This document shows positions 1-64,000 of a stretch of DNA of 64,000 bases, one piece after another (the first letter of the stretch is position 1; each line of letters opens with the position of its first letter). The notes under the pieces were generated by a model. That model had not been told where the DNA came from and made no database searches. It was given only the letters and a program-made list of their open reading frames with translations. Origin of the DNA: Methylonatrum kenyense (GTDB lineage: Bacteria; Pseudomonadota; Gammaproteobacteria; Nitrococcales; Aquisalimonadaceae). Position numbers and translations under genes: made by a program. The DNA lies in contig NZ_JALPKO010000001.1 of the NCBI RefSeq assembly GCF_023195885.1, positions 62,001-126,000 of the forward strand. Reading direction: 5' to 3'.

Positions 1-2
1 GC

Positions 3-44
3 GCCTGCGAGATCGTTCTGATCGACGAGCTGATCATTCACTGA
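3..44 (+). CDS. Possible 3' end of a gene cut by the window edge
   Basis: The third forward frame is open from the window start and reads ACEIVLIDELIIH before a TGA at 42-44. Only 13 codons are visible, so no family can be assigned. It is reported because this frame ends just before a clearly non-coding stretch, which is what a gene end would look like. The alternative is a chance open stretch. Confidence 0.3.
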   Translation, partial: ACEIVLIDELIIH

Positions 45-153
45 TCGTGGCAACGGGCTCTCGGTTACCGCCACCGATGCCCAACCAGGCCCTGGTTCGT
101 CCGAACGCCTTCCTTGTCCGAAAACCCACGTTGTCCTGCCTACAGATCACACC

Positions 154-181
154 GCGTGGGTCCGCTTCGCTTGACCCACGC
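154..181. repeat. Perfect 9-bp inverted repeat (hairpin)
   Basis: GCGTGGGTC at 154-162 and GACCCACGC at 173-181 are exact reverse complements around a 10-base loop. The hairpin lies in the roughly 255-base non-coding stretch 45-299, between the end of the truncated gene and the converging BON gene. It could be a REP-like element or an intrinsic hairpin; there is no T-tract, so a Rho-independent terminator is not supported. Apart from this hairpin and the repeat copy at 214-301 I see nothing else in this stretch. Confidence 0.6.
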
Positions 182-213
182 TACGCCTCCGGACAGTAGC
201 AGCTTGCCTTGGG

Positions 214-301
214 TAGTAGGGCTACCGAACCGGCACCGCGCCTTGCCAGATGACCAAGACCGGTCTCGGGCTCAGGCGCGGAAATAAATCAGCGTTTCCC
301 T
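214..301 (-). repeat. Dispersed palindromic repeat, copy A
   Basis: Read on the minus strand this begins GGAAACGCTGATTTATTTCC and continues into a core containing GAGACCGGTCTTGGTCATCTGGCAAGG and GGTGCCGGTTCGGTAGCC. The same order of blocks occurs at 20811, and parts of it occur at 6036, 37191, 42848 and 45046. The copy abuts the BON gene so closely that the gene's TAG stop (300-302) precedes the GGAAAC end of the repeat directly. Confidence 0.8.
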
Positions 302-1133
302 AACGCACCACCAGATCGTCAGCCTCGACTGCACGTACGCCGCGCAGGTCACTGACCAGGGCCACTGCCCGCCGCTTCTCGTCCTCCGAGCTGACGTCAC
401 CACTCAGATGCACCACCCCGTCTCGGGTTTCGATGGAGATGCTGCTGGCACCGACATCCCGCGAAAACGACAGGGTTGAACGCGCCTTGGCGGTGATCCA
501 GCTGTCGGAGACGGTATCGGCAAACTCCCGCGCCTCGTCGTCTTCCGGCTCCTCACCGCGGATCGCGAGTTGGTTATCCACGGACTGCACGCCATCGGTA
601 TCGCGCGCCAGTCGCTCGGCGGTTTTCTTGCTGGTCTCGGAATCGACATCACCGGTCAGGGTCACATTGCCTCCCCGGGTGGTGACGCTGATATCGAGCC
701 CGCTGGTGTTGCGGTTCCACAGCAGCTTGGATTTGATGGTTGCCGTCAGCGAGGAATCCGAGACCCGATCGCGAAAGGTGCGCTCGCCGATCCGCTCGCG
801 TTCCGCGGCCGCCTCGCCTTCTGCGCCGTCGACCTCGATCCGGTTGTCGACATTCTCGATTCCGTCCACGTCGCGCGCGATCTGCTCGGCCAGATCTCGC
901 TGTGCATCGTCCTCCACAGTACCCGAAAGAATGGCCGTATCACCTTCTACGTCCACCGAAATATCAAACACGGACAGGTGCTCATTGAGCGCATAGGTTG
1001 CCGCCAGCTGGCCTTCAAGTCGTGCCTCGTTGACCGCCTGTCCGACACCATTGTCCTCCGCCGAGGCGGTGGCTGGGCCGGCCACGAGGGCACTTGCGAA
1101 CAACGCGCCGACCAAATACTTGCCGATTTTCAT
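300..1133 (-). CDS. Periplasmic triple BON-domain protein
   Basis: This is a secreted protein of 277 residues. An N-terminal signal peptide (MKIGKYLVGALFASALVAGPATASA) is followed by three BON domains at roughly residues 35-100, 125-190 and 203-270. Each has the family pattern of an I-x-V strand, a G-x-V-x-L-x-G-x-V turn and a helix ending in a G-V-x-x-V-D-N motif. BON domains are known in OsmY, and bind phospholipid or peptidoglycan-associated partners in the periplasm. I chose the second ATG (1133) because AAGGAG lies 7 bases upstream of it but only one base from the ATG at 1139. An OsmY-like envelope-stress role is inference. The TAG stop abuts a dispersed repeat. Confidence 0.85.
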   Translation of the reverse strand: MKIGKYLVGALFASALVAGPATASAEDNGVGQAVNEARLEGQLAATYALNEHLSVFDISVDVEGDTAILSGTVEDDAQRDLAEQIARDVDGIENVDNRIEVDGAEGEAAAERERIGERTFRDRVSDSSLTATIKSKLLWNRNTSGLDISVTTRGGNVTLTGDVDSETSKKTAERLARDTDGVQSVDNQLAIRGEEPEDDEAREFADTVSDSWITAKARSTLSFSRDVGASSISIETRDGVVHLSGDVSSEDEKRRAVALVSDLRGVRAVEADDLVVR

Positions 1134-1309
1134 CACCATGCTCCTTCAACGACTGATTCGGTTCGTCCTGCTCCAGAATTCTAGTCTGTGCCGAACGCCA
1201 CCGGGCCCTGCGGATCATGGAGTCAGCAGATGATCTTGGGCTTCCCCGCTAGCCTGGCCGGTCGATGCATGCGGGAGGCCAACCAGTGCATGGGAGGCCC
1301 GATTCAACG

Positions 1310-2938
1310 TCACCGGCGGTGATCGAAGCGGGCGCGCAGACGCGCCAGGTCCGATTCCGACCAGCCCTCCGGCTCGGTCAGCGCCAACCAGGCATCGATA
1401 TAGTCCGGCGCGGCGATTTCGTGACCATAGCCCGTCGGAGCCTTGCCCGCGGCGATATCCGCGACCAGTTGCAGCATGGTCACCACCGGATACCAACGCA
1501 GTTCCGGTGACACGTCCGGCCCGCGGGGCGACTCCATCCAGGCCGGCTCCCGGTAGAACATCGACGGTTGGAAAAAGGTCACCGGATCGCTGGCGTATTG
1601 CAGGAACGCGATCCGGAAATCGCCCCAGCGGCCTTCCATTGTGTCCAGCCGCTCGTACTGATTCATGAACCGGACCACGGCGCCATCGCGGAATGTGGGC
1701 AACCAGGCCGGCGTCCCCGCGTCGCGGTCCCGTGTCACCATGGACCAGGTTTCGCTGCGGAACGGCGGCCCGCTCCAGAGAACACCATCGAAGGGATCAT
1801 CAATGATGTCGTAAACGTCGAACGAGCGATCGGAATTCAGGGCGCCCAGGCTCAGGCCGTGCAGGTACAGCCGGGGCCTTTCATCGGCAGGCAGGCGAGA
1901 CCAGTGATTGTAGATGGCCTTGAACAGTGCTCGGGCACTTTCGGCACCATAGTCCGCCTCCACCATCAACGACAGCGGACTGGGCAGATAGGAATACTGC
2001 ATGGTCACCGTGGCGATATCACCACGGTGCAGGTACTCGGCGGTATCCAGCGCCGCTGGATCCACCCAGCCGCGCCCGGTGGGGGTGGCCAGGATCATAA
2101 CCGAGCGATCGAAACCGCCAACCCGCTTGAATTCCTGCAATGCCAGTTCAGCGCGCTCCTCCGGCGTTTCGGCGGCGTTCAGCCCCACGTAGACCCGCAA
2201 TGGTGCGGGCATTTCCTCGCCGAAAAAGTCGCTCAGTTCCGCCGCACGGGGACCGGAGGTGACAAAGCGACGGCCGCGGCCGCCAAGCGCTTCCCAGCTC
2301 ACCAGCGACTCGGCGCCGCCGGTAACCGTGGGATCCTCCGGCGGTTCGACCTCGTCCTGCATCAGCACGTCGAGCTGCTGGTAGGAGTTGTCCGCCGCAC
2401 GCAGCGCCAGCGTGAAAATCACGCCGTCGATCACCGACCAGAACAGGACCACCGAGGCCGCCACACCGAGAACCAGTGACACCCGGTGCGGCACGTGCCG
2501 GGAGAGCCGGTCGGACAGGACGATGAATGTCTTGCGGAACAAACGGCCAAGCAGCAACAGGACGACAAACACCAGCAGGGCAATCAGGCCGATGCTGAAC
2601 GGGCGGATACCGCCAACCTCGTCCATTTCCATCAGCATCCGCACCGAGTTCTGCCACTCGGAGGCCTGACGCAGGAACAGGCCTGCAACGACCAGGCAGA
2701 ACGCCGCCGCAATGCACTTCAGCGTCAACTCCAGGCGCGGCCTGGGCAAGGGCAAACCGAGATAGCACCATAGCCAGCGGCCGGCGAAACCGAGCCAGTA
2801 GCCGGCGGCGAAGGACAGGCCGGACAGGATGCCCTGCACATGAAACGGGCGTGGCACGAGGCTGGGCGTCAGGGAGAAAGCGAAGAACAAGGTCCCCAAC
2901 AGCAGGCCCAGAACGGATAACTGACGAAACGGATGCAT
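1310..2938 (-). CDS. Membrane alpha/beta hydrolase (Abhydrolase_9 type)
   Basis: A protein of about 542 residues. The first ~200 residues contain about five hydrophobic segments, matching the Abhydrolase_9 N-terminal membrane domain. The C-terminal ~300 residues form an alpha/beta hydrolase domain with the nucleophile elbow G-L-S-L-G (in YLHGLSLGALNS), and several aromatic and acidic motifs typical of the family (for example GRGWVDPAALDTAEYL). Members are annotated as alpha/beta hydrolases without an established substrate. I used the ATG at 2938; a TTG three codons upstream (2947) is also possible. It has no close functional partner next to it, so the substrate cannot be inferred from context. 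Confidence 0.85.
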   Translation of the reverse strand: MHPFRQLSVLGLLLGTLFFAFSLTPSLVPRPFHVQGILSGLSFAAGYWLGFAGRWLWCYLGLPLPRPRLELTLKCIAAAFCLVVAGLFLRQASEWQNSVRMLMEMDEVGGIRPFSIGLIALLVFVVLLLLGRLFRKTFIVLSDRLSRHVPHRVSLVLGVAASVVLFWSVIDGVIFTLALRAADNSYQQLDVLMQDEVEPPEDPTVTGGAESLVSWEALGGRGRRFVTSGPRAAELSDFFGEEMPAPLRVYVGLNAAETPEERAELALQEFKRVGGFDRSVMILATPTGRGWVDPAALDTAEYLHRGDIATVTMQYSYLPSPLSLMVEADYGAESARALFKAIYNHWSRLPADERPRLYLHGLSLGALNSDRSFDVYDIIDDPFDGVLWSGPPFRSETWSMVTRDRDAGTPAWLPTFRDGAVVRFMNQYERLDTMEGRWGDFRIAFLQYASDPVTFFQPSMFYREPAWMESPRGPDVSPELRWYPVVTMLQLVADIAAGKAPTGYGHEIAAPDYIDAWLALTEPEGWSESDLARLRARFDHRR

Positions 2939-3017
2939 GCCTGACAAGATTCCCGGCGGGGTCGCACGAAAAGAAGGTGCCTATCATACCGGCAGCGAAC
3001 GGATAAGTCCGAGACGG

Positions 3018-4583
3018 TCAGGAGGTCGGTTCGTCTGCCTCTGCATGCAGATGCTCGACGCGATTCCGGCCGCGGTTTTTCGCCTGATAGACCGCCTGAT
3101 CCGCACGATCAAGGAGCTCATTCAGGGATTCCGCGCCATTCCATTGCGCGACGTCAAAGCTGGCGCTCAGCCGAATGACTTGCTCCTCGTGATGCACCTC
3201 CCGCTCCTCAATGCCCGCTCTTATGCGCTCCGCCACACCAACGCCCTGGGACAAACTGGTGTCGTCGAGCAACACGACGAACTCCTCGCCGCCGGTGCGA
3301 GCGAGCACGTCACCGGGCCGCAGGGCATCGCGCATGGGTTGCACGATCGCGCGCAGCACGGTGTCACCTGCCGCATGCCCGTGTCCGTCGTTGATCTTCT
3401 TGAAATGGTCCAGGTCCAGCATCAGCAGGGTCACCGGCGATCCGCTTGTTGCAGCCCGCTCCAGATAACGTGAGGCACGTTCCCGAAACGCGCGCCTGTT
3501 CGGAACACCGGTCAATTCGTCGGTGGTGGCGTAGTTCGCAAGGCGGCTGTTCAGTTCATGCAGTTCGCGGTTTGCGCGGCGAAGGTCCCGCGTGCGCGCA
3601 CGGACGCGTTCTTCCAGCACGTTCCGCTGAGCCCGGAGCGCGGCCTCGTTTTCTTCCAGCTGGCCCTGTTGGCGTCGCAGTTCCCGCACCAGCAGCGACA
3701 GGCCAACCGCAGCAACCGCGACTGCTGCCAGATACTCCTGCAGTTGCCAGACAACGAAGGTCGGCGAGGCTTCGCGGAAGGGATGCAAGCCGTCGCGAAG
3801 GAACCGAATGGCCTGAAAGGTGACCAGTCCGACACCAATCGACGTGACTATCAAGCCATACCGCCCGGCAAGCCAGAGCAACAGCGGCACCACCAGCACC
3901 GGAGTCAGGAAGTGTCCGTGCGTTGTCTCGGCCGCCGGCAGGAACGCATGGTTTGTGATGAACAGAATCAAGGCGAGCACAGCAGCCGTTTCGGCGAGGG
4001 CTGGCCATCCTGGCCAGCCCCAGGTTGCCCGACCCAGGCGGGCGATGACCACCAGCGGTGGCGTCAACAACAACATGCCGAGCGCATCGCCGAACCACCA
4101 GGTTCGCCAGAGGACAAGATAGCTGGTATCTGCGCGCCCAAGCCCCAGGTAAACCAGCGCACCGAACAAACCTGCCAGGCAGGCGGCAAGCAAGGGTCCG
4201 ATTAGAAGAAAGGCCAGGCCATGCCGAAAGCGATGGAAACTGAACTGATGATCGACGAAACGCCGCAGGAGGAATGCGGCGAGGGTGACCGAGGACAGGT
4301 TGATCAGGCCGAACGCCAGCGCGGCCCAAAGCGGGAACGCCGGCACGTCTGCGACGATTTCGGCCAGCAGTGCGGCACCGGCAAAGACGGGCCAGTACTG
4401 CTTCGGACTGACCAGGAATACCGCGAGTAGCATGGCATTGGGCAGCCAGACAATGGCAATACCCTCCGGCGTCACGGTATACACCACGCCGAGATGGGCA
4501 AGCAGAAAATAGCTGAACCCGACAAACCCGGCCGCAGCGGCCGGCTTCAACCTGGCCATTAACCGATTGTTCTTTTCCGCCAC
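3018..4583 (-). CDS. MASE1-GGDEF diguanylate cyclase
   Basis: Predicted to make c-di-GMP from two GTP at the inner membrane. Residues 1 to about 300 are a MASE1 membrane sensor with about eight hydrophobic segments, including the family-typical IVWLPNAML. A charged helical linker (about 305-345) likely forms a coiled coil. The C-terminal GGDEF domain has the active-site variant GGEEF (in ARTGGEEFVVLL), which is a catalytically competent form. The sequence RPGD lies exactly five residues before GGEEF, so the product-inhibition I-site (RxxD) is present. Translation starts at GTG 4583. No EAL domain is present. The MASE1 ligand is unknown. This is one of two MASE1 proteins in the window; the other is the histidine kinase at 22637. 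Confidence 0.93.
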   Translation of the reverse strand: MAEKNNRLMARLKPAAAAGFVGFSYFLLAHLGVVYTVTPEGIAIVWLPNAMLLAVFLVSPKQYWPVFAGAALLAEIVADVPAFPLWAALAFGLINLSSVTLAAFLLRRFVDHQFSFHRFRHGLAFLLIGPLLAACLAGLFGALVYLGLGRADTSYLVLWRTWWFGDALGMLLLTPPLVVIARLGRATWGWPGWPALAETAAVLALILFITNHAFLPAAETTHGHFLTPVLVVPLLLWLAGRYGLIVTSIGVGLVTFQAIRFLRDGLHPFREASPTFVVWQLQEYLAAVAVAAVGLSLLVRELRRQQGQLEENEAALRAQRNVLEERVRARTRDLRRANRELHELNSRLANYATTDELTGVPNRRAFRERASRYLERAATSGSPVTLLMLDLDHFKKINDGHGHAAGDTVLRAIVQPMRDALRPGDVLARTGGEEFVVLLDDTSLSQGVGVAERIRAGIEEREVHHEEQVIRLSASFDVAQWNGAESLNELLDRADQAVYQAKNRGRNRVEHLHAEADEPTS

Positions 4584-4674
4584 GAGTCCTCTCAGGGAAA
4601 GAAAGGTGCGAGAGCCGCTCGGTTCCTGGTACGCCCACCCCTAGCAGACCGCCTTAGATTCACCACCCCACTCT

Positions 4675-4703
4675 AGGGGAAACACTGATTTATTCCCCGC
4701 CGG
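4675..4703 (+). repeat. Dispersed palindromic repeat, copy B (end only)
   Basis: GGGGAAACACTGATTTATTC followed by CCCGCC matches the terminal block of the dispersed repeat family. The internal core found in copies A and D is not recognisable downstream, so this is a truncated or solo end. It lies in the 295-base non-coding stretch 4584-4878 between the diguanylate cyclase and the alcohol dehydrogenase. I see nothing else identifiable in that stretch. Confidence 0.65.
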
Positions 4704-4878
4704 TCATCGGATAATTGGTCGCTGGTGATTAGGCCGGCACGTCGTCTGGTGCCGCTGCGTCACGGACTTCGCCGGGACTGACCTTCGCCGGCCGGCAACC
4801 CCCGGAACACGGCGACCGTGGCGTGTCTGGCGGCGATGCGCCCCGGGCACCGGCCGGCCCGGGTCGCGTACCGCGAGT

Positions 4879-5955
4879 TCAGGGACGAATGGCCACCTTG
4901 AGTACGCCGTCGCGCTGGTGGGAAAACAGATCGTAGGCGTCGACGATGTCTTCCAGACCGTAGTGATGCGTGACCATCGGGCCCAGGTCGATACGACCGG
5001 CGTCGATGGTTTGCATCAGCCGGCGCATGCGCTCCTTGCCGCCCGGGCAGAGTGAGGTAACGATCTTGTGATCGCCGAGGCCGGCGGCAAAGGCGCCCAG
5101 CGGAATGCTCAGGTCGTCGGAATAGACGCCCAGGCTGGACAGGGTGCCACCCGGCTTCAGCACCCGCAGCGACGATTCGAAGGTACTCTGCAGCCCCAGG
5201 GCCTCGATGGAGGCATCCACACCACGGCCGCCGGTCAGCTTGAGAATTTCGTCAACCACATCCACCTTGCGGAAGTCGAGCACCACATCGGCACCCATCT
5301 GGCTTGCCATCTGCAGGCGTTCGTCAATGCCATCCACCGCGATGACCAGGCCGGCCCCGCGCAGCCGTGCGCCCGCGGTTGCACAGAGGCCAATCGGGCC
5401 CTGGGCAAACACCGCCACCGAATCGCCGATGCGAATACCGGCCGCCTCGGCGCCGGCAAACCCGGTGGACATGATGTCCGGGCACATCAGCACGTGCTCG
5501 TCCGTCAGCCCGTCCGGAACCGGGGAAAGATTCGCCTGGGCATCGGGAACAAGCAGGTATTCGGCCTGCGCACCGTCAATGGTGTTGCCGAACCGCCAGC
5601 CGCCCATCGGCTTGTAGCCGTGACCGCCATGGCCCCCGTCCTGGGCGGCGCAGCCATCCTGGCAGGCATAGGACGTGAAACTGGGGCAGATGGCACCGGC
5701 TATGACTCGCTGGCCTTCCTGATATCCGACCACGCTAGAGCCAAGTTTTTCGATCACGCCAACCGGCTCATGGCCGATGGTCAGACCCTTCTCGACCGGG
5801 TATTCACCCTTCAGGATATGCACATCGGTGCCACAGATCGTGGTGGTCGTGACCCGAATCAGCGCATCGTTGGGCCCCACATCCGGAACCGGCTTGTCAT
5901 CGATTTCGATCCGGCCCGGTTCAACGAAAACTGCAGCTTTCATCATTGTTGCCAT
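4879..5955 (-). CDS. Zinc-dependent alcohol dehydrogenase (medium-chain family)
   Basis: A 358-residue NAD(P)-dependent medium-chain dehydrogenase. The catalytic zinc motif is visible as CGTDVHILKG and GHEPVGVIEK, and the cofactor-binding turn as AQGPIGLCATAGARLRGAGLVIAVD. A short Cys/Gly/His-rich insert (CQDGCAAQDGGHGGHGY) replaces the usual four-Cys structural-zinc lobe; this pattern is seen in the subgroup that includes bacterial secondary alcohol dehydrogenases. The start at 5955 is supported by GAGGAACAGCA just upstream. The substrate is not certain; secondary alcohols or aldehydes are plausible from family knowledge. It reads in the same direction as the neighbouring Old Yellow Enzyme but is separated from it by a repeat-bearing gap. 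Confidence 0.88.
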   Translation of the reverse strand: MATMMKAAVFVEPGRIEIDDKPVPDVGPNDALIRVTTTTICGTDVHILKGEYPVEKGLTIGHEPVGVIEKLGSSVVGYQEGQRVIAGAICPSFTSYACQDGCAAQDGGHGGHGYKPMGGWRFGNTIDGAQAEYLLVPDAQANLSPVPDGLTDEHVLMCPDIMSTGFAGAEAAGIRIGDSVAVFAQGPIGLCATAGARLRGAGLVIAVDGIDERLQMASQMGADVVLDFRKVDVVDEILKLTGGRGVDASIEALGLQSTFESSLRVLKPGGTLSSLGVYSDDLSIPLGAFAAGLGDHKIVTSLCPGGKERMRRLMQTIDAGRIDLGPMVTHHYGLEDIVDAYDLFSHQRDGVLKVAIRP

Positions 5956-6035
5956 TGCTGTTCCTCTGGTCGAGTTCGACTTTCACCTATCACAGCATGG
6001 CAGACAGATCGGCCACTTGAGCCAGATCAAGCCGT

Positions 6036-6135
6036 CAGGGAAACACTGATCTGTTCCCGCGTCTGCGCCCGACACCGGTGTTGCACACTCGGCAAGGCGC
6101 GCCACCGGCCCGGTAGCCATGGCTACCGGGCCGGA
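6036..6135 (+). repeat. Dispersed palindromic repeat, copy C, with 30-bp perfect palindrome
   Basis: The copy begins GGGAAACACTGATCTGTTCC. It continues with a diverged core (CTGCGCCCGACACCGG, then GGCAAGGCGCG). At 6105-6134 there is a perfect 30-bp palindrome centred on CCATGG, built from the half CCGGCCCGGTAGCCA. It fills most of the 185-base gap 5956-6140 and lies just downstream of the Old Yellow Enzyme stop codon. It could end transcription of that gene, but there is no T-tract. Confidence 0.8.
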
Positions 6136-6140
6136 GGGAT

Positions 6141-7256
6141 TCAGGCGCCGACGTGCTCGAGAACGGGATAATCCGTGTATCCCCGTTCGTCGCCGCCATA
6201 GAAGGTGTCGTAATCCGGCTCGTTGAGCTCGGCGGCGCACCCTAACCGTTCGGGCAAATCCGGGTTGGCGATGAACGGCCGGCCGAAGGAAACCAGGTCG
6301 CAGCGGCCGCTCCCGAGACGCTGCCTGGCCTCGTCGGGCGTGTAGGCACCGTTGCCGATATAGGCGCCGCGGAACGCCGAGCGAATGGCGTCGATCACCG
6401 GCTCGGGCCGTCCCTGCGCATGATTGCCCTGGAAGGAATCCTCCACTACCTCGATGTAGGCAATGCCGCGTTCGTTGACGGCACGTGCGAAGGCGTCGAA
6501 GGTGGCCACGGGGTCGTCGTCCCGCATGTCGTTGAAACTGCCGGTGGGGCTCACCCGAACCCCGACCTGATCCGGCGACCAGATTTCCAGCACGGCATCC
6601 AGAACTTCAAGCGGCAGGCGCAACCGATTCTCGATGCTGCCGCCATAGGCGTCCGTACGCCGGTTGCTGCCCGTGCGGATGAACTGGTCCAGCAGATAGC
6701 CGTTGGCGCAGTGGATCTCGACACCGTCGAATCCGGCCTGCTTGGCGTTGCGCGCGCCCTGCCGGTACTGCTCGACGATGGCCGGCATCTCGTCGATCTC
6801 CAGGGCCCGGGGTTCGACCACGTCGACCATGCCCGATTCGGCACTGATGAAGGTCTGGGCGCCCTCCGGCGCGATCGCTGACGGCGCCACCGGACGCGCA
6901 CCGTCCGGTTGCAGCTCCGGCCGCGAGATCCGGCCAACATGCCACAACTGGGCATGGATCCGGCCGCCTGCCTGATGCACGGCATCGGTCACCCGGCGCC
7001 AACCGGCAACCTGTTCCGGGCTATGAATCCCGGGCGTGAAAGCGTAACCCTTGCCCTGGGACGAGACTTGGGTCGCCTCACTGATAATCAGGCCGGCGGA
7101 CGCCCGCTGCCGGTAGTACTCGGCATTCATGTCCGTCGGCACGTCCCCCGGCTGCGCAGCGCGGGAACGGGTCAAGGGCGCCATGATCAATCGATTCGGC
7201 AATTTCAGCTTGCCCAGGGTGAAAGGCTGAAAAAGCGGATCCTGCTTTGCAGACAT
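6141..7256 (-). CDS. Old Yellow Enzyme family NADH:flavin oxidoreductase (NemA-like)
   Basis: A 371-residue FMN enzyme of the alkene reductase group. Visible family features are the N-terminal FQPFTLGKLKLPNRLIMAPLTRSRA, the substrate-binding HxxN motif (DGVEIHCANGYLLDQFIRTGSN RR region) and the FMN-phosphate loop near the C-terminus (DLVSFGRPFIANPDLPERL). Related enzymes reduce activated alkenes, nitro compounds and maleimides with NAD(P)H in the cytoplasm. The length is normal for NemA. Substrate assignment to N-ethylmaleimide is not justified by sequence alone. The divergent MFS gene starts about 145 bases upstream, so the two may share a control region. Confidence 0.92.
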   Translation of the reverse strand: MSAKQDPLFQPFTLGKLKLPNRLIMAPLTRSRAAQPGDVPTDMNAEYYRQRASAGLIISEATQVSSQGKGYAFTPGIHSPEQVAGWRRVTDAVHQAGGRIHAQLWHVGRISRPELQPDGARPVAPSAIAPEGAQTFISAESGMVDVVEPRALEIDEMPAIVEQYRQGARNAKQAGFDGVEIHCANGYLLDQFIRTGSNRRTDAYGGSIENRLRLPLEVLDAVLEIWSPDQVGVRVSPTGSFNDMRDDDPVATFDAFARAVNERGIAYIEVVEDSFQGNHAQGRPEPVIDAIRSAFRGAYIGNGAYTPDEARQRLGSGRCDLVSFGRPFIANPDLPERLGCAAELNEPDYDTFYGGDERGYTDYPVLEHVGA

Positions 7257-7401
7257 GCTGGAAGGTCTCCATGGATCGGGTTCCGTAGTGGCTCATGACC
7301 TTGGTCCGCGGTGGCCGGATTTCAAGGCGCGCGGAAAGGCCGATTGCCACAACCGGAGGCCCGTCGTAACGTCGTTGGTCCGCAACCACCTGGATGACCC
7401 C

Positions 7402-8604
7402 GTGACCGACACCCGCACCACCGTCTGGATTGCCCTGGTCTGCGCCTGCCTGGTGGTCATGCTGAGCATGGGCATGCGTCAGTCATTCGGCATTTTCATG
7501 CCGGCAGTCAGTGCTGACCTGGGCGGCAGCCGGGAAGTCTTTGCGCTGGCCATCGCACTTCAGAACCTGGCCTGGGGCCTGGTTCAGCCCGGTGTCGGCA
7601 TGCTTGCCGACCGTTACGGTTCGCGCCTCGTCGCCGGTGCCGGGGGTGCGCTGTACGCGCTGGGGCTCGCGCTCACGACCCTGGCAACCACGGCGGTTGC
7701 GCTGAACCTGAGCCTCGGTTTCCTCGTGGGTGCCGGCCTCAGCGCAACCACATTCGTGGTGGTACTCGGGGCCGTCGCCAAGGTGGTGCCGGACAACCGT
7801 CGCGGTTTCGCTTTCGGTATCGTGACCGCGGCCGGCTCCTTCGGCATGTTCGCAATGGTGCCGATCAGCCACGGCCTGCTGGACGGGATGGGCTGGCAGG
7901 GCGCATTCCTCGGCCTGACTGGCCTGGGCATCATACTGGCGCTGCTGGCCATCGGTTTTCCCGCGGCAGGCCATCGCCCGGCCCCGCTGCGCTCCGAGCA
8001 GAGCATGACGCAGGCCCTGCGCCAGGCTGCCGAGCATCGCGGTTACTGGTTGCTGAACGCGGGCTTCTTCGTCTGCGGCTTCCACGTGATGTTCATTGCC
8101 ACGCACCTCCCCGCCTACCTTGAGGATGAGGGCCTGTCCGGCCGCGTGGCAGCGATCGCGCTGGCCCTGATCGGGCTGTTCAATATCCTGGGATCATTTG
8201 TCTTTGGCGTGCTTGGTGACCGAATCCGCAAGCCGCGACTGCTCAGCAGCCTGTACGCGGCCCGCGTCGTGGTGATTGCCGCGTTCCTGATCGTGCCGCT
8301 CAGCCCTGCCACGGCGCTGGTATTCAGCGCCCTGATGGGCTTTCTCTGGCTTGGGACCATCCCGCTGACCAGCGGTCTGGTGGCGCAGATCTTCGGGCCG
8401 CGCTACATGACGACACTGTTCGGCATCGTCTTCCTGAACCACCAGATCGGCAGCTTCATCGGTGCCTGGATGGGTGGCCGGGTCTTCGACGTGACCGGCA
8501 GCTACGACATGGTCTGGTTGCTGGCCGTCGGCCTCGGCATCGCCGCAACGGTGCTGCACCTGCCGATCTCGGATCGCCGGGTCAACGCTCCGGCGCCAGC
8601 TTAG
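7402..8604 (+). CDS. Major facilitator superfamily transporter
   Basis: A 400-residue, 12-helix MFS transporter. The loop 2-3 signature is visible as GMLADRYGSRLVAGAG, and the repeat of this motif in the second half as FGVLGDRIRKPRL. The N-terminal half resembles the monocarboxylate/oxalate-formate group (SFGIFMPAVSADLG). I chose GTG 7402 because the upstream 49 in-frame codons encode a basic, non-membrane stretch absent from such transporters, and the start places the first helix directly at the N-terminus. The substrate is unknown. It diverges from the Old Yellow Enzyme gene, which may hint at a shared small organic substrate; this is inference. Confidence 0.88.
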   Translation: MTDTRTTVWIALVCACLVVMLSMGMRQSFGIFMPAVSADLGGSREVFALAIALQNLAWGLVQPGVGMLADRYGSRLVAGAGGALYALGLALTTLATTAVALNLSLGFLVGAGLSATTFVVVLGAVAKVVPDNRRGFAFGIVTAAGSFGMFAMVPISHGLLDGMGWQGAFLGLTGLGIILALLAIGFPAAGHRPAPLRSEQSMTQALRQAAEHRGYWLLNAGFFVCGFHVMFIATHLPAYLEDEGLSGRVAAIALALIGLFNILGSFVFGVLGDRIRKPRLLSSLYAARVVVIAAFLIVPLSPATALVFSALMGFLWLGTIPLTSGLVAQIFGPRYMTTLFGIVFLNHQIGSFIGAWMGGRVFDVTGSYDMVWLLAVGLGIAATVLHLPISDRRVNAPAPA

Positions 8605-8616
8605 CCCGACGCCGCT

Positions 8617-9495
8617 TCAGGGCGCCGCGAAAAACCGCTGCAGTTCCGCGGCCACCGCTTCCGGCACCTCCTCGGGCAGGAAATGACCGGCGTCCAGGGC
8701 GGCCGCCTGCATGTCGCTGGCGTAGTCGCGCCAGACCCCGGCCACGTCGTACTGACGGTGAACGAAACCACGCTTGCCCCAGAGCACCAGTAACGGCTGC
8801 TCAAGCCGGCGGCCCCGGTCCGCGCGATCATGCGTCAGATCGATTCCGGCTGCGGCCCGGTAATCCTCGCAGGAGGCATGGATCGTCGCGGGATCCCGAA
8901 AACAGCGCAGATAATCGGCCACGGCATCGGGGTCGAACCGGGCACCGGGCGCACTCCACCGCTGCAGCTTCTGCTGCAGGTAATAATCGGGGTCGGCACC
9001 GATCATCCGTTCGGGCAGGCCATCCGGCTGGATCAGGAAAAACCAGTGATAGTAGCCGGTGGCGAAGGTCTGGTCGGTGGTTTCGAACATGTGGAGCGTC
9101 GGCGCGATATCCATGACGCAGCCGCGACTGACCCGCTCGGGGAAATCCAGCATCATCCGATGCGCCACCCGGGCGCCGCGGTCATGCCCGGCAACCGCGA
9201 ACCGCTGGTAGCCCAGTGCCTGCATTACCTCCACCATGTCCCGGGCCATGGCTCGCTTGGAATAACCGGCGTGATCGGGGCCACCCTCAGGCTTGTCACT
9301 GTCGCCGTAGCCGCGCAGATCCGGGCAAACCAGGTGGAACTGCTGGCGGAGCAAGGGCGCCAGCCGATGCCACATGACATGATTCTGCGGATAGCCGTGC
9401 AGCAGCAACAGCGGGGGGCCATTGCCGCCTTCCTGAAGGTTAATCGTGATCTCGGAACCGCAATGGCTGTGCCGGCGAAAGCCGTCGGGGAACAT
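8617..9495 (-). CDS. Alpha/beta hydrolase, haloacetate (fluoroacetate) dehalogenase-like
   Basis: A 292-residue alpha/beta hydrolase with an Asp nucleophile. The elbow reads GHDRGAR (Asp105, Arg106, Arg109), the general base is His271 in AGHFLPEE, and Asp129 (VMDIAP) is the third triad member. The fluoroacetate dehalogenase halide pocket is also present: His150-Trp151 (YYHWFF) and Tyr212 (CEDYRAAAG). All eight residues align in order with those known from the Rhodopseudomonas enzyme RPA1163, which hydrolyses haloacetates to glycolate. The start lies only 3 bases after the metal-transporter permease stop, so the gene is probably at the end of that operon. Related proteins can instead be epoxide hydrolases, but those lack the HW pair. 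Confidence 0.85.
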   Translation of the reverse strand: MFPDGFRRHSHCGSEITINLQEGGNGPPLLLLHGYPQNHVMWHRLAPLLRQQFHLVCPDLRGYGDSDKPEGGPDHAGYSKRAMARDMVEVMQALGYQRFAVAGHDRGARVAHRMMLDFPERVSRGCVMDIAPTLHMFETTDQTFATGYYHWFFLIQPDGLPERMIGADPDYYLQQKLQRWSAPGARFDPDAVADYLRCFRDPATIHASCEDYRAAAGIDLTHDRADRGRRLEQPLLVLWGKRGFVHRQYDVAGVWRDYASDMQAAALDAGHFLPEEVPEAVAAELQRFFAAP

Positions 9496-9498
9496 GGC

Positions 9499-10431
9499 CT
9501 AGCCTGCCATCGGTATGCGGCGGCGGCGGAACCAGCGTGCCACCACGCCACGCTGTGGTGCGAACAGAAACGCCAACAAGAAGAAACCGGTAACCACCAG
9601 GACAATGGCGCCACCGGAGGCGACATCAAGGCGAACCGCCAGCACCAGTCCGATCACCGCCGACAGCATGCCTATCGTCGTTGCCAGCAACATCATCGCC
9701 GCCAGGCTGTTGACCAGCAGATAGGCCGTCGCTCCGGGTGTGATCAGCATCGCAACGACCAGGATGATGCCAACGGTCTCCAGGCTGGCCACGATGACCA
9801 CGGTCAGCAACAGGATCAGGCCGTAATGAATGACCGACGTATTCAGGCCCAGGGAACGCGCCTGTACGGGGTCGAACACGTAGAGCAACAGCTCCTTGTA
9901 GTACAGCGCCACCGTCAGCAGCGACACCAGGCCGACGGCGAGGGTCAGCATCAGCGCTGGGTAACGCACCCCCAGCACATTGCCGAACAGGATATGCATC
10001 AGGTGGGTGGAGGTGGCGATCTGGCTGATGATGACGATGCCCAGAGCGAATGCGGCAGTGAACATCAGGCCCATCGCCGCGTCCGACTTTATCCGCGTAT
10101 GCCGCTCGATAACGCCGATACCAACCGATGTCAGCGCGCCGGTCACCAGGGCACCGATGAAAAACGGGAAATTCAGCAGATAGGCAATCGCCACCCCGGG
10201 CAGAACGGCGTGGGAGATGGCATCACCGAGCAGGGACCAACGCTTCAGGATCACGTAGCTGGACAGCAGGCCGCACATGCCGCCGACCAGCAGGGCGGTA
10301 AGCAGGGCCCGCTGCATGAAGGCGTACTGGAACGGTTCGGCCAGTGCCTCCGGCAACAGGTTGACGCCGACCATCATCAGGCCAATGAAGGCATCGACGA
10401 TGCCGACACCGATGTCGTGAAGCCGCTCCAT
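9499..10431 (-). CDS. Metal ABC transporter permease (ZnuB/MntB family)
   Basis: A 310-residue inner-membrane permease with about eight to nine hydrophobic helices. It shows the family loop SLLGDAISHAVLPGVAIAYL, which docks the ATPase, and the conserved ALTSVGIGVIERHTRIKSDAAMGL. It belongs to the cluster-9 Zn/Mn/Fe importers. Its ATG shares one base with the TGA of the ATPase gene upstream, so translation is coupled. The C-terminus is basic (RWFRRRRIPMAG). Which metal it carries cannot be read from the permease. Confidence 0.93.
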   Translation of the reverse strand: MERLHDIGVGIVDAFIGLMMVGVNLLPEALAEPFQYAFMQRALLTALLVGGMCGLLSSYVILKRWSLLGDAISHAVLPGVAIAYLLNFPFFIGALVTGALTSVGIGVIERHTRIKSDAAMGLMFTAAFALGIVIISQIATSTHLMHILFGNVLGVRYPALMLTLAVGLVSLLTVALYYKELLLYVFDPVQARSLGLNTSVIHYGLILLLTVVIVASLETVGIILVVAMLITPGATAYLLVNSLAAMMLLATTIGMLSAVIGLVLAVRLDVASGGAIVLVVTGFFLLAFLFAPQRGVVARWFRRRRIPMAG

Positions 10432-11279
10432 CAGCGCTCCCGGGGCGAGGCTGCCGGACCATCGACGCTGGACAGGGACCGTTCCCGCGCCACCGGCTTG
10501 ATCCAGTTGATTGTCGCCACGCGAGCCAGCATCTCGTCGCTGAGCATCGCATCCGGCGGCCCCTGACCGACCACCTGGCGGTTGATCAACACCACATGAT
10601 CCGCGCTTTTCCGCGCTCCCATGACATCGTGGGTGACCATCAACACGGTATGACCCTGATCGCGCGTACGGCGCAGGACCCGCATGATCAGTTCCTCGCT
10701 GGCGCTATCCACCCCGGCCAGCGGTTCATCCAGCAGCAGGAGATCCGCCTGCTGTACCAGTGCCCGTGCTAACAGGACGCGCTTGCGCTGACCGCCGGAG
10801 AGCCGGTCGATCGGGACGTGCTGGCGCTCCAGCATATCGGTGTCCTGCAGGGCCTTTTTCACCGCCGCCTCATGCTCCCCCCGGATCAGCGATGGCGGCA
10901 GGAAACGCCGCCAGCCGCCCTGCCGCCGGATATGCCCGTAGCGCCCCGAAAGCACCACGTCACGCACCGCCAGAGGGAAATCCCAGTCGAGTTGCTCCTG
11001 CTGCGGCATATAGGCGATCCGGCTTTTCCGGCGTTCGGCCTCCACCGGCTGACCATGCACCAGGATCTCGCCATGAAGCGGCGCCAGGGTGCCGGCCAGG
11101 ATCCGCAGCAAGGTTGACTTGCCGGCGCCGTTGGGCCCGAGCACGGTAATCAACCGGGCCGCCGGCAAGTCCAGATCCACGCCGGCAAGGACCGGCTCGC
11201 GATCATAGGCCGCGGTCAGGTCGCGGATGGCGACCGCAACGTCTCCGGTGTCCGTGGCCGGGACAGGGCGATTAATCAT
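10431..11279 (-). CDS. Metal ABC transporter ATP-binding protein (ZnuC/MntA family)
   Basis: A 282-residue ABC ATPase that powers uptake through the adjacent permease. The Walker A (GPNGAGKST), signature (LSGGQRKRV), Walker B (LLLLDEPLAGVD) and H-loop (VLMVTHDVMGAR) are all present. I chose the ATG at 11279: it lies inside the last codons of the binding-protein gene with an 8-base overlap, a common coupling arrangement. The alternative start at 11309 would add 10 residues. The C-terminal ~40 residues after the nucleotide-binding fold are not diagnostic. Confidence 0.93.
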   Translation of the reverse strand: MINRPVPATDTGDVAVAIRDLTAAYDREPVLAGVDLDLPAARLITVLGPNGAGKSTLLRILAGTLAPLHGEILVHGQPVEAERRKSRIAYMPQQEQLDWDFPLAVRDVVLSGRYGHIRRQGGWRRFLPPSLIRGEHEAAVKKALQDTDMLERQHVPIDRLSGGQRKRVLLARALVQQADLLLLDEPLAGVDSASEELIMRVLRRTRDQGHTVLMVTHDVMGARKSADHVVLINRQVVGQGPPDAMLSDEMLARVATINWIKPVARERSLSSVDGPAASPRER

Positions 11280-12189
11280 CGCCAAGCGCGTTGCGGATGG
11301 TCGCAGCATTGCGCCGCATCATTCGGAGATAGGTATCCGCGTCCGATTCGGCGTCGCCAACCGAGTCCACATACAGGGGGCCGGCGACCTCCACCCCGGT
11401 GTCCTCGGCAACACCCTCCACGTAACGACTGGAAATCGTGCTTTCCCAGAACACCGCGGACGGTTGCCGCTCGGCAATCACATCGAGAATACGCATGATC
11501 TGGCTTGGTGTGCCTTCCGACTCGGCATTGGTGCCCCAGATACCGTCATGATCGAAGTCAAAGGCGCGGGCAAAGTACAGAAACGCCGCTTCACTGGTGA
11601 TGAGCACCCGGCGCTCCTCGGGGACCGCCTCGAGTTCCTCGCGCATCTCGCGCTCCAGTGTTTCCAGTTGCTCGATGTAGACATCGGCATTGGCGCGGAT
11701 GGCCTCGGCATCGTCGGGCAGGCGCTCCGCCAGCGCGTCGGCGATTGCCTCCACATAGCCCACGGCAATCGACGGGTCCATCCACAGGTGCGGATCCGGA
11801 ACCCCTTCGAACTCGCCGATGGCAATCGGCAGGGTCTCGGCGCCACTGGCCTCGGCCAGATGCACGATTTCAGTGCCGGACCGCACCGTGGCCTCCAGCT
11901 GCCCCATCCACTGTTCCAGGTCGTAGCCGTTGGCAAACACCAGGTCGCCCCGCTCCAGGGCCATGAAATCCCGTGGCCGCAGTTCGTATTCATGGACCTC
12001 GGCACCCGGCGGCGTCAGCACATGCAGGGCCACGGTGTCACCCGCCACCTCAGCGACAAAATCGCCGATGATGCTGAAGGTGGCGACGACACGCAGCCGG
12101 TCGTCGGCCTGTGCCGTCGAGATCACGGTCATGGCCACCAGCAGAAAAAAGGTTGTAAGCCCACACGCAAATCGATTCACCGCTTTCAT
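11272..12189 (-). CDS. Periplasmic metal-binding protein of ABC importer (ZnuA/MntC/TroA family)
   Basis: A 305-residue cluster A-I binding protein. The signal peptide is clear (MKAVNRFACGLTTFFLLVAMTVISTAQA). The first metal ligand is in GAEVHEYELRPRD, the second in VPDPHLWMDPS, and acidic ligands follow near ITSEAAFLYFARAF and VFWESTIS. There is no long His/Asp-rich loop of the kind typical of high-affinity ZnuA proteins. That leans towards Mn or Fe, but the metal remains open. I chose ATG 12189 because it precedes a normal signal peptide; the frame extends 16 codons upstream without one. It is the first gene of a four-gene minus-strand unit ending in the dehalogenase-like hydrolase. Confidence 0.9.
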   Translation of the reverse strand: MKAVNRFACGLTTFFLLVAMTVISTAQADDRLRVVATFSIIGDFVAEVAGDTVALHVLTPPGAEVHEYELRPRDFMALERGDLVFANGYDLEQWMGQLEATVRSGTEIVHLAEASGAETLPIAIGEFEGVPDPHLWMDPSIAVGYVEAIADALAERLPDDAEAIRANADVYIEQLETLEREMREELEAVPEERRVLITSEAAFLYFARAFDFDHDGIWGTNAESEGTPSQIMRILDVIAERQPSAVFWESTISSRYVEGVAEDTGVEVAGPLYVDSVGDAESDADTYLRMMRRNAATIRNALGDD

Positions 12190-12274
12190 TCCTCTCGGTA
12201 GCAGCCGAGGCCAGATTGTACACAGTGCAAAGAGCATAGCGCTCGGCCAAGTGTAACGAGCCCGCCGCGCACAC

Positions 12275-13999
12275 TCACTGCAGTGGCAAGGTCAATTGTC
12301 TAACGAGCCACCCAAGCCGGGGGTTGCCGCATTGCAGTTGAACACTTCCGGTTCCACGAACCAGCCAGCGCAGGACTGCCTCATGTCCGCTACCGCGAGA
12401 GCGCTGAAGCCAGGGCATATGCGACCAGACGCCCTGCCCGCGGCCCCAGCCATCCAGGCTCGGCAGCGTCCTTTGCGCGTGCTCGCCCGGCGGCAGGTGG
12501 CAACCGTCGCATTGCAGGCTGGCACGTATCGGCTCGTTCCACGGGCTCTCGCGGGTGGTGCTCAGACCATCCGTGGCCAGATAGCCACGGTTGCGTAGGC
12601 GGACCGTAATTCGGTTCAGTTGCGGCGTAACCATCTCGATGCTGATCTCGGCCAGTTCCAATCGTGGCAGCATAGCGGCAACGCGGAGCCAGTATTCACT
12701 CATCCGCTCACAGATCCCGGCCAGTCTTTCCAGTGGCGGATTCCAGACCCCGATCAGCGGATTGACGCCACCGACCTCCACCGGACCAAGCTGGGGGTGC
12801 TCGGCGGTCCGCCAGTCCCGGAACAGGCGTCCGCCGTTATGATCCGCATCCCAGCTGGCCAGGCGGAGCATGTCATCACGGCCAAGGGCCGAATAGTTCT
12901 CGACGAAGCGTTTGGCCAGTGGTCGATCCAGTGTCCGGAACAAATCCCAGAGTTCACAGACCTCGGCCAGGCAACCGCGCTGGTGGTAGGCGAATTCCAC
13001 CAGGTCGCCGTGCAGTGGCTTTTCCGGCTCGTAGGTAAATTGTTCGAAACCGCTGACCGTCGGATAACCGATGGTCTCCTCACCCCAGGCTTCCAGCTGG
13101 CGGTAGAGCGCCAGGTCGGCCTGATCCATGCGGGTATCCGGCACATCGATTCTGGGCCGGATGAAAACCCCGCCAAAGGTATGCAGGTTGAGCCAGGCGT
13201 AGAGATTCGGGTGCCGCACCGCGTAATCGATCACCGCCCGGGTTTCGGGTTCGGACCCCGGAAAATCCCCGGCACCGACCTGCTCCGGCTCCGGCTGCCA
13301 GCTCCAGGGAAAGTTGCGGTTGAAGTCAGTGACTCCGGCAAGGCCACTGGACTGCGGCAGGGTTTCGCCATCCCAGTTTTCGATCAGGCCCTCGGGATAC
13401 AGGCGGTAATACGGCGGCGGATCGTCGATGGTACGCGGCAGCATCAAGCCGGGCCGGTCGGCGGCGGCCACGAAATCGCCGGCGGGGTCCTCGATCCGGA
13501 GCATACGGCACCAGCCGGTGCCGTCGATGTCCGCGGGCTCCCAGTAGGGATCGCGTTGCGCATGCGCAGCGCGGCGTGGCGCGGAACGGGTGCAGCTGCC
13601 CGTGCGGATCACGTGCTCCGCGCCATCCGGTGATATACGCGGGCAGACATAGAACAGCACATCAGTCAGCCAGTCCAGTAGGTGTGCCGGCAGCGCCGCA
13701 TCCAGTGGTCCGGGCGGATGATGCAGATCGATGGCGGCCTCGGCGATTGCCAGCGCGACGCTGGATCCCGCCAGTTCGGCACCGTGCATATTGCCATCGA
13801 TCCAGACGCCGGGCCGTTGTCGATCCGGGTCCGGACCGACAACCAGGAGCCAGACGTCACGGCCCTCTGGCGTCCGGGTCAGGCTCTCCAGCCGCACCAC
13901 GTCCGGATAGGTATCAGCCCATTGCTGCAGTTGCGCAGTCAGGGCCTGGTAGTCCAGATAGGTCTCGGTAAATCGGCCCGGCGGCAGGGTCTGGGGCAT
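12275..13999 (-). CDS. M14 family zinc carboxypeptidase
   Basis: A 574-residue metallopeptidase. The zinc motif HxxE is seen in [13 protein letters not shown], the third ligand His in [11 protein letters not shown], and the catalytic Glu region in [14 protein letters not shown]. The substrate-carboxylate Asn-Arg pair appears as [11 protein letters not shown]. The peptidase domain covers about residues 1-400. A C-terminal part of about 170 residues looks beta-rich and may be an accessory domain. No signal peptide is seen, so it is probably cytoplasmic. It diverges from the CHRD gene with 46 bases between the starts. Confidence 0.9.
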
Positions 14000-14045
14000 G
14001 ACGGTATCCTATTATTTCAACAATGCGATTGGCGGAAAGACACTG

Positions 14046-14570
14046 ATGCGACGACACGGTTTCCGGCTTGCGCTGCTGCTAATCACACTGGCGCCGGGTA
14101 TGGCGAACACTGCAACGGACCCGAAGACTTATCACGCCGTATTGCTCGGCGCGAATGTCGCATCGGCTCCGGCGGACACCGCCGCCAGCGCCCAGGTCAC
14201 TGCGCTGCTGCATGATCGGACATTGTCGGTACACGGCAGTTTCCAGGGCCTGTCCTCGCCGCTACGGGACATGACGGATAGCCCGGACAATCCGGGCATC
14301 CTGCTTCAGGAGGGCGGACACGGTGAAGCGGGCACACCGCTGTACGGACTGGCGGCCGAAACCGGACCGGAGAGCGAGAGCGGCATCTTTCACGGCCGGT
14401 TCCGACTGAGCCTCACCGAGGCGCAGCAACTGCGCGACGGCGAACTACACCTGAAAATCGTCAGCCGCGATTTTCCTGATGGCGAGCTGCGTGGCCAACT
14501 GATTCCGCTGGAGAGTGACACGCAGGGCCGGGTGCTGCGCGGACAGGGCGAACAGCTGTCCGCTGACTGA
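14046..14570 (+). CDS. Secreted CHRD-domain protein
   Basis: A 174-residue protein with a signal peptide (MRRHGFRLALLLITLAPGMANTA) and one CHRD domain (residues about 25-160). The family pattern is visible: an N-terminal YHAVLLGANV strand, the mid motif HGEAGTPLYGLA, and the closing motif FPDGELRGQLIP. CHRD domains are found in chordin and in many secreted bacterial proteins, where the function is unknown. I chose ATG 14046 because it starts the signal peptide directly; an upstream in-frame ATG at 13998 would place 16 extra residues before it. Confidence 0.88.
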   Translation: MRRHGFRLALLLITLAPGMANTATDPKTYHAVLLGANVASAPADTAASAQVTALLHDRTLSVHGSFQGLSSPLRDMTDSPDNPGILLQEGGHGEAGTPLYGLAAETGPESESGIFHGRFRLSLTEAQQLRDGELHLKIVSRDFPDGELRGQLIPLESDTQGRVLRGQGEQLSAD

Positions 14571-14627
14571 GCCATGGTCCGGCTTTTGCAATCAATTACC
14601 TAACGCGACTGCGAGACGGGCACCAAG

Positions 14628-16079
14628 ATGAGCAAATCTCCGGAACAGGCTGGCACCAAGGAGTTTTTCGACGAGTTGCTGGACGAGGCGGACCAACCAC
14701 GACCGGTTGCCGCGCACCTGCTGCACTACCTGCAGGACATGTCGCCGCGGGAACTGAAACGCCGTACCAATGCGGTGGATGCAGCCATACGCACAATGGG
14801 CATCACCTTCACCGTCTACAGCGATGGCGAGAACATCGATCGCGCCTGGCCCTTCGATCCGGTACCCCGGATCATTCCGAAGCGGGAGTGGGACCAGGTC
14901 AGTGCCGGACTGAAGCAACGCTTGCGCGCACTGAACTGCTTCATCCACGACTGCTACCACGATCAGAACATCATCAAGGATGGTGCCCTGCCGGCCTCGA
15001 TCCTGGCCGACTCGAAGAACTTCCGACCCCAGTGCCGTGGTATCTCGCCCCCTTTTGAAACATGGGCGCACATCTGCGGCACCGATCTGGTGCGTGACGG
15101 CGACGGCACAATCTATGTGCTGGAAGACAACCTGCGGGTACCGTCCGGCGTCTCGTACATGCTGGAAAACCGGCATGTGATGAAGCGCGTCTTCCCGGAG
15201 CTGTTTCAGAACCAGAACATCCTGCCGGTCAACGATTATCCAAGCCTGCTGCTCGACACGCTGCTATCCCTGGCACCGGAGGATGCACCGCGTCCCTCTG
15301 TCGCCGTCCTCACCCCGGGCATCTACAACAGTGCCTACTTCGAGCACAGCTATCTGGCCCGCCAGATGGGTGCGGATCTCGTGGAAGGTCAGGATCTGTT
15401 CGTCGGCGAGGACAACTGTGTCTACAAGAAGACCGTGTTCGGGCCGCAGCGGGTGCATGTGGTGTACCGGCGGATCGATGACGAGTTCCTCGATCCCGAA
15501 GTGTTCCGCGAGGATTCGACCCTGGGTGTACCGGGCATTCTGCGGGCCTGGCGGGCGGGCAAGGTTGCGATTGCCAATGCACCCGGCGCGGGCGTCGCCG
15601 ACGACAAGGTGGTCTACGCCTTCGTCCCCGATTTTATTCGGTACTACCTGAACGAGGAACCGATCCTGCCGAACGTCCCGACCTATCTGTGCATGGACCC
15701 GGAACAGCGCGCCTACGTGCTGGACAACCTGGACAAGCTGGTGGTCAAGCCCGCCAACGAATCCGGCGGCTACGGCATCATGGTCGGACCCAAGGCCAGC
15801 GCGGCCACCCGGCGGCAGTTCGCGAAGCTGATCCGGCAGCAACCACGCAATTACATCGCGCAACCCACCCTGATGCTGTCGACAGTGCCGACCCTGATCA
15901 AGAACCGACTACAACCGAGGCATGTCGACCTGCGCCCGTTCGTTTTGCAGGCCGAGAACATGCATGTGACCACCGGCGGCCTGAGCCGGGTCGCATTGCG
16001 CCGTGGCTCGCTGGTGGTCAATTCGTCGCAGGGTGGCGGCAGCAAGGACACCTGGATCATTGATGAGGAGACCGCCTGA
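14628..16079 (+). CDS. Circularly permuted ATP-grasp type 2 protein (COG2308)
   Basis: A 483-residue protein of the circularly permuted ATP-grasp family. Diagnostic stretches are NCFIHDCYHDQ, YVLEDNLRVPSGVSYMLENR and the ATP-binding VVKPANESGGYGIMVGP. Such proteins are predicted to form amide bonds in peptide-like products and occur with alpha-E proteins and Anbu. The TGA shares a base with the ATG of the alpha-E gene. This is the first gene of a three-gene plus-strand unit facing Anbu. The product made by the system is unknown. Confidence 0.92.
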   Translation: MSKSPEQAGTKEFFDELLDEADQPRPVAAHLLHYLQDMSPRELKRRTNAVDAAIRTMGITFTVYSDGENIDRAWPFDPVPRIIPKREWDQVSAGLKQRLRALNCFIHDCYHDQNIIKDGALPASILADSKNFRPQCRGISPPFETWAHICGTDLVRDGDGTIYVLEDNLRVPSGVSYMLENRHVMKRVFPELFQNQNILPVNDYPSLLLDTLLSLAPEDAPRPSVAVLTPGIYNSAYFEHSYLARQMGADLVEGQDLFVGEDNCVYKKTVFGPQRVHVVYRRIDDEFLDPEVFREDSTLGVPGILRAWRAGKVAIANAPGAGVADDKVVYAFVPDFIRYYLNEEPILPNVPTYLCMDPEQRAYVLDNLDKLVVKPANESGGYGIMVGPKASAATRRQFAKLIRQQPRNYIAQPTLMLSTVPTLIKNRLQPRHVDLRPFVLQAENMHVTTGGLSRVALRRGSLVVNSSQGGGSKDTWIIDEETA

Positions 16080-17056
16080 TGTTGTCGCGTGTCGCCGAAA
16101 ACGTCTACTGGATGGCGCGGTACCTGGAACGCGCCGAGGGTGCTGCGAGGCTGGTGGCGACCTCAAGCCAGATGCTGTTCGATCTGCCCAGGGAAACGCC
16201 GCTGTCCTGGGGCACGCTGGTCGACATCCTCGGCGCCAACGAGGCGTTTCGGGATCTCGAACTGGAAACCAGCGAACGCGACGTGATCCAGTTCCTGCTG
16301 AAGGAGCCACGGTTCCCTAATTCACTGGCGTCGGCGGTGCGGAAGGCGCGGGAAAATGCGCGAACCTGTCGGGACATCATTCCGGCCGAGCTGTGGGAGG
16401 GGATCAACGAGCTGCATTATTTTGTCGGCGAGAGCCTGCCGTCGATCCGCAGCCGCAGCGCCCGTCACGAATTCCTGCATCAGACCATCGCCCGCTGCCA
16501 GCAGGTGGAGGGTATCGTGCGCGGCACCCTGAGCAGGAATACGCCGTACAGTTTCATGACGCTGGGCCAGGCCCTGGAGCGCGCCGATATGACCAGTCGC
16601 ATTGTCGACGTGCGCAGCGCCAATCTGCTGCCGCGCGATGCCGCCGATGTGTATTCCAACCTCGGCTGGATGAGCGTGCTGCACTCGCTGTCTGCCTACG
16701 AGATGTACCGGCACGAGGTACAGGTCCGGATCAACGGCCAGGCCGTGGTGCATTTCCTGCTGCGCGGCGAGAAGTTCCCGCGCGCCTGCAGCTTCTGCCT
16801 CGGGCGGATCAACGCCAGCCTGGCGCGTCTCCCTCGGGCCGAGAAACCCTTACGTCGACTGCGGGAAATCAGCGAACAGCTGGATCGTGAACACCTGGAC
16901 GCGAACAATCTGGACAGCGTGCGCCGCTTCGTCGACCTGTTCCAGCAGGAACTGAATACCCTGCACGAGGCGATCACCGACAGCTATTTCCGCTTCAATC
17001 ACGATAGCTGGGCACACGCCTCGGCTCCGGCCACAGCCGGCACCGGGCAGGCCTGA
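16079..17056 (+). CDS. Alpha-E domain protein (COG2307)
   Basis: A 325-residue, almost wholly helical protein. The N-terminal signature MLSRVAENVYWMARYLERAEG is nearly invariant in the alpha-E family. A second conserved block is QALERADMTSRIVDVR. It is a constant partner of the circularly permuted ATP-grasp protein upstream and is translationally coupled with it. Its own biochemical role is not established. The length is normal for the family. Confidence 0.93.
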   Translation: MLSRVAENVYWMARYLERAEGAARLVATSSQMLFDLPRETPLSWGTLVDILGANEAFRDLELETSERDVIQFLLKEPRFPNSLASAVRKARENARTCRDIIPAELWEGINELHYFVGESLPSIRSRSARHEFLHQTIARCQQVEGIVRGTLSRNTPYSFMTLGQALERADMTSRIVDVRSANLLPRDAADVYSNLGWMSVLHSLSAYEMYRHEVQVRINGQAVVHFLLRGEKFPRACSFCLGRINASLARLPRAEKPLRRLREISEQLDREHLDANNLDSVRRFVDLFQQELNTLHEAITDSYFRFNHDSWAHASAPATAGTGQA

Positions 17057-17066
17057 ACGGCCACCC

Positions 17067-18131
17067 ATGCGCCGCTTTTCCTGCCAGTGCGGCAATACCC
17101 TCTACTTCGAGAACAGCGCGTGTCTGCGCTGTGGCCGTACCGTCGGTTTCGTGCCGCAGCAACAGGCGGTGCGTTCTCTGGAACCGGTGGGCGATGGTCT
17201 GTACAGCGTCGATGGCCGGCACTATCGAATGTGCCTGCATTACGTCCGTGATCGCGTCTGCAACTGGATGATTCCGGAGGCGGACCCGGAGCCGTTCTGC
17301 GAGGCCTGTCGGTTGAACGAGATCATTCCAGATCTGAGCCAGCCGGAGAACCATCTGCACTGGCAACGACTGGAAACGGCCAAGCGCCATCTGCTTTATC
17401 AATTGATGACACTGGGCCTGCCGTTGACACCGCGGAGCCAGCAAAAGGACGGCCTGGGCTTCGCCTTCATGGAGGACGACGATAACCAGCAAGTGCTGAC
17501 CGGTCATGCCGGCGGACTGATCACGATCAACGTGCGCGAGGCGGACTCTGCCTACCGCGAGACCATGCGCAAGCGTCTCGGCGAGCCCTACCGCACGTTG
17601 CTCGGCCACTTTCGGCACGAGAGCGGGCATTTCTACTGGGACCGCCTGATCGCGACGAATGGCCACGAACTCTCGGCCTTTCGCGACTTATTCGGTGACG
17701 AGCGCGCCGATTACGCTGACGCAATAGCCCGCCATTACGCCGGCGGCGGCATGGACTGGCCGCACCATGTCATCAGTGCCTATGCCGCGGCACATCCCTG
17801 GGAGGACTGGGCGGAAACCTGGGCCCACTACCTGCTGATCGACGACACGCTTGAAACGGCCGTTGACTACGACCTGATAGCCGCCCTGCCGGATAACCTG
17901 AACGCTCGACTGGAAACGTGGCGGGAGCTTTCGCTGATGATCAACGCCCTCGGCGGCAGCCTCGGCATGCCGACCCTTTACCCCTTCGTATATTCGGATC
18001 CGGTGATTGAGAAACTGGAGTTCATTCACGCCCTGTTGGAGCGGCAGGTCCCGTTGCAGACGTATCCAGGCTCAACTGGCCCGTCTCCCGCTCCCACTCA
18101 AACGGGGGCAAATCCTCGAACAGGCGTTTGA
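17067..18131 (+). CDS. Zinc-ribbon zinc-binding metallopeptidase (DUF2248-type)
   Basis: A 354-residue protein. The N-terminus is a zinc ribbon with two CxC/CxxC pairs (CQCGNTLYFENSACLRCG). The middle has the HExxH-like zinc site HFRHESGHFYWDRL, which fits the putative zinc-binding metallopeptidase family, and downstream WEDWAETWAHYLL, a likely further ligand region. It starts 10 bases after the alpha-E gene and is probably in the same operon. In the well-known Anbu loci a transglutaminase-like protein is common; none is seen here, so this peptidase may take its place (inference). Its 3' end overlaps the convergent Anbu gene by 110 bases. Confidence 0.88.
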   Translation: MRRFSCQCGNTLYFENSACLRCGRTVGFVPQQQAVRSLEPVGDGLYSVDGRHYRMCLHYVRDRVCNWMIPEADPEPFCEACRLNEIIPDLSQPENHLHWQRLETAKRHLLYQLMTLGLPLTPRSQQKDGLGFAFMEDDDNQQVLTGHAGGLITINVREADSAYRETMRKRLGEPYRTLLGHFRHESGHFYWDRLIATNGHELSAFRDLFGDERADYADAIARHYAGGGMDWPHHVISAYAAAHPWEDWAETWAHYLLIDDTLETAVDYDLIAALPDNLNARLETWRELSLMINALGGSLGMPTLYPFVYSDPVIEKLEFIHALLERQVPLQTYPGSTGPSPAPTQTGANPRTGV

Positions 18132-18813
18132 GCCCGGCGGCCCACTGCTTGCGTACCGACTGGAAATACGGGGAGCTGGTCTTCAACCGCAGCCGCCGGT
18201 CGATGCGCAGCGAGTCACGCGTGTAGAGCAGCAGGTCGATGGGTGGGCCCACCGACAGATTGCTGCGCATGGTCGAGTCAATGGAGACCAGCGCGCAGCG
18301 GGCGGCGCTCTCCAGACTCAATGAGGGCTGCACGATCCGATCGAGAATCGGCTTGCCGTACTTGGTCTCGCCAATCTGGAAAAACGGCTGTTCCGGCGAC
18401 GAGGTGATGTAGTTGCCCTGCGGATAGATCAGGTACATCTCCGGCGCCTGGTCCTGACGCTGTCCACCGAGAATGAACGTTGCCTCGAACGAGACACCCT
18501 GCTGCATGCCACTGTTCAAACCCTGCTGCACGTTCAAACTCAGACGGCCGATGTACTCGGCAACCTGATGCAGGTGCGGCAGGCTGCGAAGATCCTCGGC
18601 GCCCTCGTCCGCCAGGTCCAGATCGATCTGGCGCAACACCGCCTGGGTCGTTCCCAGATTGCCGGCCGACAAAAGCACCAGCACCCGCTCTCCGTCCCAG
18701 GCGAAGGTGTGCATCTTGCTGTAGGTGCTGACATGGTCGACGCCGGCATGGGTGCGCGAATCGGACGCGAACACGATGCCGGCATCGACCAGGGCGGAAA
18801 GACAATATGTCAT
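18022..18813 (-). CDS. Anbu, proteasome-type protease (COG3484)
   Basis: A 263-residue Ntn-hydrolase of the ancestral beta-subunit (Anbu) family. After removal of Met the N-terminal Thr is the nucleophile (M-TYCLSALVDAG). Counting that Thr as 1, Asp17 (FASDSRT) and Lys32 (YSKMHTF) are in the expected places. I chose ATG 18813 because it exposes this Thr; the frame extends 31 codons upstream with a sequence that would bury it. It converges on, and overlaps, the metallopeptidase gene. It is co-located with ATP-grasp and alpha-E genes, the known Anbu companions. The substrate of Anbu is not known. Confidence 0.93.
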   Translation of the reverse strand: MTYCLSALVDAGIVFASDSRTHAGVDHVSTYSKMHTFAWDGERVLVLLSAGNLGTTQAVLRQIDLDLADEGAEDLRSLPHLHQVAEYIGRLSLNVQQGLNSGMQQGVSFEATFILGGQRQDQAPEMYLIYPQGNYITSSPEQPFFQIGETKYGKPILDRIVQPSLSLESAARCALVSIDSTMRSNLSVGPPIDLLLYTRDSLRIDRRLRLKTSSPYFQSVRKQWAAGLKRLFEDLPPFEWERETGQLSLDTSATGPAAPTGRE

Positions 18814-18902
18814 GGGGGGGTGGTTCCGGCCGTGAAGGTCGCCTCCTTTATAGCGCATCTGCCCGACGAGGAATAGCGGGGCACCATTCCAACGCCAGCG
18901 GA

Positions 18903-19403
18903 TCATGCCCGCTCGACTTGCAGTTCGGGTGTCTGTTTCAGGGTCTGGAACACGACGCAGTAGCGTTCGGTCAGCTTCAGCAGGGTTGCCACCTGCTCGT
19001 CATCGGCATCGGTATCAAGCCGGAACTGCAGCCGGATCGCCTCGAACCCGACAGGCGCCTCCCGAGCCAGTCCGAGTGTACCGCGAAAATCCAGATCCCC
19101 TTCGGCACGCACCGTGGCTTCCCGCAGGGGTATTTCAAGTGCCGTCGCCACCGCATTCAGCGTCACCCCGGCACAGGCCACCAGCGCTTCGAGCAGCATG
19201 TCACCACTGCACAGGCTCATGCCGTCGCCACCGGTGGCCGGATGCAGCCCGGCGGTGAGCGGCCCCTGGGTCGTATCCAGGCTGCAGGTCACGCCCTCCC
19301 CGGCGCGGCTTTCCGCCGACAGCGTGATCCGCGCCGCCTCCGGATCCTCCTGGTAGCGCGATTTCAACGGTGCCTGCACGGCACGCAAGTCGTCGGCCTT
19401 CAT
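18903..19403 (-). CDS. OsmC family protein
   Basis: A 166-residue OsmC/Ohr-fold protein. The two redox Cys are visible in SLCSGDMLLEALVACAGVTLNAV and ERYCVVFQTL, the usual spacing for peroxidase-type OsmC proteins. Members reduce organic hydroperoxides with thiol donors in the cytoplasm. It lies immediately upstream of the Anbu gene on the same strand (about 90 bases between), and downstream of the terminator that closes the arsenic-related operon. Whether it belongs with either neighbour is not clear. Confidence 0.87.
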   Translation of the reverse strand: MKADDLRAVQAPLKSRYQEDPEAARITLSAESRAGEGVTCSLDTTQGPLTAGLHPATGGDGMSLCSGDMLLEALVACAGVTLNAVATALEIPLREATVRAEGDLDFRGTLGLAREAPVGFEAIRLQFRLDTDADDEQVATLLKLTERYCVVFQTLKQTPELQVERA

Positions 19404-19510
19404 ACTGCTCCCCCGATTACCTGATAACGGCCGCAGTGTTGCGGATTCGCATCACGCAGACAACCTCCGCGTCCCGTTATGAAGCGCAGCTCTCAACCGG
19501 CAGGATTTCA

Positions 19511-19544
19511 AGAAAACACCCTCTACCTTGGGGGAGGCAGAGGG
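19511..19544 (-). terminator. Rho-independent terminator after ccdA-like gene
   Basis: On the minus strand the stem CCCTCTGCC (19544-19536) pairs with GGTAGAGGG (19527-19519) around an 8-base loop. One G-T/U wobble is the only irregularity. A TGTTTTC run follows at once. It lies 60 to 95 bases past the stop of the CcdA-like gene, and would end the long minus-strand arsenic-related transcription unit. Confidence 0.7.
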
Positions 19545-19605
19545 CGAAGGTGGGTTCCGTCGTGAGCGTCACGGAACCGATCGGGGAAAACCCGGGAGTG
19601 CGGCC

Positions 19606-20343
19606 TCAGAAGCGGGTGGTCAGATTGATCAGCCAGTCCGGCGTCTGGGTCAGCAGCCATGCCTCCAGCGTCTTGTCGAGGCCGCTGAGCACGAACAGAC
19701 CGATGGCAAGCAGCGACAGGCCCATGATCCAACGACCAATCTGCCCTACCCTGGCCATGCGTTCGCGGTTGTTCATGAAGGCCTTGCGCGAGGCAAATCC
19801 GACCGCCGCGAGCGGTACCACTGCAGCCAGGCTGAACGTGCCCATAATCACGGTTGCCTCGGGAATACCGGAGCCGGTCGAGGCGATGCCGATGGCCGCG
19901 CCCAGAGTCGGACCGATGCACGGGCTCCAGGCAACCCCCAGCAACAGGCCGATACCGAACTGGGCCGCCGGATGATCGGACTGGATGCGTGAGATGCCCC
20001 CCTGGCCCGCGGCACCAAGCCCCGCAGTCAGCCGGGAAAAACCGGCCTGCAGATGACTGCTCAGCAATATGGCACCGAAGGCCAGCATGAAGACGCCGGC
20101 GGTGGTTCGCAGCGCCGACTCGCTGACCCCCAACAGGTGGCCGCTAGCCGAGACCGTGACGCCGACCGTGGTAAAGGCCACGACCAGGCCGGCGGCCAGG
20201 CCGAGCAGGCCGAGCCGGTGCCGCCCGGTGGCCGCCGCCGCGATGATCGGCAGCAGCGGCAACACACAGGGCGACAAGGTGGTGAAGAGCCCGGCCAGGA
20301 AGGCCGAGCCCAGTTGCAGCACACTCAGGTCAAGGGGAAACAT
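19606..20343 (-). CDS. CcdA/DsbD-like transmembrane electron carrier
   Basis: A 245-residue membrane protein with six predicted helices. It carries the two membrane cysteines that shuttle electrons: one in TTLSPCVLPLLP and one in GVAWSPCIGPTLGAA, the hallmark LSPC and SPCIGP motifs. CcdA proteins pass reducing power from cytoplasmic thioredoxin to the periplasm, for cytochrome c maturation or other periplasmic thiol reductions. A secreted thioredoxin-like protein is encoded 5 bases upstream, so the two form a pair. No cytochrome-assembly gene is adjacent, so the target is unknown. Confidence 0.92.
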   Translation of the reverse strand: MFPLDLSVLQLGSAFLAGLFTTLSPCVLPLLPIIAAAATGRHRLGLLGLAAGLVVAFTTVGVTVSASGHLLGVSESALRTTAGVFMLAFGAILLSSHLQAGFSRLTAGLGAAGQGGISRIQSDHPAAQFGIGLLLGVAWSPCIGPTLGAAIGIASTGSGIPEATVIMGTFSLAAVVPLAAVGFASRKAFMNNRERMARVGQIGRWIMGLSLLAIGLFVLSGLDKTLEAWLLTQTPDWLINLTTRF

Positions 20344-20348
20344 CGCGC

Positions 20349-20750
20349 TCAGAGTCCCTTGCGCAGCAACTCGCGCAACTTGTCCTCATCGGTCTCGGCG
20401 ACCGACATTTCCTGGCGCTCGCCACCGCTGTAGACGAACAGGGTGCTCTGGCGCGGCGCGCCCATCTCGCGGGCCTGGTCTTCCTGTTCGTCCCAGTTCA
20501 GCTTCAGCGCGGTGTAATCGGCGAACTCGTCGTCGCTGAGCAGCGATTCCAGGATCGGCGACTGCCGGGCGCAAGTTGAACACCATTCGGCCCAGATCTC
20601 GACCAGCACCGGACCACCGCCGTCGCGCGCCTCCTCAAAGGTGGCCTTGTCGAACGGCTTGAATGCGGATTCGGCGAACGCGGGCATCGCGAAAGCCAGG
20701 CTCAGGGCAGCGATGGAAACGAGACGGGTCAACATGGCAGTTCTCCTCAC
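20349..20750 (-). CDS. Periplasmic thioredoxin-like protein
   Basis: A 133-residue thioredoxin-fold protein with a signal peptide (MRRTAMLTRLVSIAALSLAFAMPAFA). The active site is WCSTCARQ (WCxxC). It is followed by the fold's conserved strand TLFVYSGGERQEM, although the usual cis-Pro (here APRQST) is shifted from the classical motif. It is most likely the periplasmic acceptor of electrons from the CcdA-like protein encoded just downstream. Confidence 0.88.
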   Translation of the reverse strand: MRRTAMLTRLVSIAALSLAFAMPAFAESAFKPFDKATFEEARDGGGPVLVEIWAEWCSTCARQSPILESLLSDDEFADYTALKLNWDEQEDQAREMGAPRQSTLFVYSGGERQEMSVAETDEDKLRELLRKGL

Positions 20751-20810
20751 GGCTTGTTGTGAGTCGCCAGTTGAGCACGCCGGACGCGGCGCAGAAATTG
20801 GGGAAATTAC

Positions 20811-20945
20811 TTAAGGAAACACTGAGTTATTCCCGCACCTGCGCCGCAGACCGGTTTCGGTCATCTGGCAAGGCGGGGTGCCGGTTCGGTAGCCGTAGCT
20901 ACCGGGCCGGTGGCGCAACGCTGCCAGGGGCCAAAACCGGCCGGC
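20811..20945 (+). repeat. Dispersed palindromic repeat, copy D (longest, complete core)
   Basis: It begins TTAAGGAAACACTGAGTTAT, then the core ACCGGTTTCGGTCATCTGGC with AAGGCGGGGTGCCGGTTCGG. A near-palindrome GGTAGCCGTAGCTACC follows, and then the block GGTGGCGCAACGCTGCCAGG with GGCCAAAACCGGCC. The last block recurs at 42848. The copy fills most of the 211-base gap between the ArsM-like gene and the thioredoxin gene. It may act as a processing or attenuation site within this long unit. Confidence 0.85.
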
Positions 20946-20961
20946 AGACCGTTATCAGGCC

Positions 20962-22017
20962 TCAGCAGCAACCGGAGCTGCTTCGATCATCGCCGTAGTC
21001 GTCGTCGAACGGCAGCGTCGTGCCGCAGCCGGTGAAGATGCCGTAATGGGTGGCACCATCGCCGACGAAGTCGAAGTGCGGCGCCAGCCGGCTCTCGCGC
21101 AGCATGCGCCAGGTATTGCCGCAGACCGGAAACACCCGGCCGGCATCGATCCAGTGGTGCTTGTCCAGCCGGAAGCCGTGCGGCTGCTCCGGGATCGTAC
21201 CGCGGTAGATCACCGCCTGGCCGTAGTCCTCGCAGGCCGGCTCCAGGCCGTCGATGCGGAACAGGCGATAGGTGGCCGAGAAGAACCGGATCGGGCCGGT
21301 CTTTTCCTCGATCGCCGGATTGCCGATCGCCAGCGGTCGATCCTCGACCAGGCGCGGATCGCCGAAGCCGGCGCGCTTCGCCAGGCTCAGGAAATCGTTC
21401 CAGTACAGCGCACCACTCAGGCACTCGCCGTAGAGCACCGGGTCACTGGTCAACTGGGCCGGGATGCGGCGGTCGGCATAGACATCGGAGAAGTACATCT
21501 CGCCGCCGGGCTTGAGCAGGCCATGCACCTGCTCCAGCACCCGGGCCTTGTCCGGCGACAGGTTCAGCACGCAATTCGAGATCACCAGGTCGAAACTCTG
21601 CGGCTCCAGCCCGAGTTCATCGAGGCGCTCGATATAGCCCTGGTGGAACGCGACATTGGGCCGCGCATAGCCGTAGGCCTCGGTGTGATGGTCGACATGC
21701 CGGCGGGCCACCGCGAGCTGTTCCTCGGTCATGTCGACGCCGACGACTTCGCCGTGCTCGCCGACAAGCTTCGACAGCGCATAGCAGTCGCGGCCCGAGC
21801 CGCAGCCGAGGTCCAGGATTCGCGCACCCTCGAGCACCTCGGGGACCACCAGGCCGCAGCCGTAGTAGCGGCTCAGCACTTCCGGGTGGATCCCGGACAA
21901 GACCCTGCGCACGAAAAGCGGCATCGCGTCCGGCGTGCAGCAGGCGTCGGTCTGCAGATCCTCGGAGCCCTGCAAGGTCTCGCCGTAGGAGGTCTTCACT
22001 TCATCGTGCTTCATCAA
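20962..22017 (-). CDS. arsM: Arsenite methyltransferase ArsM (arsenosugar pathway type)
   Basis: A 351-residue SAM-dependent methyltransferase. Motif I is LDLGCGSGRDCYAL (about 68-81). The Cys residues that bind As(III) in ArsM are found at Cys149 (VISNCVLNLSP) and Cys199 (YGECLSGALYW), with others at Cys54 and the vicinal pair Cys26-27. A Cys-Cys ends the protein (GCC). The ArsM sequence around C149/C199 and the presence of an ArsS-type radical SAM gene in the same operon point to arsenosugar synthesis rather than simple volatilisation. The gene begins 6 bases after the regulator stop. Confidence 0.88.
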   Translation of the reverse strand: MMKHDEVKTSYGETLQGSEDLQTDACCTPDAMPLFVRRVLSGIHPEVLSRYYGCGLVVPEVLEGARILDLGCGSGRDCYALSKLVGEHGEVVGVDMTEEQLAVARRHVDHHTEAYGYARPNVAFHQGYIERLDELGLEPQSFDLVISNCVLNLSPDKARVLEQVHGLLKPGGEMYFSDVYADRRIPAQLTSDPVLYGECLSGALYWNDFLSLAKRAGFGDPRLVEDRPLAIGNPAIEEKTGPIRFFSATYRLFRIDGLEPACEDYGQAVIYRGTIPEQPHGFRLDKHHWIDAGRVFPVCGNTWRMLRESRLAPHFDFVGDGATHYGIFTGCGTTLPFDDDYGDDRSSSGCC

Positions 22018-22023
22018 AAACTC

Positions 22024-22644
22024 CTACAACAACCAATCCCGATAACGCTCGGTGGACAACACGAGCCGCACCATGTCCGAACTGTTGCGCGCCTCGAGCT
22101 TGTCCAGCACCCGCGCACGATGCACCTCGACCGTGCGCGGACTGACATCAAGTTCATCGGCGATCACCTTGTTGAGCTTGCCCTGCATCATCGCTTCCAT
22201 GACCTGCCGCTCGCGCGGTGTCAGGCGTTCGAGCCGCGCCTCCAACTCGTCCTGCCGCGTGATATGGACATACTGCGAGCCGTCCAGCTCGATCGCATTG
22301 GCGACCTTTTCCAGCAGGACCATGTCATGGAAGGGTTTTTCGATGAAATCCAGTGCACCGGCATTGATCGCACGCACGGCAAGCGGGATATCGCCATGGC
22401 CGGAGATAAACAGGACCGGCATGAGCACGTGCTGCTGCCGAAGCTTCTGATGCAACTCCAGGCCGGTCATGCCCGGGAGCCGGACATCCAGAACCAGACA
22501 CCCACGATGATCGGGGCCCAGTGCTTTCAGGGCCGCGAACGGATCGGCAAAGGCCTCAACCCGATAGCCGTCCGCCTCGAGAAGGAAGGTCACCGCATCC
22601 AGTACGTCCGGATCATCATCAACCAGATAAACGGTCTCAGTCAT
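22024..22644 (-). CDS. FixJ-like response regulator
   Basis: A 206-residue regulator. The receiver (about residues 1-120) has the acidic pocket DDD near the N-terminus, the phosphoacceptor Asp in LVLDVRLPGM, and Thr/Ser and Lys positions (FISGHGD, IEKPF). The C-terminal LuxR-type HTH follows (ERLTPRERQVMEAMMQGKLNKVIADELDVSPRTVEVHRARV). I chose ATG 22644, which overlaps the kinase TGA by 8 bases; the frame extends 9 codons upstream. It is expected to be phosphorylated by the adjacent MASE1 kinase and to bind DNA. Its position inside the arsenosugar operon suggests the operon as a target. Confidence 0.93.
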   Translation of the reverse strand: MTETVYLVDDDPDVLDAVTFLLEADGYRVEAFADPFAALKALGPDHRGCLVLDVRLPGMTGLELHQKLRQQHVLMPVLFISGHGDIPLAVRAINAGALDFIEKPFHDMVLLEKVANAIELDGSQYVHITRQDELEARLERLTPRERQVMEAMMQGKLNKVIADELDVSPRTVEVHRARVLDKLEARNSSDMVRLVLSTERYRDWLL

Positions 22645-24304
22645 CGCGTTCCTGGCCCTCAACCGCTCCATGCGCCTCCGCCAGCGGCAGAATCAGGCTG
22701 AAGCAGGCACCGGCGCCCGCCTCGGTCTTCGCCGTGAGACGGCCACCATGCGATTCGACGATGGAGCGCGCGATCGCCAGGCCCAGGCCCGTGCCACCTG
22801 CTCGATGGCTGACAAGTGGCTCGAACAGGGAGGCGATATCGACCTGCCCCAGCCCGGGTCCACTGTCGGTAACCCGGATACAGATTTCGCGGCCACCCGC
22901 CATGACGCTGCCGCTCACTCGTATCCAGCGTTCGGCCGGCCCCCGTCCCGCCTCCAGGATCGCTTCCTCGGCATTCTGCATCAGGTTGATCAGGACCTGC
23001 TGCAGTTCAAGTCCGTCCACCAGGCAAAACAGTGGCGTGTCCGGCAAGCTCAGATCCAGGCGCACTGAGTTGCGCCGCAACTCCGGTCGGATCAGTGCCA
23101 CGGCGTCGCGAACGAGCGCTCTCAGATCCTCTGACTGACGACAACGCTCCGGATCACCAAGGAATCGGCGGGCGCGCCGGACAATGTCCGATGCCCGCTC
23201 GGTCCCATCGCGAATGCGATCCAGGGCCGGCCCCAGGGATTGCGCCGGCGCACCGCGATCGAGTAACCGGCGCGCCGTTTGGGAATAACTGCTGATGGCA
23301 CAGAGCGGCTGGTTGATCTCATGGGCCAGTCCGGCGGCCATGGCGCTCATCGCATTCAGGCGACCGATTCGCGCCAGCGTCCGGGCATGGCTGCGCTCAC
23401 GACGCTCGGCATCCAACCGTTCGCAGCGCACCGCGGCCAGCAACAGGCCTGTCAATTGCAGCAGGAAAAGCTGTGCATACAACGACATCAGGTCCGGTTG
23501 CATGCCCATCTGCGCGAACGGACCCTTGCCGGCGGCCGTGCAACTCACCGCCACCATCGCGACCAGGGCCACACTGAGGGCAACCGACCCCAGCGGTAGC
23601 AGCAGCGCGAGAACAATGACCGCCGGGAAGATCAGGTAGGACAGCGGCAAGGCGACCAGAAGATCCAGCCCGACACCGAAGGCAAGCGCGGCGACGGCCA
23701 CCGGCATCAGGATCAGCAGACCGCTGCGCCAGTCCGTGGCGGAATCCGACTCGGTCGAGCCAAAGGCGAGGATCGCGGGCGCGAACAGCAACATACCGGC
23801 GGTATCCGCCATCCAGCAGACGCCGAAGACCTGCGGGAAACCCGACGAGATCCCGACCATTGTCAGGGCCCCGGTAAAACCGCTGATCAACGCACTGGCG
23901 CCGACACCAATGGCAAACAGCAGCAGCACGTCCCTGCTCCGCTCCAGCGTTCGCCGTACTGCAAAACGTTGCAGCATCCAGCATCCGGCAACGGCGCCGA
24001 GGACGATGCCTGAGGCCAGAACCGCCGCCTGTGGAAGTTGCACGCCAAGCAGCATGTGAATCGATACGCAGGCAATAAAAACCGGAACGAGCATGCCGTA
24101 GCCGAAACGGTAAGCCAGGGCCAGCGCCAGTCCGGTAGCCGGCCAGATCAGAGGCACGCCCGGATCCTCGGGGGTGAACCGGGAGGCCCAGAAAGTCATG
24201 CCGAGGAAGCCGACGAAGGCGGCAAACCAGGCCAAAACATCACCCACCGGCTCAGGCAGGCGCCAGCGCCAGTCCTGGGTCGGCTGGTGGGCGACAGAGG
24301 TCAC
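22637..24304 (-). CDS. MASE1 sensor histidine kinase
   Basis: A 555-residue kinase. The N-terminal ~300 residues are a MASE1-type membrane domain (VPLIWPATGLALALAYRFG). The H-box is AGLAHEINQPLCAISSYSQ, and the ATP lid follows as N-box (VLINLMQNAEEAI), VTDSGPGLG and GGTGLGLAIARSIVESHGG. The start is GTG 24304; it overlaps the ArsS stop as GTGA. The MASE1 signal is unknown, but it cannot sense arsenic through an extracytoplasmic domain, as no large periplasmic loop is seen. It is paired with the FixJ-like regulator downstream. Confidence 0.92.
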   Translation of the reverse strand: MTSVAHQPTQDWRWRLPEPVGDVLAWFAAFVGFLGMTFWASRFTPEDPGVPLIWPATGLALALAYRFGYGMLVPVFIACVSIHMLLGVQLPQAAVLASGIVLGAVAGCWMLQRFAVRRTLERSRDVLLLFAIGVGASALISGFTGALTMVGISSGFPQVFGVCWMADTAGMLLFAPAILAFGSTESDSATDWRSGLLILMPVAVAALAFGVGLDLLVALPLSYLIFPAVIVLALLLPLGSVALSVALVAMVAVSCTAAGKGPFAQMGMQPDLMSLYAQLFLLQLTGLLLAAVRCERLDAERRERSHARTLARIGRLNAMSAMAAGLAHEINQPLCAISSYSQTARRLLDRGAPAQSLGPALDRIRDGTERASDIVRRARRFLGDPERCRQSEDLRALVRDAVALIRPELRRNSVRLDLSLPDTPLFCLVDGLELQQVLINLMQNAEEAILEAGRGPAERWIRVSGSVMAGGREICIRVTDSGPGLGQVDIASLFEPLVSHRAGGTGLGLAIARSIVESHGGRLTAKTEAGAGACFSLILPLAEAHGAVEGQERDD

Positions 24305-25254
24305 TTCAGCGCACCTCCACAAGAGGACCCCTGGCCCGCCGTGCAACCGAAGCAGTGATCCGCCACGGCGATGGACTCGCCTTCCAGGGAATCCAGCGAC
24401 AGGTCGCGGATATGGCGTCGGTGACCGGCGGCGGACAGGTGCAGCATCTGATTGAAATCACAATCATAGATCTCGCCCTGCCAGTCCACCGACAAGGTGT
24501 CCCGACACATCACGCCATCGAGATTGGCCTCGCGGTGGGAATCCCGCAGCAGTTCCATGTAGGCACCGAGTTGGCCCTGCTTGCGCAGGTCCTTGGCAAA
24601 GCGGTTGATCGGCATGTTGGCGATCGTGAACAGACAAGTGAAGACGATGCCGAACTCCTCGCCCAGATGCCTCCGGTACGCTGCTTCCAGCGTGTCCTGT
24701 GACGGCGGCAGGCTGGCGCCGAGCGGGTTATAGACCAGGGTAAGCGCCAGCCGGGAATCCGGCTGGCCGTAGCCCAGGGCGTTGAGCCGGCGCAGCGCCG
24801 CGATGCTCGCCTCGAATACCCCATCGCCCCGCTGGGCGTCCACGTTGTCTTCGGAATAACACGGCAGCGAAGCAACCACCTCCACCTGATGGTCACGCAG
24901 GAATTCGGCGGTGCCGGCGTATTCGGGTTCTTCCAGGATCGTTAGATTGCAGCGATCGATGACATGGATGCCGAGCTCGCGGGCTGCGACCACTACCTCG
25001 CGGAAATAGGGGTTCATCTCCGGCGCACCGCCGGTCAGGTCAAGCGTCTCGATCCGCGACCGGCGTAACAACGCCAGCAAGTCGTCTACGGTCTCCCGGA
25101 TCATGTTCTCGCGTCGATTTGGCCCGGCGTTCACATGACAGTGGAAACAGGTCTGGTTACAGCGATAGCCCAGATTCACCTGCAGCGTGCGCACCGCGCG
25201 CCGCCGGATCTGCGGGAAGTCGTTGTGCAGGCGAACCAGTTCGGTAGCGGACAT
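24301..25254 (-). CDS. arsS: Arsenosugar biosynthesis radical SAM protein ArsS
   Basis: A 317-residue radical SAM enzyme. The cluster motif CNQTCFHCHVNAGP (CxxxCxxC) is at about residues 33-46, and the SAM-binding GGAPEMNP follows. The C-terminal third carries further cysteines (MCRDTLSVDWQGEIYDCDFNQML and CFGCTAGQGSSCGGALK), typical of the DUF3641/ArsS C-terminal region. ArsS is known to attach the deoxyadenosyl moiety to dimethylarsinous acid in arsenosugar synthesis; the product of ArsM is its substrate. The stop overlaps the kinase GTG. Recognised by motif pattern and by its ArsM partner in the same operon. Confidence 0.88.
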   Translation of the reverse strand: MSATELVRLHNDFPQIRRRAVRTLQVNLGYRCNQTCFHCHVNAGPNRRENMIRETVDDLLALLRRSRIETLDLTGGAPEMNPYFREVVVAARELGIHVIDRCNLTILEEPEYAGTAEFLRDHQVEVVASLPCYSEDNVDAQRGDGVFEASIAALRRLNALGYGQPDSRLALTLVYNPLGASLPPSQDTLEAAYRRHLGEEFGIVFTCLFTIANMPINRFAKDLRKQGQLGAYMELLRDSHREANLDGVMCRDTLSVDWQGEIYDCDFNQMLHLSAAGHRRHIRDLSLDSLEGESIAVADHCFGCTAGQGSSCGGALK

Positions 25255-25270
25255 AAGAAACTCCGTGGGT

Positions 25271-26701
25271 TCAGGGAATCAGCCGTTGCAGCCAGCGCAC
25301 CAGTGTTTTCGTGCGGGCCGAGTACAGGCTTTCGGCATACAGCGTGTTGGCGGTGCGGCGGTGGACCTGGGCCAGGGTCGGATAGGCATGCACCGCCCCG
25401 GACAATGCCGAAAGCTTCACCCCGGCCTGCATGGCCAGCACCACCTCATGGATCAGTTCACCGGCATGGGGTCCAAGAATCGATGCACCGAGAATACGCC
25501 CGCGACGGACGATCAGTTTCATCATGCCGTCGGTTTCGCCATCTGTCAGGGCGCGATCCACATCGGAGAAGCGGAATCGGAGGACCTTGACGCCGATCCC
25601 CTGTTCCGCGGCCGTGGCCTCGGTCAGCCCGACATGGGCGAGCTCCGGCGCCGTGTAGGTGACCCAGGGGATTACGCGGTAGTTCGCGCGCTTGGGCAGC
25701 CGGAAGACCACATTGGCGATAACCACGCCGGCCTGGTATTCGGCCGCATGGGTGAACGGATAAGGGCCGGTGCAATCGCCGCAGGCAAAGATATGCCGCT
25801 GGGAGGTACGCATCCGGCGGTCCACGGCGATCAGACCCTTCGCCGTGCGGACGCCGGCTGCCTCAAGATTCAGCGCTTCCACATTGGCATGCCGGCCGGT
25901 GGCGACCAAAAGGGCGTCGAAGGATCGCGTTTCAACGTTATCACCGTCGGCGACATCCAGCGCAAGAGCCTCGCCCGCCGACCGGGCCTCGCTGATCCTG
26001 GCGCCTGTTCGCACCTCCAGCCCCTCGAGACGCAGACGCGCCTCGAGCAGGTCGGTGAGTTCAGCGTCCTCCCGCGCCAGTATCCTTGGCGCGGCCTCCA
26101 GCACGGTGACCTGACTGCCCAGTCGCTGGAAGGCCTGCGCCAACTCCAGGCCAATCGGGCCACCACCGATCACCCCGAGACGCCCGGGCAGTTCGCGCTG
26201 ATTGAATACCGTTTCATTGGTCCAGAACGGCAGCTGATCCAAGCCGGCGATCGGCGGCACGGCCGGCCGTGAGCCGGTGGCAATCACGAAACGGCGGGCC
26301 GAGAGCCGTTCCCCGGCCACCTCGACCGTATGCGGATCAACGAAGCGGGCCTCGCCAAATCGCACATCGATCCCGTAGCCACGGAAACGCTCGGGATCAT
26401 CATGCTTCTGGATGGTTGCAATGACCTCCTGAATCCGGTCGCTGACCGCGCCCAGGTCAACCGAACCGAGGGACGAAGGTATGCCGAACGCCGCACCTGA
26501 TCGTGCCGCGTGCGCCACCGCCGCGGAGCGAATCAGTGTCTTGCTCGGCACACAGCCGAAATGCAGGCAGTCGCCGCCCAGATTATCGCCCCGCTCGACC
26601 AGCGCCACCCGCAGACCCAACTGGCCGGCAACACTGGCCGTCACCAGGCCACCCACGCCGCCTCCAATGACCAGCAAATCCAGTCGCCCCGCGCCGCTCA
26701 T
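25271..26701 (-). CDS. FAD-dependent pyridine-nucleotide disulfide oxidoreductase (MerA/Lpd-like)
   Basis: A 476-residue flavoprotein. The FAD-binding GGGVGGLVTASVAGQLG is at the N-terminus, the redox pair CLHFGCVPSK at about 44-53, and the NAD(P) turn GVIGGGPIGLELAQAFQRLG in the middle. The C-terminal dimerisation part has HAYPTLAQVHRR where a mercuric-reductase or Lpd catalytic His-Glu pair would lie; the His is there but Glu is not in the usual place. No N-terminal MerA HMA domain and no C-terminal Cys pair, so it is not a mercuric reductase. Genes like this commonly sit beside arsS and TVP38 genes. It shares a four-base overlap with the TVP38 gene upstream. Confidence 0.9.
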   Translation of the reverse strand: MSGAGRLDLLVIGGGVGGLVTASVAGQLGLRVALVERGDNLGGDCLHFGCVPSKTLIRSAAVAHAARSGAAFGIPSSLGSVDLGAVSDRIQEVIATIQKHDDPERFRGYGIDVRFGEARFVDPHTVEVAGERLSARRFVIATGSRPAVPPIAGLDQLPFWTNETVFNQRELPGRLGVIGGGPIGLELAQAFQRLGSQVTVLEAAPRILAREDAELTDLLEARLRLEGLEVRTGARISEARSAGEALALDVADGDNVETRSFDALLVATGRHANVEALNLEAAGVRTAKGLIAVDRRMRTSQRHIFACGDCTGPYPFTHAAEYQAGVVIANVVFRLPKRANYRVIPWVTYTAPELAHVGLTEATAAEQGIGVKVLRFRFSDVDRALTDGETDGMMKLIVRRGRILGASILGPHAGELIHEVVLAMQAGVKLSALSGAVHAYPTLAQVHRRTANTLYAESLYSARTKTLVRWLQRLIP

Positions 26702-27459
26702 GGCTGGTCTCCCGACGGCACCACCGGTTGCTGCCGGATGCGCCGGACAATCCGGGGCAACAGGATCACCGCGGCCAGCAGACCCAAGGCAATCAAGACA
26801 GCCTGGATGCCGCGCTCACCGCCGGCCATGGCCTCGGCACCGGCATGACCCACCCAGGCATAGGCCAGCGCTCCCGGTGCCATGCAGACAAACGAGGTGA
26901 TGATGTAGGCCAGCGGCGGAATGCGAGTCAGGCCAAGCGAGTAATTCAGCAGATTGAACGGAAACACAGGAACAAGCCGCACCAGTGCGACGAACCGCCA
27001 CCCTTCCCGTTCCACGCCCTGCAACAGCTGTTGCAGCCGCCCGCCCGCCTTGTCCGCGACCCAGTCCGAGGCCGCCAGACGGGCAATGAAGAATGCGGCC
27101 GTGGCCCCGAGCGTGGCGCCGATCAGGCTGAACAGGGTCCCCAGCCAGGGACCAAACAACACACCGCCGGCGATGGTGAAGACCAGCCCGGGCAGAAAGG
27201 CAATGGTCGCCAGCGCATAGGCAGCCATGAACACCAGTGGCGCCCAGGCGCCAAATCCGTCCACCGCGCGGCGCAGCCCATCGGGGCTGAGTTCGCCACG
27301 GAACTGGAAGCCAATTGCCAGTGCCATCAGGACAAGCACCAGCAGCGCCACACGTAGGAAGGTTTCACGCTTCAAGCGAAGAGCCCTCTGCCACCAGGTT
27401 AAACAACCAACCAAGTGTGACGCACGCGGCGCCGGAGGAGCCATCCGTAATTTCCGCAA
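26698..27459 (-). CDS. TVP38/TMEM64 (VTT-domain) inner-membrane protein
   Basis: A protein of up to 253 residues with the VTT domain: FMAAYALATIAFLPGLVFTIAGGVLFG, then the conserved GATLGATAAFFIARL, and RLVPVFPFNLLNYSLGLTRIP. Members are DedA-like membrane proteins; a metabolite or lipid transport role is suggested but not proven. The start is uncertain: TTG 27375 (LKRETFLRVALL) would give a more typical N-terminus than ATG 27459. It is the first gene of the predicted arsenosugar operon, 36 bases past the formate dehydrogenase unit stop, so read-through from that unit is possible. Confidence 0.82.
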   Translation of the reverse strand: MRKLRMAPPAPRASHLVGCLTWWQRALRLKRETFLRVALLVLVLMALAIGFQFRGELSPDGLRRAVDGFGAWAPLVFMAAYALATIAFLPGLVFTIAGGVLFGPWLGTLFSLIGATLGATAAFFIARLAASDWVADKAGGRLQQLLQGVEREGWRFVALVRLVPVFPFNLLNYSLGLTRIPPLAYIITSFVCMAPGALAYAWVGHAGAEAMAGGERGIQAVLIALGLLAAVILLPRIVRRIRQQPVVPSGDQP

Positions 27460-27495
27460 TGGCGCGGGTACCCAGGAACACGCGAAGCGCCGGAT

Positions 27496-28035
27496 TCAGT
27501 CCTTGCCGCCGGTCCGCGCGCCGTCTTCGGAGTCGTCCTGACCCTGTTCCTCGGGCTCCATGGCCCAGATCTTCACCGCCTTGCCGTCCCACCGGGCCTG
27601 GGGTTTGATCACCTTGAAGGTTTCGTGGATTTCACCATCGGCGGAAATGACGCGCTCCACCGCGAGCACGGTATTCAACTCGTGCTCGCACAGTCCGGCC
27701 GCATACTCCACCTCCTCACGGGCAACCGGCAGCGCATCGCCAAGATTCGGCGCCCCGTATTCGGTGACCAGATGATGCGCGAGACGTTCCACCACGCCCT
27801 TGTATTCCGCCTCATCCATTTCCGAGACGGTTACCACCGTGCAGCGCCCAAACGATTCCAGGCCGAGAAATCCGTGGCGGAAGGCCTGCTTGCGCTTGCC
27901 CTCGAAACCAAGCGGGTCGTCGTCACTGAAGGTGTAGGCAAATGTCCCGGGAATGGCTGGTTCGCCGACGGCGGCGGCGCGCTCGTAGACATGCTCGTCC
28001 GTGTCATCCAGCCGAGCAACTCGCGGAAACTTCAT
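27496..28035 (-). CDS. DUF6505 family protein, formate dehydrogenase locus
   Basis: A 179-residue protein. Its start (MKFPRVARLDDTDEHVYERAA) and the block RKQAFRHGFLGLESFGRCTVV match my memory of the DUF6505 family, which travels with formate dehydrogenase operons. I chose ATG 28035 for this reason; the frame extends 15 codons upstream. It contains a Cys in YAAGLCEHELNTV. The function is unknown. It is the last gene of the formate dehydrogenase unit. Confidence 0.7.
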   Translation of the reverse strand: MKFPRVARLDDTDEHVYERAAAVGEPAIPGTFAYTFSDDDPLGFEGKRKQAFRHGFLGLESFGRCTVVTVSEMDEAEYKGVVERLAHHLVTEYGAPNLGDALPVAREEVEYAAGLCEHELNTVLAVERVISADGEIHETFKVIKPQARWDGKAVKIWAMEPEEQGQDDSEDGARTGGKD

Positions 28036-28124
28036 GATCGAATCCGTACCAGAGAATAAAGAACGGCTGGCGGGAACCACCCCCGCCAGCCGTCAGGGAG
28101 ACACCGATTTCTTTTCGTTAGGGC

Positions 28125-29225
28125 CTAGTGGCCGCTCTGTCCGGCCGGCTGGCTGGGTGCCTTGGCACCTTCCAACTCGCTTTCCGGCACCGGCCGTTCA
28201 CCGCGAGCAATCAGATCCTCGTACCACAAATCATGATGCTGCTTGGCCCAGTTGGTATCGACCCGACCGCGGGTCATGCCCTCCAGCGCGCCCTCGGTTC
28301 CGAGCGTGCCGATGTAGGCATGGCCGAAGAAGAAGCCGATCCAGATGATCGCGGCAACCGCATGGATACCCTGGGACCAGGCCATGATCTCACGGGTCTG
28401 GAAACCCCAGTTCGGGAAATCCAGGATGAAGCCCGAGACGATCACGATCAGCCCCAGCGTGAACACACCGAGCCAGAACCAGACCTTCTCGCCGCCGTTC
28501 ATCTTGCCCGCGGAGGGATGCTTGTTGCCGATAATCCCGCCGCCCTGCTTGAACCACTGCACATCGGTCCGGTTGGGGATGTTGTGCTTGGCCCAGAGCA
28601 CGATCATGAACAGCACGCCGACGCTGAACGCCGGGCCGAGGAAATTGTGCACATACATCGCTGCCTGGGCGTAACCGGCGAAACCGGAGTGGCCCACGAT
28701 CGGGATCAGGACATAACGGCCGAACAGCAGACTGAGGCCGGTAATCGCGAGCACGATAAAGGACAGCGCCGTGAACCAGTGTAGGAAGCGCTCGTAGCCC
28801 TTCCATCGGACCACGGTCATGCCGGACCGGCCGCCCTCGATCCGGGATCGCCCGACGACGGCGAAGAACAGACTGATCAACACCAGCACCGCGATCAGGA
28901 ACCAGCCGCCAATCGTGGTCATCGGGCCGGTGCGCACCTGACGCCAGTTCTCGCCGATGTTGGCAATCATCTGGTTGGTGACATAGGGACCGGTCTGGGT
29001 CGTGAACCCGCCCTCGCCGAAGCGAGCATCTCGCCACATTTCGGATCGCGGGTTGGCAGCCCGTTCCTCGGAGAAGTCACGCTCCGGGCCATAGACCTGG
29101 GCCGCATCGGCCACCAGGTAGCCGATCGACGGCAATGCCATGGCAAGGATGATGATGGCAAACAGCGACCACAGCATGGCGCGCCAGCGGCGTGAGGCCT
29201 TTAATGCCTGTGCCTGGGATTTCAT
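28125..29225 (-). CDS. fdnI: Formate dehydrogenase gamma subunit, cytochrome b556
   Basis: A 366-residue membrane protein that takes electrons from the beta subunit to quinone. About five hydrophobic helices are visible, with candidate heme-ligand His residues in YERFLHWFTALSFIV, GYAQAAMYVHNFLGP, GIHAVAAIIWIGFFFGHAYIG. The C-terminal MTRGRVDTNWAKQHHDLWYE is a family hallmark. Compared with E. coli FdnI (about 217 residues) it has a long N-terminal extension (residues 1-125) with an additional pair of helices, as in the larger FdoI/FdhC group. It lies 15 bases after the small lipoprotein gene. Confidence 0.92.
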   Translation of the reverse strand: MKSQAQALKASRRWRAMLWSLFAIIILAMALPSIGYLVADAAQVYGPERDFSEERAANPRSEMWRDARFGEGGFTTQTGPYVTNQMIANIGENWRQVRTGPMTTIGGWFLIAVLVLISLFFAVVGRSRIEGGRSGMTVVRWKGYERFLHWFTALSFIVLAITGLSLLFGRYVLIPIVGHSGFAGYAQAAMYVHNFLGPAFSVGVLFMIVLWAKHNIPNRTDVQWFKQGGGIIGNKHPSAGKMNGGEKVWFWLGVFTLGLIVIVSGFILDFPNWGFQTREIMAWSQGIHAVAAIIWIGFFFGHAYIGTLGTEGALEGMTRGRVDTNWAKQHHDLWYEDLIARGERPVPESELEGAKAPSQPAGQSGH

Positions 29226-29240
29226 GATTCCCCCTCCATG

Positions 29241-29438
29241 CTAGCGGTCCGCAAAGCCGCGCTCGGCGCGACTCCGCAAGGCACCGGAACGACGTTCAGC
29301 AGCCTCTTCGGACGCGGCCGCGTCCTCCTTGCCCTTGTACACGCCCGGTTCGTACATGGTGGTCTGTTCCGAGCCGCAGGCCGCCAGCGCGCCACTGAGC
29401 AGGACGAGCGCAAGCAGGTGCAGTGGTTTCCTCGGCAT
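29241..29438 (-). CDS. Small formate-dehydrogenase-associated lipoprotein
   Basis: A 65-residue protein with a lipoprotein signal (MPRKPLHLLALVLLSGALAACGSE; lipobox LAAC). The mature part is short and charged and has the sequence TMYEPGVYKGKED. It sits between the beta and gamma subunit genes and on the same strand. The role is unknown; small lipoproteins in this position occur in other formate dehydrogenase operons. Confidence 0.75.
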   Translation of the reverse strand: MPRKPLHLLALVLLSGALAACGSEQTTMYEPGVYKGKEDAAASEEAAERRSGALRSRAERGFADR

Positions 29439-29576
29439 GGCAGATCTCCTCGTGTTGTCGTCGGCGGTGGCCCGGGCATGACACCCAGACCTGCCGCCAG
29501 TCTCCTTTTATCGCCATTCGGACATTCCGAACCCGAACTACGGGCGGAGCCGTGCCGGCCCCGCCCGTCACCGAAT

Positions 29577-30167
29577 TCAGACGTCCTCGCCGTAGGCTGC
29601 CTCCCAGCCCCAGGTCTGCGGCCTGCCACCACGGGTGATGATCCGCTTCCGATAGATATCGGCAACGATGTCGCCATCCCCTGCCAGCAACGCCTTGGTC
29701 GAACACATCTCCGCGCACAGTGGCAACTTGCCCTGCTCGACGCGGTTGGTGCCGTACTTGGTGAGCTCGGCGGATGAATGGACCTCTTCCGGACCACCGG
29801 CGCAGAAGGTGCATTTGTCCATCTTGCCGCGCACACCGAACGCACTCTGCTGCGGATACTGCGGCGCGCCGAACGGGCAGGCGTAGAAGCAGTAACCACA
29901 ACCGATACACAGGTCCTTGTCGTGCAACACGATGCCGTCGGCGGTGGTGTAGAAACAGTCCACCGGACAGACCGCGGCACAGGGCGCATCGGTGCAGTGC
30001 ATGCACGCCACCGAGACGGCCTTCTCCCCCGGTCGACCATCATTCATTACGATGACACGCCGGCGGTTGACGCCCCAGGGGACCTCGTGTTCGTTCTTGC
30101 AGGCCGTGACGCAGGCTTGGCATTCGATGCAACGCTCGGCGTCACACAGGAATTTCATTCGTGCCAT
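29577..30167 (-). CDS. fdnH: Formate dehydrogenase beta subunit, four [4Fe-4S] ferredoxin-like
   Basis: A 196-residue electron-transfer subunit. Four Cys clusters are visible: CIECQACVTACKNEH, CMHCTDAPCAAVCPVDC, CIGCGYCFYACPFGAPQ and CTFCAGGPEE. It lacks the C-terminal membrane helix of E. coli FdnH (294 residues) and ends after the fourth cluster. So it must be held to the membrane by the gamma subunit alone. It lies 24 bases after the alpha subunit stop. Confidence 0.93.
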   Translation of the reverse strand: MARMKFLCDAERCIECQACVTACKNEHEVPWGVNRRRVIVMNDGRPGEKAVSVACMHCTDAPCAAVCPVDCFYTTADGIVLHDKDLCIGCGYCFYACPFGAPQYPQQSAFGVRGKMDKCTFCAGGPEEVHSSAELTKYGTNRVEQGKLPLCAEMCSTKALLAGDGDIVADIYRKRIITRGGRPQTWGWEAAYGEDV

Positions 30168-30191
30168 GACGGCTCTCCTCTCGAATACTTA

Positions 30192-33071
30192 TCAGGCCGG
30201 GCTCACGCGGCACAGGGTGGTCTTGGTTTCCTGCATCATCGTGACCGCGTCGTAGCCATAGGTTGTCGCCGTGTTGGTCGAATCACCGCGCACATAAGGC
30301 GCCGCCTCCGGCGGGTACTTGCTGAGCAGATCCTCGCCCTGGAAGTGGCCACCGAAATGGAACGGGCTGAACACGGTGCCGCGACCAACGCGTTCCGTAA
30401 CCAGCGCCTTGATCCGGATCCGGCCACCTTCCGGCCCCTCGAGCCACACCATCTGGCCGTTGCGCACGCCGGCATCATTGGCATCTGCCGGGTTGATCTC
30501 GACGAACATGTCCTGCTTCAGCTCGGCGAGCCAGGGATTCGAGCGGGTCTCCTCGCCACCACCCTCGTACTCGACCAGGCGGCCGGAGGTGTGGATGAGG
30601 GGAAACTCCCGCGAGTAGTCCCGTGCCTGCACGGATTCGAAGCGGGTCGGAAGCCGATAGAAAATCTTCCGGTCCTCGTAGGTCGGGTAATCCTCGACCA
30701 GGTCATAGCGCGGTGTGTAAAGCGGTTCGCGGTGAATCGGCACGCCATCCGGGAAGTTCCAGACCAGCGCACGCGCCTTGGCATTGCCGAACGGGTGGCA
30801 GCCATGCTTCATCGCGACGCGGATGATCCCGCCGGACAGGTCCGTGGTCCACGCCTTGCCGTCGGCCTCGCGCTTTTCCTCGTCGGTGAGCTCATCCCAC
30901 CAGCCGAGTTGCTTGAGGACGTCGGAATCGAATTGCGGATAACCGCCCTCGATCTCGGCACCCTTGGACCAGGAATCCTCGGCCAGCAGGGTTTCTCCAT
31001 CCCGTTCTGTGCCGAAGTTGGCGCGGAAGTTACCGCCACCCTCCATCACATGCTTGCTGGTGTCATACAGCACGTGCGTGCCGGGATGCTTCAGTTCCGG
31101 CGTGCCGTAACACGGCCAGGGCAGGCAGTAGGTCTCGCCGTCCAGCTCACCGCCGCGGGCTTTCAGGCTGACCACATCGAAGTCGCCCTGGTTGCGCATG
31201 TGCGCCTTCAGACGTTCCGGGCTCTGGCCGGTGTAACCGATGGACCAGGTACCGCGGTTGATCTCGCGCAGGATGCTCTCCGCCTCGGGCTTGTTGTCCT
31301 CTACCGTGATGTTCTTGAACATCTCGTCGGCAAAGCCCAGCTTCTTCGCCAGCAGGTAGGCGATCTCGGAGTCGGGCTTGTGCTCGAACAGCGGATCGAT
31401 GACCTTCTCGCGCCACTGCAGGGACCGGTTGGATGCGGTGACCGACCCGGCCTGCTCGAATTGCGTGGCCGCCGGCAACAGATACGTGTTGTCCTTCCGG
31501 TCGTGCAGCACGGCAGTGACGGTCGGATACGGGTCGATGACCACCAGCATGTCCAGCATTTCCATGGCCCGCTTCATTTCCGGACCGCGGGTCTGCGAGT
31601 TGGGCGCATGCCCCCACATCATGACCGCACGCAGATTATCCTTCTGCGCGATGTTCTCCTTGTCTTCCAGCACGCCGTCGATCCAGCGTGACACGGTGAT
31701 GCCGCCGCTGTTCATCGGCTTCACCTTGCCGCCCTGGCCATCGTCGTATTCGTTCTGGTCAAAGCGCGCGGCCAGCCAGTCGTAGTCGACATCCCAGACG
31801 CGGCACCAGTGCTTCCAGCCACCCTCGGCAATCGGATAGTAACCGGGCAGGTTGTCCGGGTTGGGGCCAACATCGGTCGCACCCTGCACGTTGTCGTGCC
31901 CGCGGAAGATATTCGCACCGCCACCTTCGACGCCGATGTTGCCAAGAGCCAATTGCAGGCAGTTGTAGGCACGAACGTAGTTGTTGCCGATGGTGTGCTG
32001 GGTACCACCCATGCACCACACGAAGGTGCCGGGGCGGTTCTCGGCCATGGTCTTGGCCACCGCGTAGATACCCTCTTCCGGCACCCCGGTGACGCGTTCC
32101 ACTTCATCAGGCGTCCATTTGGCGACCTCTTCCCGCACCTTGTCCATGCCGTAGACGCGCTGGCGGATGTATTCCTTGTCTTCCCACTCATTCTCGAAGA
32201 TGTGGTACAGAATCCCCCAGATTAGCGCCACGTCGGTACCGGAACGGAACCGGACGTAGGTGTCGGCGTGGGCGGCAGTGCGGGTAAACCGCGGATCCAT
32301 CACCACCAGCTTGGCGCCATTCTCCTTGCTGCGCAGGATCATCTGCATGGCCACCGGATGCGCTTCCGCCGCATTCGAGCCACACATGATGATGCACTTC
32401 GACTTGTTGATGTCGTTATAGGAGTTGGTCTGCGCGCCGTAGCCCCAGGTGTTGGCCACACCCGCCACCGTCGTCGAGTGACAGATCCGGGCCTGGTGGT
32501 CGCAGTTGTTCGAGCCCCAGAACGCGGCGAACTTGCGCTGCAGGTAGGCGCCCTCGTTGTTGGCCTTGGACGAACCGGCAAACCAGACCGAGTCCGGGCC
32601 CGACTCCTCGCGGATCTCGAGCAGCTTGTCGCCGATCTCCTCGACAGCCTGCTCCCAGCTGATCCGCTCCCAGCGGCCGTCGACCTGCTTCATCGGATAA
32701 CGGACCCGACGGATACTGTGACCATGATTCCGCAGCGCCGCGCCCTTGGCGCAATGGGCACCCAGGTTGATCGGACTGTCGAAGTTGGGTTCCTGGCCGA
32801 CCCAGACACCGTCCTGGAGCTCGGCAATGACACCACAACCCACCGAGCAATGCGTACAGACCGACTTGGCCGTGGTGATTTCGCCGTCGCGGTCGATCTT
32901 CCGCGCAGCATGTGCCTTCTTGACCATCGAGGTCGGCAACATGCTGGCAGCGGCCAGACCACCGACTGCGAGACTGGAGCCCTGCAGGAAGGTCCGCCGC
33001 CCGATCGCCTTGGCCAGCAGGCCTCGCGCGGGCTGTTCGGCCGCAGCAGCCGTCTTCTTTCTGAGTTTCAT
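30192..33071 (-). CDS. fdnG: Formate dehydrogenase alpha subunit, Cys-type, Tat-exported
   Basis: A 959-residue molybdopterin (bis-MGD) enzyme oxidising formate in the periplasm. The Tat signal is GRRTFLQGSSLAVGG. The [4Fe-4S] site is CTHCSVGCGVIAEL with a fourth Cys in NLGAHCAKGAAL. The catalytic residue is Cys in ARICHSTTVAG (about residue 197) followed by the conserved His; the gene uses a Cys codon, not TGA, so no selenocysteine is needed. The C-terminal MGD-binding domain is present. I chose the second ATG (33071), which has GGGAGG at six bases distance; the first ATG abuts it. Neighbours are the Tat-target protein upstream and beta subunit downstream. Confidence 0.95.
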   Translation of the reverse strand: MKLRKKTAAAAEQPARGLLAKAIGRRTFLQGSSLAVGGLAAASMLPTSMVKKAHAARKIDRDGEITTAKSVCTHCSVGCGVIAELQDGVWVGQEPNFDSPINLGAHCAKGAALRNHGHSIRRVRYPMKQVDGRWERISWEQAVEEIGDKLLEIREESGPDSVWFAGSSKANNEGAYLQRKFAAFWGSNNCDHQARICHSTTVAGVANTWGYGAQTNSYNDINKSKCIIMCGSNAAEAHPVAMQMILRSKENGAKLVVMDPRFTRTAAHADTYVRFRSGTDVALIWGILYHIFENEWEDKEYIRQRVYGMDKVREEVAKWTPDEVERVTGVPEEGIYAVAKTMAENRPGTFVWCMGGTQHTIGNNYVRAYNCLQLALGNIGVEGGGANIFRGHDNVQGATDVGPNPDNLPGYYPIAEGGWKHWCRVWDVDYDWLAARFDQNEYDDGQGGKVKPMNSGGITVSRWIDGVLEDKENIAQKDNLRAVMMWGHAPNSQTRGPEMKRAMEMLDMLVVIDPYPTVTAVLHDRKDNTYLLPAATQFEQAGSVTASNRSLQWREKVIDPLFEHKPDSEIAYLLAKKLGFADEMFKNITVEDNKPEAESILREINRGTWSIGYTGQSPERLKAHMRNQGDFDVVSLKARGGELDGETYCLPWPCYGTPELKHPGTHVLYDTSKHVMEGGGNFRANFGTERDGETLLAEDSWSKGAEIEGGYPQFDSDVLKQLGWWDELTDEEKREADGKAWTTDLSGGIIRVAMKHGCHPFGNAKARALVWNFPDGVPIHREPLYTPRYDLVEDYPTYEDRKIFYRLPTRFESVQARDYSREFPLIHTSGRLVEYEGGGEETRSNPWLAELKQDMFVEINPADANDAGVRNGQMVWLEGPEGGRIRIKALVTERVGRGTVFSPFHFGGHFQGEDLLSKYPPEAAPYVRGDSTNTATTYGYDAVTMMQETKTTLCRVSPA

Positions 33072-33127
33072 GATCATCCTCCCGTCGTCATGACCTTCGT
33101 CGGGCCATGCTCATCAAATACGGCCAA

Positions 33128-33343
33128 TCAGAACCCGGCCTTGGCGTAGTACTCACGGATGTGCGGCGTTTCGCTGTAGCCCTTCTTGCTCTTGCTCTTG
33201 GGTTCATCCTCAACAGCACGATCCGCAGCAAATACTGCCGTCGTCGACCCGGCCACGGCGGCAACACCGCCCGCTGCCGCCATCGTTTTCAGGAAGCGCC
33301 GGCGGTTAGCCACCGTCCTGTCATCATCTCTTTGCGCCTTCAT
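33128..33343 (-). CDS. Formate dehydrogenase region Tat-target small protein
   Basis: A 71-residue protein with a Tat-type signal (NRRRFLKTMAAAGGVAAVAG) and a short lysine-rich mature part ending GYSETPHIREYYAKAGF. Such proteins, called formate dehydrogenase region Tat target, precede fdhA in many proteobacteria; their role is unknown. I chose ATG 33343 because GGGAGG lies 12 bases upstream and a Tat signal starts soon after. Confidence 0.85.
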   Translation of the reverse strand: MKAQRDDDRTVANRRRFLKTMAAAGGVAAVAGSTTAVFAADRAVEDEPKSKSKKGYSETPHIREYYAKAGF

Positions 33344-33393
33344 GGTTCTCTCATCCTCCCTCGACCAGACTCGTTGTGCAGCCAATAGCCTTG

Positions 33394-34038
33394 TCAGTTC
33401 CACTCACCCTCGGCCCCGGCACGATCCAGATACCGGCCTTCCAAAGTAATGAACGCCTGCCCGAAAACGGCGACGCCACGATAGAATCGTGCCGACCCGG
33501 CCGCTTTCAGGTCTTTCATCAAATCACCCATCCAACTTGCAATATGTCGCTCGTAGAATTCCCGCTGCCAGGCCATGTCGACCTCTGCATCCTCGATCGC
33601 CAGGGCCATGGCTTCGCACACTGCGGCAGCGTGATCCTCCGGCTCACTGGTATCGTCGTGACGACTGATACCGAGCATGGCGAGATCACGCCGCAAGTCG
33701 ATCAGTGCACGATCCATCAATTGCCCTGACCCGTAATAAGAAGCATAGGGCGTGATTTCGCCTCCGCCCACCCCGATGAAGACATCCTGGTATTCGCGAC
33801 GCAGGGCCTCCGGCTCGGCCACGCGGGCCACCTCCAGCAGCGCCGCCCAGGCACCGCCCATGCCGTCATCCTCGGCGGCCGCATCCATCGGTACTTCCAG
33901 GCCCCGCAGCAATTCAAGCCGCTGCGCATCGGGGGCCGCAGCGAGCAGCGCTGCGAGCAGACGCCAGACCCCGGCGCGCAGGGCATTGTCACCCATATCC
34001 TCTGCCGTGACGGCCTGTGCTCCGTTGCCCGTACTCAT
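33394..34038 (-). CDS. TorD/DmsD family molecular chaperone
   Basis: A 214-residue, mostly helical protein of the TorD family. It shows the family block EALRREYQDVFIGVGGGEITPYASYYGSGQLM, close to the Y/F-x-x-L-F-x-G ... P-x-x-S pattern, and the C-terminal EREFYERHIASWMGDLMKDL. Members bind the Tat signal of molybdoenzymes and aid cofactor insertion. Its likely client is the formate dehydrogenase alpha subunit. The start overlaps the upstream 4Fe-4S gene stop as ATGA. Confidence 0.9.
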   Translation of the reverse strand: MSTGNGAQAVTAEDMGDNALRAGVWRLLAALLAAAPDAQRLELLRGLEVPMDAAAEDDGMGGAWAALLEVARVAEPEALRREYQDVFIGVGGGEITPYASYYGSGQLMDRALIDLRRDLAMLGISRHDDTSEPEDHAAAVCEAMALAIEDAEVDMAWQREFYERHIASWMGDLMKDLKAAGSARFYRGVAVFGQAFITLEGRYLDRAGAEGEWN

Positions 34039-35714
34039 GAGGATTTCATCCCGTACACCGTGGGTTTGCTAACGTCGGTCATGTCATCGGAGAAAAGATC
34101 CGTGACCCTGCAGTCGCCGCACATCTTCAGCCGCCTCAGGCTGGCTTCGGACTGGAACATGTGATGATCACCGAGCCGTTCGGTCATGCGTTCAATGACA
34201 CTGGCGGTGGCGAACGGCGTACCGCAGACGATGCAATTGAACGGCGCTTCCTCGTTGGCCACCTGTGGCTTGCGGCGCACCTCCCAATCAAAAAGGTAGC
34301 GGGCTTCGAGCGTGATCGCATCCTCCGGACAGGCGGTCTGGCACAAGCCGCACTGGACGCAGAGATCTTCGGTGAAGTTGAGCTGCGGCTTGTCGCCAGC
34401 ATCGGAAAGGGCGTTTGTCGGACAGACCTGGGGGCAGGCCATGCACAGGGTGCAGGCATTACTGTCGACCAGTACCTGACCGAACGGCGCACCCGCCACG
34501 AGCCCGACGCTATCCGGAACATCGGCGGCCTGCTCACGCAGGTGGTCGATGGCGAGACGCAGGCTGCCACGTTTGTCGTTGAAAGTGTCGAAGCGGGCGA
34601 CGTCCGCAACCGCCGGCCCGGCCAGCGAGTCGATGCCTGAGAGGGTATCGGGCGTGAGCGCGGAAAGCTGGGTCGGCTGGAAGCCGAGCGCCGCGAGGAT
34701 CGGCTCGACAAAACGCTTCTGGTCGGCAAGCTCGCGTTGCACCGATGCAGCCAGTTCGTCTGTCTCCAGCCAGGTCACGGCAGTTGCACCGTAGGCCAGG
34801 CTGGCCAGCCAGATATCCATGCCGATGGCACCGACCTCGGCGACGGGCACGGGCAAAACCGAATCCGGCAGGTTTTCCGCCGCCGCCTCCAGTGCCTGCA
34901 GGCCGGCCTCTTCGTCGACGAAAAGGAGTACCGGCTTGTCGCCGCCCGCCTCGCGGTAGGCGTCCAGCAGCATACGAATACGGCGCAACTGGTCCTTCGG
35001 CGTGGGATAGGCGTAAATCATTGCGCCAGTGGGACAGGCGGCTGCACAGCTGCCCCCGCCCTGGCACCAGTAAGGATCCACCTCGACACGTTCACCCAGC
35101 GAGACAATCGCCCCGGTCGGGCAGGCATCCAGGCAACGGGTGCAGCCATTGAGCCCGCTATCACCGTGGGCGCAGATGTCCGGGTTATAGTTGAAGTACC
35201 GGGGCTTTTCGAAATCACCGGTCATCTCGGGGATTTCCGCCAGCGCCCGCTCCAGGCGCGCGGAGTCGTCACGCGGTGCGTAATAGCCGAAGGGAAGCGT
35301 TTCGACGTCGATCAACGGCTCGGCGTGCAGATCCAGCACCAGGTCAAAGGCCCGGGTTTCCCCGCCCAACAACTCCGCCAGCCACATCGGCTCGCCCTGC
35401 TGCCGCTGGATTCGGACGTCGAAATGGCCGAGGTGCCCGGAAAGCTGGACCGGATGCGCGCTGACCAGTGACATCCGCTCCGGCACGTCCACCGCCGTGC
35501 CATCCGAGACGAGCACGGTGCATTGCAATCCGGAGGGCAGCCGCGACAGCACCGTGGCGACCGCCGCCCCGGGTCCCAGCAGCAACAGGGAACCCGCCGA
35601 GCGGTACTCGACTACCGCTGTCGCCTCGTTATCCAGCTGCATCACGGCAGCCAGCGCGGCGTCGCGGGCGGCAACGGCAGGAACCGGCAGGCCATGGTGT
35701 GTCTGCTCAGACAT
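34035..35714 (-). CDS. Large 4Fe-4S protein of formate dehydrogenase locus
   Basis: A 559-residue iron-sulfur protein. Two pairs of ferredoxin motifs are visible: CTRCLDACPTGAIV and CQGGGSCAAACPTGAM in the middle, and CTLCMACPQVCPTNAL and CVQCGLCQTACPEDAI near the C-terminus. A further two-Cys motif CIVCGTPF and a CGDC lie at the end. The N-terminal ~180 residues are cluster-free. Such proteins accompany DUF3305/DUF3306 in Cys-type formate dehydrogenase operons and are thought to be accessory electron carriers or cofactor-handling factors. The ATG at 35714 overlaps the DUF3306 stop by 8 bases. Confidence 0.88.
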   Translation of the reverse strand: MSEQTHHGLPVPAVAARDAALAAVMQLDNEATAVVEYRSAGSLLLLGPGAAVATVLSRLPSGLQCTVLVSDGTAVDVPERMSLVSAHPVQLSGHLGHFDVRIQRQQGEPMWLAELLGGETRAFDLVLDLHAEPLIDVETLPFGYYAPRDDSARLERALAEIPEMTGDFEKPRYFNYNPDICAHGDSGLNGCTRCLDACPTGAIVSLGERVEVDPYWCQGGGSCAAACPTGAMIYAYPTPKDQLRRIRMLLDAYREAGGDKPVLLFVDEEAGLQALEAAAENLPDSVLPVPVAEVGAIGMDIWLASLAYGATAVTWLETDELAASVQRELADQKRFVEPILAALGFQPTQLSALTPDTLSGIDSLAGPAVADVARFDTFNDKRGSLRLAIDHLREQAADVPDSVGLVAGAPFGQVLVDSNACTLCMACPQVCPTNALSDAGDKPQLNFTEDLCVQCGLCQTACPEDAITLEARYLFDWEVRRKPQVANEEAPFNCIVCGTPFATASVIERMTERLGDHHMFQSEASLRRLKMCGDCRVTDLFSDDMTDVSKPTVYGMKSS

Positions 35715-36381
35715 CGTGCTTGTCGTGCTCCTCTTCGGTTTCGGCGACTTCGGCGGCTTCGGCATCCCTCATGCTTTGCTCGTGACGGTGCCAGCGGCTC
35801 TCGGCCAGTTCGTCCCGCGGCACGGCATCAGTGGACCGGCTGTGCCTGGTTTCACGCCAGATGCGTGCCTCGGCCTCCTCCGGGCTTATTTCCTCACCCT
35901 GCCCGAGCAGGCTGTCGCGAAGGCGTTTGGCTTCCCGCGCGATGGAGGCTTTCAGGTCGTGCGGGATGACGTCGCCCAACGGCTCGAACGTGGTGTAGTC
36001 CTCGGCGTACTCGGCGCAGAGGCAAACCTTGTTGAACTTGGCGGAATGAAAAACCCGGGTCAGGGCCTTCATGCGCAAGGCAGGCGAGATGTTCTTTGCC
36101 ATGAACATGCTCAGGTCGGAATCGGGCATCAGGCTATCCAGCGCCGGCATGTCATCATCGGTAAGTTCCGAGAAACGCTTCCCGGTGCGCGGGTCGATTC
36201 GTTCATCCGGGTCGTCTTCGACTGCTTCCGCAGCCACTTCATCCCGCGCCAACTCCGGGCTGCTGGGCAAGGTCTCGGACGTCTCCGCCTGCGCCTGCTG
36301 CTTGCGGCGGGACCACCGCGACAGCAGGCCGACGGCGCCGCCTTCCTGCTGCTCGAACTGATCAGTGGGCCGGGTGCTCAT
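35707..36381 (-). CDS. DUF3306 family protein
   Basis: A 224-residue acidic protein. The N-terminal basic-aromatic RWSRRKQQ and the DUF3306 hallmark ISPALRMKALTRVFHSAKFNKVC are present. The C-terminal half is highly charged (Glu/Arg/Asp-rich) and likely disordered. The function is unknown; it is a constant partner of DUF3305 and the 4Fe-4S protein in formate dehydrogenase loci. The start overlaps the DUF3305 stop as ATGA. Confidence 0.87.
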   Translation of the reverse strand: MSTRPTDQFEQQEGGAVGLLSRWSRRKQQAQAETSETLPSSPELARDEVAAEAVEDDPDERIDPRTGKRFSELTDDDMPALDSLMPDSDLSMFMAKNISPALRMKALTRVFHSAKFNKVCLCAEYAEDYTTFEPLGDVIPHDLKASIAREAKRLRDSLLGQGEEISPEEAEARIWRETRHSRSTDAVPRDELAESRWHRHEQSMRDAEAAEVAETEEEHDKHDV

Positions 36382-36923
36382 TTCGGATCCTCCGCGAAGT
36401 CTCCAACCTCGGCATCAAACAAAGCCTTGCTGCGCTTCTTGCCCCGCGGCTTCCGCCGTTTCGGAACATGGTGATCAAGGATGAACCCCTCGACCCAGCG
36501 GTAGACCTCGGGCGGCATCGGCACAGTGTGCACGGTATCGTCCGGCGAGCGCAGATCCGTGGCATCGGTGTTCTGCGCCTCGTCCAGGCTGAGGGTAACG
36601 CTTCGCGGCTGGAACACCTGATCGGACGACCGGACGATGACATAAACGCCGGGCTGCTCGCCCTGCAGGTTGTATGCGTAGTCGTCGGTGTGGGCGGGAT
36701 GCAGGCGGCAGTCGAAGCCGGTCCAGAGAAAGAGATCGCCATCCGACCCCGAGCGCATCGGGCGCCGCTCCGGCGTTGACGAGGCAAACTGCGCCCCGAC
36801 CACCACGCCCAAAGCCTTCCAGCGCCGGTTCGCGGGATCGGTACCGAGGTGGCCAACAACCACCCCGACCGGAAGGCGGGTCCGGTCAGTCAGCTCGGTC
36901 GTGTGCGGTGTCAACTCCGCCAC
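36378..36923 (-). CDS. DUF3305 family protein
   Basis: A 181-residue protein. The block LPVGVVVGHLGTDPANRRWKALGVV and the segment PGVYVIVRSSDQVFQPRSVTLSLDEA are typical of DUF3305. I chose GTG 36923 because it has CGGAGGGG 9 bases upstream; the frame extends to 37022 but without such a site and with an atypical N-terminus. It is the first gene of the formate dehydrogenase unit. The function is unknown. Confidence 0.87.
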   Translation of the reverse strand: MAELTPHTTELTDRTRLPVGVVVGHLGTDPANRRWKALGVVVGAQFASSTPERRPMRSGSDGDLFLWTGFDCRLHPAHTDDYAYNLQGEQPGVYVIVRSSDQVFQPRSVTLSLDEAQNTDATDLRSPDDTVHTVPMPPEVYRWVEGFILDHHVPKRRKPRGKKRSKALFDAEVGDFAEDPK

Positions 36924-37109
36924 AGAACTAGCCCCTCCGAAATTTGTTATGCAGCCAGTCTGCGCCAGCTGTCTCCAAGTGTCACGCGTGCATGACTCAT
37001 ACCAGCGCAGTTGTATCGGCAAGGCAACGGGAATTCAGACAATTGGAAGTCAAACACCAACCCCCGACCCAGCGGAACCGTGTCGAAATGCCACAAAACG
37101 GGGGCAACT

Positions 37110-37124
37110 GGGTCAATTTGACCC
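37110..37124. promoter_or_regulatory. 15-bp perfect palindrome between formate dehydrogenase unit and moaA
   Basis: GGGTCAATTTGACCC is a perfect dyad (seven bases each side around one central base). It lies in the 411-base non-coding stretch 36924-37334, between the divergent DUF3305 and moaA genes. Each half contains TTGAC, which could also be a -35 element: on the minus strand TTGACC is followed after 17 bases by TGGCAT, a weak -10. I read it as a candidate operator controlling the formate dehydrogenase unit, moaA or both. No regulator family can be assigned. Confidence 0.45.
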
Positions 37125-37190
37125 GTTCCGCCACTGCTGCAATCAGCAAACCGGATACGTGCCCTGGCGGCACGCTATTTGTAACCTCCA

Positions 37191-37275
37191 GGGAAATACT
37201 GATTTATTCTCGCGCCTTGCCAGATGACCAAAACCGGTCTCGGGCGCAGACCCGGGAATAGATCAGTGTTTCCCT
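37191..37275. repeat. Dispersed palindromic repeat, copy E (complete short form)
   Basis: Both ends are present as inverted repeats: GGGAAATACTGATTTATTC on the left and GAATAGATCAGTGTTTCCC on the right. Between them is one core block (GCCAGATGACCAAAACCGG with TCTCGGGCGCAGAC), which is the reverse complement of the core in copy D. At about 85 bases this may be the minimal complete unit. It lies upstream of moaA. Confidence 0.85.
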
Positions 37276-37334
37276 AGCGCAGTTCATGCGACACTTGAGT
37301 TAGACGGCTCGACAACACCCAAGGTGACAGACTC

Positions 37335-38345
37335 ATGACTGCTGCGAGTGCACTTCCACAAACCCTGGTTGACCGCTTCGGCCGGCGGGTTAGTTACGTG
37401 CGCCTGTCGGTTACCGACCGCTGCGATTTTCGCTGCGTTTATTGCATGAGTGAGGACATGACCTTCCTGCCGCGCTCAGAGATCCTGTCATTGGAAGAAC
37501 TGGCCGCGGTTGGTCAGGCGTTTGCGGAACTGGGCGTCGACAAGATCCGGATCACCGGCGGCGAACCGCTGGTACGGCATAACGTCATCGAACTGTTCGA
37601 GACCCTCGGCGCTCTGGACGGCCTGAAGGAACTGACGCTTACGACCAACGGATCGCAGCTCGATCGCATGGCGGTCCCGCTCCGCCGGGCTGGTGTGCGG
37701 CGTATCAACATCAGCCTGGACAGCCTTGATCCGGAGCGCTTCCGCAACATTACCCGGGTCGGCAATCTGAACAAGGTACTGGCCGGTATCGACGCCGCCT
37801 GCGAAGCCGGTTTCGAACGGATCAAGATCAATACCGTGGCAATGAAGAATCGCAATGACGACGAGATCCTGCCGCTAGTGGATTTCGTCGTCGCCCGCGG
37901 CATGGACATCAGTTTTATCGAGGAAATGCCGCTTGGCGAAATCGACGACCACGACCGGGCCGAGGTCTACATGTCGTCCGACGAGGTCGCCGAGGTCATC
38001 CGGCAACGCCACGAGCTGGTGCCGACGACGGAGACCACGGGTGGGCCGTCACGCTACTTCCGGATTCCGGAAACGGGCACCCGCGTCGGCTTCATTTCGC
38101 CCCATAGCCACAACTTCTGTGAGAGTTGCAACCGGGTGCGGGTTACCACCGAGGGCCGGTTGCTGCTGTGCCTGGGCCAGGAACATTCGGTGGATCTGCG
38201 CGAGATTTTGCGCGAACAGCCGGGCGACATGCTGGCGCTGAAGCGCGCCATCGTGGATTCCATGGCCATCAAGCCGCGCGGCCACGACTTCAACCTGCAG
38301 GCAAAGCCGGTAATCTTCCGCCACATGAGCGTCACCGGCGGTTAG
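37335..38345 (+). CDS. moaA: GTP 3',8-cyclase MoaA, first step of Moco synthesis
   Basis: A 336-residue radical SAM enzyme that turns GTP into the cyclic nucleotide precursor of cPMP. The N-terminal cluster is in [14 protein letters not shown] (CxxxCxxC), the SAM motif is ITGGEPLVR, and the second cluster's Cys are in [22 protein letters not shown]. The C-terminal Gly-Gly (SVTGG) needed for activity is present. The length matches E. coli MoaA. Its partner MoaC is not in this window. The TAG stop runs straight into repeat copy H. Its proximity to the formate dehydrogenase operon fits cofactor supply. Confidence 0.97.
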
Positions 38346-38428
38346 GGAAACACCGGACTGCAGTCGCGCGCCCGCGTTCGAGTCCGCGATTCGTTCGGGG
38401 CAAGGCACGCTACGCCAGCGTTTCCCAA
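38343..38428. repeat. Dispersed palindromic repeat, copy H (diverged)
   Basis: The left end TAGGGAAACACCGG and right end CCAGCGTTTCCC keep the terminal inverted repeat, but the core is diverged (GCGCCCGCGTTCGAGTCCGC, then GGGGCAAGGCACGCTACG). The left end supplies the moaA stop codon TAG at 38343-38345. It lies between the convergent moaA and DUF6494 genes. Confidence 0.65.
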
Positions 38429-38442
38429 AGGCGTTCGCCAGC

Positions 38443-38658
38443 TTACGAGGCGCCGAGGTCGAGTCCGCCGTCGACAGTGTGGCGCAGTGACAGTTCATCC
38501 ACCTCCAGCGTCATCCGCAGCTTGAGTTGTTCACCGCCCTGGATGCGCCCGTCGGCCAGGGCCTGCTGCAACGCCTGCTCGATTTCCCGTTGCGATGTCA
38601 CGCCGACCTGCTTCAGAAACTTGCGGATTTGCATGTTCAGTGCATCCTGATCAAGCAT
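38443..38658 (-). CDS. DUF6494 family small protein
   Basis: A 71-residue protein beginning MLDQDALNMQIRKFLKQVGVTSQREIEQAL, the typical N-terminus of the DUF6494 family. A GGAGG seven bases upstream of ATG 38658 decides the start over two upstream in-frame ATG/GTG codons. The function is unknown. It is convergent to moaA and divergent from moeA (38 bases apart), and the family commonly lies near Moco genes. Confidence 0.75.
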   Translation of the reverse strand: MLDQDALNMQIRKFLKQVGVTSQREIEQALQQALADGRIQGGEQLKLRMTLEVDELSLRHTVDGGLDLGAS

Positions 38659-38695
38659 CCTGTCCTCCATTGACTGCTTACGTTGACTATCCACC

Positions 38696-39973
38696 ATGAC
38701 TGACAGTAACCGCCCAGTCCAACACGCTCCATCCTGTGATGACGACTACCAGCCAGACACGCTGTCGGTGGACGCCGCCTGGGACCGCATTCTCCAGGAC
38801 ATCACGCCAGTTCGCGGTGTGGAACGCCTGCCGACCCGCGCCGCGCTCGGCCGGATCCTGGCCGAGGATATCCATTCCACGGTCAACGTGCCCAACAGCG
38901 ACAACTCGGCAATGGACGGCTATGCGCTGCGCAGCGGCGACCTGCCGACCGAAGGCGATACCCGCCTGCGGGTGGTCGGGACCGTACTGGCAGGCCACCC
39001 CTACGATCAGCCGCTGCTGCCAGGCGAATGTCTGCGCATCATGACCGGCGCGCCGATGCCGGCCGGCGCCGATACCGTGATTCCGCAGGAGAAGGTCGAG
39101 CGCCAGGATGACCTGATTCGCATCGACAGTGCGCACCGCGCCGGCCAGGACGTGCGCGCCGCCGGCGAAGATCTGGCCATCGGCGACCGGGTACTCGCCG
39201 CGGGTAGCCGCGTCGGCGTAGCAGAACTCGGCATGCTGGGCTCACTCGGCCTGGTGGAAGTCAGTTGCCGACGGCGAATCCGGGTGGCGTATTTCTCCAC
39301 CGGGGACGAGCTGCGTTCAGCCGGATCCGCCCTCCGCCCCGGCGATGTGTACGACAGTAACCGCTACACCCTGCATGCGGTACTCACGGAACTGGGCGTC
39401 GAGGCCACCGATATGGGCGTGGTTCCGGATGAGCCTGCCGCCATGGAGCAGGCCTTCGCCGACGCAGCCGGCTTCGCCGATGCAATCCTGACTTCCGGCG
39501 GCGTCTCGGTGGGCGAGGCCGACTTCGTCAAGGACATCATGCGCCGACTCGGCGAGGTCGGCTTCTGGAAAATCGCCATGCGCCCGGGGCGGCCACTGGC
39601 CTTCGGCAAGATCGGGCGGGCCCGCTTTTTCGGCATGCCCGGTAATCCGGTCTCGGTGGTCGCCACCTGGTGCCAGTTCGTCAAGCCGGCACTCAGGCAT
39701 TTAATGGGTCAAACGATCCGCAGGCCACTCAGCTTCCGCGTGCGTGCCGCCCACGACCTGCGCAAGCGCCGCGGCCGTACCGAATTCCAGCGCGGTATTC
39801 TGGAACGCAGCGCCGACGGTGAACTGCTGGTTCGCACCACAGGTGGCCAGGGCTCCGGAATCCTCAGTTCGGTCAGCCTGGCAAACTGCTTCATCGTGCT
39901 GCCGCATGACGCCGATTCTGCTGCCGCAGGCGAGTTTGTCGAGGTGCAGCCGTTCCACGGCGTCATGGGCTGA
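38696..39973 (+). CDS. moeA: Molybdopterin molybdotransferase MoeA
   Basis: A 425-residue protein that inserts molybdate into molybdopterin (after adenylation by MogA/MoaB). The four-domain MoeA layout is visible. Conserved stretches are NVPNSDNSAMDGYALR (domain I), MTGAPMPAGADTVIPQE, the MPT-binding FSTGDEL, the PGDVYDSNRY loop and the SGGVSVGEADFVKDIMR and MRPGRPLAFGKIG...FGMPGNPVSVV blocks. The length matches E. coli MoeA. It shares the neighbourhood with moaA and mobA. Confidence 0.97.
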   Translation: MTDSNRPVQHAPSCDDDYQPDTLSVDAAWDRILQDITPVRGVERLPTRAALGRILAEDIHSTVNVPNSDNSAMDGYALRSGDLPTEGDTRLRVVGTVLAGHPYDQPLLPGECLRIMTGAPMPAGADTVIPQEKVERQDDLIRIDSAHRAGQDVRAAGEDLAIGDRVLAAGSRVGVAELGMLGSLGLVEVSCRRRIRVAYFSTGDELRSAGSALRPGDVYDSNRYTLHAVLTELGVEATDMGVVPDEPAAMEQAFADAAGFADAILTSGGVSVGEADFVKDIMRRLGEVGFWKIAMRPGRPLAFGKIGRARFFGMPGNPVSVVATWCQFVKPALRHLMGQTIRRPLSFRVRAAHDLRKRRGRTEFQRGILERSADGELLVRTTGGQGSGILSSVSLANCFIVLPHDADSAAAGEFVEVQPFHGVMG

Positions 39974-40205
39974 CCGCAGACCGGCTGCCAACAAGCCAAG
40001 AATAGGCGCTCGAAACGCATACTTGGATAATCACTGGCTATACTGTCGCGAGACGGTGACAGGTGGTAGGCGTGCTGCCTTGGAGCACTGCAGGCCACGA
40101 TGAATGACGGCCCAACGCCTTCCGCCTTGTCGGAATCCGCTGGACCGCCCTTTTCGCAGACGGCCGGCGCCACCTGGGCGCTGGTCCGGATTGGGGGGTC
40201 AGGTC

Positions 40206-40913
40206 ATGGATACGTTTTTTTCGCGAGCATGCATCCTACTGCTCGGCCTCTTGCTGATGGCCTGTGGCAGCGATCAACCCGATGCCGCAGAGCCGGAAAC
40301 GGCAGCTGAAGCCAGCGTAACCGTTGATGCTGGAACGGTCACGGATCAGTTGCTGCTGTTCATGGATCAGCAGATCAACACCTTCGAAAAGATCATCGAT
40401 GCGGTAGACGGTGTCGACAGTCAGGCCGCGGCCAATGACGTCGCGGCACGATTCCGCGACGAATTCACTCCCGAATTCATTGATATCTACGAGACCTTCT
40501 TCGACTGGCTGGAGACCCATCTGCTGGGCATGGACGAGGCGCAACAGATCGAACTCGAGGCCTCATTCGAGCAGGCGGCCCTGGACGGCCGTCTCGGACC
40601 GGTGATCGAGACGGAAAGCCGGTTCGAAAGGACGCTCATGCGCGGGGAACAGCAGATGGCAATGCTTTCCGCGCGTGATCCGCAACTGATGGTGCCGATC
40701 GAGCAGGCCATGATGGAACTGGGGCAACAACTCGAGCCCCTGATGCTCGACGAACGCATGCTCGCGCTGGAGCGCATGATGGACGGCGGTCCGCCGAGCG
40801 GTGCGCCACCAGTCGGATCGCCGGCCTGGTGCCAGCAGATGGCGAACACCCCGCAGGCACAGTGGACCCCGAACGACGGCTTCGCCTTCGCCAGCCATTG
40901 CATCGGGGGCTGA
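40206..40913 (+). CDS. Lipoprotein with C-terminal DUF3012 domain
   Basis: A 235-residue lipoprotein. The signal MDTFFSRACILLLGLLLMACGSD has the lipobox LMAC. The middle is helical and very acidic. The C-terminal ~30 residues (GSPAWCQQMANTPQAQWTPNDGFAFASHCI) carry the two Cys and the Trp-Thr pattern of DUF3012. The function is unknown. I chose ATG 40206 because it starts the signal directly; the frame extends 34 codons upstream. The gene ends 17 bases before the convergent E1 gene. Confidence 0.82.
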   Translation: MDTFFSRACILLLGLLLMACGSDQPDAAEPETAAEASVTVDAGTVTDQLLLFMDQQINTFEKIIDAVDGVDSQAAANDVAARFRDEFTPEFIDIYETFFDWLETHLLGMDEAQQIELEASFEQAALDGRLGPVIETESRFERTLMRGEQQMAMLSARDPQLMVPIEQAMMELGQQLEPLMLDERMLALERMMDGGPPSGAPPVGSPAWCQQMANTPQAQWTPNDGFAFASHCIGG

Positions 40914-40930
40914 AAAGGCGCGGGCGGTCG

Positions 40931-42376
40931 CTAGCCGCGACAGAACTGCTGATAGTCCACGTAACCGGGGAAGCTCCTGCCATCGCCGCAGTAGGCGCAT
41001 TCCGGATCACGCTCCATCCGCATTTCCTGGAAACGTCCCGCCAGGGCATCGTAGAACAGCAGGCGGCCGACCAATGGCTCACCCACATCCAGCAGCAGCT
41101 TGACCGTCTCGACCGCCTGCAGCAGCCCGATCACTCCGGGTAATACGCCAAGCACACCGGCTTCGGAGCAACTGGGTGCCAGCTCCGGCGGCGGCGGCTC
41201 GGGGAACAGGCAACGGTAGCAGGGCCCGGGCGCGGGCTCGCGGCCCGGCCAGAACACGCTCACCTGACCTTCGAAGCGGAACACAGCGCCGTGCACGTTT
41301 GGCAGACGATGCTTGATGCAGGCGTCGTTGATGAGATACCGCGTGGCAAAATTGTCCGTCCCGTCGATTACCAGATCGTAGTCCGGGAAAATGCCGTCGA
41401 CCGTGTCGCTATCCAGGTATTCCCGATGCAGTTCAACGCGGACATCCGGGTTCAGCGCATGGATAGCCTGGCGTGCCGATTCCGCCTTCGGCATCCCGAC
41501 GCGGTCGTCGGCGTGGATGATCTGCCGCTGCAGATTGCTGCGATCAACCACATCGTGGTCGACAATACCGAGCGTGCCGACCCCGGCCGCGGCCAGATAC
41601 AGGGCGGCCGGCGAGCCCAGGCCGCCGGCACCGATCAGGAGCACCCGGCTATCGGCAAGTTTCAGTTGCCCGACCTCGCCCACCTCGGGCATCAGCAAAT
41701 GCCGCGAGTAGCGATCGCGTGCCGTGGCATCCAGCATGCGAGGGACTTCGAACGGTAGACCGTCGTTCTTCCAGCGGTTAAAGCCGCCGCTCACCGAGCT
41801 GACTTCCGCATAACCCAGCCGCAGTAAATCCTCCGCGGCGAACAGGGATCGCGTACCGCCGCCACAGAGCACCATCAGGGGGGTGTTCAAATCCGGCACC
41901 CGGTCCTCGATCCGCAACTCCAGGAAACTGCGGCCCAGTCGTACAGCATCGTCCGGACTGCCGGCAGCCACTTCATCCTGGTCCCGCACATCGAGCAGCA
42001 CTGCGCCCTGCTGCTGCCGGCGGCAGGCCTCTTCCGGCTCGATTTCCGGGATCGACGCGCGCAACGCCGACAGCCGCTGTTCCCGTGCCGAACCGGCACC
42101 GCCGCCGGCCACCGCCGGAATGATTGACACCACCTGCCCCGGTACCAGGCGCCGCCGCAGGGCATCCGGACCCTGCAGACGCTCATTATCGACAAACAGG
42201 TTGACGAAGGGTCGCAGTTCACCCTCCGGCGTCAGAATCCGCTGTACCAGGCCCAGATGATGCTCGGCGAGGCGCTCAAGCAACTGCTCCACGCTGTCGG
42301 CGTCCACCGCCAGCTGGTCACGGCCATCGACAAAACCGCGCAACGGGGTCGGAATGCGGACAATCACGCTACTCAC
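40931..42376 (-). CDS. Ubiquitin-like / rhodanese / E1 (MoeB-ThiF) fusion protein
   Basis: A 481-residue fusion with three domains. Residues 1-93 are a MoaD/ThiS-type ubiquitin-like domain ending in IIPAVAGGG, so the Gly-Gly that would be adenylated is internal. Residues about 105-205 are a rhodanese with active-site CGGGTRS (Cys171). Residues about 220-481 are an E1-like adenylyltransferase with GAGGLGS, the Cys in LAPSCSEAGVLGVLPG, and a zinc site (CYRC and CAYC). The start is GTG 42376, overlapping the JAMM gene stop as GTGA. The Gly-Gly resembles the C-terminus of CysO, the sulfur carrier of Mycobacterium, whose partners are a JAMM peptidase and an E1-rhodanese protein. A function in thiocarboxylate formation is likely; the acceptor is unknown. 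Confidence 0.88.
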   Translation of the reverse strand: MSSVIVRIPTPLRGFVDGRDQLAVDADSVEQLLERLAEHHLGLVQRILTPEGELRPFVNLFVDNERLQGPDALRRRLVPGQVVSIIPAVAGGGAGSAREQRLSALRASIPEIEPEEACRRQQQGAVLLDVRDQDEVAAGSPDDAVRLGRSFLELRIEDRVPDLNTPLMVLCGGGTRSLFAAEDLLRLGYAEVSSVSGGFNRWKNDGLPFEVPRMLDATARDRYSRHLLMPEVGEVGQLKLADSRVLLIGAGGLGSPAALYLAAAGVGTLGIVDHDVVDRSNLQRQIIHADDRVGMPKAESARQAIHALNPDVRVELHREYLDSDTVDGIFPDYDLVIDGTDNFATRYLINDACIKHRLPNVHGAVFRFEGQVSVFWPGREPAPGPCYRCLFPEPPPPELAPSCSEAGVLGVLPGVIGLLQAVETVKLLLDVGEPLVGRLLFYDALAGRFQEMRMERDPECAYCGDGRSFPGYVDYQQFCRG

Positions 42377-42777
42377 GTCTGCAGGGTCTCCTCCTGAAAT
42401 CCATCCGCCGCGGACCACCAGGCCCGAAGTTGCGGGGTCTCGGCGGCAGGCCAACCAACGATCAGGTAATGCCAGTCCGGCCAGGCCTGCGCCAGGTCCG
42501 TCGCCGATGGCACCGCGTCCGCGGCAGGATGGCTATGCCAGACGCCGATGACCTGCTGCTTGCGGCCCGAGGCCTCTGCCTGAATGCGCAGATAACGCTC
42601 CGGATCGATCAGATAATGCCGCCTCGGCTCCGCTGCCTCGTTCGCCACGTGCAGCACCTCGTCGACCCGATGGACCTCGACACCAAGCAGAAAACCGCAC
42701 GCCTCCTCCGGAAACCGCTCCCGCGCTTCATCAAGCATGGATTGGCGCAGCGAGGCGCTGACACAAACCGTTAACAT
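42373..42777 (-). CDS. JAMM/M67 family metallopeptidase (Mec+-like)
   Basis: A 134-residue zinc peptidase of the JAB1/MPN family. The JAMM motif is complete: the Glu in EEACGFLLG, then HSHPAADAVPSATD, which has H-x-H-x7-S-x2-D. In bacteria such proteins remove or process ubiquitin-like sulfur carriers; Mec+ of Mycobacterium releases cysteine from CysO-cysteine. Its stop overlaps the start of the ubiquitin-like/E1 fusion, so translation is coupled and it is the likely protease for it. It diverges from the Asp-box gene at 42990. Confidence 0.9.
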   Translation of the reverse strand: MLTVCVSASLRQSMLDEARERFPEEACGFLLGVEVHRVDEVLHVANEAAEPRRHYLIDPERYLRIQAEASGRKQQVIGVWHSHPAADAVPSATDLAQAWPDWHYLIVGWPAAETPQLRAWWSAADGFQEETLQT

Positions 42778-42847
42778 GGTCGCAGTCTACCAGTTGTAGC
42801 CGGTGGCCTTCCCCTGCGCTTTTCTGTTCAAATGAGCGACTTTTGAT

Positions 42848-42972
42848 TTAAGGAAACAAGGTGCGGTGCCGGTTCGGTAGCCATGGCTACCGGGCCGGTG
42901 GCGCAACGCCGCCAGGGGCCAAAACCGGCCGAGGTCTTGGGCAAGCGTGCGAATAACTCAGTGTTTCCTTAA
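42848..42972. repeat. Dispersed palindromic repeat, copy F
   Basis: The left end TTAAGGAAACAAGG and right end CTCAGTGTTTCCTTAA are inverted. Inside are the hairpin GGTTCGGTAGCCATGGCTACC and the block GGTGGCGCAACGCCGCCAGG with GGCCAAAACCGGCC, both shared with copy D. The central GAGACCGGT core is missing. It occupies most of the 212-base gap 42778-42989, between the divergent JAMM and Asp-box genes; the right end lies only 17 bases before the latter start, next to its ribosome binding site. Confidence 0.85.
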
Positions 42973-42989
42973 CGGGGAGGCAGTACAGC

Positions 42990-44120
42990 ATGGCGCAGTC
43001 GGCCAGACGCAGGGATGCAATGGGAGCTGTCCTGCTGGTGGGTACGCAGAAGGGTCTGTTCCGGCTGGAATCCGATCCGGCACGCGGACACTGGGAGCTA
43101 CAGGGGCCGCTGATTGCCGGCTACGAGATCCTGCATGCATGGCTCGACCCGCGGCAACCAAAGCGCGGCTTCGCGGCGACATCGCATACGATCTGGGGCG
43201 TGCACATCTACCGGACCGACGATGCCGGCCGCAGCTGGCAATCGCTGACCGCGACGCCATGCCACACCGGGGTCCGCAGTGACGAGAGCTTGCAGAGAAT
43301 CTGGTACCTGGCACCGGCGACGGCTGATCGACCGGATACCCTGTTTGCCGGCATCGACCCGGCTGGCGTGTTCCGCAGCGATGACGCCGGTCGCAGTTGG
43401 CAGTCGCTTTCGGGGCTGAACGAACACCCAAGCCGCGATACCTGGGAACCCGCACGGGGCGGCTTCTCCGCCCACTCCATTGTCCAGCCGGAGCGATGTC
43501 CGCAGCGGCTCTATGCAGCGATTTCGGCCGGTGGTGCCTATCGCAGCGATGATGGCGGACGACACTGGCACCCGATCAACAGCGGCGTGCGGGCATCGAA
43601 CCTGCCGCAGGAGCAGGTCGCAAGCGGCCATAACATCCACCGCCTGCTGGTCCACCCCGCCAACCCGGACCGCCTTTACCGGCAATGCTACAGTGGCGTC
43701 TACCGCAGCGATGACGGTGGCGAGCACTGGACCGAGATCAGCAGTGGCCTGCCCAGTGATTTCGGCTACGCCATCACCTCGCCCGCCGGCGAACCGGACA
43801 CGGTGTACGTGCTGCCGATCGACAGCAATCACCTGCGCACCACGCCCGACGGGCGTCTGCGGGTCTATCGTTCCCGCGATGCCGGTGCCAGCTGGCAGGC
43901 CCTGACCCACGGCCTGCCGCAGCGGCACGTCTACACCACGGTGCTGCGCGAGGCGATGACCGTGGACGACCATGTCCAGACCGGCGTTTATTTCGGCACC
44001 GCCAGCGGCCACCTGTTTGCCAGCCCCGATGCCGGCGACAGCTGGCGGTGCTTGGCCGCATTCCTGCCGCGAATCCTCTGTGTCAGCGCACACCGGGCGG
44101 ATCACGATGACCACAGTTGA
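42990..44120 (+). CDS. Asp-box (BNR/sialidase-like) repeat beta-propeller protein
   Basis: A 376-residue protein with at least six Asp-box motifs (SxDxGxxW): TDDAGRSW, SDDAGRSW, SDDGGRHW, SDDGGEHW, SRDAGASW and SPDAGDSW. It is thus a six- or seven-bladed propeller of the type in sialidases, Vps10 and Hcf136. No signal peptide is seen, and sialidase catalytic residues are not obvious, so glycosidase activity is not supported. The start 42990 is supported by GGGAGG about 10 bases upstream. It overlaps the start of yqeC by 14 bases. The function is unknown. Confidence 0.87.
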   Translation: MAQSARRRDAMGAVLLVGTQKGLFRLESDPARGHWELQGPLIAGYEILHAWLDPRQPKRGFAATSHTIWGVHIYRTDDAGRSWQSLTATPCHTGVRSDESLQRIWYLAPATADRPDTLFAGIDPAGVFRSDDAGRSWQSLSGLNEHPSRDTWEPARGGFSAHSIVQPERCPQRLYAAISAGGAYRSDDGGRHWHPINSGVRASNLPQEQVASGHNIHRLLVHPANPDRLYRQCYSGVYRSDDGGEHWTEISSGLPSDFGYAITSPAGEPDTVYVLPIDSNHLRTTPDGRLRVYRSRDAGASWQALTHGLPQRHVYTTVLREAMTVDDHVQTGVYFGTASGHLFASPDAGDSWRCLAAFLPRILCVSAHRADHDDHS

Positions 44121-44880
44121 GAACAGGATACTATTGCGGGCGCTGGGTGCGGAGCAGGGCATCGTCAGCGTGGTGGGTGCCGGCGGCAAGAAGACCACCC
44201 TGTATCACCTGCTGGAGATCCATCCCGGCCGGGCTGCGGTCTCCGCCAGCACCTTCACCTACCTGTTTCCGAAGAGCCTGGCTGCAGAAACGCATGTGGC
44301 GGACGTCGCGCATTTGCGCAGTGATATCCCGGCCAGCACGGCCCGCAAGCTCGCCTTCGCCTGTCCTTCGTCCAAGCGTGGCCGTCTGGCCGGCCTGGAA
44401 GGACCGGATCTGCTGGCGATCCACCGCCGGGCGAAACTCGACCTCACCCTGCTCAAGTCGGATGGCGCTCGGGCGCGCTGGATCAAGGCGCCTGCCACCC
44501 ACGAACCCCTGATTCCGGACTGCGCCGATGCGGTCATCCTGGTGCAGTCGGTGGCCGCCATCGGCAAGCCCCTGGACGAGCGCATCGCGCACCGGCCGGA
44601 ACGTGTCAGCGCGGTTACCGGGCTGGCGCCGGGGGAGACCGTTAGACCGCGGGACCTGGCAGTGCTTTTCAGCCATCCCCAGGGCCTGATGAAAGGCGTT
44701 GGTGATCGTCCGGTGGTCCCGCTGCTGCACATGGTCGACGACCCGGAGCGCGAATACTGGGCGCGCGAAGTTGGCCGCGAGACCCTGGCCAGGGAACCCC
44801 GTTTCCCGCACGTGGTCCTGACCAGTGCGCGCCACGACCCGTACCTGGTAGCCGTCGTCGAGAGGAGTTCAAACCGATGA
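44107..44880 (+). CDS. yqeC: YqeC-like protein, selenium/Mo-hydroxylase accessory
   Basis: A 257-residue P-loop protein of the YqeC family: the Walker A-like VVGAGGKKTTLYHL is near the N-terminus, followed by STFTYLFPKS and LLKSDGARARWIKAP. The family is named as accessory to selenium-dependent molybdenum hydroxylases, but its reaction is not established. I chose ATG 44107, which overlaps the preceding gene; the frame extends upstream into that gene. No molybdenum hydroxylase or selenium gene is in the window. A 44-codon membrane protein gene overlaps the stop. Confidence 0.85.
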   Translation: MTTVENRILLRALGAEQGIVSVVGAGGKKTTLYHLLEIHPGRAAVSASTFTYLFPKSLAAETHVADVAHLRSDIPASTARKLAFACPSSKRGRLAGLEGPDLLAIHRRAKLDLTLLKSDGARARWIKAPATHEPLIPDCADAVILVQSVAAIGKPLDERIAHRPERVSAVTGLAPGETVRPRDLAVLFSHPQGLMKGVGDRPVVPLLHMVDDPEREYWAREVGRETLAREPRFPHVVLTSARHDPYLVAVVERSSNR

Positions 44881-45011
44881 TGGAGCGTATTCGGGAAACC
44901 GTTCGCGATCTGTTCACGCCCGGCGGATGGCGCCGGCACCCGCTGGCCTGCCTGCTGATCGCCGCCGTGATCGTGTTCATCATGCTGGGCCTGACGGCCC
45001 GGCCGCTTTGA
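44877..45011 (+). CDS. 44-residue single-helix membrane protein coupled to yqeC
   Basis: A short reading frame encodes 44 residues: MMERIRETVRDLFTPGGWRR, then a hydrophobic helix (HPLACLLIAAVIVFIMLGLTA) and RPL. Its ATG overlaps the yqeC TGA as ATGA, and AGAGGAG lies 11-17 bases upstream. The amphipathic basic N-terminus plus one helix fits a small inner-membrane protein with N-in topology. I do not recognise a family. The overlap with yqeC and good ribosome binding site argue that it is real. Confidence 0.65.
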   Translation: MMERIRETVRDLFTPGGWRRHPLACLLIAAVIVFIMLGLTARPL

Positions 45012-45045
45012 ACCGCGACGCGGGCGCACAATTCGATCAGCGACT

Positions 45046-45107
45046 TTAAGGAAACACTGATCTATTCCCGCGACTGCGCCCGAGACCGGTCAATCAGTGT
45101 TTCCTCA
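45046..45107. repeat. Dispersed palindromic repeat, copy G (shortest two-ended form)
   Basis: The left end TTAAGGAAACACTGATCTAT and right end CAATCAGTGTTTCCTCAG are inverted; only CGCGACTGCGCCCGAGACCGGT lies between. The right end forms the stop codon (TGA on the minus strand, 45107-45105) of the TPR gene. It lies between the convergent small membrane protein and TPR genes. Confidence 0.85.
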
Positions 45108-47489
45108 GTGCAGCGTGTCCGGATCCTGGTCCAGTGCATCAAGATGGCGCCGCAACTTTTGCAGACGCGGCGATAACAGGCTGATCCGGCCTTCGGCCTG
45201 CTTCAGGGTCCGCGCCAGCAGCTCTCTTGCCTCGTCGCGCCGCCTGGAATCGCGCAGCACCGCAGCATAGCGAACCACCGTGTTGATGTGCTGCATGCTG
45301 TCCCAGCCCATGACCTCGGCCGTCTCGCGGCTGGCCGCCTGCAACAGCGATTCGGTTTCCGAGCCGGGCTTGCTCTCGGCCAGCAGGATCGCCAGTTCGG
45401 AGCGTGTCATGACGGTGTGGGGATGACGCTCCCCCAGCAGCCCCGCCCAGGTATCGAGATTGCGACGGTAAAGCCCCTCGGCTTCCGCGTAGCGCCCCTG
45501 TTCTCGAAGCAGATCGGCCAGATTGTTGATGCTGGTCGCGGTGGCCGTGTGGTCCGGCCCCACCACCTGTTCCCAGACATCGATGGCCTGCCGATACAGT
45601 GGCTCGGCGTCGTCGAATCGCCCCATCGCATCCAGCACACCAGCCAGGTTATGCAGACTGGAGGCCGTGTCGACATGCTCGTCACCGAGCGCCCGCTGGC
45701 GGATATCAAGGGCGCGCCGGAACAGCATCTCGGCGGCCTGAAACTGCTCGCGGGCATCGAGCACCGCACCCAGGTTGTGCGCACTGGCCGCGGTCGCCGG
45801 ATGATCCGGTCCGAAGGCCGTCTCGGCGATGCCCAGGGCGCGCTGATACAGCGCCTCGGCCTGCTCCAGATCCTGGCCGGCGTAGAGCAGGCCGGCGAGG
45901 CTGTCGAGACAAGCGGCCGTTTGCGGGTGACCACCACCGTAGTCGCGCTCGGACAGTTGCAAGGCACGCTGGTATAGCGGCCGCGCCTGATCCAGCCGGT
46001 TGTCGGCGCGCAGCACCGCCGCCAGGTTGACCAGGTGCGGAATCAGCTCCTGGTGCTGCTTGCCAAGGGTCGCTTCCCGACCGGCCAGCGCCGCCTGGTA
46101 ATGGGTGATCGCCTGCTCCATTTCACCCTGTTGCTCCAGCACCATGGCAAGGCGGTGACGGCATCGGCGGGCTTCAGGGGAGTCGGCACCGCCGCGCTGC
46201 CCGGCTGACTCAAACGCGGCGGCCAGCGCCGCCCGTGCGACATCCAGATCCCCGGACTGCAGTCGGCAGGCCCCTTCAAGTGCATCCAGGCTGGCCCGTG
46301 CCGCATCCTCGTTCACGCCCGGCAACTGCCGCGCCTGATCAAGCAGCGGCAGCAGCTGTTCGGCTTCGGCCAGTTGCCAGAGGGCATCGAGCAACTCGCA
46401 CACCAGCGCAGCGCGATCCGCTGCCGACTGCGACCAGGAGGCAATCACCTGCCGGTAGAACTTCAGCAGCTCGTCACCACCGCCCCAGCGCCACCAGATC
46501 TCGAGCAGAAAATCGCGCCATTCCGGCTGCAACAGGCGACGCAACACCTCGTGGCCGGAGAGCTGCTGGGCCAGTGCCGGCCAGTCGCCGGCCTGCTGCA
46601 ACAACCACAGGCCATCGACCAGCGCCTCGTCTCCGCCGGACTCCAGATACAGGCCGGCAAGTTGCTGTTGCGCCCGCTGCAGGTCCGATCCCGCGGCGAG
46701 ATACTGCTTGCGCACCATGTCCCGGAATTCCGGGCCGGCAAGCGACAGCTCCTGGCCCGACTCGAAACAGCACTGTGTCACCGGGTCCAGCTCAGGTTCC
46801 GCGATCCCGTCGCGCAGCATTTCCAGCAGCGGTCGCGGCAGCGCCCGACGTGCCACGGCAAGCGCCCGCAGCGCTACGGGATCACAAGCAGCCGACAAGT
46901 CCGCGGGCGCCTCCCCCGGCTCCGGCCCGGTAATGGTCCAGCCTCGGTGACGCAGCAGCTCGATCACCGCCGGATCGAGGCAGCTTGCGACCACGCGCAG
47001 ATTGTCCGGCACCCAGGATGGCAGCCAGTCGAGACTATCCTCGACCGCCGCACCATGCAGCGCATCGAGTCGATCCAGGACCAGGATCGCGCGGCCCCGG
47101 GCCGCGAGTCGGGCCAGCCAGTTGGGCAGCAGCTCCCGCCGCGCGGCGGGGTCCACCGGGATGGTCTCGCGCAGCTCGCAGTGCTGACGAATGAAGCCCA
47201 GCAGGCGATACAGCAGATGCTCGCAGTCCCGGCTTTCGCCGGTGCACCCAACGTGATGCAGAAAGACGGGCGTGGTCGCATGGGAAGCGACATAACGCTC
47301 CAACCAGCGGGCGATTCGCCGGGACGCACCTTGCCCGCCAGCAAGCACCAGAGGTGCGGCCCGCTGACTGGCATGTCGGTTGAGCTCGCGATCCGTTCCC
47401 TGGTCGGCACCTTGACGCAACCAGCGTGCAAACGCGGCGTGATCCGCTGCCGCCTGCTCCAGCATCCGTGAGGTCTCGCTAACCGTCAT
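45105..47489 (-). CDS. TPR protein with degenerate STAND-type ATPase domain
   Basis: A 794-residue protein. The first ~160 residues resemble the NTPase of NPHP3/TANC-like STAND proteins: PLVLAGGQGASRRIARWLERY where a P-loop belongs, FLHHVGCTGES, the Walker B AILVLDRLDAL and LDWLPSWVPDNLRVVAS. But the P-loop GKS/T is absent (GASRR instead). A helical middle (200-430) follows. From about 430 onward there are about seven kinesin-light-chain-type TPRs (AITHYQAALAGREATLG and similar units with repeated G-x-x-H/HP). It overlaps mobA as ATGA, so it is co-translated. The function is unknown; likely a scaffold. Confidence 0.8.
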   Translation of the reverse strand: MTVSETSRMLEQAAADHAAFARWLRQGADQGTDRELNRHASQRAAPLVLAGGQGASRRIARWLERYVASHATTPVFLHHVGCTGESRDCEHLLYRLLGFIRQHCELRETIPVDPAARRELLPNWLARLAARGRAILVLDRLDALHGAAVEDSLDWLPSWVPDNLRVVASCLDPAVIELLRHRGWTITGPEPGEAPADLSAACDPVALRALAVARRALPRPLLEMLRDGIAEPELDPVTQCCFESGQELSLAGPEFRDMVRKQYLAAGSDLQRAQQQLAGLYLESGGDEALVDGLWLLQQAGDWPALAQQLSGHEVLRRLLQPEWRDFLLEIWWRWGGGDELLKFYRQVIASWSQSAADRAALVCELLDALWQLAEAEQLLPLLDQARQLPGVNEDAARASLDALEGACRLQSGDLDVARAALAAAFESAGQRGGADSPEARRCRHRLAMVLEQQGEMEQAITHYQAALAGREATLGKQHQELIPHLVNLAAVLRADNRLDQARPLYQRALQLSERDYGGGHPQTAACLDSLAGLLYAGQDLEQAEALYQRALGIAETAFGPDHPATAASAHNLGAVLDAREQFQAAEMLFRRALDIRQRALGDEHVDTASSLHNLAGVLDAMGRFDDAEPLYRQAIDVWEQVVGPDHTATATSINNLADLLREQGRYAEAEGLYRRNLDTWAGLLGERHPHTVMTRSELAILLAESKPGSETESLLQAASRETAEVMGWDSMQHINTVVRYAAVLRDSRRRDEARELLARTLKQAEGRISLLSPRLQKLRRHLDALDQDPDTLH

Positions 47490-48118
47490 GCGCGATCCGC
47501 TCCCGATTCTTCGTTGTGCAAGCGATGTTCCAGTGCATCCCGCTCCTCCGGCGTGTTCACGTTGATAAAGGCCTCCGGACAGTCACTGAAATCCGCAATC
47601 GCCATCCTGTGCCGACCAAACCAGCGATCGATCTTGCGCTCTCCAGCCGCCAGGTAGGCCTCGAGGTCGCCGAGCAGCCGCACCGGCAACAAGGCAAACA
47701 CCGGTTGCAGCCGTCCCGCACTCTCGACCACGGCCAGGTCCCCTGCGTCGGCCTGCAGGGCAAGCTGCAGACGCGCCACCAGATCCCGCGGGACAAGCGG
47801 CGAATCGCAGGGTGCCGTCACCACCCAGGGTGTGGTTGCGGCGGCCAGGCCGCTGGCCATGCCGGCCAGAGGTCCCGGAAACTCGGGCATGCGATCCGCC
47901 ACCACCGGCGCACCGAAGCCGGCGTAGTCGGCCTCGTTGCGATTGGCGTTGATCAGCAGTTCCCGCACCTGCGGCCGAAGCCGCGCCAGGACATGGCCGA
48001 CCATGGGCTGGCCAGCGATGGCAATCAGCCCCTTGTCCTGTCCGCCCATGCGGCTTGCCCGGCCACCGGCAAGCACCAGGCCGGTCACCGCAAAATCACT
48101 GTCCCGCTCTGAAACCAC
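47486..48118 (-). CDS. mobA: Molybdenum cofactor guanylyltransferase MobA
   Basis: A 210-residue nucleotidyltransferase that adds GMP to Mo-molybdopterin to make MGD, as needed by the formate dehydrogenase. The N-terminal LVLAGGRASRMGGQDKGL (GxxG-x-R-M-G-x-x-K) is the GTP-binding signature; APCDSPLVPRDL carries the metal-binding Asp, and FINVNTPEE is at the C-terminus. I chose GTG 48118, which has GGGGGAG four bases upstream; an in-frame start 12 codons earlier lacks this. Its stop overlaps the TPR start. Confidence 0.94.
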   Translation of the reverse strand: MVSERDSDFAVTGLVLAGGRASRMGGQDKGLIAIAGQPMVGHVLARLRPQVRELLINANRNEADYAGFGAPVVADRMPEFPGPLAGMASGLAAATTPWVVTAPCDSPLVPRDLVARLQLALQADAGDLAVVESAGRLQPVFALLPVRLLGDLEAYLAAGERKIDRWFGRHRMAIADFSDCPEAFINVNTPEERDALEHRLHNEESGADRA

Positions 48119-48226
48119 GATACTCCCCCAGGGAGGCGCCCCTTTTTGGTTCAACCAGTCCCTTGATTCGGAACCCGGACTGGTACATTTTGTCCCATAT
48201 ATGACTTTCGTCGAGGTACTGACCTC

Positions 48227-49672
48227 TTGTCAGACACCGCATACGGAGCGATTCCGCAGATGCCTGCCAGTCCCGGGACCATGCCACGAGCTGTGCACGG
48301 GAAACAGTCCGAACAGCCTGTAGCCCGCCCCGCCGGAATCCTGCTGCTGGCCCCGGAGGCGGGTTTGCGGGCGTTCCTGCAGCGGACACTGAAGCACTGC
48401 AACGTCACGCTCGGCACGGCTGTCACGGTGCGCGACGCCCGTCTGCGCCTGCAAAGCACAGTACCGGATCTGCTGGTGGTCGGTCTTGGCAACGACGATG
48501 CGGAGAACTGGCGCCTGCAGGAGCTGACAGCGGAACTGCCGGAGCTGCCAACGCTGCATATCCTGCCAGCCTCCGACAAGCTGCAACCGGATCACCAGGC
48601 AGCCGGTGCACAGAGGCTCCGCCTTCCGTTCCCGGCCCAGCAGCTCCAGAGGCTGGTCATGCAGCGACTTGGCGCAAGCCCCGTGACCGTCGCCACCGGA
48701 AACCTCGCCAGGGAACCGGATGACGGACTGGTTTGCGACAGTTCCAGCATGCAGGCCATTCGTTCCCTTGCAGAGCGGGTGGCACCGGGCAGCACAACCG
48801 TGCTCCTGGATGGTGAATCGGGCACCGGCAAGGAAGTCCTGGCCCGCTTTATTCACGCGCGCAGCGGCAGGCACGGGGCGTTCGCACCGATCAACTGCGG
48901 CGCATTGTCACCGGAATTGCTGGAAAGTGAACTGTTCGGCCATGTCAGAGGCGCGTTTACCGGCGCCCTGCAGGACCGGGAGGGCATGTTCAGCTATGCC
49001 GACGGCGGCACGCTGTTCCTGGACGAAATCGGTGAAATGCCCGCAGACATGCAGGCCAAGCTGTTGCGCGTGCTTGAGGAACAACGGATACGGCCGGTCG
49101 GGGCGGAGCGGGAAATCCAGGTCGACGTTCGCATCATTGCCGCCACCAATCGGTCACTGGGCAACGAAGTCGCCAGCGGCCGCTTTCGTGAAGACCTGTT
49201 CTACCGGATCAACGTGCTGCGCCTGCAATTGCCACCGTTGCGCGAACGTCCGACCGATCTGGCGGGACTGATCGGGCTGTTCAGCCATGACCTGTCCAGC
49301 CGCCTGGAGCTTCCGGTCCGCGTGCCGGACGACAGGGAAATCGCCCGGCTGCAGCGCTACCACTGGCCAGGCAATGTGCGGGAACTGAAAAACCTGGTCG
49401 AGCGCGCCATGGTGCTGGGGCAAAGGCTGACGGACTGCCTGGCCGATACGGCCGTCACGCTCCGCAACCGTGACCAAGGCGGGCAGACGGGCGGTGACCC
49501 CTCCTATCCAGAGGACCTGCCGCTGGCAGAGGTCCAGCGGCGTCACATCCTGCGCGTCCTCAGCGCCGTTGGCGGCAACAAGTCGGAGGCCGCTCGCCGC
49601 CTGCAGGTCAGCCGCAAGACGCTGGAACGCAAGCTGAAGGCGTGGAGGAGCCTTGGCCAGTCGACGGTCTAG
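48227..49672 (+). CDS. Sigma-54-dependent transcriptional activator with degenerate receiver
   Basis: A protein of up to 481 residues. The N-terminal ~140 residues have a receiver-like fold ([28 protein letters not shown]) but the phosphoacceptor Asp is replaced (VVGLG), so it is unlikely to be phosphorylated. The AAA+ domain is intact: GESGTGKEV, the sigma-54 contact GAFTGA, and DEIGEMP. A Fis-type HTH ends the protein ([23 protein letters not shown]). The start is uncertain between TTG 48227 and ATG 48260. No kinase is adjacent. It diverges from mobA. The 3' end overlaps the convergent mrp gene by four bases. Confidence 0.9.
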
Positions 49673-50766
49673 GTATTCTCCACCACGATCTTCGGGAAGC
49701 GGCTGGGCGAATCCTGGCTCTGCAACGACAGCCGGGCGGCAATGTTGCGCGCGATCTCCCGGTAGCTGCTGGAGAGCGTGCCGTCCGGGTCGGCCACCAC
49801 GGTCGGCTTGCCGCCGTCGGCCTGCTCGCGAATCCGGATATCCAGCGGCAACGAGCCAAGCAACTCGATGCCGTACTGTTCCGCCATGCGGCTACCGCCC
49901 CCCTCGCCAAAGATGTGCTCCTCATGCCCGCATTGGCTGCAGATATGGGTGCTCATGTTTTCCACCACGCCAAGCACCGGCACATTCACCTTCTCGAACA
50001 TCTTCAACCCCTTGCGGGCATCGAGCAGAGCAATGTCCTGCGGCGTGGTGACGATCACTGCGCCACTGACCGGGACCTTCTGCGACAGCGTCAGCTGGAT
50101 GTCGCCGGTGCCCGGCGGCATGTCGACGACCAGGTAATCCAGATCGTCCCAGTTGGTCTCACGCAGCAATTGCTCCAGCGCCTGGGTCGCCATCGGCCCG
50201 CGCCAGATCATCGGCGTTTCCTCGTCAATCAGGTAACCCGCAGACATGGACTGGACATCGTAATTGGTCATCGGCTGCAGCGACTTGCCGTCCGGCGACT
50301 CGGGCTTGCCGGAGATGCCCAGCATGCGCGGCTGGCTCGGACCATAGATATCGGCGTCCAGAATGCCTACCCGGGCGCCCTCGGCGGACAGGGCCAGCGC
50401 CAGGTTGACAGCGCAGGTGGACTTGCCGACACCGCCCTTGCCGGAGGCAACGGCGATAATGTTCTTCACACCCTCAACCGCATCGGTGCTGCGGTGAATG
50501 CCGTGGGTTCGCACCTCGCAATCCACCTGGACCTTCACCGCACTGACGCCATCGACGGTGCTGACCCGCTCATGAATCGCGGCGCCGAGTTTCTGCCGCG
50601 CACCGGGTGACATCGGAAACCCAAGCACCATGTCGATGGTAACCGCACCGGCATCATCCACCCCGATCTCCCGCACGGCGCGCGCGGCGACCAGATCACG
50701 GCCGAGGTGGGGCTCGATCCAGCCCTGAATTGCCTGCTCGATCTGGCCGCGTGTGACTGTGCTCAT
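49669..50766 (-). CDS. mrp: Mrp/ApbC iron-sulfur cluster carrier ATPase
   Basis: A 365-residue protein. The N-terminal ~90 residues are an MIP18/DUF59-like domain. The P-loop is the deviant Walker A ASGKGGVGKST, followed by switch I DADIYGPSQPRMLG. The cluster-binding CxxC lies in ICSQCGHEEHIFG. Such proteins carry [4Fe-4S] clusters to target enzymes in the cytoplasm. Together with sufE (55120) it serves the many Fe-S proteins encoded nearby. The length is normal. Confidence 0.95.
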   Translation of the reverse strand: MSTVTRGQIEQAIQGWIEPHLGRDLVAARAVREIGVDDAGAVTIDMVLGFPMSPGARQKLGAAIHERVSTVDGVSAVKVQVDCEVRTHGIHRSTDAVEGVKNIIAVASGKGGVGKSTCAVNLALALSAEGARVGILDADIYGPSQPRMLGISGKPESPDGKSLQPMTNYDVQSMSAGYLIDEETPMIWRGPMATQALEQLLRETNWDDLDYLVVDMPPGTGDIQLTLSQKVPVSGAVIVTTPQDIALLDARKGLKMFEKVNVPVLGVVENMSTHICSQCGHEEHIFGEGGGSRMAEQYGIELLGSLPLDIRIREQADGGKPTVVADPDGTLSSSYREIARNIAARLSLQSQDSPSRFPKIVVENT

Positions 50767-50911
50767 GCTGCTCTCCCCTTCCGGCGTGGCGTTGCCGCCA
50801 AGCCTGTCGGTCCATTGTCAAGGAAACGTGATCCACCGCTTGCCGAGCCGGCAACGGCCTGCTATCGCTACACCAGACGTATTCGGTCAACCAGCGCCTG
50901 GAAAACACACA

Positions 50912-51574
50912 ATGATAACGTATCGCGCGACGGCTTTCGCCCCGCTGCTGCTGTTCCTGTGCAGCATCGGCCTGCCTGTTTCCGCTGCCGAACTGATCGA
51001 TGCGATCAAGGACGGTGACGAAGCCAAGCTGAAGACGCTGCTTGCCGAAGGCAGCGACCCGGACACGGCGACCGTGGCCGGCGAATTCACCGGCAAGACG
51101 GCATTGATGTGGGCCGCGGAAAGCGGCGACGCGACCATGTGCCGCCACCTGATCGATGCCGGCGCCCATGTCGATGCCCGCAACGCGAAGGGCGGCACGG
51201 CGCTGATGTATGCCGCTGTGAACGGACACACCACGGTCATCCGGCTGCTGGTCGAATCGGGGGCCGACGCTACGCGGCAGGTGAGCAATGGCTGGTCACC
51301 GCTGATGCTTGCCGCCGCCAAGGGTGAAGTGCGGGCGGCCCGGCAACTGGTGCAGCTGGGTGCAGATCCGGATCAGGTCGACGTCTACGGCTGGACCCCC
51401 CTGATGCGCGCCACCCATAACGGCCATACCGGGATGGTTCGCGAATTGCTGGACCTGGGAGCAGACCCCTCGGTCAGCGACGGCCAGGGGGTGGATGCCC
51501 TCGCAATCGCCCGCAGTATCGACTCGCGTGAACTGGCAAACCTGCTCGAGGCGCACGACACCGGCCGGCTATGA
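50912..51574 (+). CDS. Secreted ankyrin-repeat protein
   Basis: A 220-residue protein with a signal peptide (MITYRATAFAPLLLFLCSIGLPVSAAE). It has about five to six ankyrin repeats: units such as GKTALMWAAESGDATMCRHLIDAGAHVDARN and GWTPLMRATHNGHTGMVRELLDLGADPSVS repeat with the 33-residue period. It is predicted to be periplasmic and a protein-binding scaffold. I chose ATG 50912 because it begins the signal; the frame extends 53 codons upstream into the mrp promoter region. Confidence 0.88.
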   Translation: MITYRATAFAPLLLFLCSIGLPVSAAELIDAIKDGDEAKLKTLLAEGSDPDTATVAGEFTGKTALMWAAESGDATMCRHLIDAGAHVDARNAKGGTALMYAAVNGHTTVIRLLVESGADATRQVSNGWSPLMLAAAKGEVRAARQLVQLGADPDQVDVYGWTPLMRATHNGHTGMVRELLDLGADPSVSDGQGVDALAIARSIDSRELANLLEAHDTGRL

Positions 51575-51586
51575 GCTCCGCGCCGG

Positions 51587-52267
51587 TCAGCCCTGTTCCA
51601 CACGATTCCGGCCCGCCTCCTTGGCACGGTACAGGGCTTCATCGGCGCAAGGTCGGCGTCAGGTCATCGGGATGGACCAGGCTGTACCAACCCCGGTCCG
51701 CGGTCAGCTGTGCCTCATCGACGTCGAAAAAGCGTCCCAGGTTCGGCGAGATGTACACCACCTGATGCGGCGGCTCCGCCGAACAAGCGTAGACCACCGC
51801 GGGGGTCACCGACAGCACCTCATCGAGGCGCTGGTTGACCAGCTCCTGCACTTCCCGGCGTTCCATGACCCTGGAAATATCCAGATGTACCCCGCTCATG
51901 GTACGGGGCGCGCCATCGTCGTCCCGGGCCGTGACTTGGCCGCGCGTCTTGATCCAGCGCCAGTCGCCGCTGGCCGTACGCAGGCGGAACTCGTGCGCCA
52001 GGTACTCGCTTCCACCGGCCAGATGCAGATCCAGTTTTTCCCGGAGCTGGAGAAAATCGTCCGGATGGACAAGGGATTCGAACTGTTCGAAGGACAGCGG
52101 GTTGAGATCGGCCAGGCGATACCCGAGCATCTCGGCCCAACGCTCGTTGATCAGCGTGACGCCGCTGCCGACATCCGCTCCCAGATGCCCACATGCGAGG
52201 CGTCAAGCACCTGCAGCAGGCTGTCGCCACCGATATTCTCGGGGTCCAGTCGTTGGCTATCCGGCAT
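51587..52267 (-). pseudogene. Broken PAS-PAS-GGDEF gene with deleted cyclase core
   Basis: Read on the minus strand from ATG 52267, a first frame gives MPDSQRLDPENIGG up to HVGIWE, then a one-base loss near 52185 shifts to a second frame that continues DVGSGVTLINERWAEMLGY, the expected PAS sequence. A second PAS follows (VNQRLDEVLSVTPAVVYACS) and ends at LVHPDDLTPTLRR with a TGA. Right after that, in another frame, lies CADEALYRAKEAGRNRVEQG and a stop (51589-51587): the C-terminal end of a GGDEF domain. So the ~150 residues between PAS and this end have been deleted. No GGDEF motif remains and the product cannot be a cyclase. Confidence 0.85.
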
Positions 52268-52308
52268 GCGGGCGGCCGTTCCCTGTACGCTGCGCTACGA
52301 GCGCTGCC

Positions 52309-53019
52309 TCAGCAACGCATGATGTTGTCACTGAACCGGGACAGGGGTTCGACGACCACATCTTCCGCCGCCGCCTCCCGAGCGTTGCCATCCGGGTATT
52401 CCAGGCTCAAACGCGCTTCGAACTCGGTAAAGAACCGATCGAACAACTCTCCACCCAGCGTGCCGACCGCGAACAATTCATCGGCCGCTGCATCGTGCTC
52501 CAGCAGGACGGCGGCCAGCGGCTGCTTCGCGGGTCCGTCCAGCACCCGGCCACCAGCCACGGGATCATAGAGGCTGTTTTCGGCGCAGCAGCTGATGACC
52601 CCGGTCGCCGGCTCGTCGTTACCGCGCGCCTCACGGAACCGGATGTAGCTGACCGCCGGCGTCGGATGCGCCAACTTGTGCGCGCAGATCGCCGAAAATG
52701 CCACCACGCTATGTTTCGGGCCTACACCATGGCGACTGCGATAGGTTTCCCCGGCCTCGGTACGCAGGCTCTGCTCACCGGGCACCGACGTACCCAGATC
52801 CAGGAGAAATGCCGGGGTCGCACGGTACGGGTAGGAGAAGACATAGTTACGCAGTTGTTCCAGTTCGCCCAGCCGCAGCGGCTCGCCGGAGGATTGCACG
52901 AGCCGGCTTCGTTGATACCGGCGCGGCCGCAGGCCGGCATCCGCAAACAGCGAGGCCGGCGCGAGGCCGGCGCAACCCGCACCGACGGCACAGGCCTTCA
53001 CGAAATCACGGCGTCGCAT
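52309..53019 (-). CDS. Tat-exported Rieske-like protein with altered cluster ligands
   Basis: A 236-residue protein. The Tat signal is RRRDFVKACAVGAG. The Rieske-like part has a first box SAICAHKLAHP (Cys112-x-His114) and a second box ISCCAENSLYDP at the place of the usual CPCH; here it reads Cys144-Cys145-Ala-Glu-Asn148, so the second His ligand is missing or replaced by Asn. The following GGRVLDGPAKQPLAAV is the normal Rieske Pro-loop context. It may bind a modified cluster or none. The function is unknown. It lies upstream of sodC in divergence-free spacing; the two are on the same strand. Confidence 0.72.
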   Translation of the reverse strand: MRRRDFVKACAVGAGCAGLAPASLFADAGLRPRRYQRSRLVQSSGEPLRLGELEQLRNYVFSYPYRATPAFLLDLGTSVPGEQSLRTEAGETYRSRHGVGPKHSVVAFSAICAHKLAHPTPAVSYIRFREARGNDEPATGVISCCAENSLYDPVAGGRVLDGPAKQPLAAVLLEHDAAADELFAVGTLGGELFDRFFTEFEARLSLEYPDGNAREAAAEDVVVEPLSRFSDNIMRC

Positions 53020-53107
53020 GGTCAGCCCCGGTTACTTGCCGTTCAACCATCGGAACAGTGAACCACTGCTGCCGGTCGCGCCGGCCGCAGTGTGTCCCAG
53101 CCAATGT

Positions 53108-53641
53108 TCAACTGCCGCGGATGACGCCGCAGGCAATACGCGCACCGGCACCGCCGATCGGCTGGGTGATGTGGTCATCCGGCTTTTCGTGGATCACCAG
53201 GGCCGCCCCGTCATCATCAAGAATCCTGGCACCATAGCTGCCGTCGAGACTGGCGCGGGCGTTGAACAACTCTGCCCAGCCGGTGCCGTCGTCGTGGACG
53301 TAGAAGTTGTTGAGATCACCCGGATCAGGACCGTCCGGGTTGAGCAGGCCGTGTTTCTTGTCCTCCGGGTTCAGGTGCCCCGCCGAATCCTGGAAGCCAT
53401 CGTGGTGATCGTCGCAGGTACCGACACTGTGAATGTGGATCGCCTTCGGCCCCACCGGAAGACCGTCGATTTCGAGCACGATCAGCGTCCCGTTCGGCCC
53501 TTGGGTCAGATGCGCCTCGCCGACGGCATTGCCGTCGTTGTCGATGAATTCGGCGTGTGCCTTGGGCATGTCATCAGCCGCCAGTGCCAGCGGTGCGGCG
53601 AGCGCGGCGCCGGCCAGCGCGCGGATCAGTGATCGTTTCAT
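53108..53641 (-). CDS. sodC: Cu/Zn superoxide dismutase, periplasmic
   Basis: A 177-residue enzyme with a signal peptide (MKRSLIRALAGAALAAPLALA). Cu ligands are in KAIHIHSVGTC, Zn ligands in SAGHLNPEDKKHGLL, and the last His and active-site Arg in VIHEKPDDHITQP and GARIACGVI. The disulfide Cys pair is present (GTC and IACG). It converts superoxide to H2O2 and O2 in the periplasm. The length is normal. Confidence 0.95.
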   Translation of the reverse strand: MKRSLIRALAGAALAAPLALAADDMPKAHAEFIDNDGNAVGEAHLTQGPNGTLIVLEIDGLPVGPKAIHIHSVGTCDDHHDGFQDSAGHLNPEDKKHGLLNPDGPDPGDLNNFYVHDDGTGWAELFNARASLDGSYGARILDDDGAALVIHEKPDDHITQPIGGAGARIACGVIRGS

Positions 53642-53748
53642 GGTGTCCTCCTTGCGGGTTCATCCCCACCAGTTTGACCGGATGCGGATCCAAGGTTCCA
53701 TTGCCAGCATAGCCGAGCATGCCTGGTAAGGAACCGTCACTGCCGGAT

Positions 53749-54270
53749 TCACTCACGCAATCGCGGGATCAACGAGACAAAATTGCAGGGCTTGTGACGA
53801 CGATCCAGTTGCTTCAGCAGGATGCCGTCCCAGGCCGTGCGGCAGGCACCACTGGAGCCCGGCAGCACGAACAACAAAGTGGCATTGGCGACGCCGGCAA
53901 CGGCGCGTGACTGAATCGAGGAACTGCCGATTTCCTCGAAGGACAGTTGCCGGAACAACTCGCCGAAACCGTCGACCCGCATATCGAACAGCGGCAACAC
54001 CGCTTCGGGTGTGGTGTCGCGTCCGGTGATGCCGGTGCCGCCGGTGCTGATCACCACCTTCACGCCTTCGTCCACGATCCAGCGCGACACCACCTCGCGA
54101 ACCCGGTAGATGTCATCCGGCACGATCTGCCTGTCGGCCAGGTGATGGCCGGCATCCTGAAGCCGCGCCACCAGCAGGTCTCCGGACTTGTCGTCGGCCT
54201 CGGTGCGGCTGTCGGACACCGTCAGCACCGCGATGGAGAGGGGGAGAAAGCCGGCCTGCTCGTTCGCCAT
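53749..54270 (-). CDS. moaB: Molybdopterin adenylyltransferase MoaB/MogA family
   Basis: A 173-residue protein that activates molybdopterin by adenylation before MoeA acts. Conserved stretches are [37 protein letters not shown] and [18 protein letters not shown]. It resembles E. coli MoaB in length and in the GGTG...RD motif. I chose ATG 54270 because it precedes the fold; the frame runs upstream into moaE. It starts 8 bases after moaE. Confidence 0.92.
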
Positions 54271-54278
54271 TGCCTGAC

Positions 54279-54731
54279 TCACTGACTGTTCTCGGCGTCC
54301 CGGGAGGCCGCGGTTTCCAGCGGCACGCCGTCCTGGTACGCGTCGCTGCCATCTTCGTAGAAATCGTGCTTCCACACCGGCAGGCGCACCTTCAGGGTAT
54401 CGATGGCATAGCGCGCACCGTCGAAGGCATCGCCCCGGTGCGGTGCCCGCACCACCACCAGCACACTGGCCTCGCCGATCGCCAGATCGCCGGTGCGATG
54501 CACGATGCGGCATTCGCTGACCGGAAATTTCTGCAGCGTTTCCTGCTCCAGTTCCGCCAGCACCTTTTCCGCCATCGGACCGTAGGCGGAATAGCTCATC
54601 CCGCTCACGCCCTTGCCCGCATGATGATTGCGGACGATGCCACCGAACACGACCAGGGCGCCGCAGGCGTCATTCTCGGTTTCTCGCAGCAACTGCCCCA
54701 TGTCCAGCGGCTGCTCGGTCATTCTGCTCAT
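54279..54731 (-). CDS. moaE: Molybdopterin synthase large subunit MoaE
   Basis: A 150-residue protein that, with thiocarboxylated MoaD, inserts two sulfurs into cPMP. Conserved stretches are ACGALVVFGGIVRNHHAGKGV, ECRIVHRTGDLAIGEASVLV and the catalytic Lys region LKVRLPVWKHDFYEDG. The C-terminus extends by about 15 residues past the usual end. It lies between moaD and moaB on the same strand. Confidence 0.95.
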   Translation of the reverse strand: MSRMTEQPLDMGQLLRETENDACGALVVFGGIVRNHHAGKGVSGMSYSAYGPMAEKVLAELEQETLQKFPVSECRIVHRTGDLAIGEASVLVVVRAPHRGDAFDGARYAIDTLKVRLPVWKHDFYEDGSDAYQDGVPLETAASRDAENSQ

Positions 54732-54746
54732 GCCAACCTCTAGCGT

Positions 54747-54992
54747 TCAGCCGCCGCTGACTGGCGGCAACAGCACCAGCGGGCGGCTTGTGTCGATGGT
54801 CTGGTCCTGGCGGACCAGGCTATCCCCCTGGGCGCAGGCGACGCGCCGCAAGTGCGGCGCCAGGGCCGGATGCCGCCGAGCCAATTGATCCAGAACGGCG
54901 GCCACCGTTGGCGGTTCCGGCAATGCATCAAGCTGCAACTGGCGGTCGCCCGCTGCCTGCTGCAGTACACCGAAGAGCTCCACAGTCAGCAT
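54747..54992 (-). CDS. moaD: Molybdopterin synthase small subunit MoaD
   Basis: An 81-residue ubiquitin-like sulfur carrier that ends in the essential Gly-Gly (LLPPVSGG). It is adenylated by a MoeB-like enzyme and then sulfurated. The start has AGGAG six bases upstream. It is the first gene of the moaD-moaE-moaB unit. Note that a second ubiquitin-like domain ending in Gly-Gly exists in the fusion at 40931-42376, whose E1 domain could also serve this MoaD. Confidence 0.93.
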   Translation of the reverse strand: MLTVELFGVLQQAAGDRQLQLDALPEPPTVAAVLDQLARRHPALAPHLRRVACAQGDSLVRQDQTIDTSRPLVLLPPVSGG

Positions 54993-55048
54993 GCATGACT
55001 CCTGATGGAAAACCTGTTCGGGGGTGTGAAATCATGGGTGGAGTATGC

Positions 55049-55118
55049 CACAGGGCCACCATCCGGCACCGCATGTTACGATGCAACATCCGCAGTAAAG
55101 CCAATGGGACGCAAAGCC
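55049..55118 (+). promoter_or_regulatory. Candidate c-di-GMP-I (GEMM)-like riboswitch core upstream of sufE
   Basis: CACAGGGCCACC (55049-55060) and GGGACGCAAAGCC (55106-55118) match the two conserved blocks flanking the first helix of the GEMM riboswitch (consensus CACAGGGCAAACC and GGGACGCAAAGCC). Between them CCAU pairs with AUGG and GGC with GCC, so the helix can form with an extended middle hairpin (AUGUU...AACAU). But the second GEMM helix downstream would lie in the sufE coding region and I cannot find it. So this is either a truncated or variant form, or a coincidence. Confidence 0.35.
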
Positions 55119-55119
55119 C

Positions 55120-55536
55120 ATGCAACTGGACGACGTCATAGAAACCTTCGAATTCCTCGACAGCTGGGAGGATCGATATCGGCTGATTATCGACCTCGGC
55201 CGCGAGTTGCCGGAATTCCCCGAGGAGGCGAAAACCGAGGACAACCGGGTGGAGGGTTGCGTCAGCAAGGTCTGGCTGTTGCACGACATCGAACAGACCA
55301 CGCCGCAGCGGCTGACTTTTCGCGCGGACAGCGACGCCTTTATCGTCAGGGGGCTGATTGCACTGATCCTGATGGCCTATTCCGGACGCACGCCGGAGGA
55401 GATCCGCCAGACCGACATTGAGGGGCTATTCCAGCGGCTCGGCCTCGAGCAGCAGCTCAGCCCCAACCGGCGCAACGGCTTTTTCTCGATGGTCGAACGG
55501 ATCAAGCACTTGGCGGATCAGGCGCAGGCCGCCTGA
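55120..55536 (+). CDS. sufE: SufE family cysteine-desulfurase activator
   Basis: A 138-residue protein that accepts persulfide sulfur from the cysteine desulfurase SufS. The key Cys is in NRVEGCVSKVWL, and the following ADSDAFIVRGLIALILMAYSG and SPNRRNGFFSMVERIK are typical of SufE. No sufS or sufBCD genes are in the window. No strong ribosome binding site precedes the ATG; a GEMM-like motif ends at the base just before it. Confidence 0.92.
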   Translation: MQLDDVIETFEFLDSWEDRYRLIIDLGRELPEFPEEAKTEDNRVEGCVSKVWLLHDIEQTTPQRLTFRADSDAFIVRGLIALILMAYSGRTPEEIRQTDIEGLFQRLGLEQQLSPNRRNGFFSMVERIKHLADQAQAA

Positions 55537-55552
55537 TCCATCCGGGACGGAT

Positions 55553-57079
55553 TCAGGCTTCCTCGACCACCGGGATGCCACCGATCCGTGCACGCCATTC
55601 CCGCGGCCCGGTCTCGTGTACCGACTCACCGGCCGCGTCCACCGCCACGGTTACCGGCATGTCCTCGACCACAAATTCGTGGATCGCCTCCATGCCCAGA
55701 TCCTCGAATGCCACCACCCGGGATTTGCGGATCGCCTTGGACACCAGGTAGGCAGCGCCGCCGACCGCCATCAGGTAAACCGCGTTGTGCCGCCGGATCG
55801 CCGCAATCGCCTCGGGTCCGCGCTCGGCCTTGCCGATCATTCCCAGCAGGCCGGTCTTTTCCAGCATCAGGTCTGTGAACTTGTCCATCCGCGTGGCGGT
55901 GGTCGGCCCGGCCGGTCCGACGACTTCATCGCGCACCGGGTCCACCGGGCCCACGTAGTAGATGAAGCGGTTGTTCAGGTCGACACCCTCGGGCAACGCC
56001 TCGCCGCGGGCGAACAGGTCCGCCATGCGTTTATGCGCCGCGTCCCGACCGGTAAGCATGGTGCCGGACAGCAGCAGGGTCTCGCCCGGCGTCCAGCTAG
56101 CCACCTCCTCGCGGGTGACGGTGTCGAGGTTCACCCGGCGCACATTCTCGCCGGCCTCGCGGGTGATTTTCGGCCAGTCGTCCAGCGACGGCGGCGTCAG
56201 TTCCGCCGGGCCGGAGCCATCCAGCACGAAATGCGCATGTCGCGTCGCCGCGCAGTTCGGGATCATCGCCACCGGCAGATTCGCCGCATGGGTCGGGTAG
56301 TCGTGAATCTTCACGTCCAGCACCGTGGTCAGCCCACCCAGCCCCTGGGCACCGATGCCGAGCTGGTTCACCTTGTCGAAGATCTCCAGTCGCAGTTCCT
56401 CAACCCGGTTGGCCGGGCCACGGGCCTGCAGTTCGTGGATGTCGATGGACTCCATGCAGGCCTCCTTGGCCATCACCATCGCCTTCTCGGCGGTACCGCC
56501 GATACCGATGCCCAGAATCCCCGGCGGACACCAGCCAGCACCCATGGTCGGCACGGTCTTCAGAACCCAGTCGACGATGCTGTCGGAGGGGTTCAGCATG
56601 ACGAACTTGGTCTTCGCCTCGGAGCCACCACCCTTGGCCGCCAGCTCCACCGCCACGGTCTCGCCCGGCACCACGCGGGTGTGGATCACCGCAGGCGTGT
56701 TGTCACCGGTGTTGCGCCGGCTGCCGGCCGGATCCGCCAGCACCGAGGCGCGCAGGATGTTGTCGGCATCGCCATAGGCCTGGCGCACACCCTCGTTGAC
56801 CATCTCCTCGACACCCATGGTCGCGTCCCAGCGCACGTCCATGCCGATTTTCAGCAGCACGGTGACAATCCCGGTGTCCTGGCAGATCGGCCGCCGCCCC
56901 TCGGCGCACATGCGTGAGTTGATCAGGATCTGCGCCATGGCGTCACGCGCCGCCGGCGATTCCTCACGCTCGTAGGCCGCGGTGACCGCCTGCACGAAAT
57001 CCTTCGGATGGTAATACGAGATGTACTGCAGCGCGTCGGCCACACTCTGAATAAAATCCTGCTGGCGAATGACCGTCAT
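55553..57079 (-). CDS. Class I (iron-sulfur) fumarate hydratase
   Basis: A 508-residue enzyme converting fumarate to malate in the citric acid cycle. The three cluster Cys are in GRRPICQDTGIVT, GWCPPGILGIG and MIPNCAATRHAHF. The C-terminal beta half starts around residue 300 (RVNLDTVTREEV) and ends with the conserved FVVEDMPVTVAVDAAG. It is of the single-chain FumA/FumB type. I chose ATG 57079 because it precedes the conserved N-terminus; the frame extends 67 codons upstream without similarity. Confidence 0.93.
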   Translation of the reverse strand: MTVIRQQDFIQSVADALQYISYYHPKDFVQAVTAAYEREESPAARDAMAQILINSRMCAEGRRPICQDTGIVTVLLKIGMDVRWDATMGVEEMVNEGVRQAYGDADNILRASVLADPAGSRRNTGDNTPAVIHTRVVPGETVAVELAAKGGGSEAKTKFVMLNPSDSIVDWVLKTVPTMGAGWCPPGILGIGIGGTAEKAMVMAKEACMESIDIHELQARGPANRVEELRLEIFDKVNQLGIGAQGLGGLTTVLDVKIHDYPTHAANLPVAMIPNCAATRHAHFVLDGSGPAELTPPSLDDWPKITREAGENVRRVNLDTVTREEVASWTPGETLLLSGTMLTGRDAAHKRMADLFARGEALPEGVDLNNRFIYYVGPVDPVRDEVVGPAGPTTATRMDKFTDLMLEKTGLLGMIGKAERGPEAIAAIRRHNAVYLMAVGGAAYLVSKAIRKSRVVAFEDLGMEAIHEFVVEDMPVTVAVDAAGESVHETGPREWRARIGGIPVVEEA

Positions 57080-57243
57080 CGAGCACCTCGGCTGGGCTTG
57101 AAATCCTGACCGCAGTCTACCGCCGTTGCTGCACCGCGGCAAAACAGAACCCGCCCATCTGGACGAAGCGCAATCAGGAAATCGGGAGGCCGCCGCAACC
57201 TGACATCGAAGCCCTATACCCCACGCGTGCCGACGGCCGCCTT

Positions 57244-57319
57244 GTCTGGGCGTGGGGTTTCCGAAGCGAGCTGTTGACACAGAACGTCGTCAATCCCGTA
57301 GGAAACCCCATGCCCAGAC
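57244..57319. repeat. 19-bp inverted repeat flanked by direct repeats, upstream of metG
   Basis: GTCTGGGCGTGGGGTTTCC at 57244-57262 and its reverse complement with one mismatch at 57301-57319 enclose a 38-base loop. Outside, ACATCGAAGCCC occurs near 57205 and again at 57318. It lies in the 357-base non-coding stretch 57080-57436. It may be a tiny mobile repeat, or a leader structure for metG. I see nothing else in this stretch except the ribosome binding site of metG. Confidence 0.6.
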
Positions 57320-57436
57320 ATCGAAGCCCGCCCAAACCGCTGGCGAGATTGCGCCCTCACCAGACCCGCGTCGCCGCCAACACCCCGAATCTGGCATACT
57401 TCGCGGTCTTTCTTTCGCACCATGAGACGAGGTTCC

Positions 57437-59458
57437 ATGTCGCGCCAGATCCTTGTGACCAGCGCCCTACCCTATGCCAACGGCCCCATCCATCTTGGTC
57501 ATCTGGTGGAATACATCCAGACCGACATCTGGGTCCGCTTCCAGCGACTACGGGGCAACCGCTGCATCTACGTCTGCGCCGATGACGCCCATGGCACCCC
57601 GATCATGCTCAAGGCACGCGAACTGGGGATTACTCCGGAAGAGCTGATCGAGAGGATTGGCCGGGAGCATCAGCAGGACTTCGCCGATTTCCTGATCGAG
57701 TTCGACAACTACTATTCGACCCACTCCGAGGAGAACCGTTACTACGCCGAACTGATTTACCAGCGCCTGAGGGACGCCGGCCACATCACCAGCCGCACCA
57801 TCAAGCAGGCCTATGATCCGGTGGAGAACATGTTCCTGCCGGATCGTTACATCAAAGGCGACTGCCCGCGCTGCGGTGCCGCCGAGCAGTACGGCGATTC
57901 CTGCGAGGTCTGCGGCGCCACCTACACGCCGGCCGAACTCCGGAACGCGGTTTCCGTGGTTTCCGGCGCAACGCCGGTGGACAAGGAATCCGAGCATTAT
58001 TTCTTCCGGCTGCAGGACTTCGGCGACATGCTCCGCACCTGGGCCGGCGACGGTCATGTGCAGGGCGAAGTGGCCAACAAGCTCAACGAATGGTTCGAAG
58101 ACGGCCTGCGGGAATGGGACATCTCCCGCGACTCACCCTACTTCGGCTTCCGCATCCCCGGCACCGAGGACAAGTACTTCTACGTCTGGCTGGACGCGCC
58201 GATCGGCTACATGGCCAGCTTCAGCAACTGGTGTGAGCAGCATGGCGAGGACTTCGACGCCTGGTGGCGGCCGGATACCGACACCGAGCTGTATCACTTC
58301 ATCGGCAAGGACATCGTCTATTTCCATGCCCTGTTCTGGCCGGCGATGCTGGAGGGTGCGGGCTTTCGCAAGCCGACCCGGATCTGCGCCCACGGCTTTC
58401 TGACGGTCAACGGCCAGAAGATGTCCAAGTCGCGCGGCACCTTCATCATGGGTCGCACCTACCTGAATCATCTGAATCCGGAATACCTGCGCTACTACCT
58501 GGCGGCCAAGATGGGCAGCAGCGTGCACGACCTGGACCTGAGCCTGGATGACTTCATCCAGCGGGTGAATTCCGATCTGGTGGGCAAACTGGTGAACATT
58601 GCCAGCCGCAGTGCCAGCTTCATCAACAAGCGCTTCGACGGCCGCCTTGCCGATCATCTGGAGGCGCCCGAGTTGTACCGCACGGTGACGGCACGGGGTG
58701 AACAGATCGCGCGGCATTACGAGGACCGCGAGTTCTCCCGTGCGATCCGCGAGATCATGGCGCTGGCCGACGAGGCCAACCAGTACTTCGATGAGCGCAA
58801 GCCCTGGGTGCTGGCGAAGGATGCCGAGACCCTGGAGCGGGTGCAGTTGATCTGCACCCAGACGCTGAATGTGTTCCGCGTGCTGATGACCTACCTGAAA
58901 CCGGTGGTGCCCCGAATCGCCGCGCGCGCCGAGGCCTTTCTGCAGATTCCGGAACAAACCTGGTCCGATGCCACCGAACCGCTGCTGGATCACACCATCG
59001 GCCGCTTCGAGCCACTGGCCACCCGGGTCGCGCGCGAGTCGGTCGACGCCATGCTGGAGGAATCCCGGGAGACGCTGGCGCCGAAGGCGGAGACGACACC
59101 GACGGGGCCATTGGCCGACAACCCGATTGCCGAACAGATCGAGATTGGGGATTTCGGCAAGGTTGACCTGCGCATCGCCCGCATCAGCAAGGCGGCGCAG
59201 GTCGACGGTGCCGACAAGCTGCTGCAACTGACCCTGGACCTGGGCGGCGAGACCCGCACCGTGTTCGCCGGCATACGTGCCGCCTACGAGCCAGCCGACC
59301 TGGAAGGCAAGCTCACGGTCATGGTCGCCAACCTGAAGCCGCGCAAGATGCGTTTCGGTGTCTCCGAAGGCATGGTCCTGGCAGCCGGCCCCGGCGGCAA
59401 GGACCTCTTCATCCTCGAACCCGACAACGGCGCCGAACCGGGGATGAAGGTTAAATGA
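57437..59458 (+). CDS. metG: Methionyl-tRNA synthetase
   Basis: A 673-residue enzyme charging tRNA-Met. The HIGH motif variant is in [15 protein letters not shown], and KMSKS in [11 protein letters not shown]. The zinc knuckle is [18 protein letters not shown]. The C-terminal ~100 residues form the EMAP-II-like tRNA-binding domain ([26 protein letters not shown]), as in dimeric E. coli MetG (677 residues). I chose ATG 57437, which has GAGG 8 bases upstream, over an ATG five codons earlier. Confidence 0.97.
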
Positions 59459-59539
59459 ACGTTTTACGTTTAACGTTTTATGTTTTACGTCAGCTAATTG
59501 AGAGACTTTCCTAAAACTTAAAACTTAAAACGTTAAACG
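59459..59539. repeat. AT-rich heptad inverted repeat between metG and rsxA
   Basis: The left arm consists of heptads (ACGTTTT, ACGTTTA, ACGTTTT, ATGTTTT) and the right arm of their reverse type (AAAACTT, AAAACTT, AAAACGT). CGTTTAACGTTTTATGTTTT (from 59467) is the reverse complement of the right arm at 59517-59539 with two mismatches over 23 bases. The loop is 27 bases. The low GC contrasts sharply with its surroundings. It could terminate metG transcription in either direction, or be a minisatellite-type repeat. Confidence 0.8.
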
Positions 59540-59554
59540 CCCAAAGGGCCATCT

Positions 59555-60136
59555 ATGTCCGAACTTGCGCTGATCCTGCTGGGCACCGCGCTGGTCAACA
59601 ACTTCGTGTTGGTGAAGTTTCTCGGCCTGTGTCCGTTCATGGGCGTGTCGCGCAAGCTGGAAACAGCGGTCGGGATGGGACTGGCCACCACCTTCGTGCT
59701 GACCCTGTCCGCGGTGCTGAGTTATCTGGTCAACAGCTGGCTACTGGAACCCTTCGGGCTGGCGTACTTGCGCACCATCGCCTTTATCCTGGTGATCGCC
59801 GCGGTGGTGCAGTTCACCGAACTGGTGATTCACCGCGCCAGTCCGCTGCTACATCAGGTGCTGGGCCTGTTCCTGCCCCTGATCACCACCAACTGCGCGG
59901 TCCTGGGGGTCGCCCTGCTGAACGTGCAACAGATCCACGGCCTGCTTCAATCGGCGTTCTACGGTTTTGGCGCGGCCCTAGGGTTTAGCCTGGTGCTGGT
60001 GCTGTTTGCCAGCCTGCGCGAACGCCTGGCCGTGGCGGAAGTCCCGCAACCCTTCCAGGGCGCGGCCATCGCCCTGATCACCGCTGGCCTGATGTCGCTG
60101 GCCTTCATGGGCTTTACCGGCCTGGCCCGCCTGTGA
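59555..60136 (+). CDS. rsxA: Rnf/Rsx electron transport complex subunit A
   Basis: A 193-residue membrane subunit with about six hydrophobic helices. Conserved stretches are [22 protein letters not shown] and [21 protein letters not shown]; the two Cys (GLCPF and TNCAV) hold the Fe-S cluster found between RnfA and RnfE. The complex couples ferredoxin/NADH electron transfer to ion flow, or in E. coli keeps SoxR reduced. It heads the rnf operon in this window. Confidence 0.95.
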
Positions 60137-60180
60137 ACACTGGATGGCACCAACGATGAACGTAAGCGTGCAATGAAACG

Positions 60181-60693
60181 ATGATCGATGCCTTGCTGAT
60201 CATGGGGCTATTGGCCGCCGTGCTGGGCGGCCTGCTGGGGTTCGCCTCGGTCCGCCTGCGACCGCACACCGATCCGGTGGTGGAGCAGATCAATGCCTTG
60301 CTGCCGCAGACCCAGTGCGGCCAGTGCCTGTATCCCGGTTGTCGACCCTATGCCGAAGCAATCGCCGCCGGCGAGGCGCCGATCAACCGCTGTCCGCCCG
60401 GCGGCCAGGCAACCATCCGCCAGCTCGCCGATCTGCTGGACCGCGAGCCGGAGCCGCTGGATGCGCGTCACGGCAGCACACCGGAGAGATCAATGGTGGC
60501 CTTGATCGACGAGCCGGCCTGCATCGGCTGCACGCTGTGCATCCAGGCCTGCCCGGTGGACGCGATCCTCGGTGCCCGTGGCCAGATGCACACCGTGCTT
60601 CACGAGGAATGCACCGGCTGCGAACTGTGCCTTGACCCCTGCCCGGTGGACTGCATTGCCCTGCTGCCGCGGGACGCGCGGACCGCCGCCTGA
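60181..60693 (+). CDS. rsxB: Rnf/Rsx complex subunit B (ferredoxin)
   Basis: A 170-residue Fe-S subunit with an N-terminal membrane anchor (residues 1-25). The first cluster is in [15 protein letters not shown], with a distal Cys (NRCPPGG); two [4Fe-4S] ferredoxin motifs follow ([16 protein letters not shown] and [16 protein letters not shown]). This is the subunit that transfers electrons within the complex. It is shorter than RnfB of acetogens but similar to gammaproteobacterial RsxB. Confidence 0.95.
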
Positions 60694-60695
60694 GC

Positions 60696-62249
60696 ATGAC
60701 GGACGACGCGCTTTTCGGTTTCCCGGGCGGGCTGGAACTCCCGGACTGGAAACACTGGAGCACCGGGGCGCCACTGCGCACCCTGCCGTTGCCCCCCGAA
60801 CTGGTGATTCCGCTGGATCAGCCCAACGGGCGCAGCCGGCTGCTGATGGAGCCGGGCGATGCGGTCCATCGCGGACAACCACTGGCCCAGCCGGAGGAAG
60901 GCTGGGCCGTACCACTGTTCGCCCCCAGCTCCGGCACACTCACGGCCGTCGAATGGCGGCTTTCCGCCCATGCTGATGGACGAAGGCTGCGCTGCGCGGT
61001 GATCCGTTGCGACGGCGAGGACCGCCCCTGGCCTGGACAGGCAGCGCCCTGCGACGAGCCCCTCGCCCTGGAACCCAGGGATCTGCGGCAGCGGATTCGT
61101 GCGGCCGGTGTCTGCGGCCTTGGCGGTGCCGTGTTCCCCACCGCGGAAAAACTGGAGGCGGCGGCCGAACAAGGCGTGCATACGCTGATCATCAACGGCA
61201 TCGGCTGCGAGCCCTGTATCAGTTGCGACGATCGCCTGCTGCGTGACCATGCCGATGCGGTGGTCGAGGGCGCCCTGCTGCTGGCGCGGGCCTGCGGCGC
61301 CGACCGGATCCTCCTGGCCATCGAGAACGAACAGACCGAGGCCCTTGCAGCGGCCACGCAAGCCGCGGCGTCCGCCATCGAACTGCGGACGGTGCCCGCG
61401 CGGTACCCGTCCGGTGGTGAACGCCAGTTGATCAGCAACCTGCTTGGTCAGGGAATCGCTGCCGACGGATTGCCAATCGATCAGGGCCTGCTCTGCCAGA
61501 ATGCCGGTACTGCGGCGGCGGTCTGGCAAAGCCTGCACAGCGGCGAGCCCCTGCTTGACCGCATCGTGACGCTGGCCGGCCCGGACCTGCCGCAGGCCGG
61601 CAACTATCGCGTCCGGTTCGGGACACCCGTGGACTGGATGCTGGATTACCTGGATGTCCGTTGGCAGGAACGAATGCTGATCCAGGGCGGACCGATGATG
61701 GGCGTCGCGCTGCAGGATCCACGTTGCCCGGTCACCGCGGCCACGAACTGTGTGCTGCTGGCCGACGCAGACCTGCTGGGCGAGGACGGCGAGCAGCGTG
61801 CCTGTATTCGCTGCGGCGACTGCGCGGCGGTCTGTCCGGTGCGGCTGCTACCCCAGCAATTGCACTGGTATGCCGGGGACCATGACCACGATGCGCTACG
61901 CGAGCACGGCCTGATGGCCTGTATCGAATGCGGTGCCTGTGCCGTGGTCTGCCCCAGCCGCATCCCGCTGGTCCGGGAATTCCGCGAAGCCAAGGCCGAG
62001 TTGGTCAGCGCGGACCTGGAACAGGATCGGGCCCGCCGGGCACGTGCCCGTTTCGAAGCCCGGGAAGCCCGCCTGCAACGCAAACGAGAGCAGCAGGAGG
62101 CACGGCGAAGGGCGAAACGGGATGCCCTGCGCAAGGCAGGTGAGGAAACCGACGGAACACGACAGGATCCGCGCAAGGCCGCCATCGCGGCTGCGCTGGC
62201 CCGACGCCGGCGGAAGCAGTCGGACCCGGGTGGAGACGGTGGCGAATGA
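60696..62249 (+). CDS. rsxC: Rnf/Rsx complex subunit C (NADH and Fe-S)
   Basis: A 517-residue subunit. The NADH/FMN-binding region has VCGLGGAVFPTAEKLEAA, and the SLBB-like part follows. Two [4Fe-4S] motifs are CIRCGDCAAVCPVRLLP and CIECGACAVVCPSRIPLV. The C-terminal ~90 residues are highly charged (Arg/Glu/Ala-rich, coiled-coil-like), shorter than the Ala-rich tail in E. coli RsxC (740 residues). It starts 2 bases after rsxB, and its TGA overlaps the rsxD start. Confidence 0.95.
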   Translation: MTDDALFGFPGGLELPDWKHWSTGAPLRTLPLPPELVIPLDQPNGRSRLLMEPGDAVHRGQPLAQPEEGWAVPLFAPSSGTLTAVEWRLSAHADGRRLRCAVIRCDGEDRPWPGQAAPCDEPLALEPRDLRQRIRAAGVCGLGGAVFPTAEKLEAAAEQGVHTLIINGIGCEPCISCDDRLLRDHADAVVEGALLLARACGADRILLAIENEQTEALAAATQAAASAIELRTVPARYPSGGERQLISNLLGQGIAADGLPIDQGLLCQNAGTAAAVWQSLHSGEPLLDRIVTLAGPDLPQAGNYRVRFGTPVDWMLDYLDVRWQERMLIQGGPMMGVALQDPRCPVTAATNCVLLADADLLGEDGEQRACIRCGDCAAVCPVRLLPQQLHWYAGDHDHDALREHGLMACIECGACAVVCPSRIPLVREFREAKAELVSADLEQDRARRARARFEAREARLQRKREQQEARRRAKRDALRKAGEETDGTRQDPRKAAIAAALARRRRKQSDPGGDGGE

Positions 62250-63247
62250 TGCAGTCCGCGGCCCCCCACCTGCGGCCGAGGCACGATGTGCCGCGGCTAA
62301 TGCGGAGCGTCCTGCTGGCCCTGATTCCCGGCACGTTGGCGATGGTCTGGCTGTTCGGCTGGGGCGTGTTGCTGAATATCCTGCTCTGCGGCGCCACCGC
62401 GCTGGCCACAGAAGCGCTGATGCTGCGCCTTCGTGGACGACCCATTGCGCCGGCGCTGGGCGATCACAGCGCCCTGCTCGCCGCACTGCTGCTGGCCCTG
62501 TGCCTGCCACCGTTGCTGCCCTGGTGGATGCCGGTGCTCGGCACCTTCTTCGCCCTGGCGCTGGGCAAGCATCTCTACGGCGGACTGGGCTTCAACCCGT
62601 TCAATCCGGCGATGCTGGGCTACGTGTTCCTGCTGGTCTCGTTCCCCGGCAGCATGGTGCTCTGGCCGTCGCCCGATCTGGCGCCGCCGGGTCTGCTGCA
62701 GACGCTGGCGGTTGGCAGTGGCATGACGGCATTCGACATGGTCAGCGGAGCGACACCGCTGGACGGCCTGAAAACCGCGCTGGCCGCCGGCCAGCCGGTC
62801 GCCGCGCAGCGCAACGGATTCGGGCCGTTCTCCCTGCACCAGGAGCCCGACTGGCTGCTGATCAACGCCCTGTTCCTGCTCGGCGGGCTTTACCTGCTGC
62901 GGCACCGCATGGTCGCCTGGCAGATCCCGCTCGGCGTGCTGCTGGGCCTGGGCCTGCCGGCTTTTGCCGCCTGGCTGATTGCACCCGATCAGTTCGCCGA
63001 CCCGTTGTTCCACCTGTTCGCCGGCGGCGCCATGCTGGGCGCCTTTTTCGTGGCCACCGATCCGGTCTCGGCCAGCACCACGCCGCTGGGCCGGCTTTAC
63101 TATGGCCTTGGTATCGGGATACTCGTGTGGGTCATCCGGAGCTGGGGTGGCTATCCGGAGGGCGTTGCCTTTGCGGTGCTGCTGATGAACCTGGCGGCGC
63201 CATTGCTTGATCGCCTGTGTCGGCCACGTATCGCGGGGCAGGGATGA
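62246..63247 (+). CDS. rsxD: Rnf/Rsx complex subunit D (flavinylated membrane subunit)
   Basis: A 333-residue membrane subunit with about nine hydrophobic helices. The covalent-FMN site is in DMVSGATPLDG (the Thr of SGAT). Conserved LGKHLYGGLGFNPFNPAMLGYVFLLVSFP and TDPVSASTTPLGRLYYGLGIG are present. The start overlaps rsxC (ATGATG). Confidence 0.95.
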   Translation: MMQSAAPHLRPRHDVPRLMRSVLLALIPGTLAMVWLFGWGVLLNILLCGATALATEALMLRLRGRPIAPALGDHSALLAALLLALCLPPLLPWWMPVLGTFFALALGKHLYGGLGFNPFNPAMLGYVFLLVSFPGSMVLWPSPDLAPPGLLQTLAVGSGMTAFDMVSGATPLDGLKTALAAGQPVAAQRNGFGPFSLHQEPDWLLINALFLLGGLYLLRHRMVAWQIPLGVLLGLGLPAFAAWLIAPDQFADPLFHLFAGGAMLGAFFVATDPVSASTTPLGRLYYGLGIGILVWVIRSWGGYPEGVAFAVLLMNLAAPLLDRLCRPRIAGQG

Positions 63248-63272
63248 ACCGACTATCCGGAGTCCGTCACGC

Positions 63273-64000
63273 ATGACCGCTCAACATGCCGCCATTCGCC
63301 AGATGCTGATTGCCGGTGGTCTGCTGCTGGCCTTCACACTGGCTGGCGTCGGTCTGGTCGCACTGACCTACGACAACACGCTTCAGCAAATCGAGGAAAA
63401 CCGGCGCGCCATGCTGCTGCGCCAGCTGAGCGAGGTGGTACCGCATACGGCCTATGACAATCAGCCGCAGGACGATGTCATCGCAGCCAAGGACCCGGTG
63501 CTGCTCGGCGTCAACGAGCACCTGCCTATCTACCGGCTGCGCGGGGATGGCGAACCGGTTGCCACGGTGGTAACCGCAGTGGCGCCGGACGGTTATTCCG
63601 GCGAGATCATCCTGCTTGTCGGCGTCGACCGGCAGGGCGAGATCACCGGGGTACGCGTGGCAGGCCACAAGGAAACCCCCGGCCTCGGCGATGCCATCGA
63701 ACGGAGCCGCAGCAACTGGATCACGCAGTTCCGCGGCGAGACCCTCGGTGACGCCGACAATGACGACGGGGAAAGCGACAGCGAGGCGATTGCCCAACGC
63801 TGGCAACTGCGGCGCGACGGCGGCGAATTCGACCAGATCAGTGGCGCGACGATAACCGCCCGGGCAGTCATCAGCGCGATCCACAATGCCCTGCTGTTTC
63901 AGCAACGACACGGCGAGCTGCTGTTCGCCGATGCCGACACCCTGGAGGACGCGCTGGCCGCGCGGGAAGAGGAGCAACGACGCGAGGCGCTGGAAGCGGC
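63273..64000 (+). CDS. rsxG: Rnf/Rsx complex subunit G, cut by window end
   Basis: At least 242 residues are visible, open to the end of the window. The N-terminal membrane anchor (IRQMLIAGGLLLAFTLAGVGLVALTY) is followed by a periplasmic FMN-binding domain. The flavin attachment site is in ISGATITARAVISAI (the Thr of SGATxT). Conserved GYSGEIILLVGVDRQGEITGVRVAGHKETPGLGD is present. It starts 25 bases after rsxD. rsxE is expected just beyond. Confidence 0.95.
   Translation, partial: MTAQHAAIRQMLIAGGLLLAFTLAGVGLVALTYDNTLQQIEENRRAMLLRQLSEVVPHTAYDNQPQDDVIAAKDPVLLGVNEHLPIYRLRGDGEPVATVVTAVAPDGYSGEIILLVGVDRQGEITGVRVAGHKETPGLGDAIERSRSNWITQFRGETLGDADNDDGESDSEAIAQRWQLRRDGGEFDQISGATITARAVISAIHNALLFQQRHGELLFADADTLEDALAAREEEQRREALEA

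What the first reader, a model, noticed from the sequence alone, without database searches (positions are those of the whole stretch)
40931..42777. CysO-like ubiquitin domain fused to rhodanese and E1, coupled with a JAMM protease
The sequence shows a JAMM peptidase with a complete zinc motif overlapping (GTGA) a single protein that carries a ubiquitin-like domain ending in VAGGG, a rhodanese (CGGGTRS) and an E1-like adenylyltransferase. In Mycobacterium the CysO route uses the same four parts as separate proteins: carrier CysO, JAMM peptidase Mec+, and the E1-rhodanese MoeZ. Here carrier and activators are one chain in the order carrier-rhodanese-E1, with the Gly-Gly internal. To act as a carrier, the Gly-Gly would have to be freed by cleavage, and the coupled JAMM is the obvious protease. 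The window also has a normal MoaD (54747), so this domain is not simply the Moco carrier. It may be a compact self-processing sulfur-transfer system for cysteine, tRNA or another acceptor.
Basis: partly seen in the sequence, partly recalled or inferred. Interest (0 to 1): 0.72.

Follow-up and report, generated by a model that had tools for sequence, protein, structure and literature searches.

The report
Sulfur carrier fused to its activator
A bacterial gene joins a small ubiquitin-like sulfur-carrier protein to the two enzymes that load it, next to a protease that probably cuts the carrier free, and in this group of bacteria the pair sits with molybdenum-cofactor and formate dehydrogenase genes while the usual sulfur-inserting protein, FdhD, is not found.

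Summary
In detail: a JAMM peptidase gene (42373-42777, minus) overlaps by GTGA a 481-residue carrier-rhodanese-E1 fusion (40931-42376, minus). The fusion recurs in 18 sequences in hand (window plus 17 loci). All 18 keep the internal Ala-Gly-Gly, with synonymous codon changes and no shared internal start codon. In 13 related loci the carrier is separate; 10 of these carry 1-11 residues after Gly-Gly, like known protease-dependent 'capped' carriers. Carrier and JAMM genes co-occur almost one to one. The fusion is best read as a capped carrier whose cap is its own activating enzyme. A second lineage with a BNR-YqeC-carrier-JAMM-E1 operon also has FdhA and no FdhD, though a cysteine-synthase-like gene lies 4.5 kb away. 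I infer, untested, that the module supplies sulfur to this molybdoenzyme. Known parts; the architecture and FDH link appear new.

The parts
42373..42777 (-). JAMM/Prok-JAB peptidase, 134 aa; E25, H81, H83, S91, D94
   Evidence: AF2 model pLDDT 94.5, best VIA match PfJAMM1 Z 19.9, 1.5 A, 124 aligned
40931..42376 (-). carrier-rhodanese-E1 fusion, 481 aa, GTG start overlapping the JAMM stop
   Evidence: AF2 model pLDDT 88.5, pTM 0.67
42098..42376 (-). ThiS/MoaD/SAMP1-like beta-grasp carrier domain (residues 1-93)
   Evidence: Pfam ThiS 27.4 bits; NCBIfam SAMP1 38.9 bits, below its cut-off 60
42098..42106 (-). internal Gly91-Gly92-Gly93, presumed cleavage region; residues 89-95 have pLDDT under 50
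41765..42037 (-). rhodanese domain; loop CGGGTRS with Cys171
   Evidence: Cys171 invariant in the 11 fused proteins kept after 85% dereplication
40997..41710 (-). MoeB/ThiF E1 domain; Asp341, Lys297, Arg284, Cys403, Cys386/389/460/463 invariant in the 11 dereplicated fused proteins
   Evidence: residue roles recalled from MoeB; NCBIfam PRK08762 619.5 bits (cut-off 449) over residues 98-480
42990..44120 (+). BNR/sortilin-type repeat protein, divergent from JAMM-fusion, conserved partner
44107..44880 (+). YqeC (TIGR03172, 132 bits, cut-off 73.05), overlaps the BNR gene by 14 bases
38696..39973 (+). MoeA
37335..38345 (+). MoaA
30192..33077 (-). formate dehydrogenase FdhA with the motif RICHSTTVAG
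   Evidence: 1407.7 bits to 9vap_A FdhA; (best NCBIfam model Fdh-alpha 470.5, below its cut-off 666)
33394..37022 (-). TorD-like chaperone, 4Fe-4S protein, DUF3306, DUF3305 of the FDH operon
47486..48154 (-). MobA-like nucleotidyltransferase
54747..54992 (-). separate MoaD-like carrier, uncapped (ends GG)

Best explanation
The fusion is a precursor of a sulfur-carrier protein whose C-terminal cap is its own activating enzyme. Steps, with my probabilities: (1) the neighbouring JAMM enzyme cuts after Ala-Gly-Gly, giving a free 92-93-residue carrier and a free rhodanese-E1 in equal amounts (inferred, 0.65); (2) the E1 domain adenylates the new C-terminal glycine and the rhodanese Cys171 persulfide turns it into a thiocarboxylate, as in MoeZ/Uba4 (inferred from conserved residues and kinship, 0.8 given step 1); (3) the acceptor depends on the lineage: cysteine synthase where cysM is linked, and in the window's clade the molybdenum-cofactor/formate-dehydrogenase pathway together with YqeC and the BNR protein (inferred, 0.36 for the window; I lowered it from 0.4 on finding a cysteine-synthase-like gene 4.5 kb from the module in the second lineage). 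The confidence below is for steps 1 and 2; the rivals on the acceptor are partly compatible with them.
For: AGG in 18 of 18 fused proteins while the next residues vary; both Gly positions show all four synonymous codons. No internal start is shared by the 18 fused genes near the rhodanese start, so free rhodanese-E1 would need proteolysis. Of 13 separate-carrier loci, 10 have tails of 1-11 residues after AGG, the 'capped' state said to need a protease in published systems (PMC6006322 passages). Among loci with N-terminal-rhodanese E1 and at least 1.4 kb upstream: 25 carrier+JAMM, 1 carrier only, 1 JAMM only, 46 neither; other E1 loci 8/0/0/22. Fused and separate states interchange: at least 4 changes among the 27 carrier-linked rows of the E1 tree. 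Another domain order, carrier-E1-rhodanese, is fused in L061 and L077 (both Pfam-scanned), with L062-L064 alike in length; all five keep AGG and have JAMM adjacent. AF2 shows the Gly-Gly segment as a low-confidence linker. For step 3.
Against: No cleavage or thiocarboxylate has been observed. Low pLDDT does not prove accessibility. In G155 and G266 the carrier is uncapped, yet JAMM is present, so JAMM may act mainly on carrier adducts. L028 has a capped carrier and no JAMM found nearby, and L031 a JAMM without a carrier. The JAMM and carrier profiles were built from part of the same loci, so scores are partly circular; adjacency is not. Carrier-JAMM-E1 co-occurrence could reflect one functional unit without saying which bond is cut.
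Confidence: 0.6

Rival explanations
1. In the window's clade the module replaces FdhD: the freed carrier thiocarboxylate, with YqeC and the BNR protein, delivers the terminal sulfido ligand to the Mo-bis-MGD of formate dehydrogenase (or sulfur to Moco generally). Compatible with the best explanation; it specifies the acceptor.
For: BNR and YqeC flank JAMM-fusion in 7 of 7 clade members; no BNR or YqeC match in the other 74 of 80 genome-contig loci, some of them short. FdhD found in 0 of 7 clade genomes. Lineage f157 (G155, G266, both 100% complete): operon BNR-YqeC-carrier-JAMM-rhodanese-E1, FdhA present, no FdhD. FdhD in 0 of 9 BNR-YqeC-linked against 5 of 7 cysM-linked genomes tested, Fisher p 0.005, not phylogenetically independent. 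In 11 FdhD-bearing FDH islands read, none shows YqeC, BNR, carrier or JAMM; FdhD lies beside MoaA in 6, beside DUF3305 in 4. FdhA of the two lineages branch separately among FdhD-bearing ones and keep the RICHSTTVAG motif.
Against: Only two lineages. FdhD is also not found in 5 of 30 FdhA-positive genomes without the module (G093, G123, G177, G211, G214); some are incomplete and the G177 protein lacks the motif. The cysM-linked G011, G164 and the unlinked-by-contig G028 lack FdhD too, but also lack FdhA. FdhA was read in only 4 of the 7 clade members. A cysteine-synthase-like gene lies 4.5 kb from the module on the opposite strand in both f157 genomes, and module and FDH are on different contigs there. 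Sulfide plus a reductant can sulfurate FDH in vitro without a chaperone (PMC12140954 passages), so FdhD-less genomes may need no replacement. YqeC deletion had no clear phenotype in C. difficile (PMC11448449 passages). Whole genomes were not searched for YqeC.
Confidence: 0.27
2. The module makes cysteine as in the CysO/MoeZ/Mec+ route: carrier thiocarboxylate plus a cysteine synthase gives a carrier-cysteine adduct, from which JAMM releases cysteine.
For: cysM within 3 kb on the same strand in 10 of 17 other fused loci and 7 of 9 separate-carrier loci with N-terminal-rhodanese E1; the window genome's sole OAS-sulfhydrylase-type protein is CysM; in G155/G266 JAMM accompanies an uncapped carrier, fitting a Mec+-like role, and a CysK-like gene lies 4.5 kb away.
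Against: No cysM near the pair in the window, L008, L011, L012 or L015; L009, L010 and L014 end on short contigs. The window's CysM is of E. coli type, unlike the linked enzymes. CysE and NIR_SIR-domain proteins are present, so an ordinary route probably exists.
Confidence: 0.27
3. The fusion is never cut; the carrier domain is a fixed regulatory or docking domain of the E1, and JAMM serves another substrate.
For: No protease activity shown; published ThiF proteins with N-terminal Ub-like domains exist (PMC1779556 passages).
Against: AGG in 18 of 18 fused proteins and at the ends of the separate carriers; JAMM is linked to carriers, not to carrier-less E1 of this type.
Confidence: 0.12
4. It is simply the E1 of molybdopterin synthase (MoeB role) with an extra domain.
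For: Best NCBIfam model is PRK08762 'MoeB', 619.5 bits; Moco genes nearby; mycobacterial MoeZR serves both MoaD and CysO (PMC3227635 abstract).
Against: A separate MoeB-type E1 on C27 (PRK05690 306.9 bits, cut-off 266) and a separate uncapped MoaD-like carrier exist; does not explain carrier or JAMM. A dual role is not excluded.
Confidence: 0.15
5. A ubiquitin-like protein-conjugation system with JAMM as deconjugase.
For: JAMM's best VIA matches are archaeal PfJAMM1 and its SAMP2 complex; carrier resembles SAMP1, below cut-off; conjugation was proposed for JAB-E1 operons (PMC1779556 section 16).
Against: The E1 carries a rhodanese; links are to sulfur and Moco genes; no conjugate known.
Confidence: 0.08

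Closest known systems
CysO / MoeZ / Mec+ of Mycobacterium
   Same: Carrier, E1 with rhodanese and JAMM enzyme, often with a cysM; 10 of 17 other fused loci have the cysteine synthase adjacent.
   Different: Carrier and activator are one chain; the rhodanese precedes the E1; the window has no linked cysM; CysO is a separate protein (Mec+ role recalled).
QbsE/QbsD, PdtH/PdtG and PtmS2/PtmS1 capped carriers
   Same: A Gly-Gly followed by extra residues and a JAMM protease; most separate-carrier relatives here have such short caps.
   Different: The caps named in PMC6006322 are one or two residues; here the cap is a 388-residue enzyme, the carrier's own activator; no siderophore or thioacid genes were seen beside it.
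MoaX of M. tuberculosis (MoaD-MoaE fusion cut between Gly82 and Ser83; PMC4326299)
   Same: Carrier fused through an internal Gly-Gly, cleavage needed for function.
   Different: Fused to the acceptor, not to the activator; its protease is unidentified, here a JAMM gene is coupled.
Iyer 2006 operon classes 4b/4c (JAB, E1-rhodanese, with or without ThiS/MoaD and cysteine synthase)
   Same: Same gene set; class 4b lists Aehr and Noce (I take these, from memory, for Alkalilimnicola and Nitrosococcus). The paper also proposes in general terms that JAB frees fused ThiS/MoaD.
   Different: Carrier-rhodanese-E1 fusion, YqeC-BNR link and FDH/FdhD pattern are not in the passages I read.
FdhD/FdsC, formate dehydrogenase sulfurtransferase-chaperone
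   Same: Same genomic setting: FDH islands with MoaA, and in some MoeA and MobA.
   Different: No PF02634 match in this genome; the possible functional replacement is inferred only.

Membership tests
JAMM/Prok-JAB metallopeptidase | Glu plus HxHx7SxxD zinc motif and JAB profile | tested here: met
ThiS/MoaD-type sulfur carrier | beta-grasp domain ending in Gly-Gly | tested here: met
   Pfam ThiS 27.4 over 22.5; AGG 18 of 18
ThiS/MoaD-type sulfur carrier | free C-terminal Gly-Gly that becomes a thiocarboxylate | not testable with these tools
   Gly-Gly is internal in the gene product; needs mass spectrometry
MoeB/MoeZ-type E1 with rhodanese | ThiF domain with conserved Asp, Zn cysteines and rhodanese cysteine | tested here: met
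   PRK08762 model 619.5 over 449
CysO/Mec+ cysteine pathway | linked CysM acceptor gene | tested here: not met
   no cysM-profile match in the window; only an unlinked E. coli-type CysM. Met in 10 of 17 other fused loci
Capped carrier with JAMM protease (QbsE/QbsD type) | residues after Gly-Gly and adjacent JAMM | tested here: met
   cap is the rhodanese-E1 itself in fused forms
Capped carrier with JAMM protease (QbsE/QbsD type) | JAMM removes the cap | not testable with these tools
   needs a cleavage assay
FdhD-type FDH sulfuration factor | FdhD-NarQ domain | tested here: not met
   no PF02634 match in the genome; only the function could be analogous
E1-E2-JAB conjugation systems | E2-like protein in the operon | not tested
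   no E2 search was run; no E2 family appeared among the window neighbours scanned

The most novel reading that the evidence does not exclude
A ubiquitin-like sulfur carrier, made as a fusion with its own E1 and freed by JAMM, works with YqeC and a BNR-repeat protein as an FdhD-independent route for putting the essential sulfido ligand (or another sulfur) on the molybdenum cofactor of formate dehydrogenase; in at least two lineages this module has displaced FdhD.
Probability: 0.22. Interest if true: 0.82.

Novelty: new variant of a known kind. Interest (0 to 1): 0.6.

Why it matters
If cleavage occurs, this is a sulfur carrier capped by its own activator, giving a built-in 1:1 ratio and holding the carrier inactive until JAMM acts; it makes the general 2006 proposal that JAMM frees fused carriers directly testable in a two-gene system. 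If the FDH link is right, it would show a second way to mature formate dehydrogenase, an enzyme sought for CO2 reduction and usually dependent on FdhD, and would give YqeC, a protein of uncertain role, a concrete pathway.

Tried and rejected
Considered and set aside: assembly or frameshift artefact (18 sequences from many assemblies share the junction); internal translation start giving free rhodanese-E1 (in-frame ATG/GTG/TTG codons within 30 codons after Gly-Gly are scattered, absent in L008, L009 and L016, and only one each in L099 and L101 has a Shine-Dalgarno-like stretch by a crude test); the fusion as the only MoeB of the genome (a second MoeB-type E1 exists); the C27 ThiS as the same system (ordinary ThiS, TIGR01683 72.4 bits); the weak second Prok-JAB hit on C12 (27.6 bits; not matched by my JAMM profile).

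The JAMM class search gave a gap between 162 and 104 bits that coincides exactly with the 7 of 274 genomes holding carrier-linked rhodanese-E1, but 6 of those 7 sequences were rows of the query profile, so I do not use the gap as evidence. The FdhA tree (quick method, no bootstrap) left out 4 of the 34 FdhA-positive genomes (no locus returned). L097 (window itself) and L100 (same DNA as L014) were dropped from counts; one search skipped 8 loci (stops, wrong frame or too short); alignment A1 holds the window, 47 of the 74 references, and 9 of the 13 separate carriers.

Not done for lack of caps: genome-wide searches for YqeC, SelD or BNR proteins; a second scan of genome contigs. Paper searches (listings only): searches showed no title or abstract on the carrier-rhodanese-E1 architecture (one search listed 15 of 111); none on FDH without FdhD linked to JAMM or YqeC, but PMC11076775 holds YqeC, FdhD and formate dehydrogenase together and was not read. 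These cover open-licence PMC text only.
Full report
WHAT IS THERE. On the minus strand, a 134-residue JAMM peptidase (42373-42777) overlaps by GTGA a 481-residue protein (40931-42376) made of a ThiS/MoaD-like domain (residues 1-93), a rhodanese (about 114-204) and a MoeB/ThiF E1 (about 223-460). Residues 98-480 match the NCBIfam rhodanese-E1 'MoeB' model PRK08762 at 619.5 bits. All three domains pass Pfam cut-offs. The JAMM motif is complete and invariant in 24 of 24 aligned proteins, and its AlphaFold model (pLDDT 94.5) matches Pyrococcus JAMM1, free and bound to SAMP2, at Z 19.9 and 19.7. The fusion model's top PDB matches are MoeB, ThiF and Uba4.

THE GENOME. The genome (2.95 Mb, 29 contigs, 100% complete) gives two ThiF-family matches: the fusion and a 255-residue MoeB-type E1 on C27, near a gene that looks like PrmC (the PrmC name is from my reading of the sequence). 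It gives three ThiS-family matches: the fusion, the MoaD-like protein at 54747 ending in GG, and an ordinary ThiS. Of the three, only the fusion carrier is not free to begin with.

HOW COMMON. In 274 gammaproteobacterial genomes drawn, 5 have the full fusion in one frame (4 genera), and each of the 5 also has a second E1 match. From genome contigs (80 loci) and these genomes I have 18 fused sequences: the window plus L008-L016, L018-L020, L036, L058, L098, L099, L101. After 85% dereplication 11 remain.

GLY-GLY. AGG is present in 18 of 18; the following residues vary. The two Gly codons show all four synonymous forms (8/5/3/2 and 11/4/2/1), so the protein sequence, not the DNA, is held. The window has an extra Gly (VAGGG). 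AlphaFold gives residues 89-95 pLDDT below 50 in an otherwise mostly confident model, which fits, but does not prove, an exposed linker.

SEPARATE CARRIERS. In 13 loci the carrier is its own gene: L022, L024, L028, L034, L035, L040, L046, L059, L066, L068, L075, L114, L116. Ten end in AGG plus 1 to 11 residues (AE, AG, VF, LS, AA, AP, ATR, S, and two longer tails); L075, L114 and L116 end at GG. Published capped carriers (GG-MV, GG-C) need a protease, QbsD being the biochemical example (PMC6006322, passages). L013 (fused) groups with L022/L024/L040/L046 (separate, two-residue caps) at 100/99 support, so fused and capped forms interchange between close relatives. On the E1 tree the fused/separate state needs at least 4 changes among 27 carrier-linked rows; starred branches force at least 2 changes for the fused label. 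A different order, carrier-E1-rhodanese, is fused in L061 and L077 (Pfam); L062-L064 look alike; all five have AGG and an adjacent JAMM.

CARRIER AND JAMM GO TOGETHER. Among loci whose E1 has the N-terminal rhodanese and at least 1.4 kb of upstream sequence: 25 have carrier and JAMM, 1 carrier only (L028), 1 JAMM only (L031), 46 neither; for other E1 loci 8, 0, 0 and 22 (near relatives are not independent). The natural reading is that the fusion is a capped carrier whose cap is its own activator. Precedent for cutting a fused carrier exists: M. tuberculosis MoaX is cut between Gly82 and Ser83 and this is needed for activity, by an unidentified protease (PMC4326299, abstract and Discussion). 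Iyer et al. 2006 proposed in general terms that JAB may free fused ThiS/MoaD and described JAB + E1-rhodanese operons, with or without cysteine synthase (PMC1779556, passages and section 16). Against a pure uncapping role: in G155 and G266 JAMM accompanies an uncapped carrier, which resembles mycobacterial Mec+, recalled to release cysteine from a CysO adduct.

TWO GENOMIC SETTINGS. (A) A cysteine synthase gene lies within 3 kb on the same strand in 10 of 17 other fused loci and 7 of 9 separate-carrier loci of the N-terminal-rhodanese type. (B) In the window, L008-L012 and L015 the pair is instead flanked by a divergent BNR-repeat gene and YqeC, inside an island with MobA and a TPR protein on one side and, where the contig reaches, MoeA, MoaA, DUF3305, DUF3306, 4Fe-4S protein, TorD and FdhA on the other. 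FdhA itself was read in the window, L008, L011 and L012; L015 reaches TorD; L009 and L010 stop shortly after the fusion. BNR and YqeC matches occur in exactly these 6 of the 80 genome-contig loci. In family f157 (G155, G266) BNR, YqeC, carrier, JAMM and rhodanese-E1 lie in one direction in both and form one tight operon in G266. There a CysK-like gene (264 bits, below the cysK cut-off 351) lies about 4.5 kb from the E1 on the opposite strand, so the two settings are not perfectly separate. YqeC passes its NCBIfam cut-off in the window and in G266 (132 and 157.5 bits, cut-off 73.05).

FdhD IS NOT FOUND. The window's FdhA scores 1407.7 bits to solved FdhA 9vap and has the motif RICHSTTVAG, whose Cys I take, from memory, for the metal ligand. 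FdhD, the FDH sulfurtransferase whose loss abolishes activity in studied systems (PMC13197769 and PMC12140954, passages), gives no match in the window genome nor in the six genomes of L008-L012 and L015 (completeness of these six not told). In the 274 genomes, FdhA occurs in 34 and FdhD in 74; 26 of the 34 have FdhD. Of the 4 FdhA genomes with carrier-JAMM-E1, 3 lack FdhD (window, G155, G266); the fourth (G061) is cysM-linked and has FdhD. Of the 30 without the module, 5 lack FdhD (G093, G123, G177, G211, G214). Fisher p is 0.033, or 0.009 for the BNR-YqeC type, without correction for kinship. FdhD lies within 20 kb of FdhA on one contig in 13 of the 26; of 11 such islands read, chosen for that reason, none shows YqeC, BNR, carrier or JAMM matches, and 6 have MoaA-FdhD side by side where the window has MoaA-MoeA and then the module. 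FdhA of the window clade and of f157 branch separately among FdhD-bearing ones; the quick tree needs five separate FdhD absences, two of them with the module. Against it: sulfide and a reductant can sulfurate FDH in vitro without a chaperone (PMC12140954), so no replacement may be needed. That is suggestive, not proof.

MECHANISM. JAMM cut after Gly-Gly (0.65); thiocarboxylation by E1 and rhodanese (0.8 given the cut); acceptor in this clade Moco/FDH (0.36), cysteine (0.27), other or several. The E1 may also serve MoaD, as MoeZR serves both MoaD and CysO (PMC3227635, abstract). YqeC is a poor guide by itself: its deletion had no clear phenotype in C. difficile (PMC11448449, passages).

VERDICT. 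Observation right; interpretation right in outline for the family; for this organism the cysteine reading is somewhat less likely than a Moco/formate-dehydrogenase role. New variant of a known kind.

Noticed in passing
L066:4836-5951: Nitrospirales MAG gene fusing a ThiS-like carrier (ends YMGGG) to the N-terminus of a cysteine synthase (Pfam ThiS 31.3 bits plus PALP 276.9), with E1 genes and JAMM on the same locus: a carrier capped by its likely acceptor.
   Followed up: partly
G064:C221, G240:C63, G205:C118, G172:C3, G080:C1 and others: By eye, at least 25 gammaproteobacterial genomes have a JAMM (about 60-105 bits) directly beside an E1-only (MoeB-type) match; whether a carrier lies nearby was not checked. 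A separate, widespread JAMM-E1 pair.
   Followed up: no
window 40940-40942: A C-terminal cysteine (Cys479, FC near the end) is invariant in the 11 dereplicated fused proteins and is the majority residue in the rhodanese-E1 alignment; role unknown.
   Followed up: no
window 42848-42972: The 212-base divergent gap between JAMM and the BNR gene holds a palindrome (22-nt arms 42862-42883/42884-42905, 77%) inside perfect 11-nt inverted ends TTAAGGAAACA/TGTTTCCTTAA: looks like a small palindromic repeat element.
   Followed up: partly
window 40203-40913: DUF3012 protein between MoeA and the fusion, conserved in L008 and L009.
   Followed up: no
G093, G123, G214 (and G177, which lacks the active-site motif): FdhA-bearing genomes with neither FdhD nor the module: either incomplete or yet another maturation route.
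   Followed up: partly
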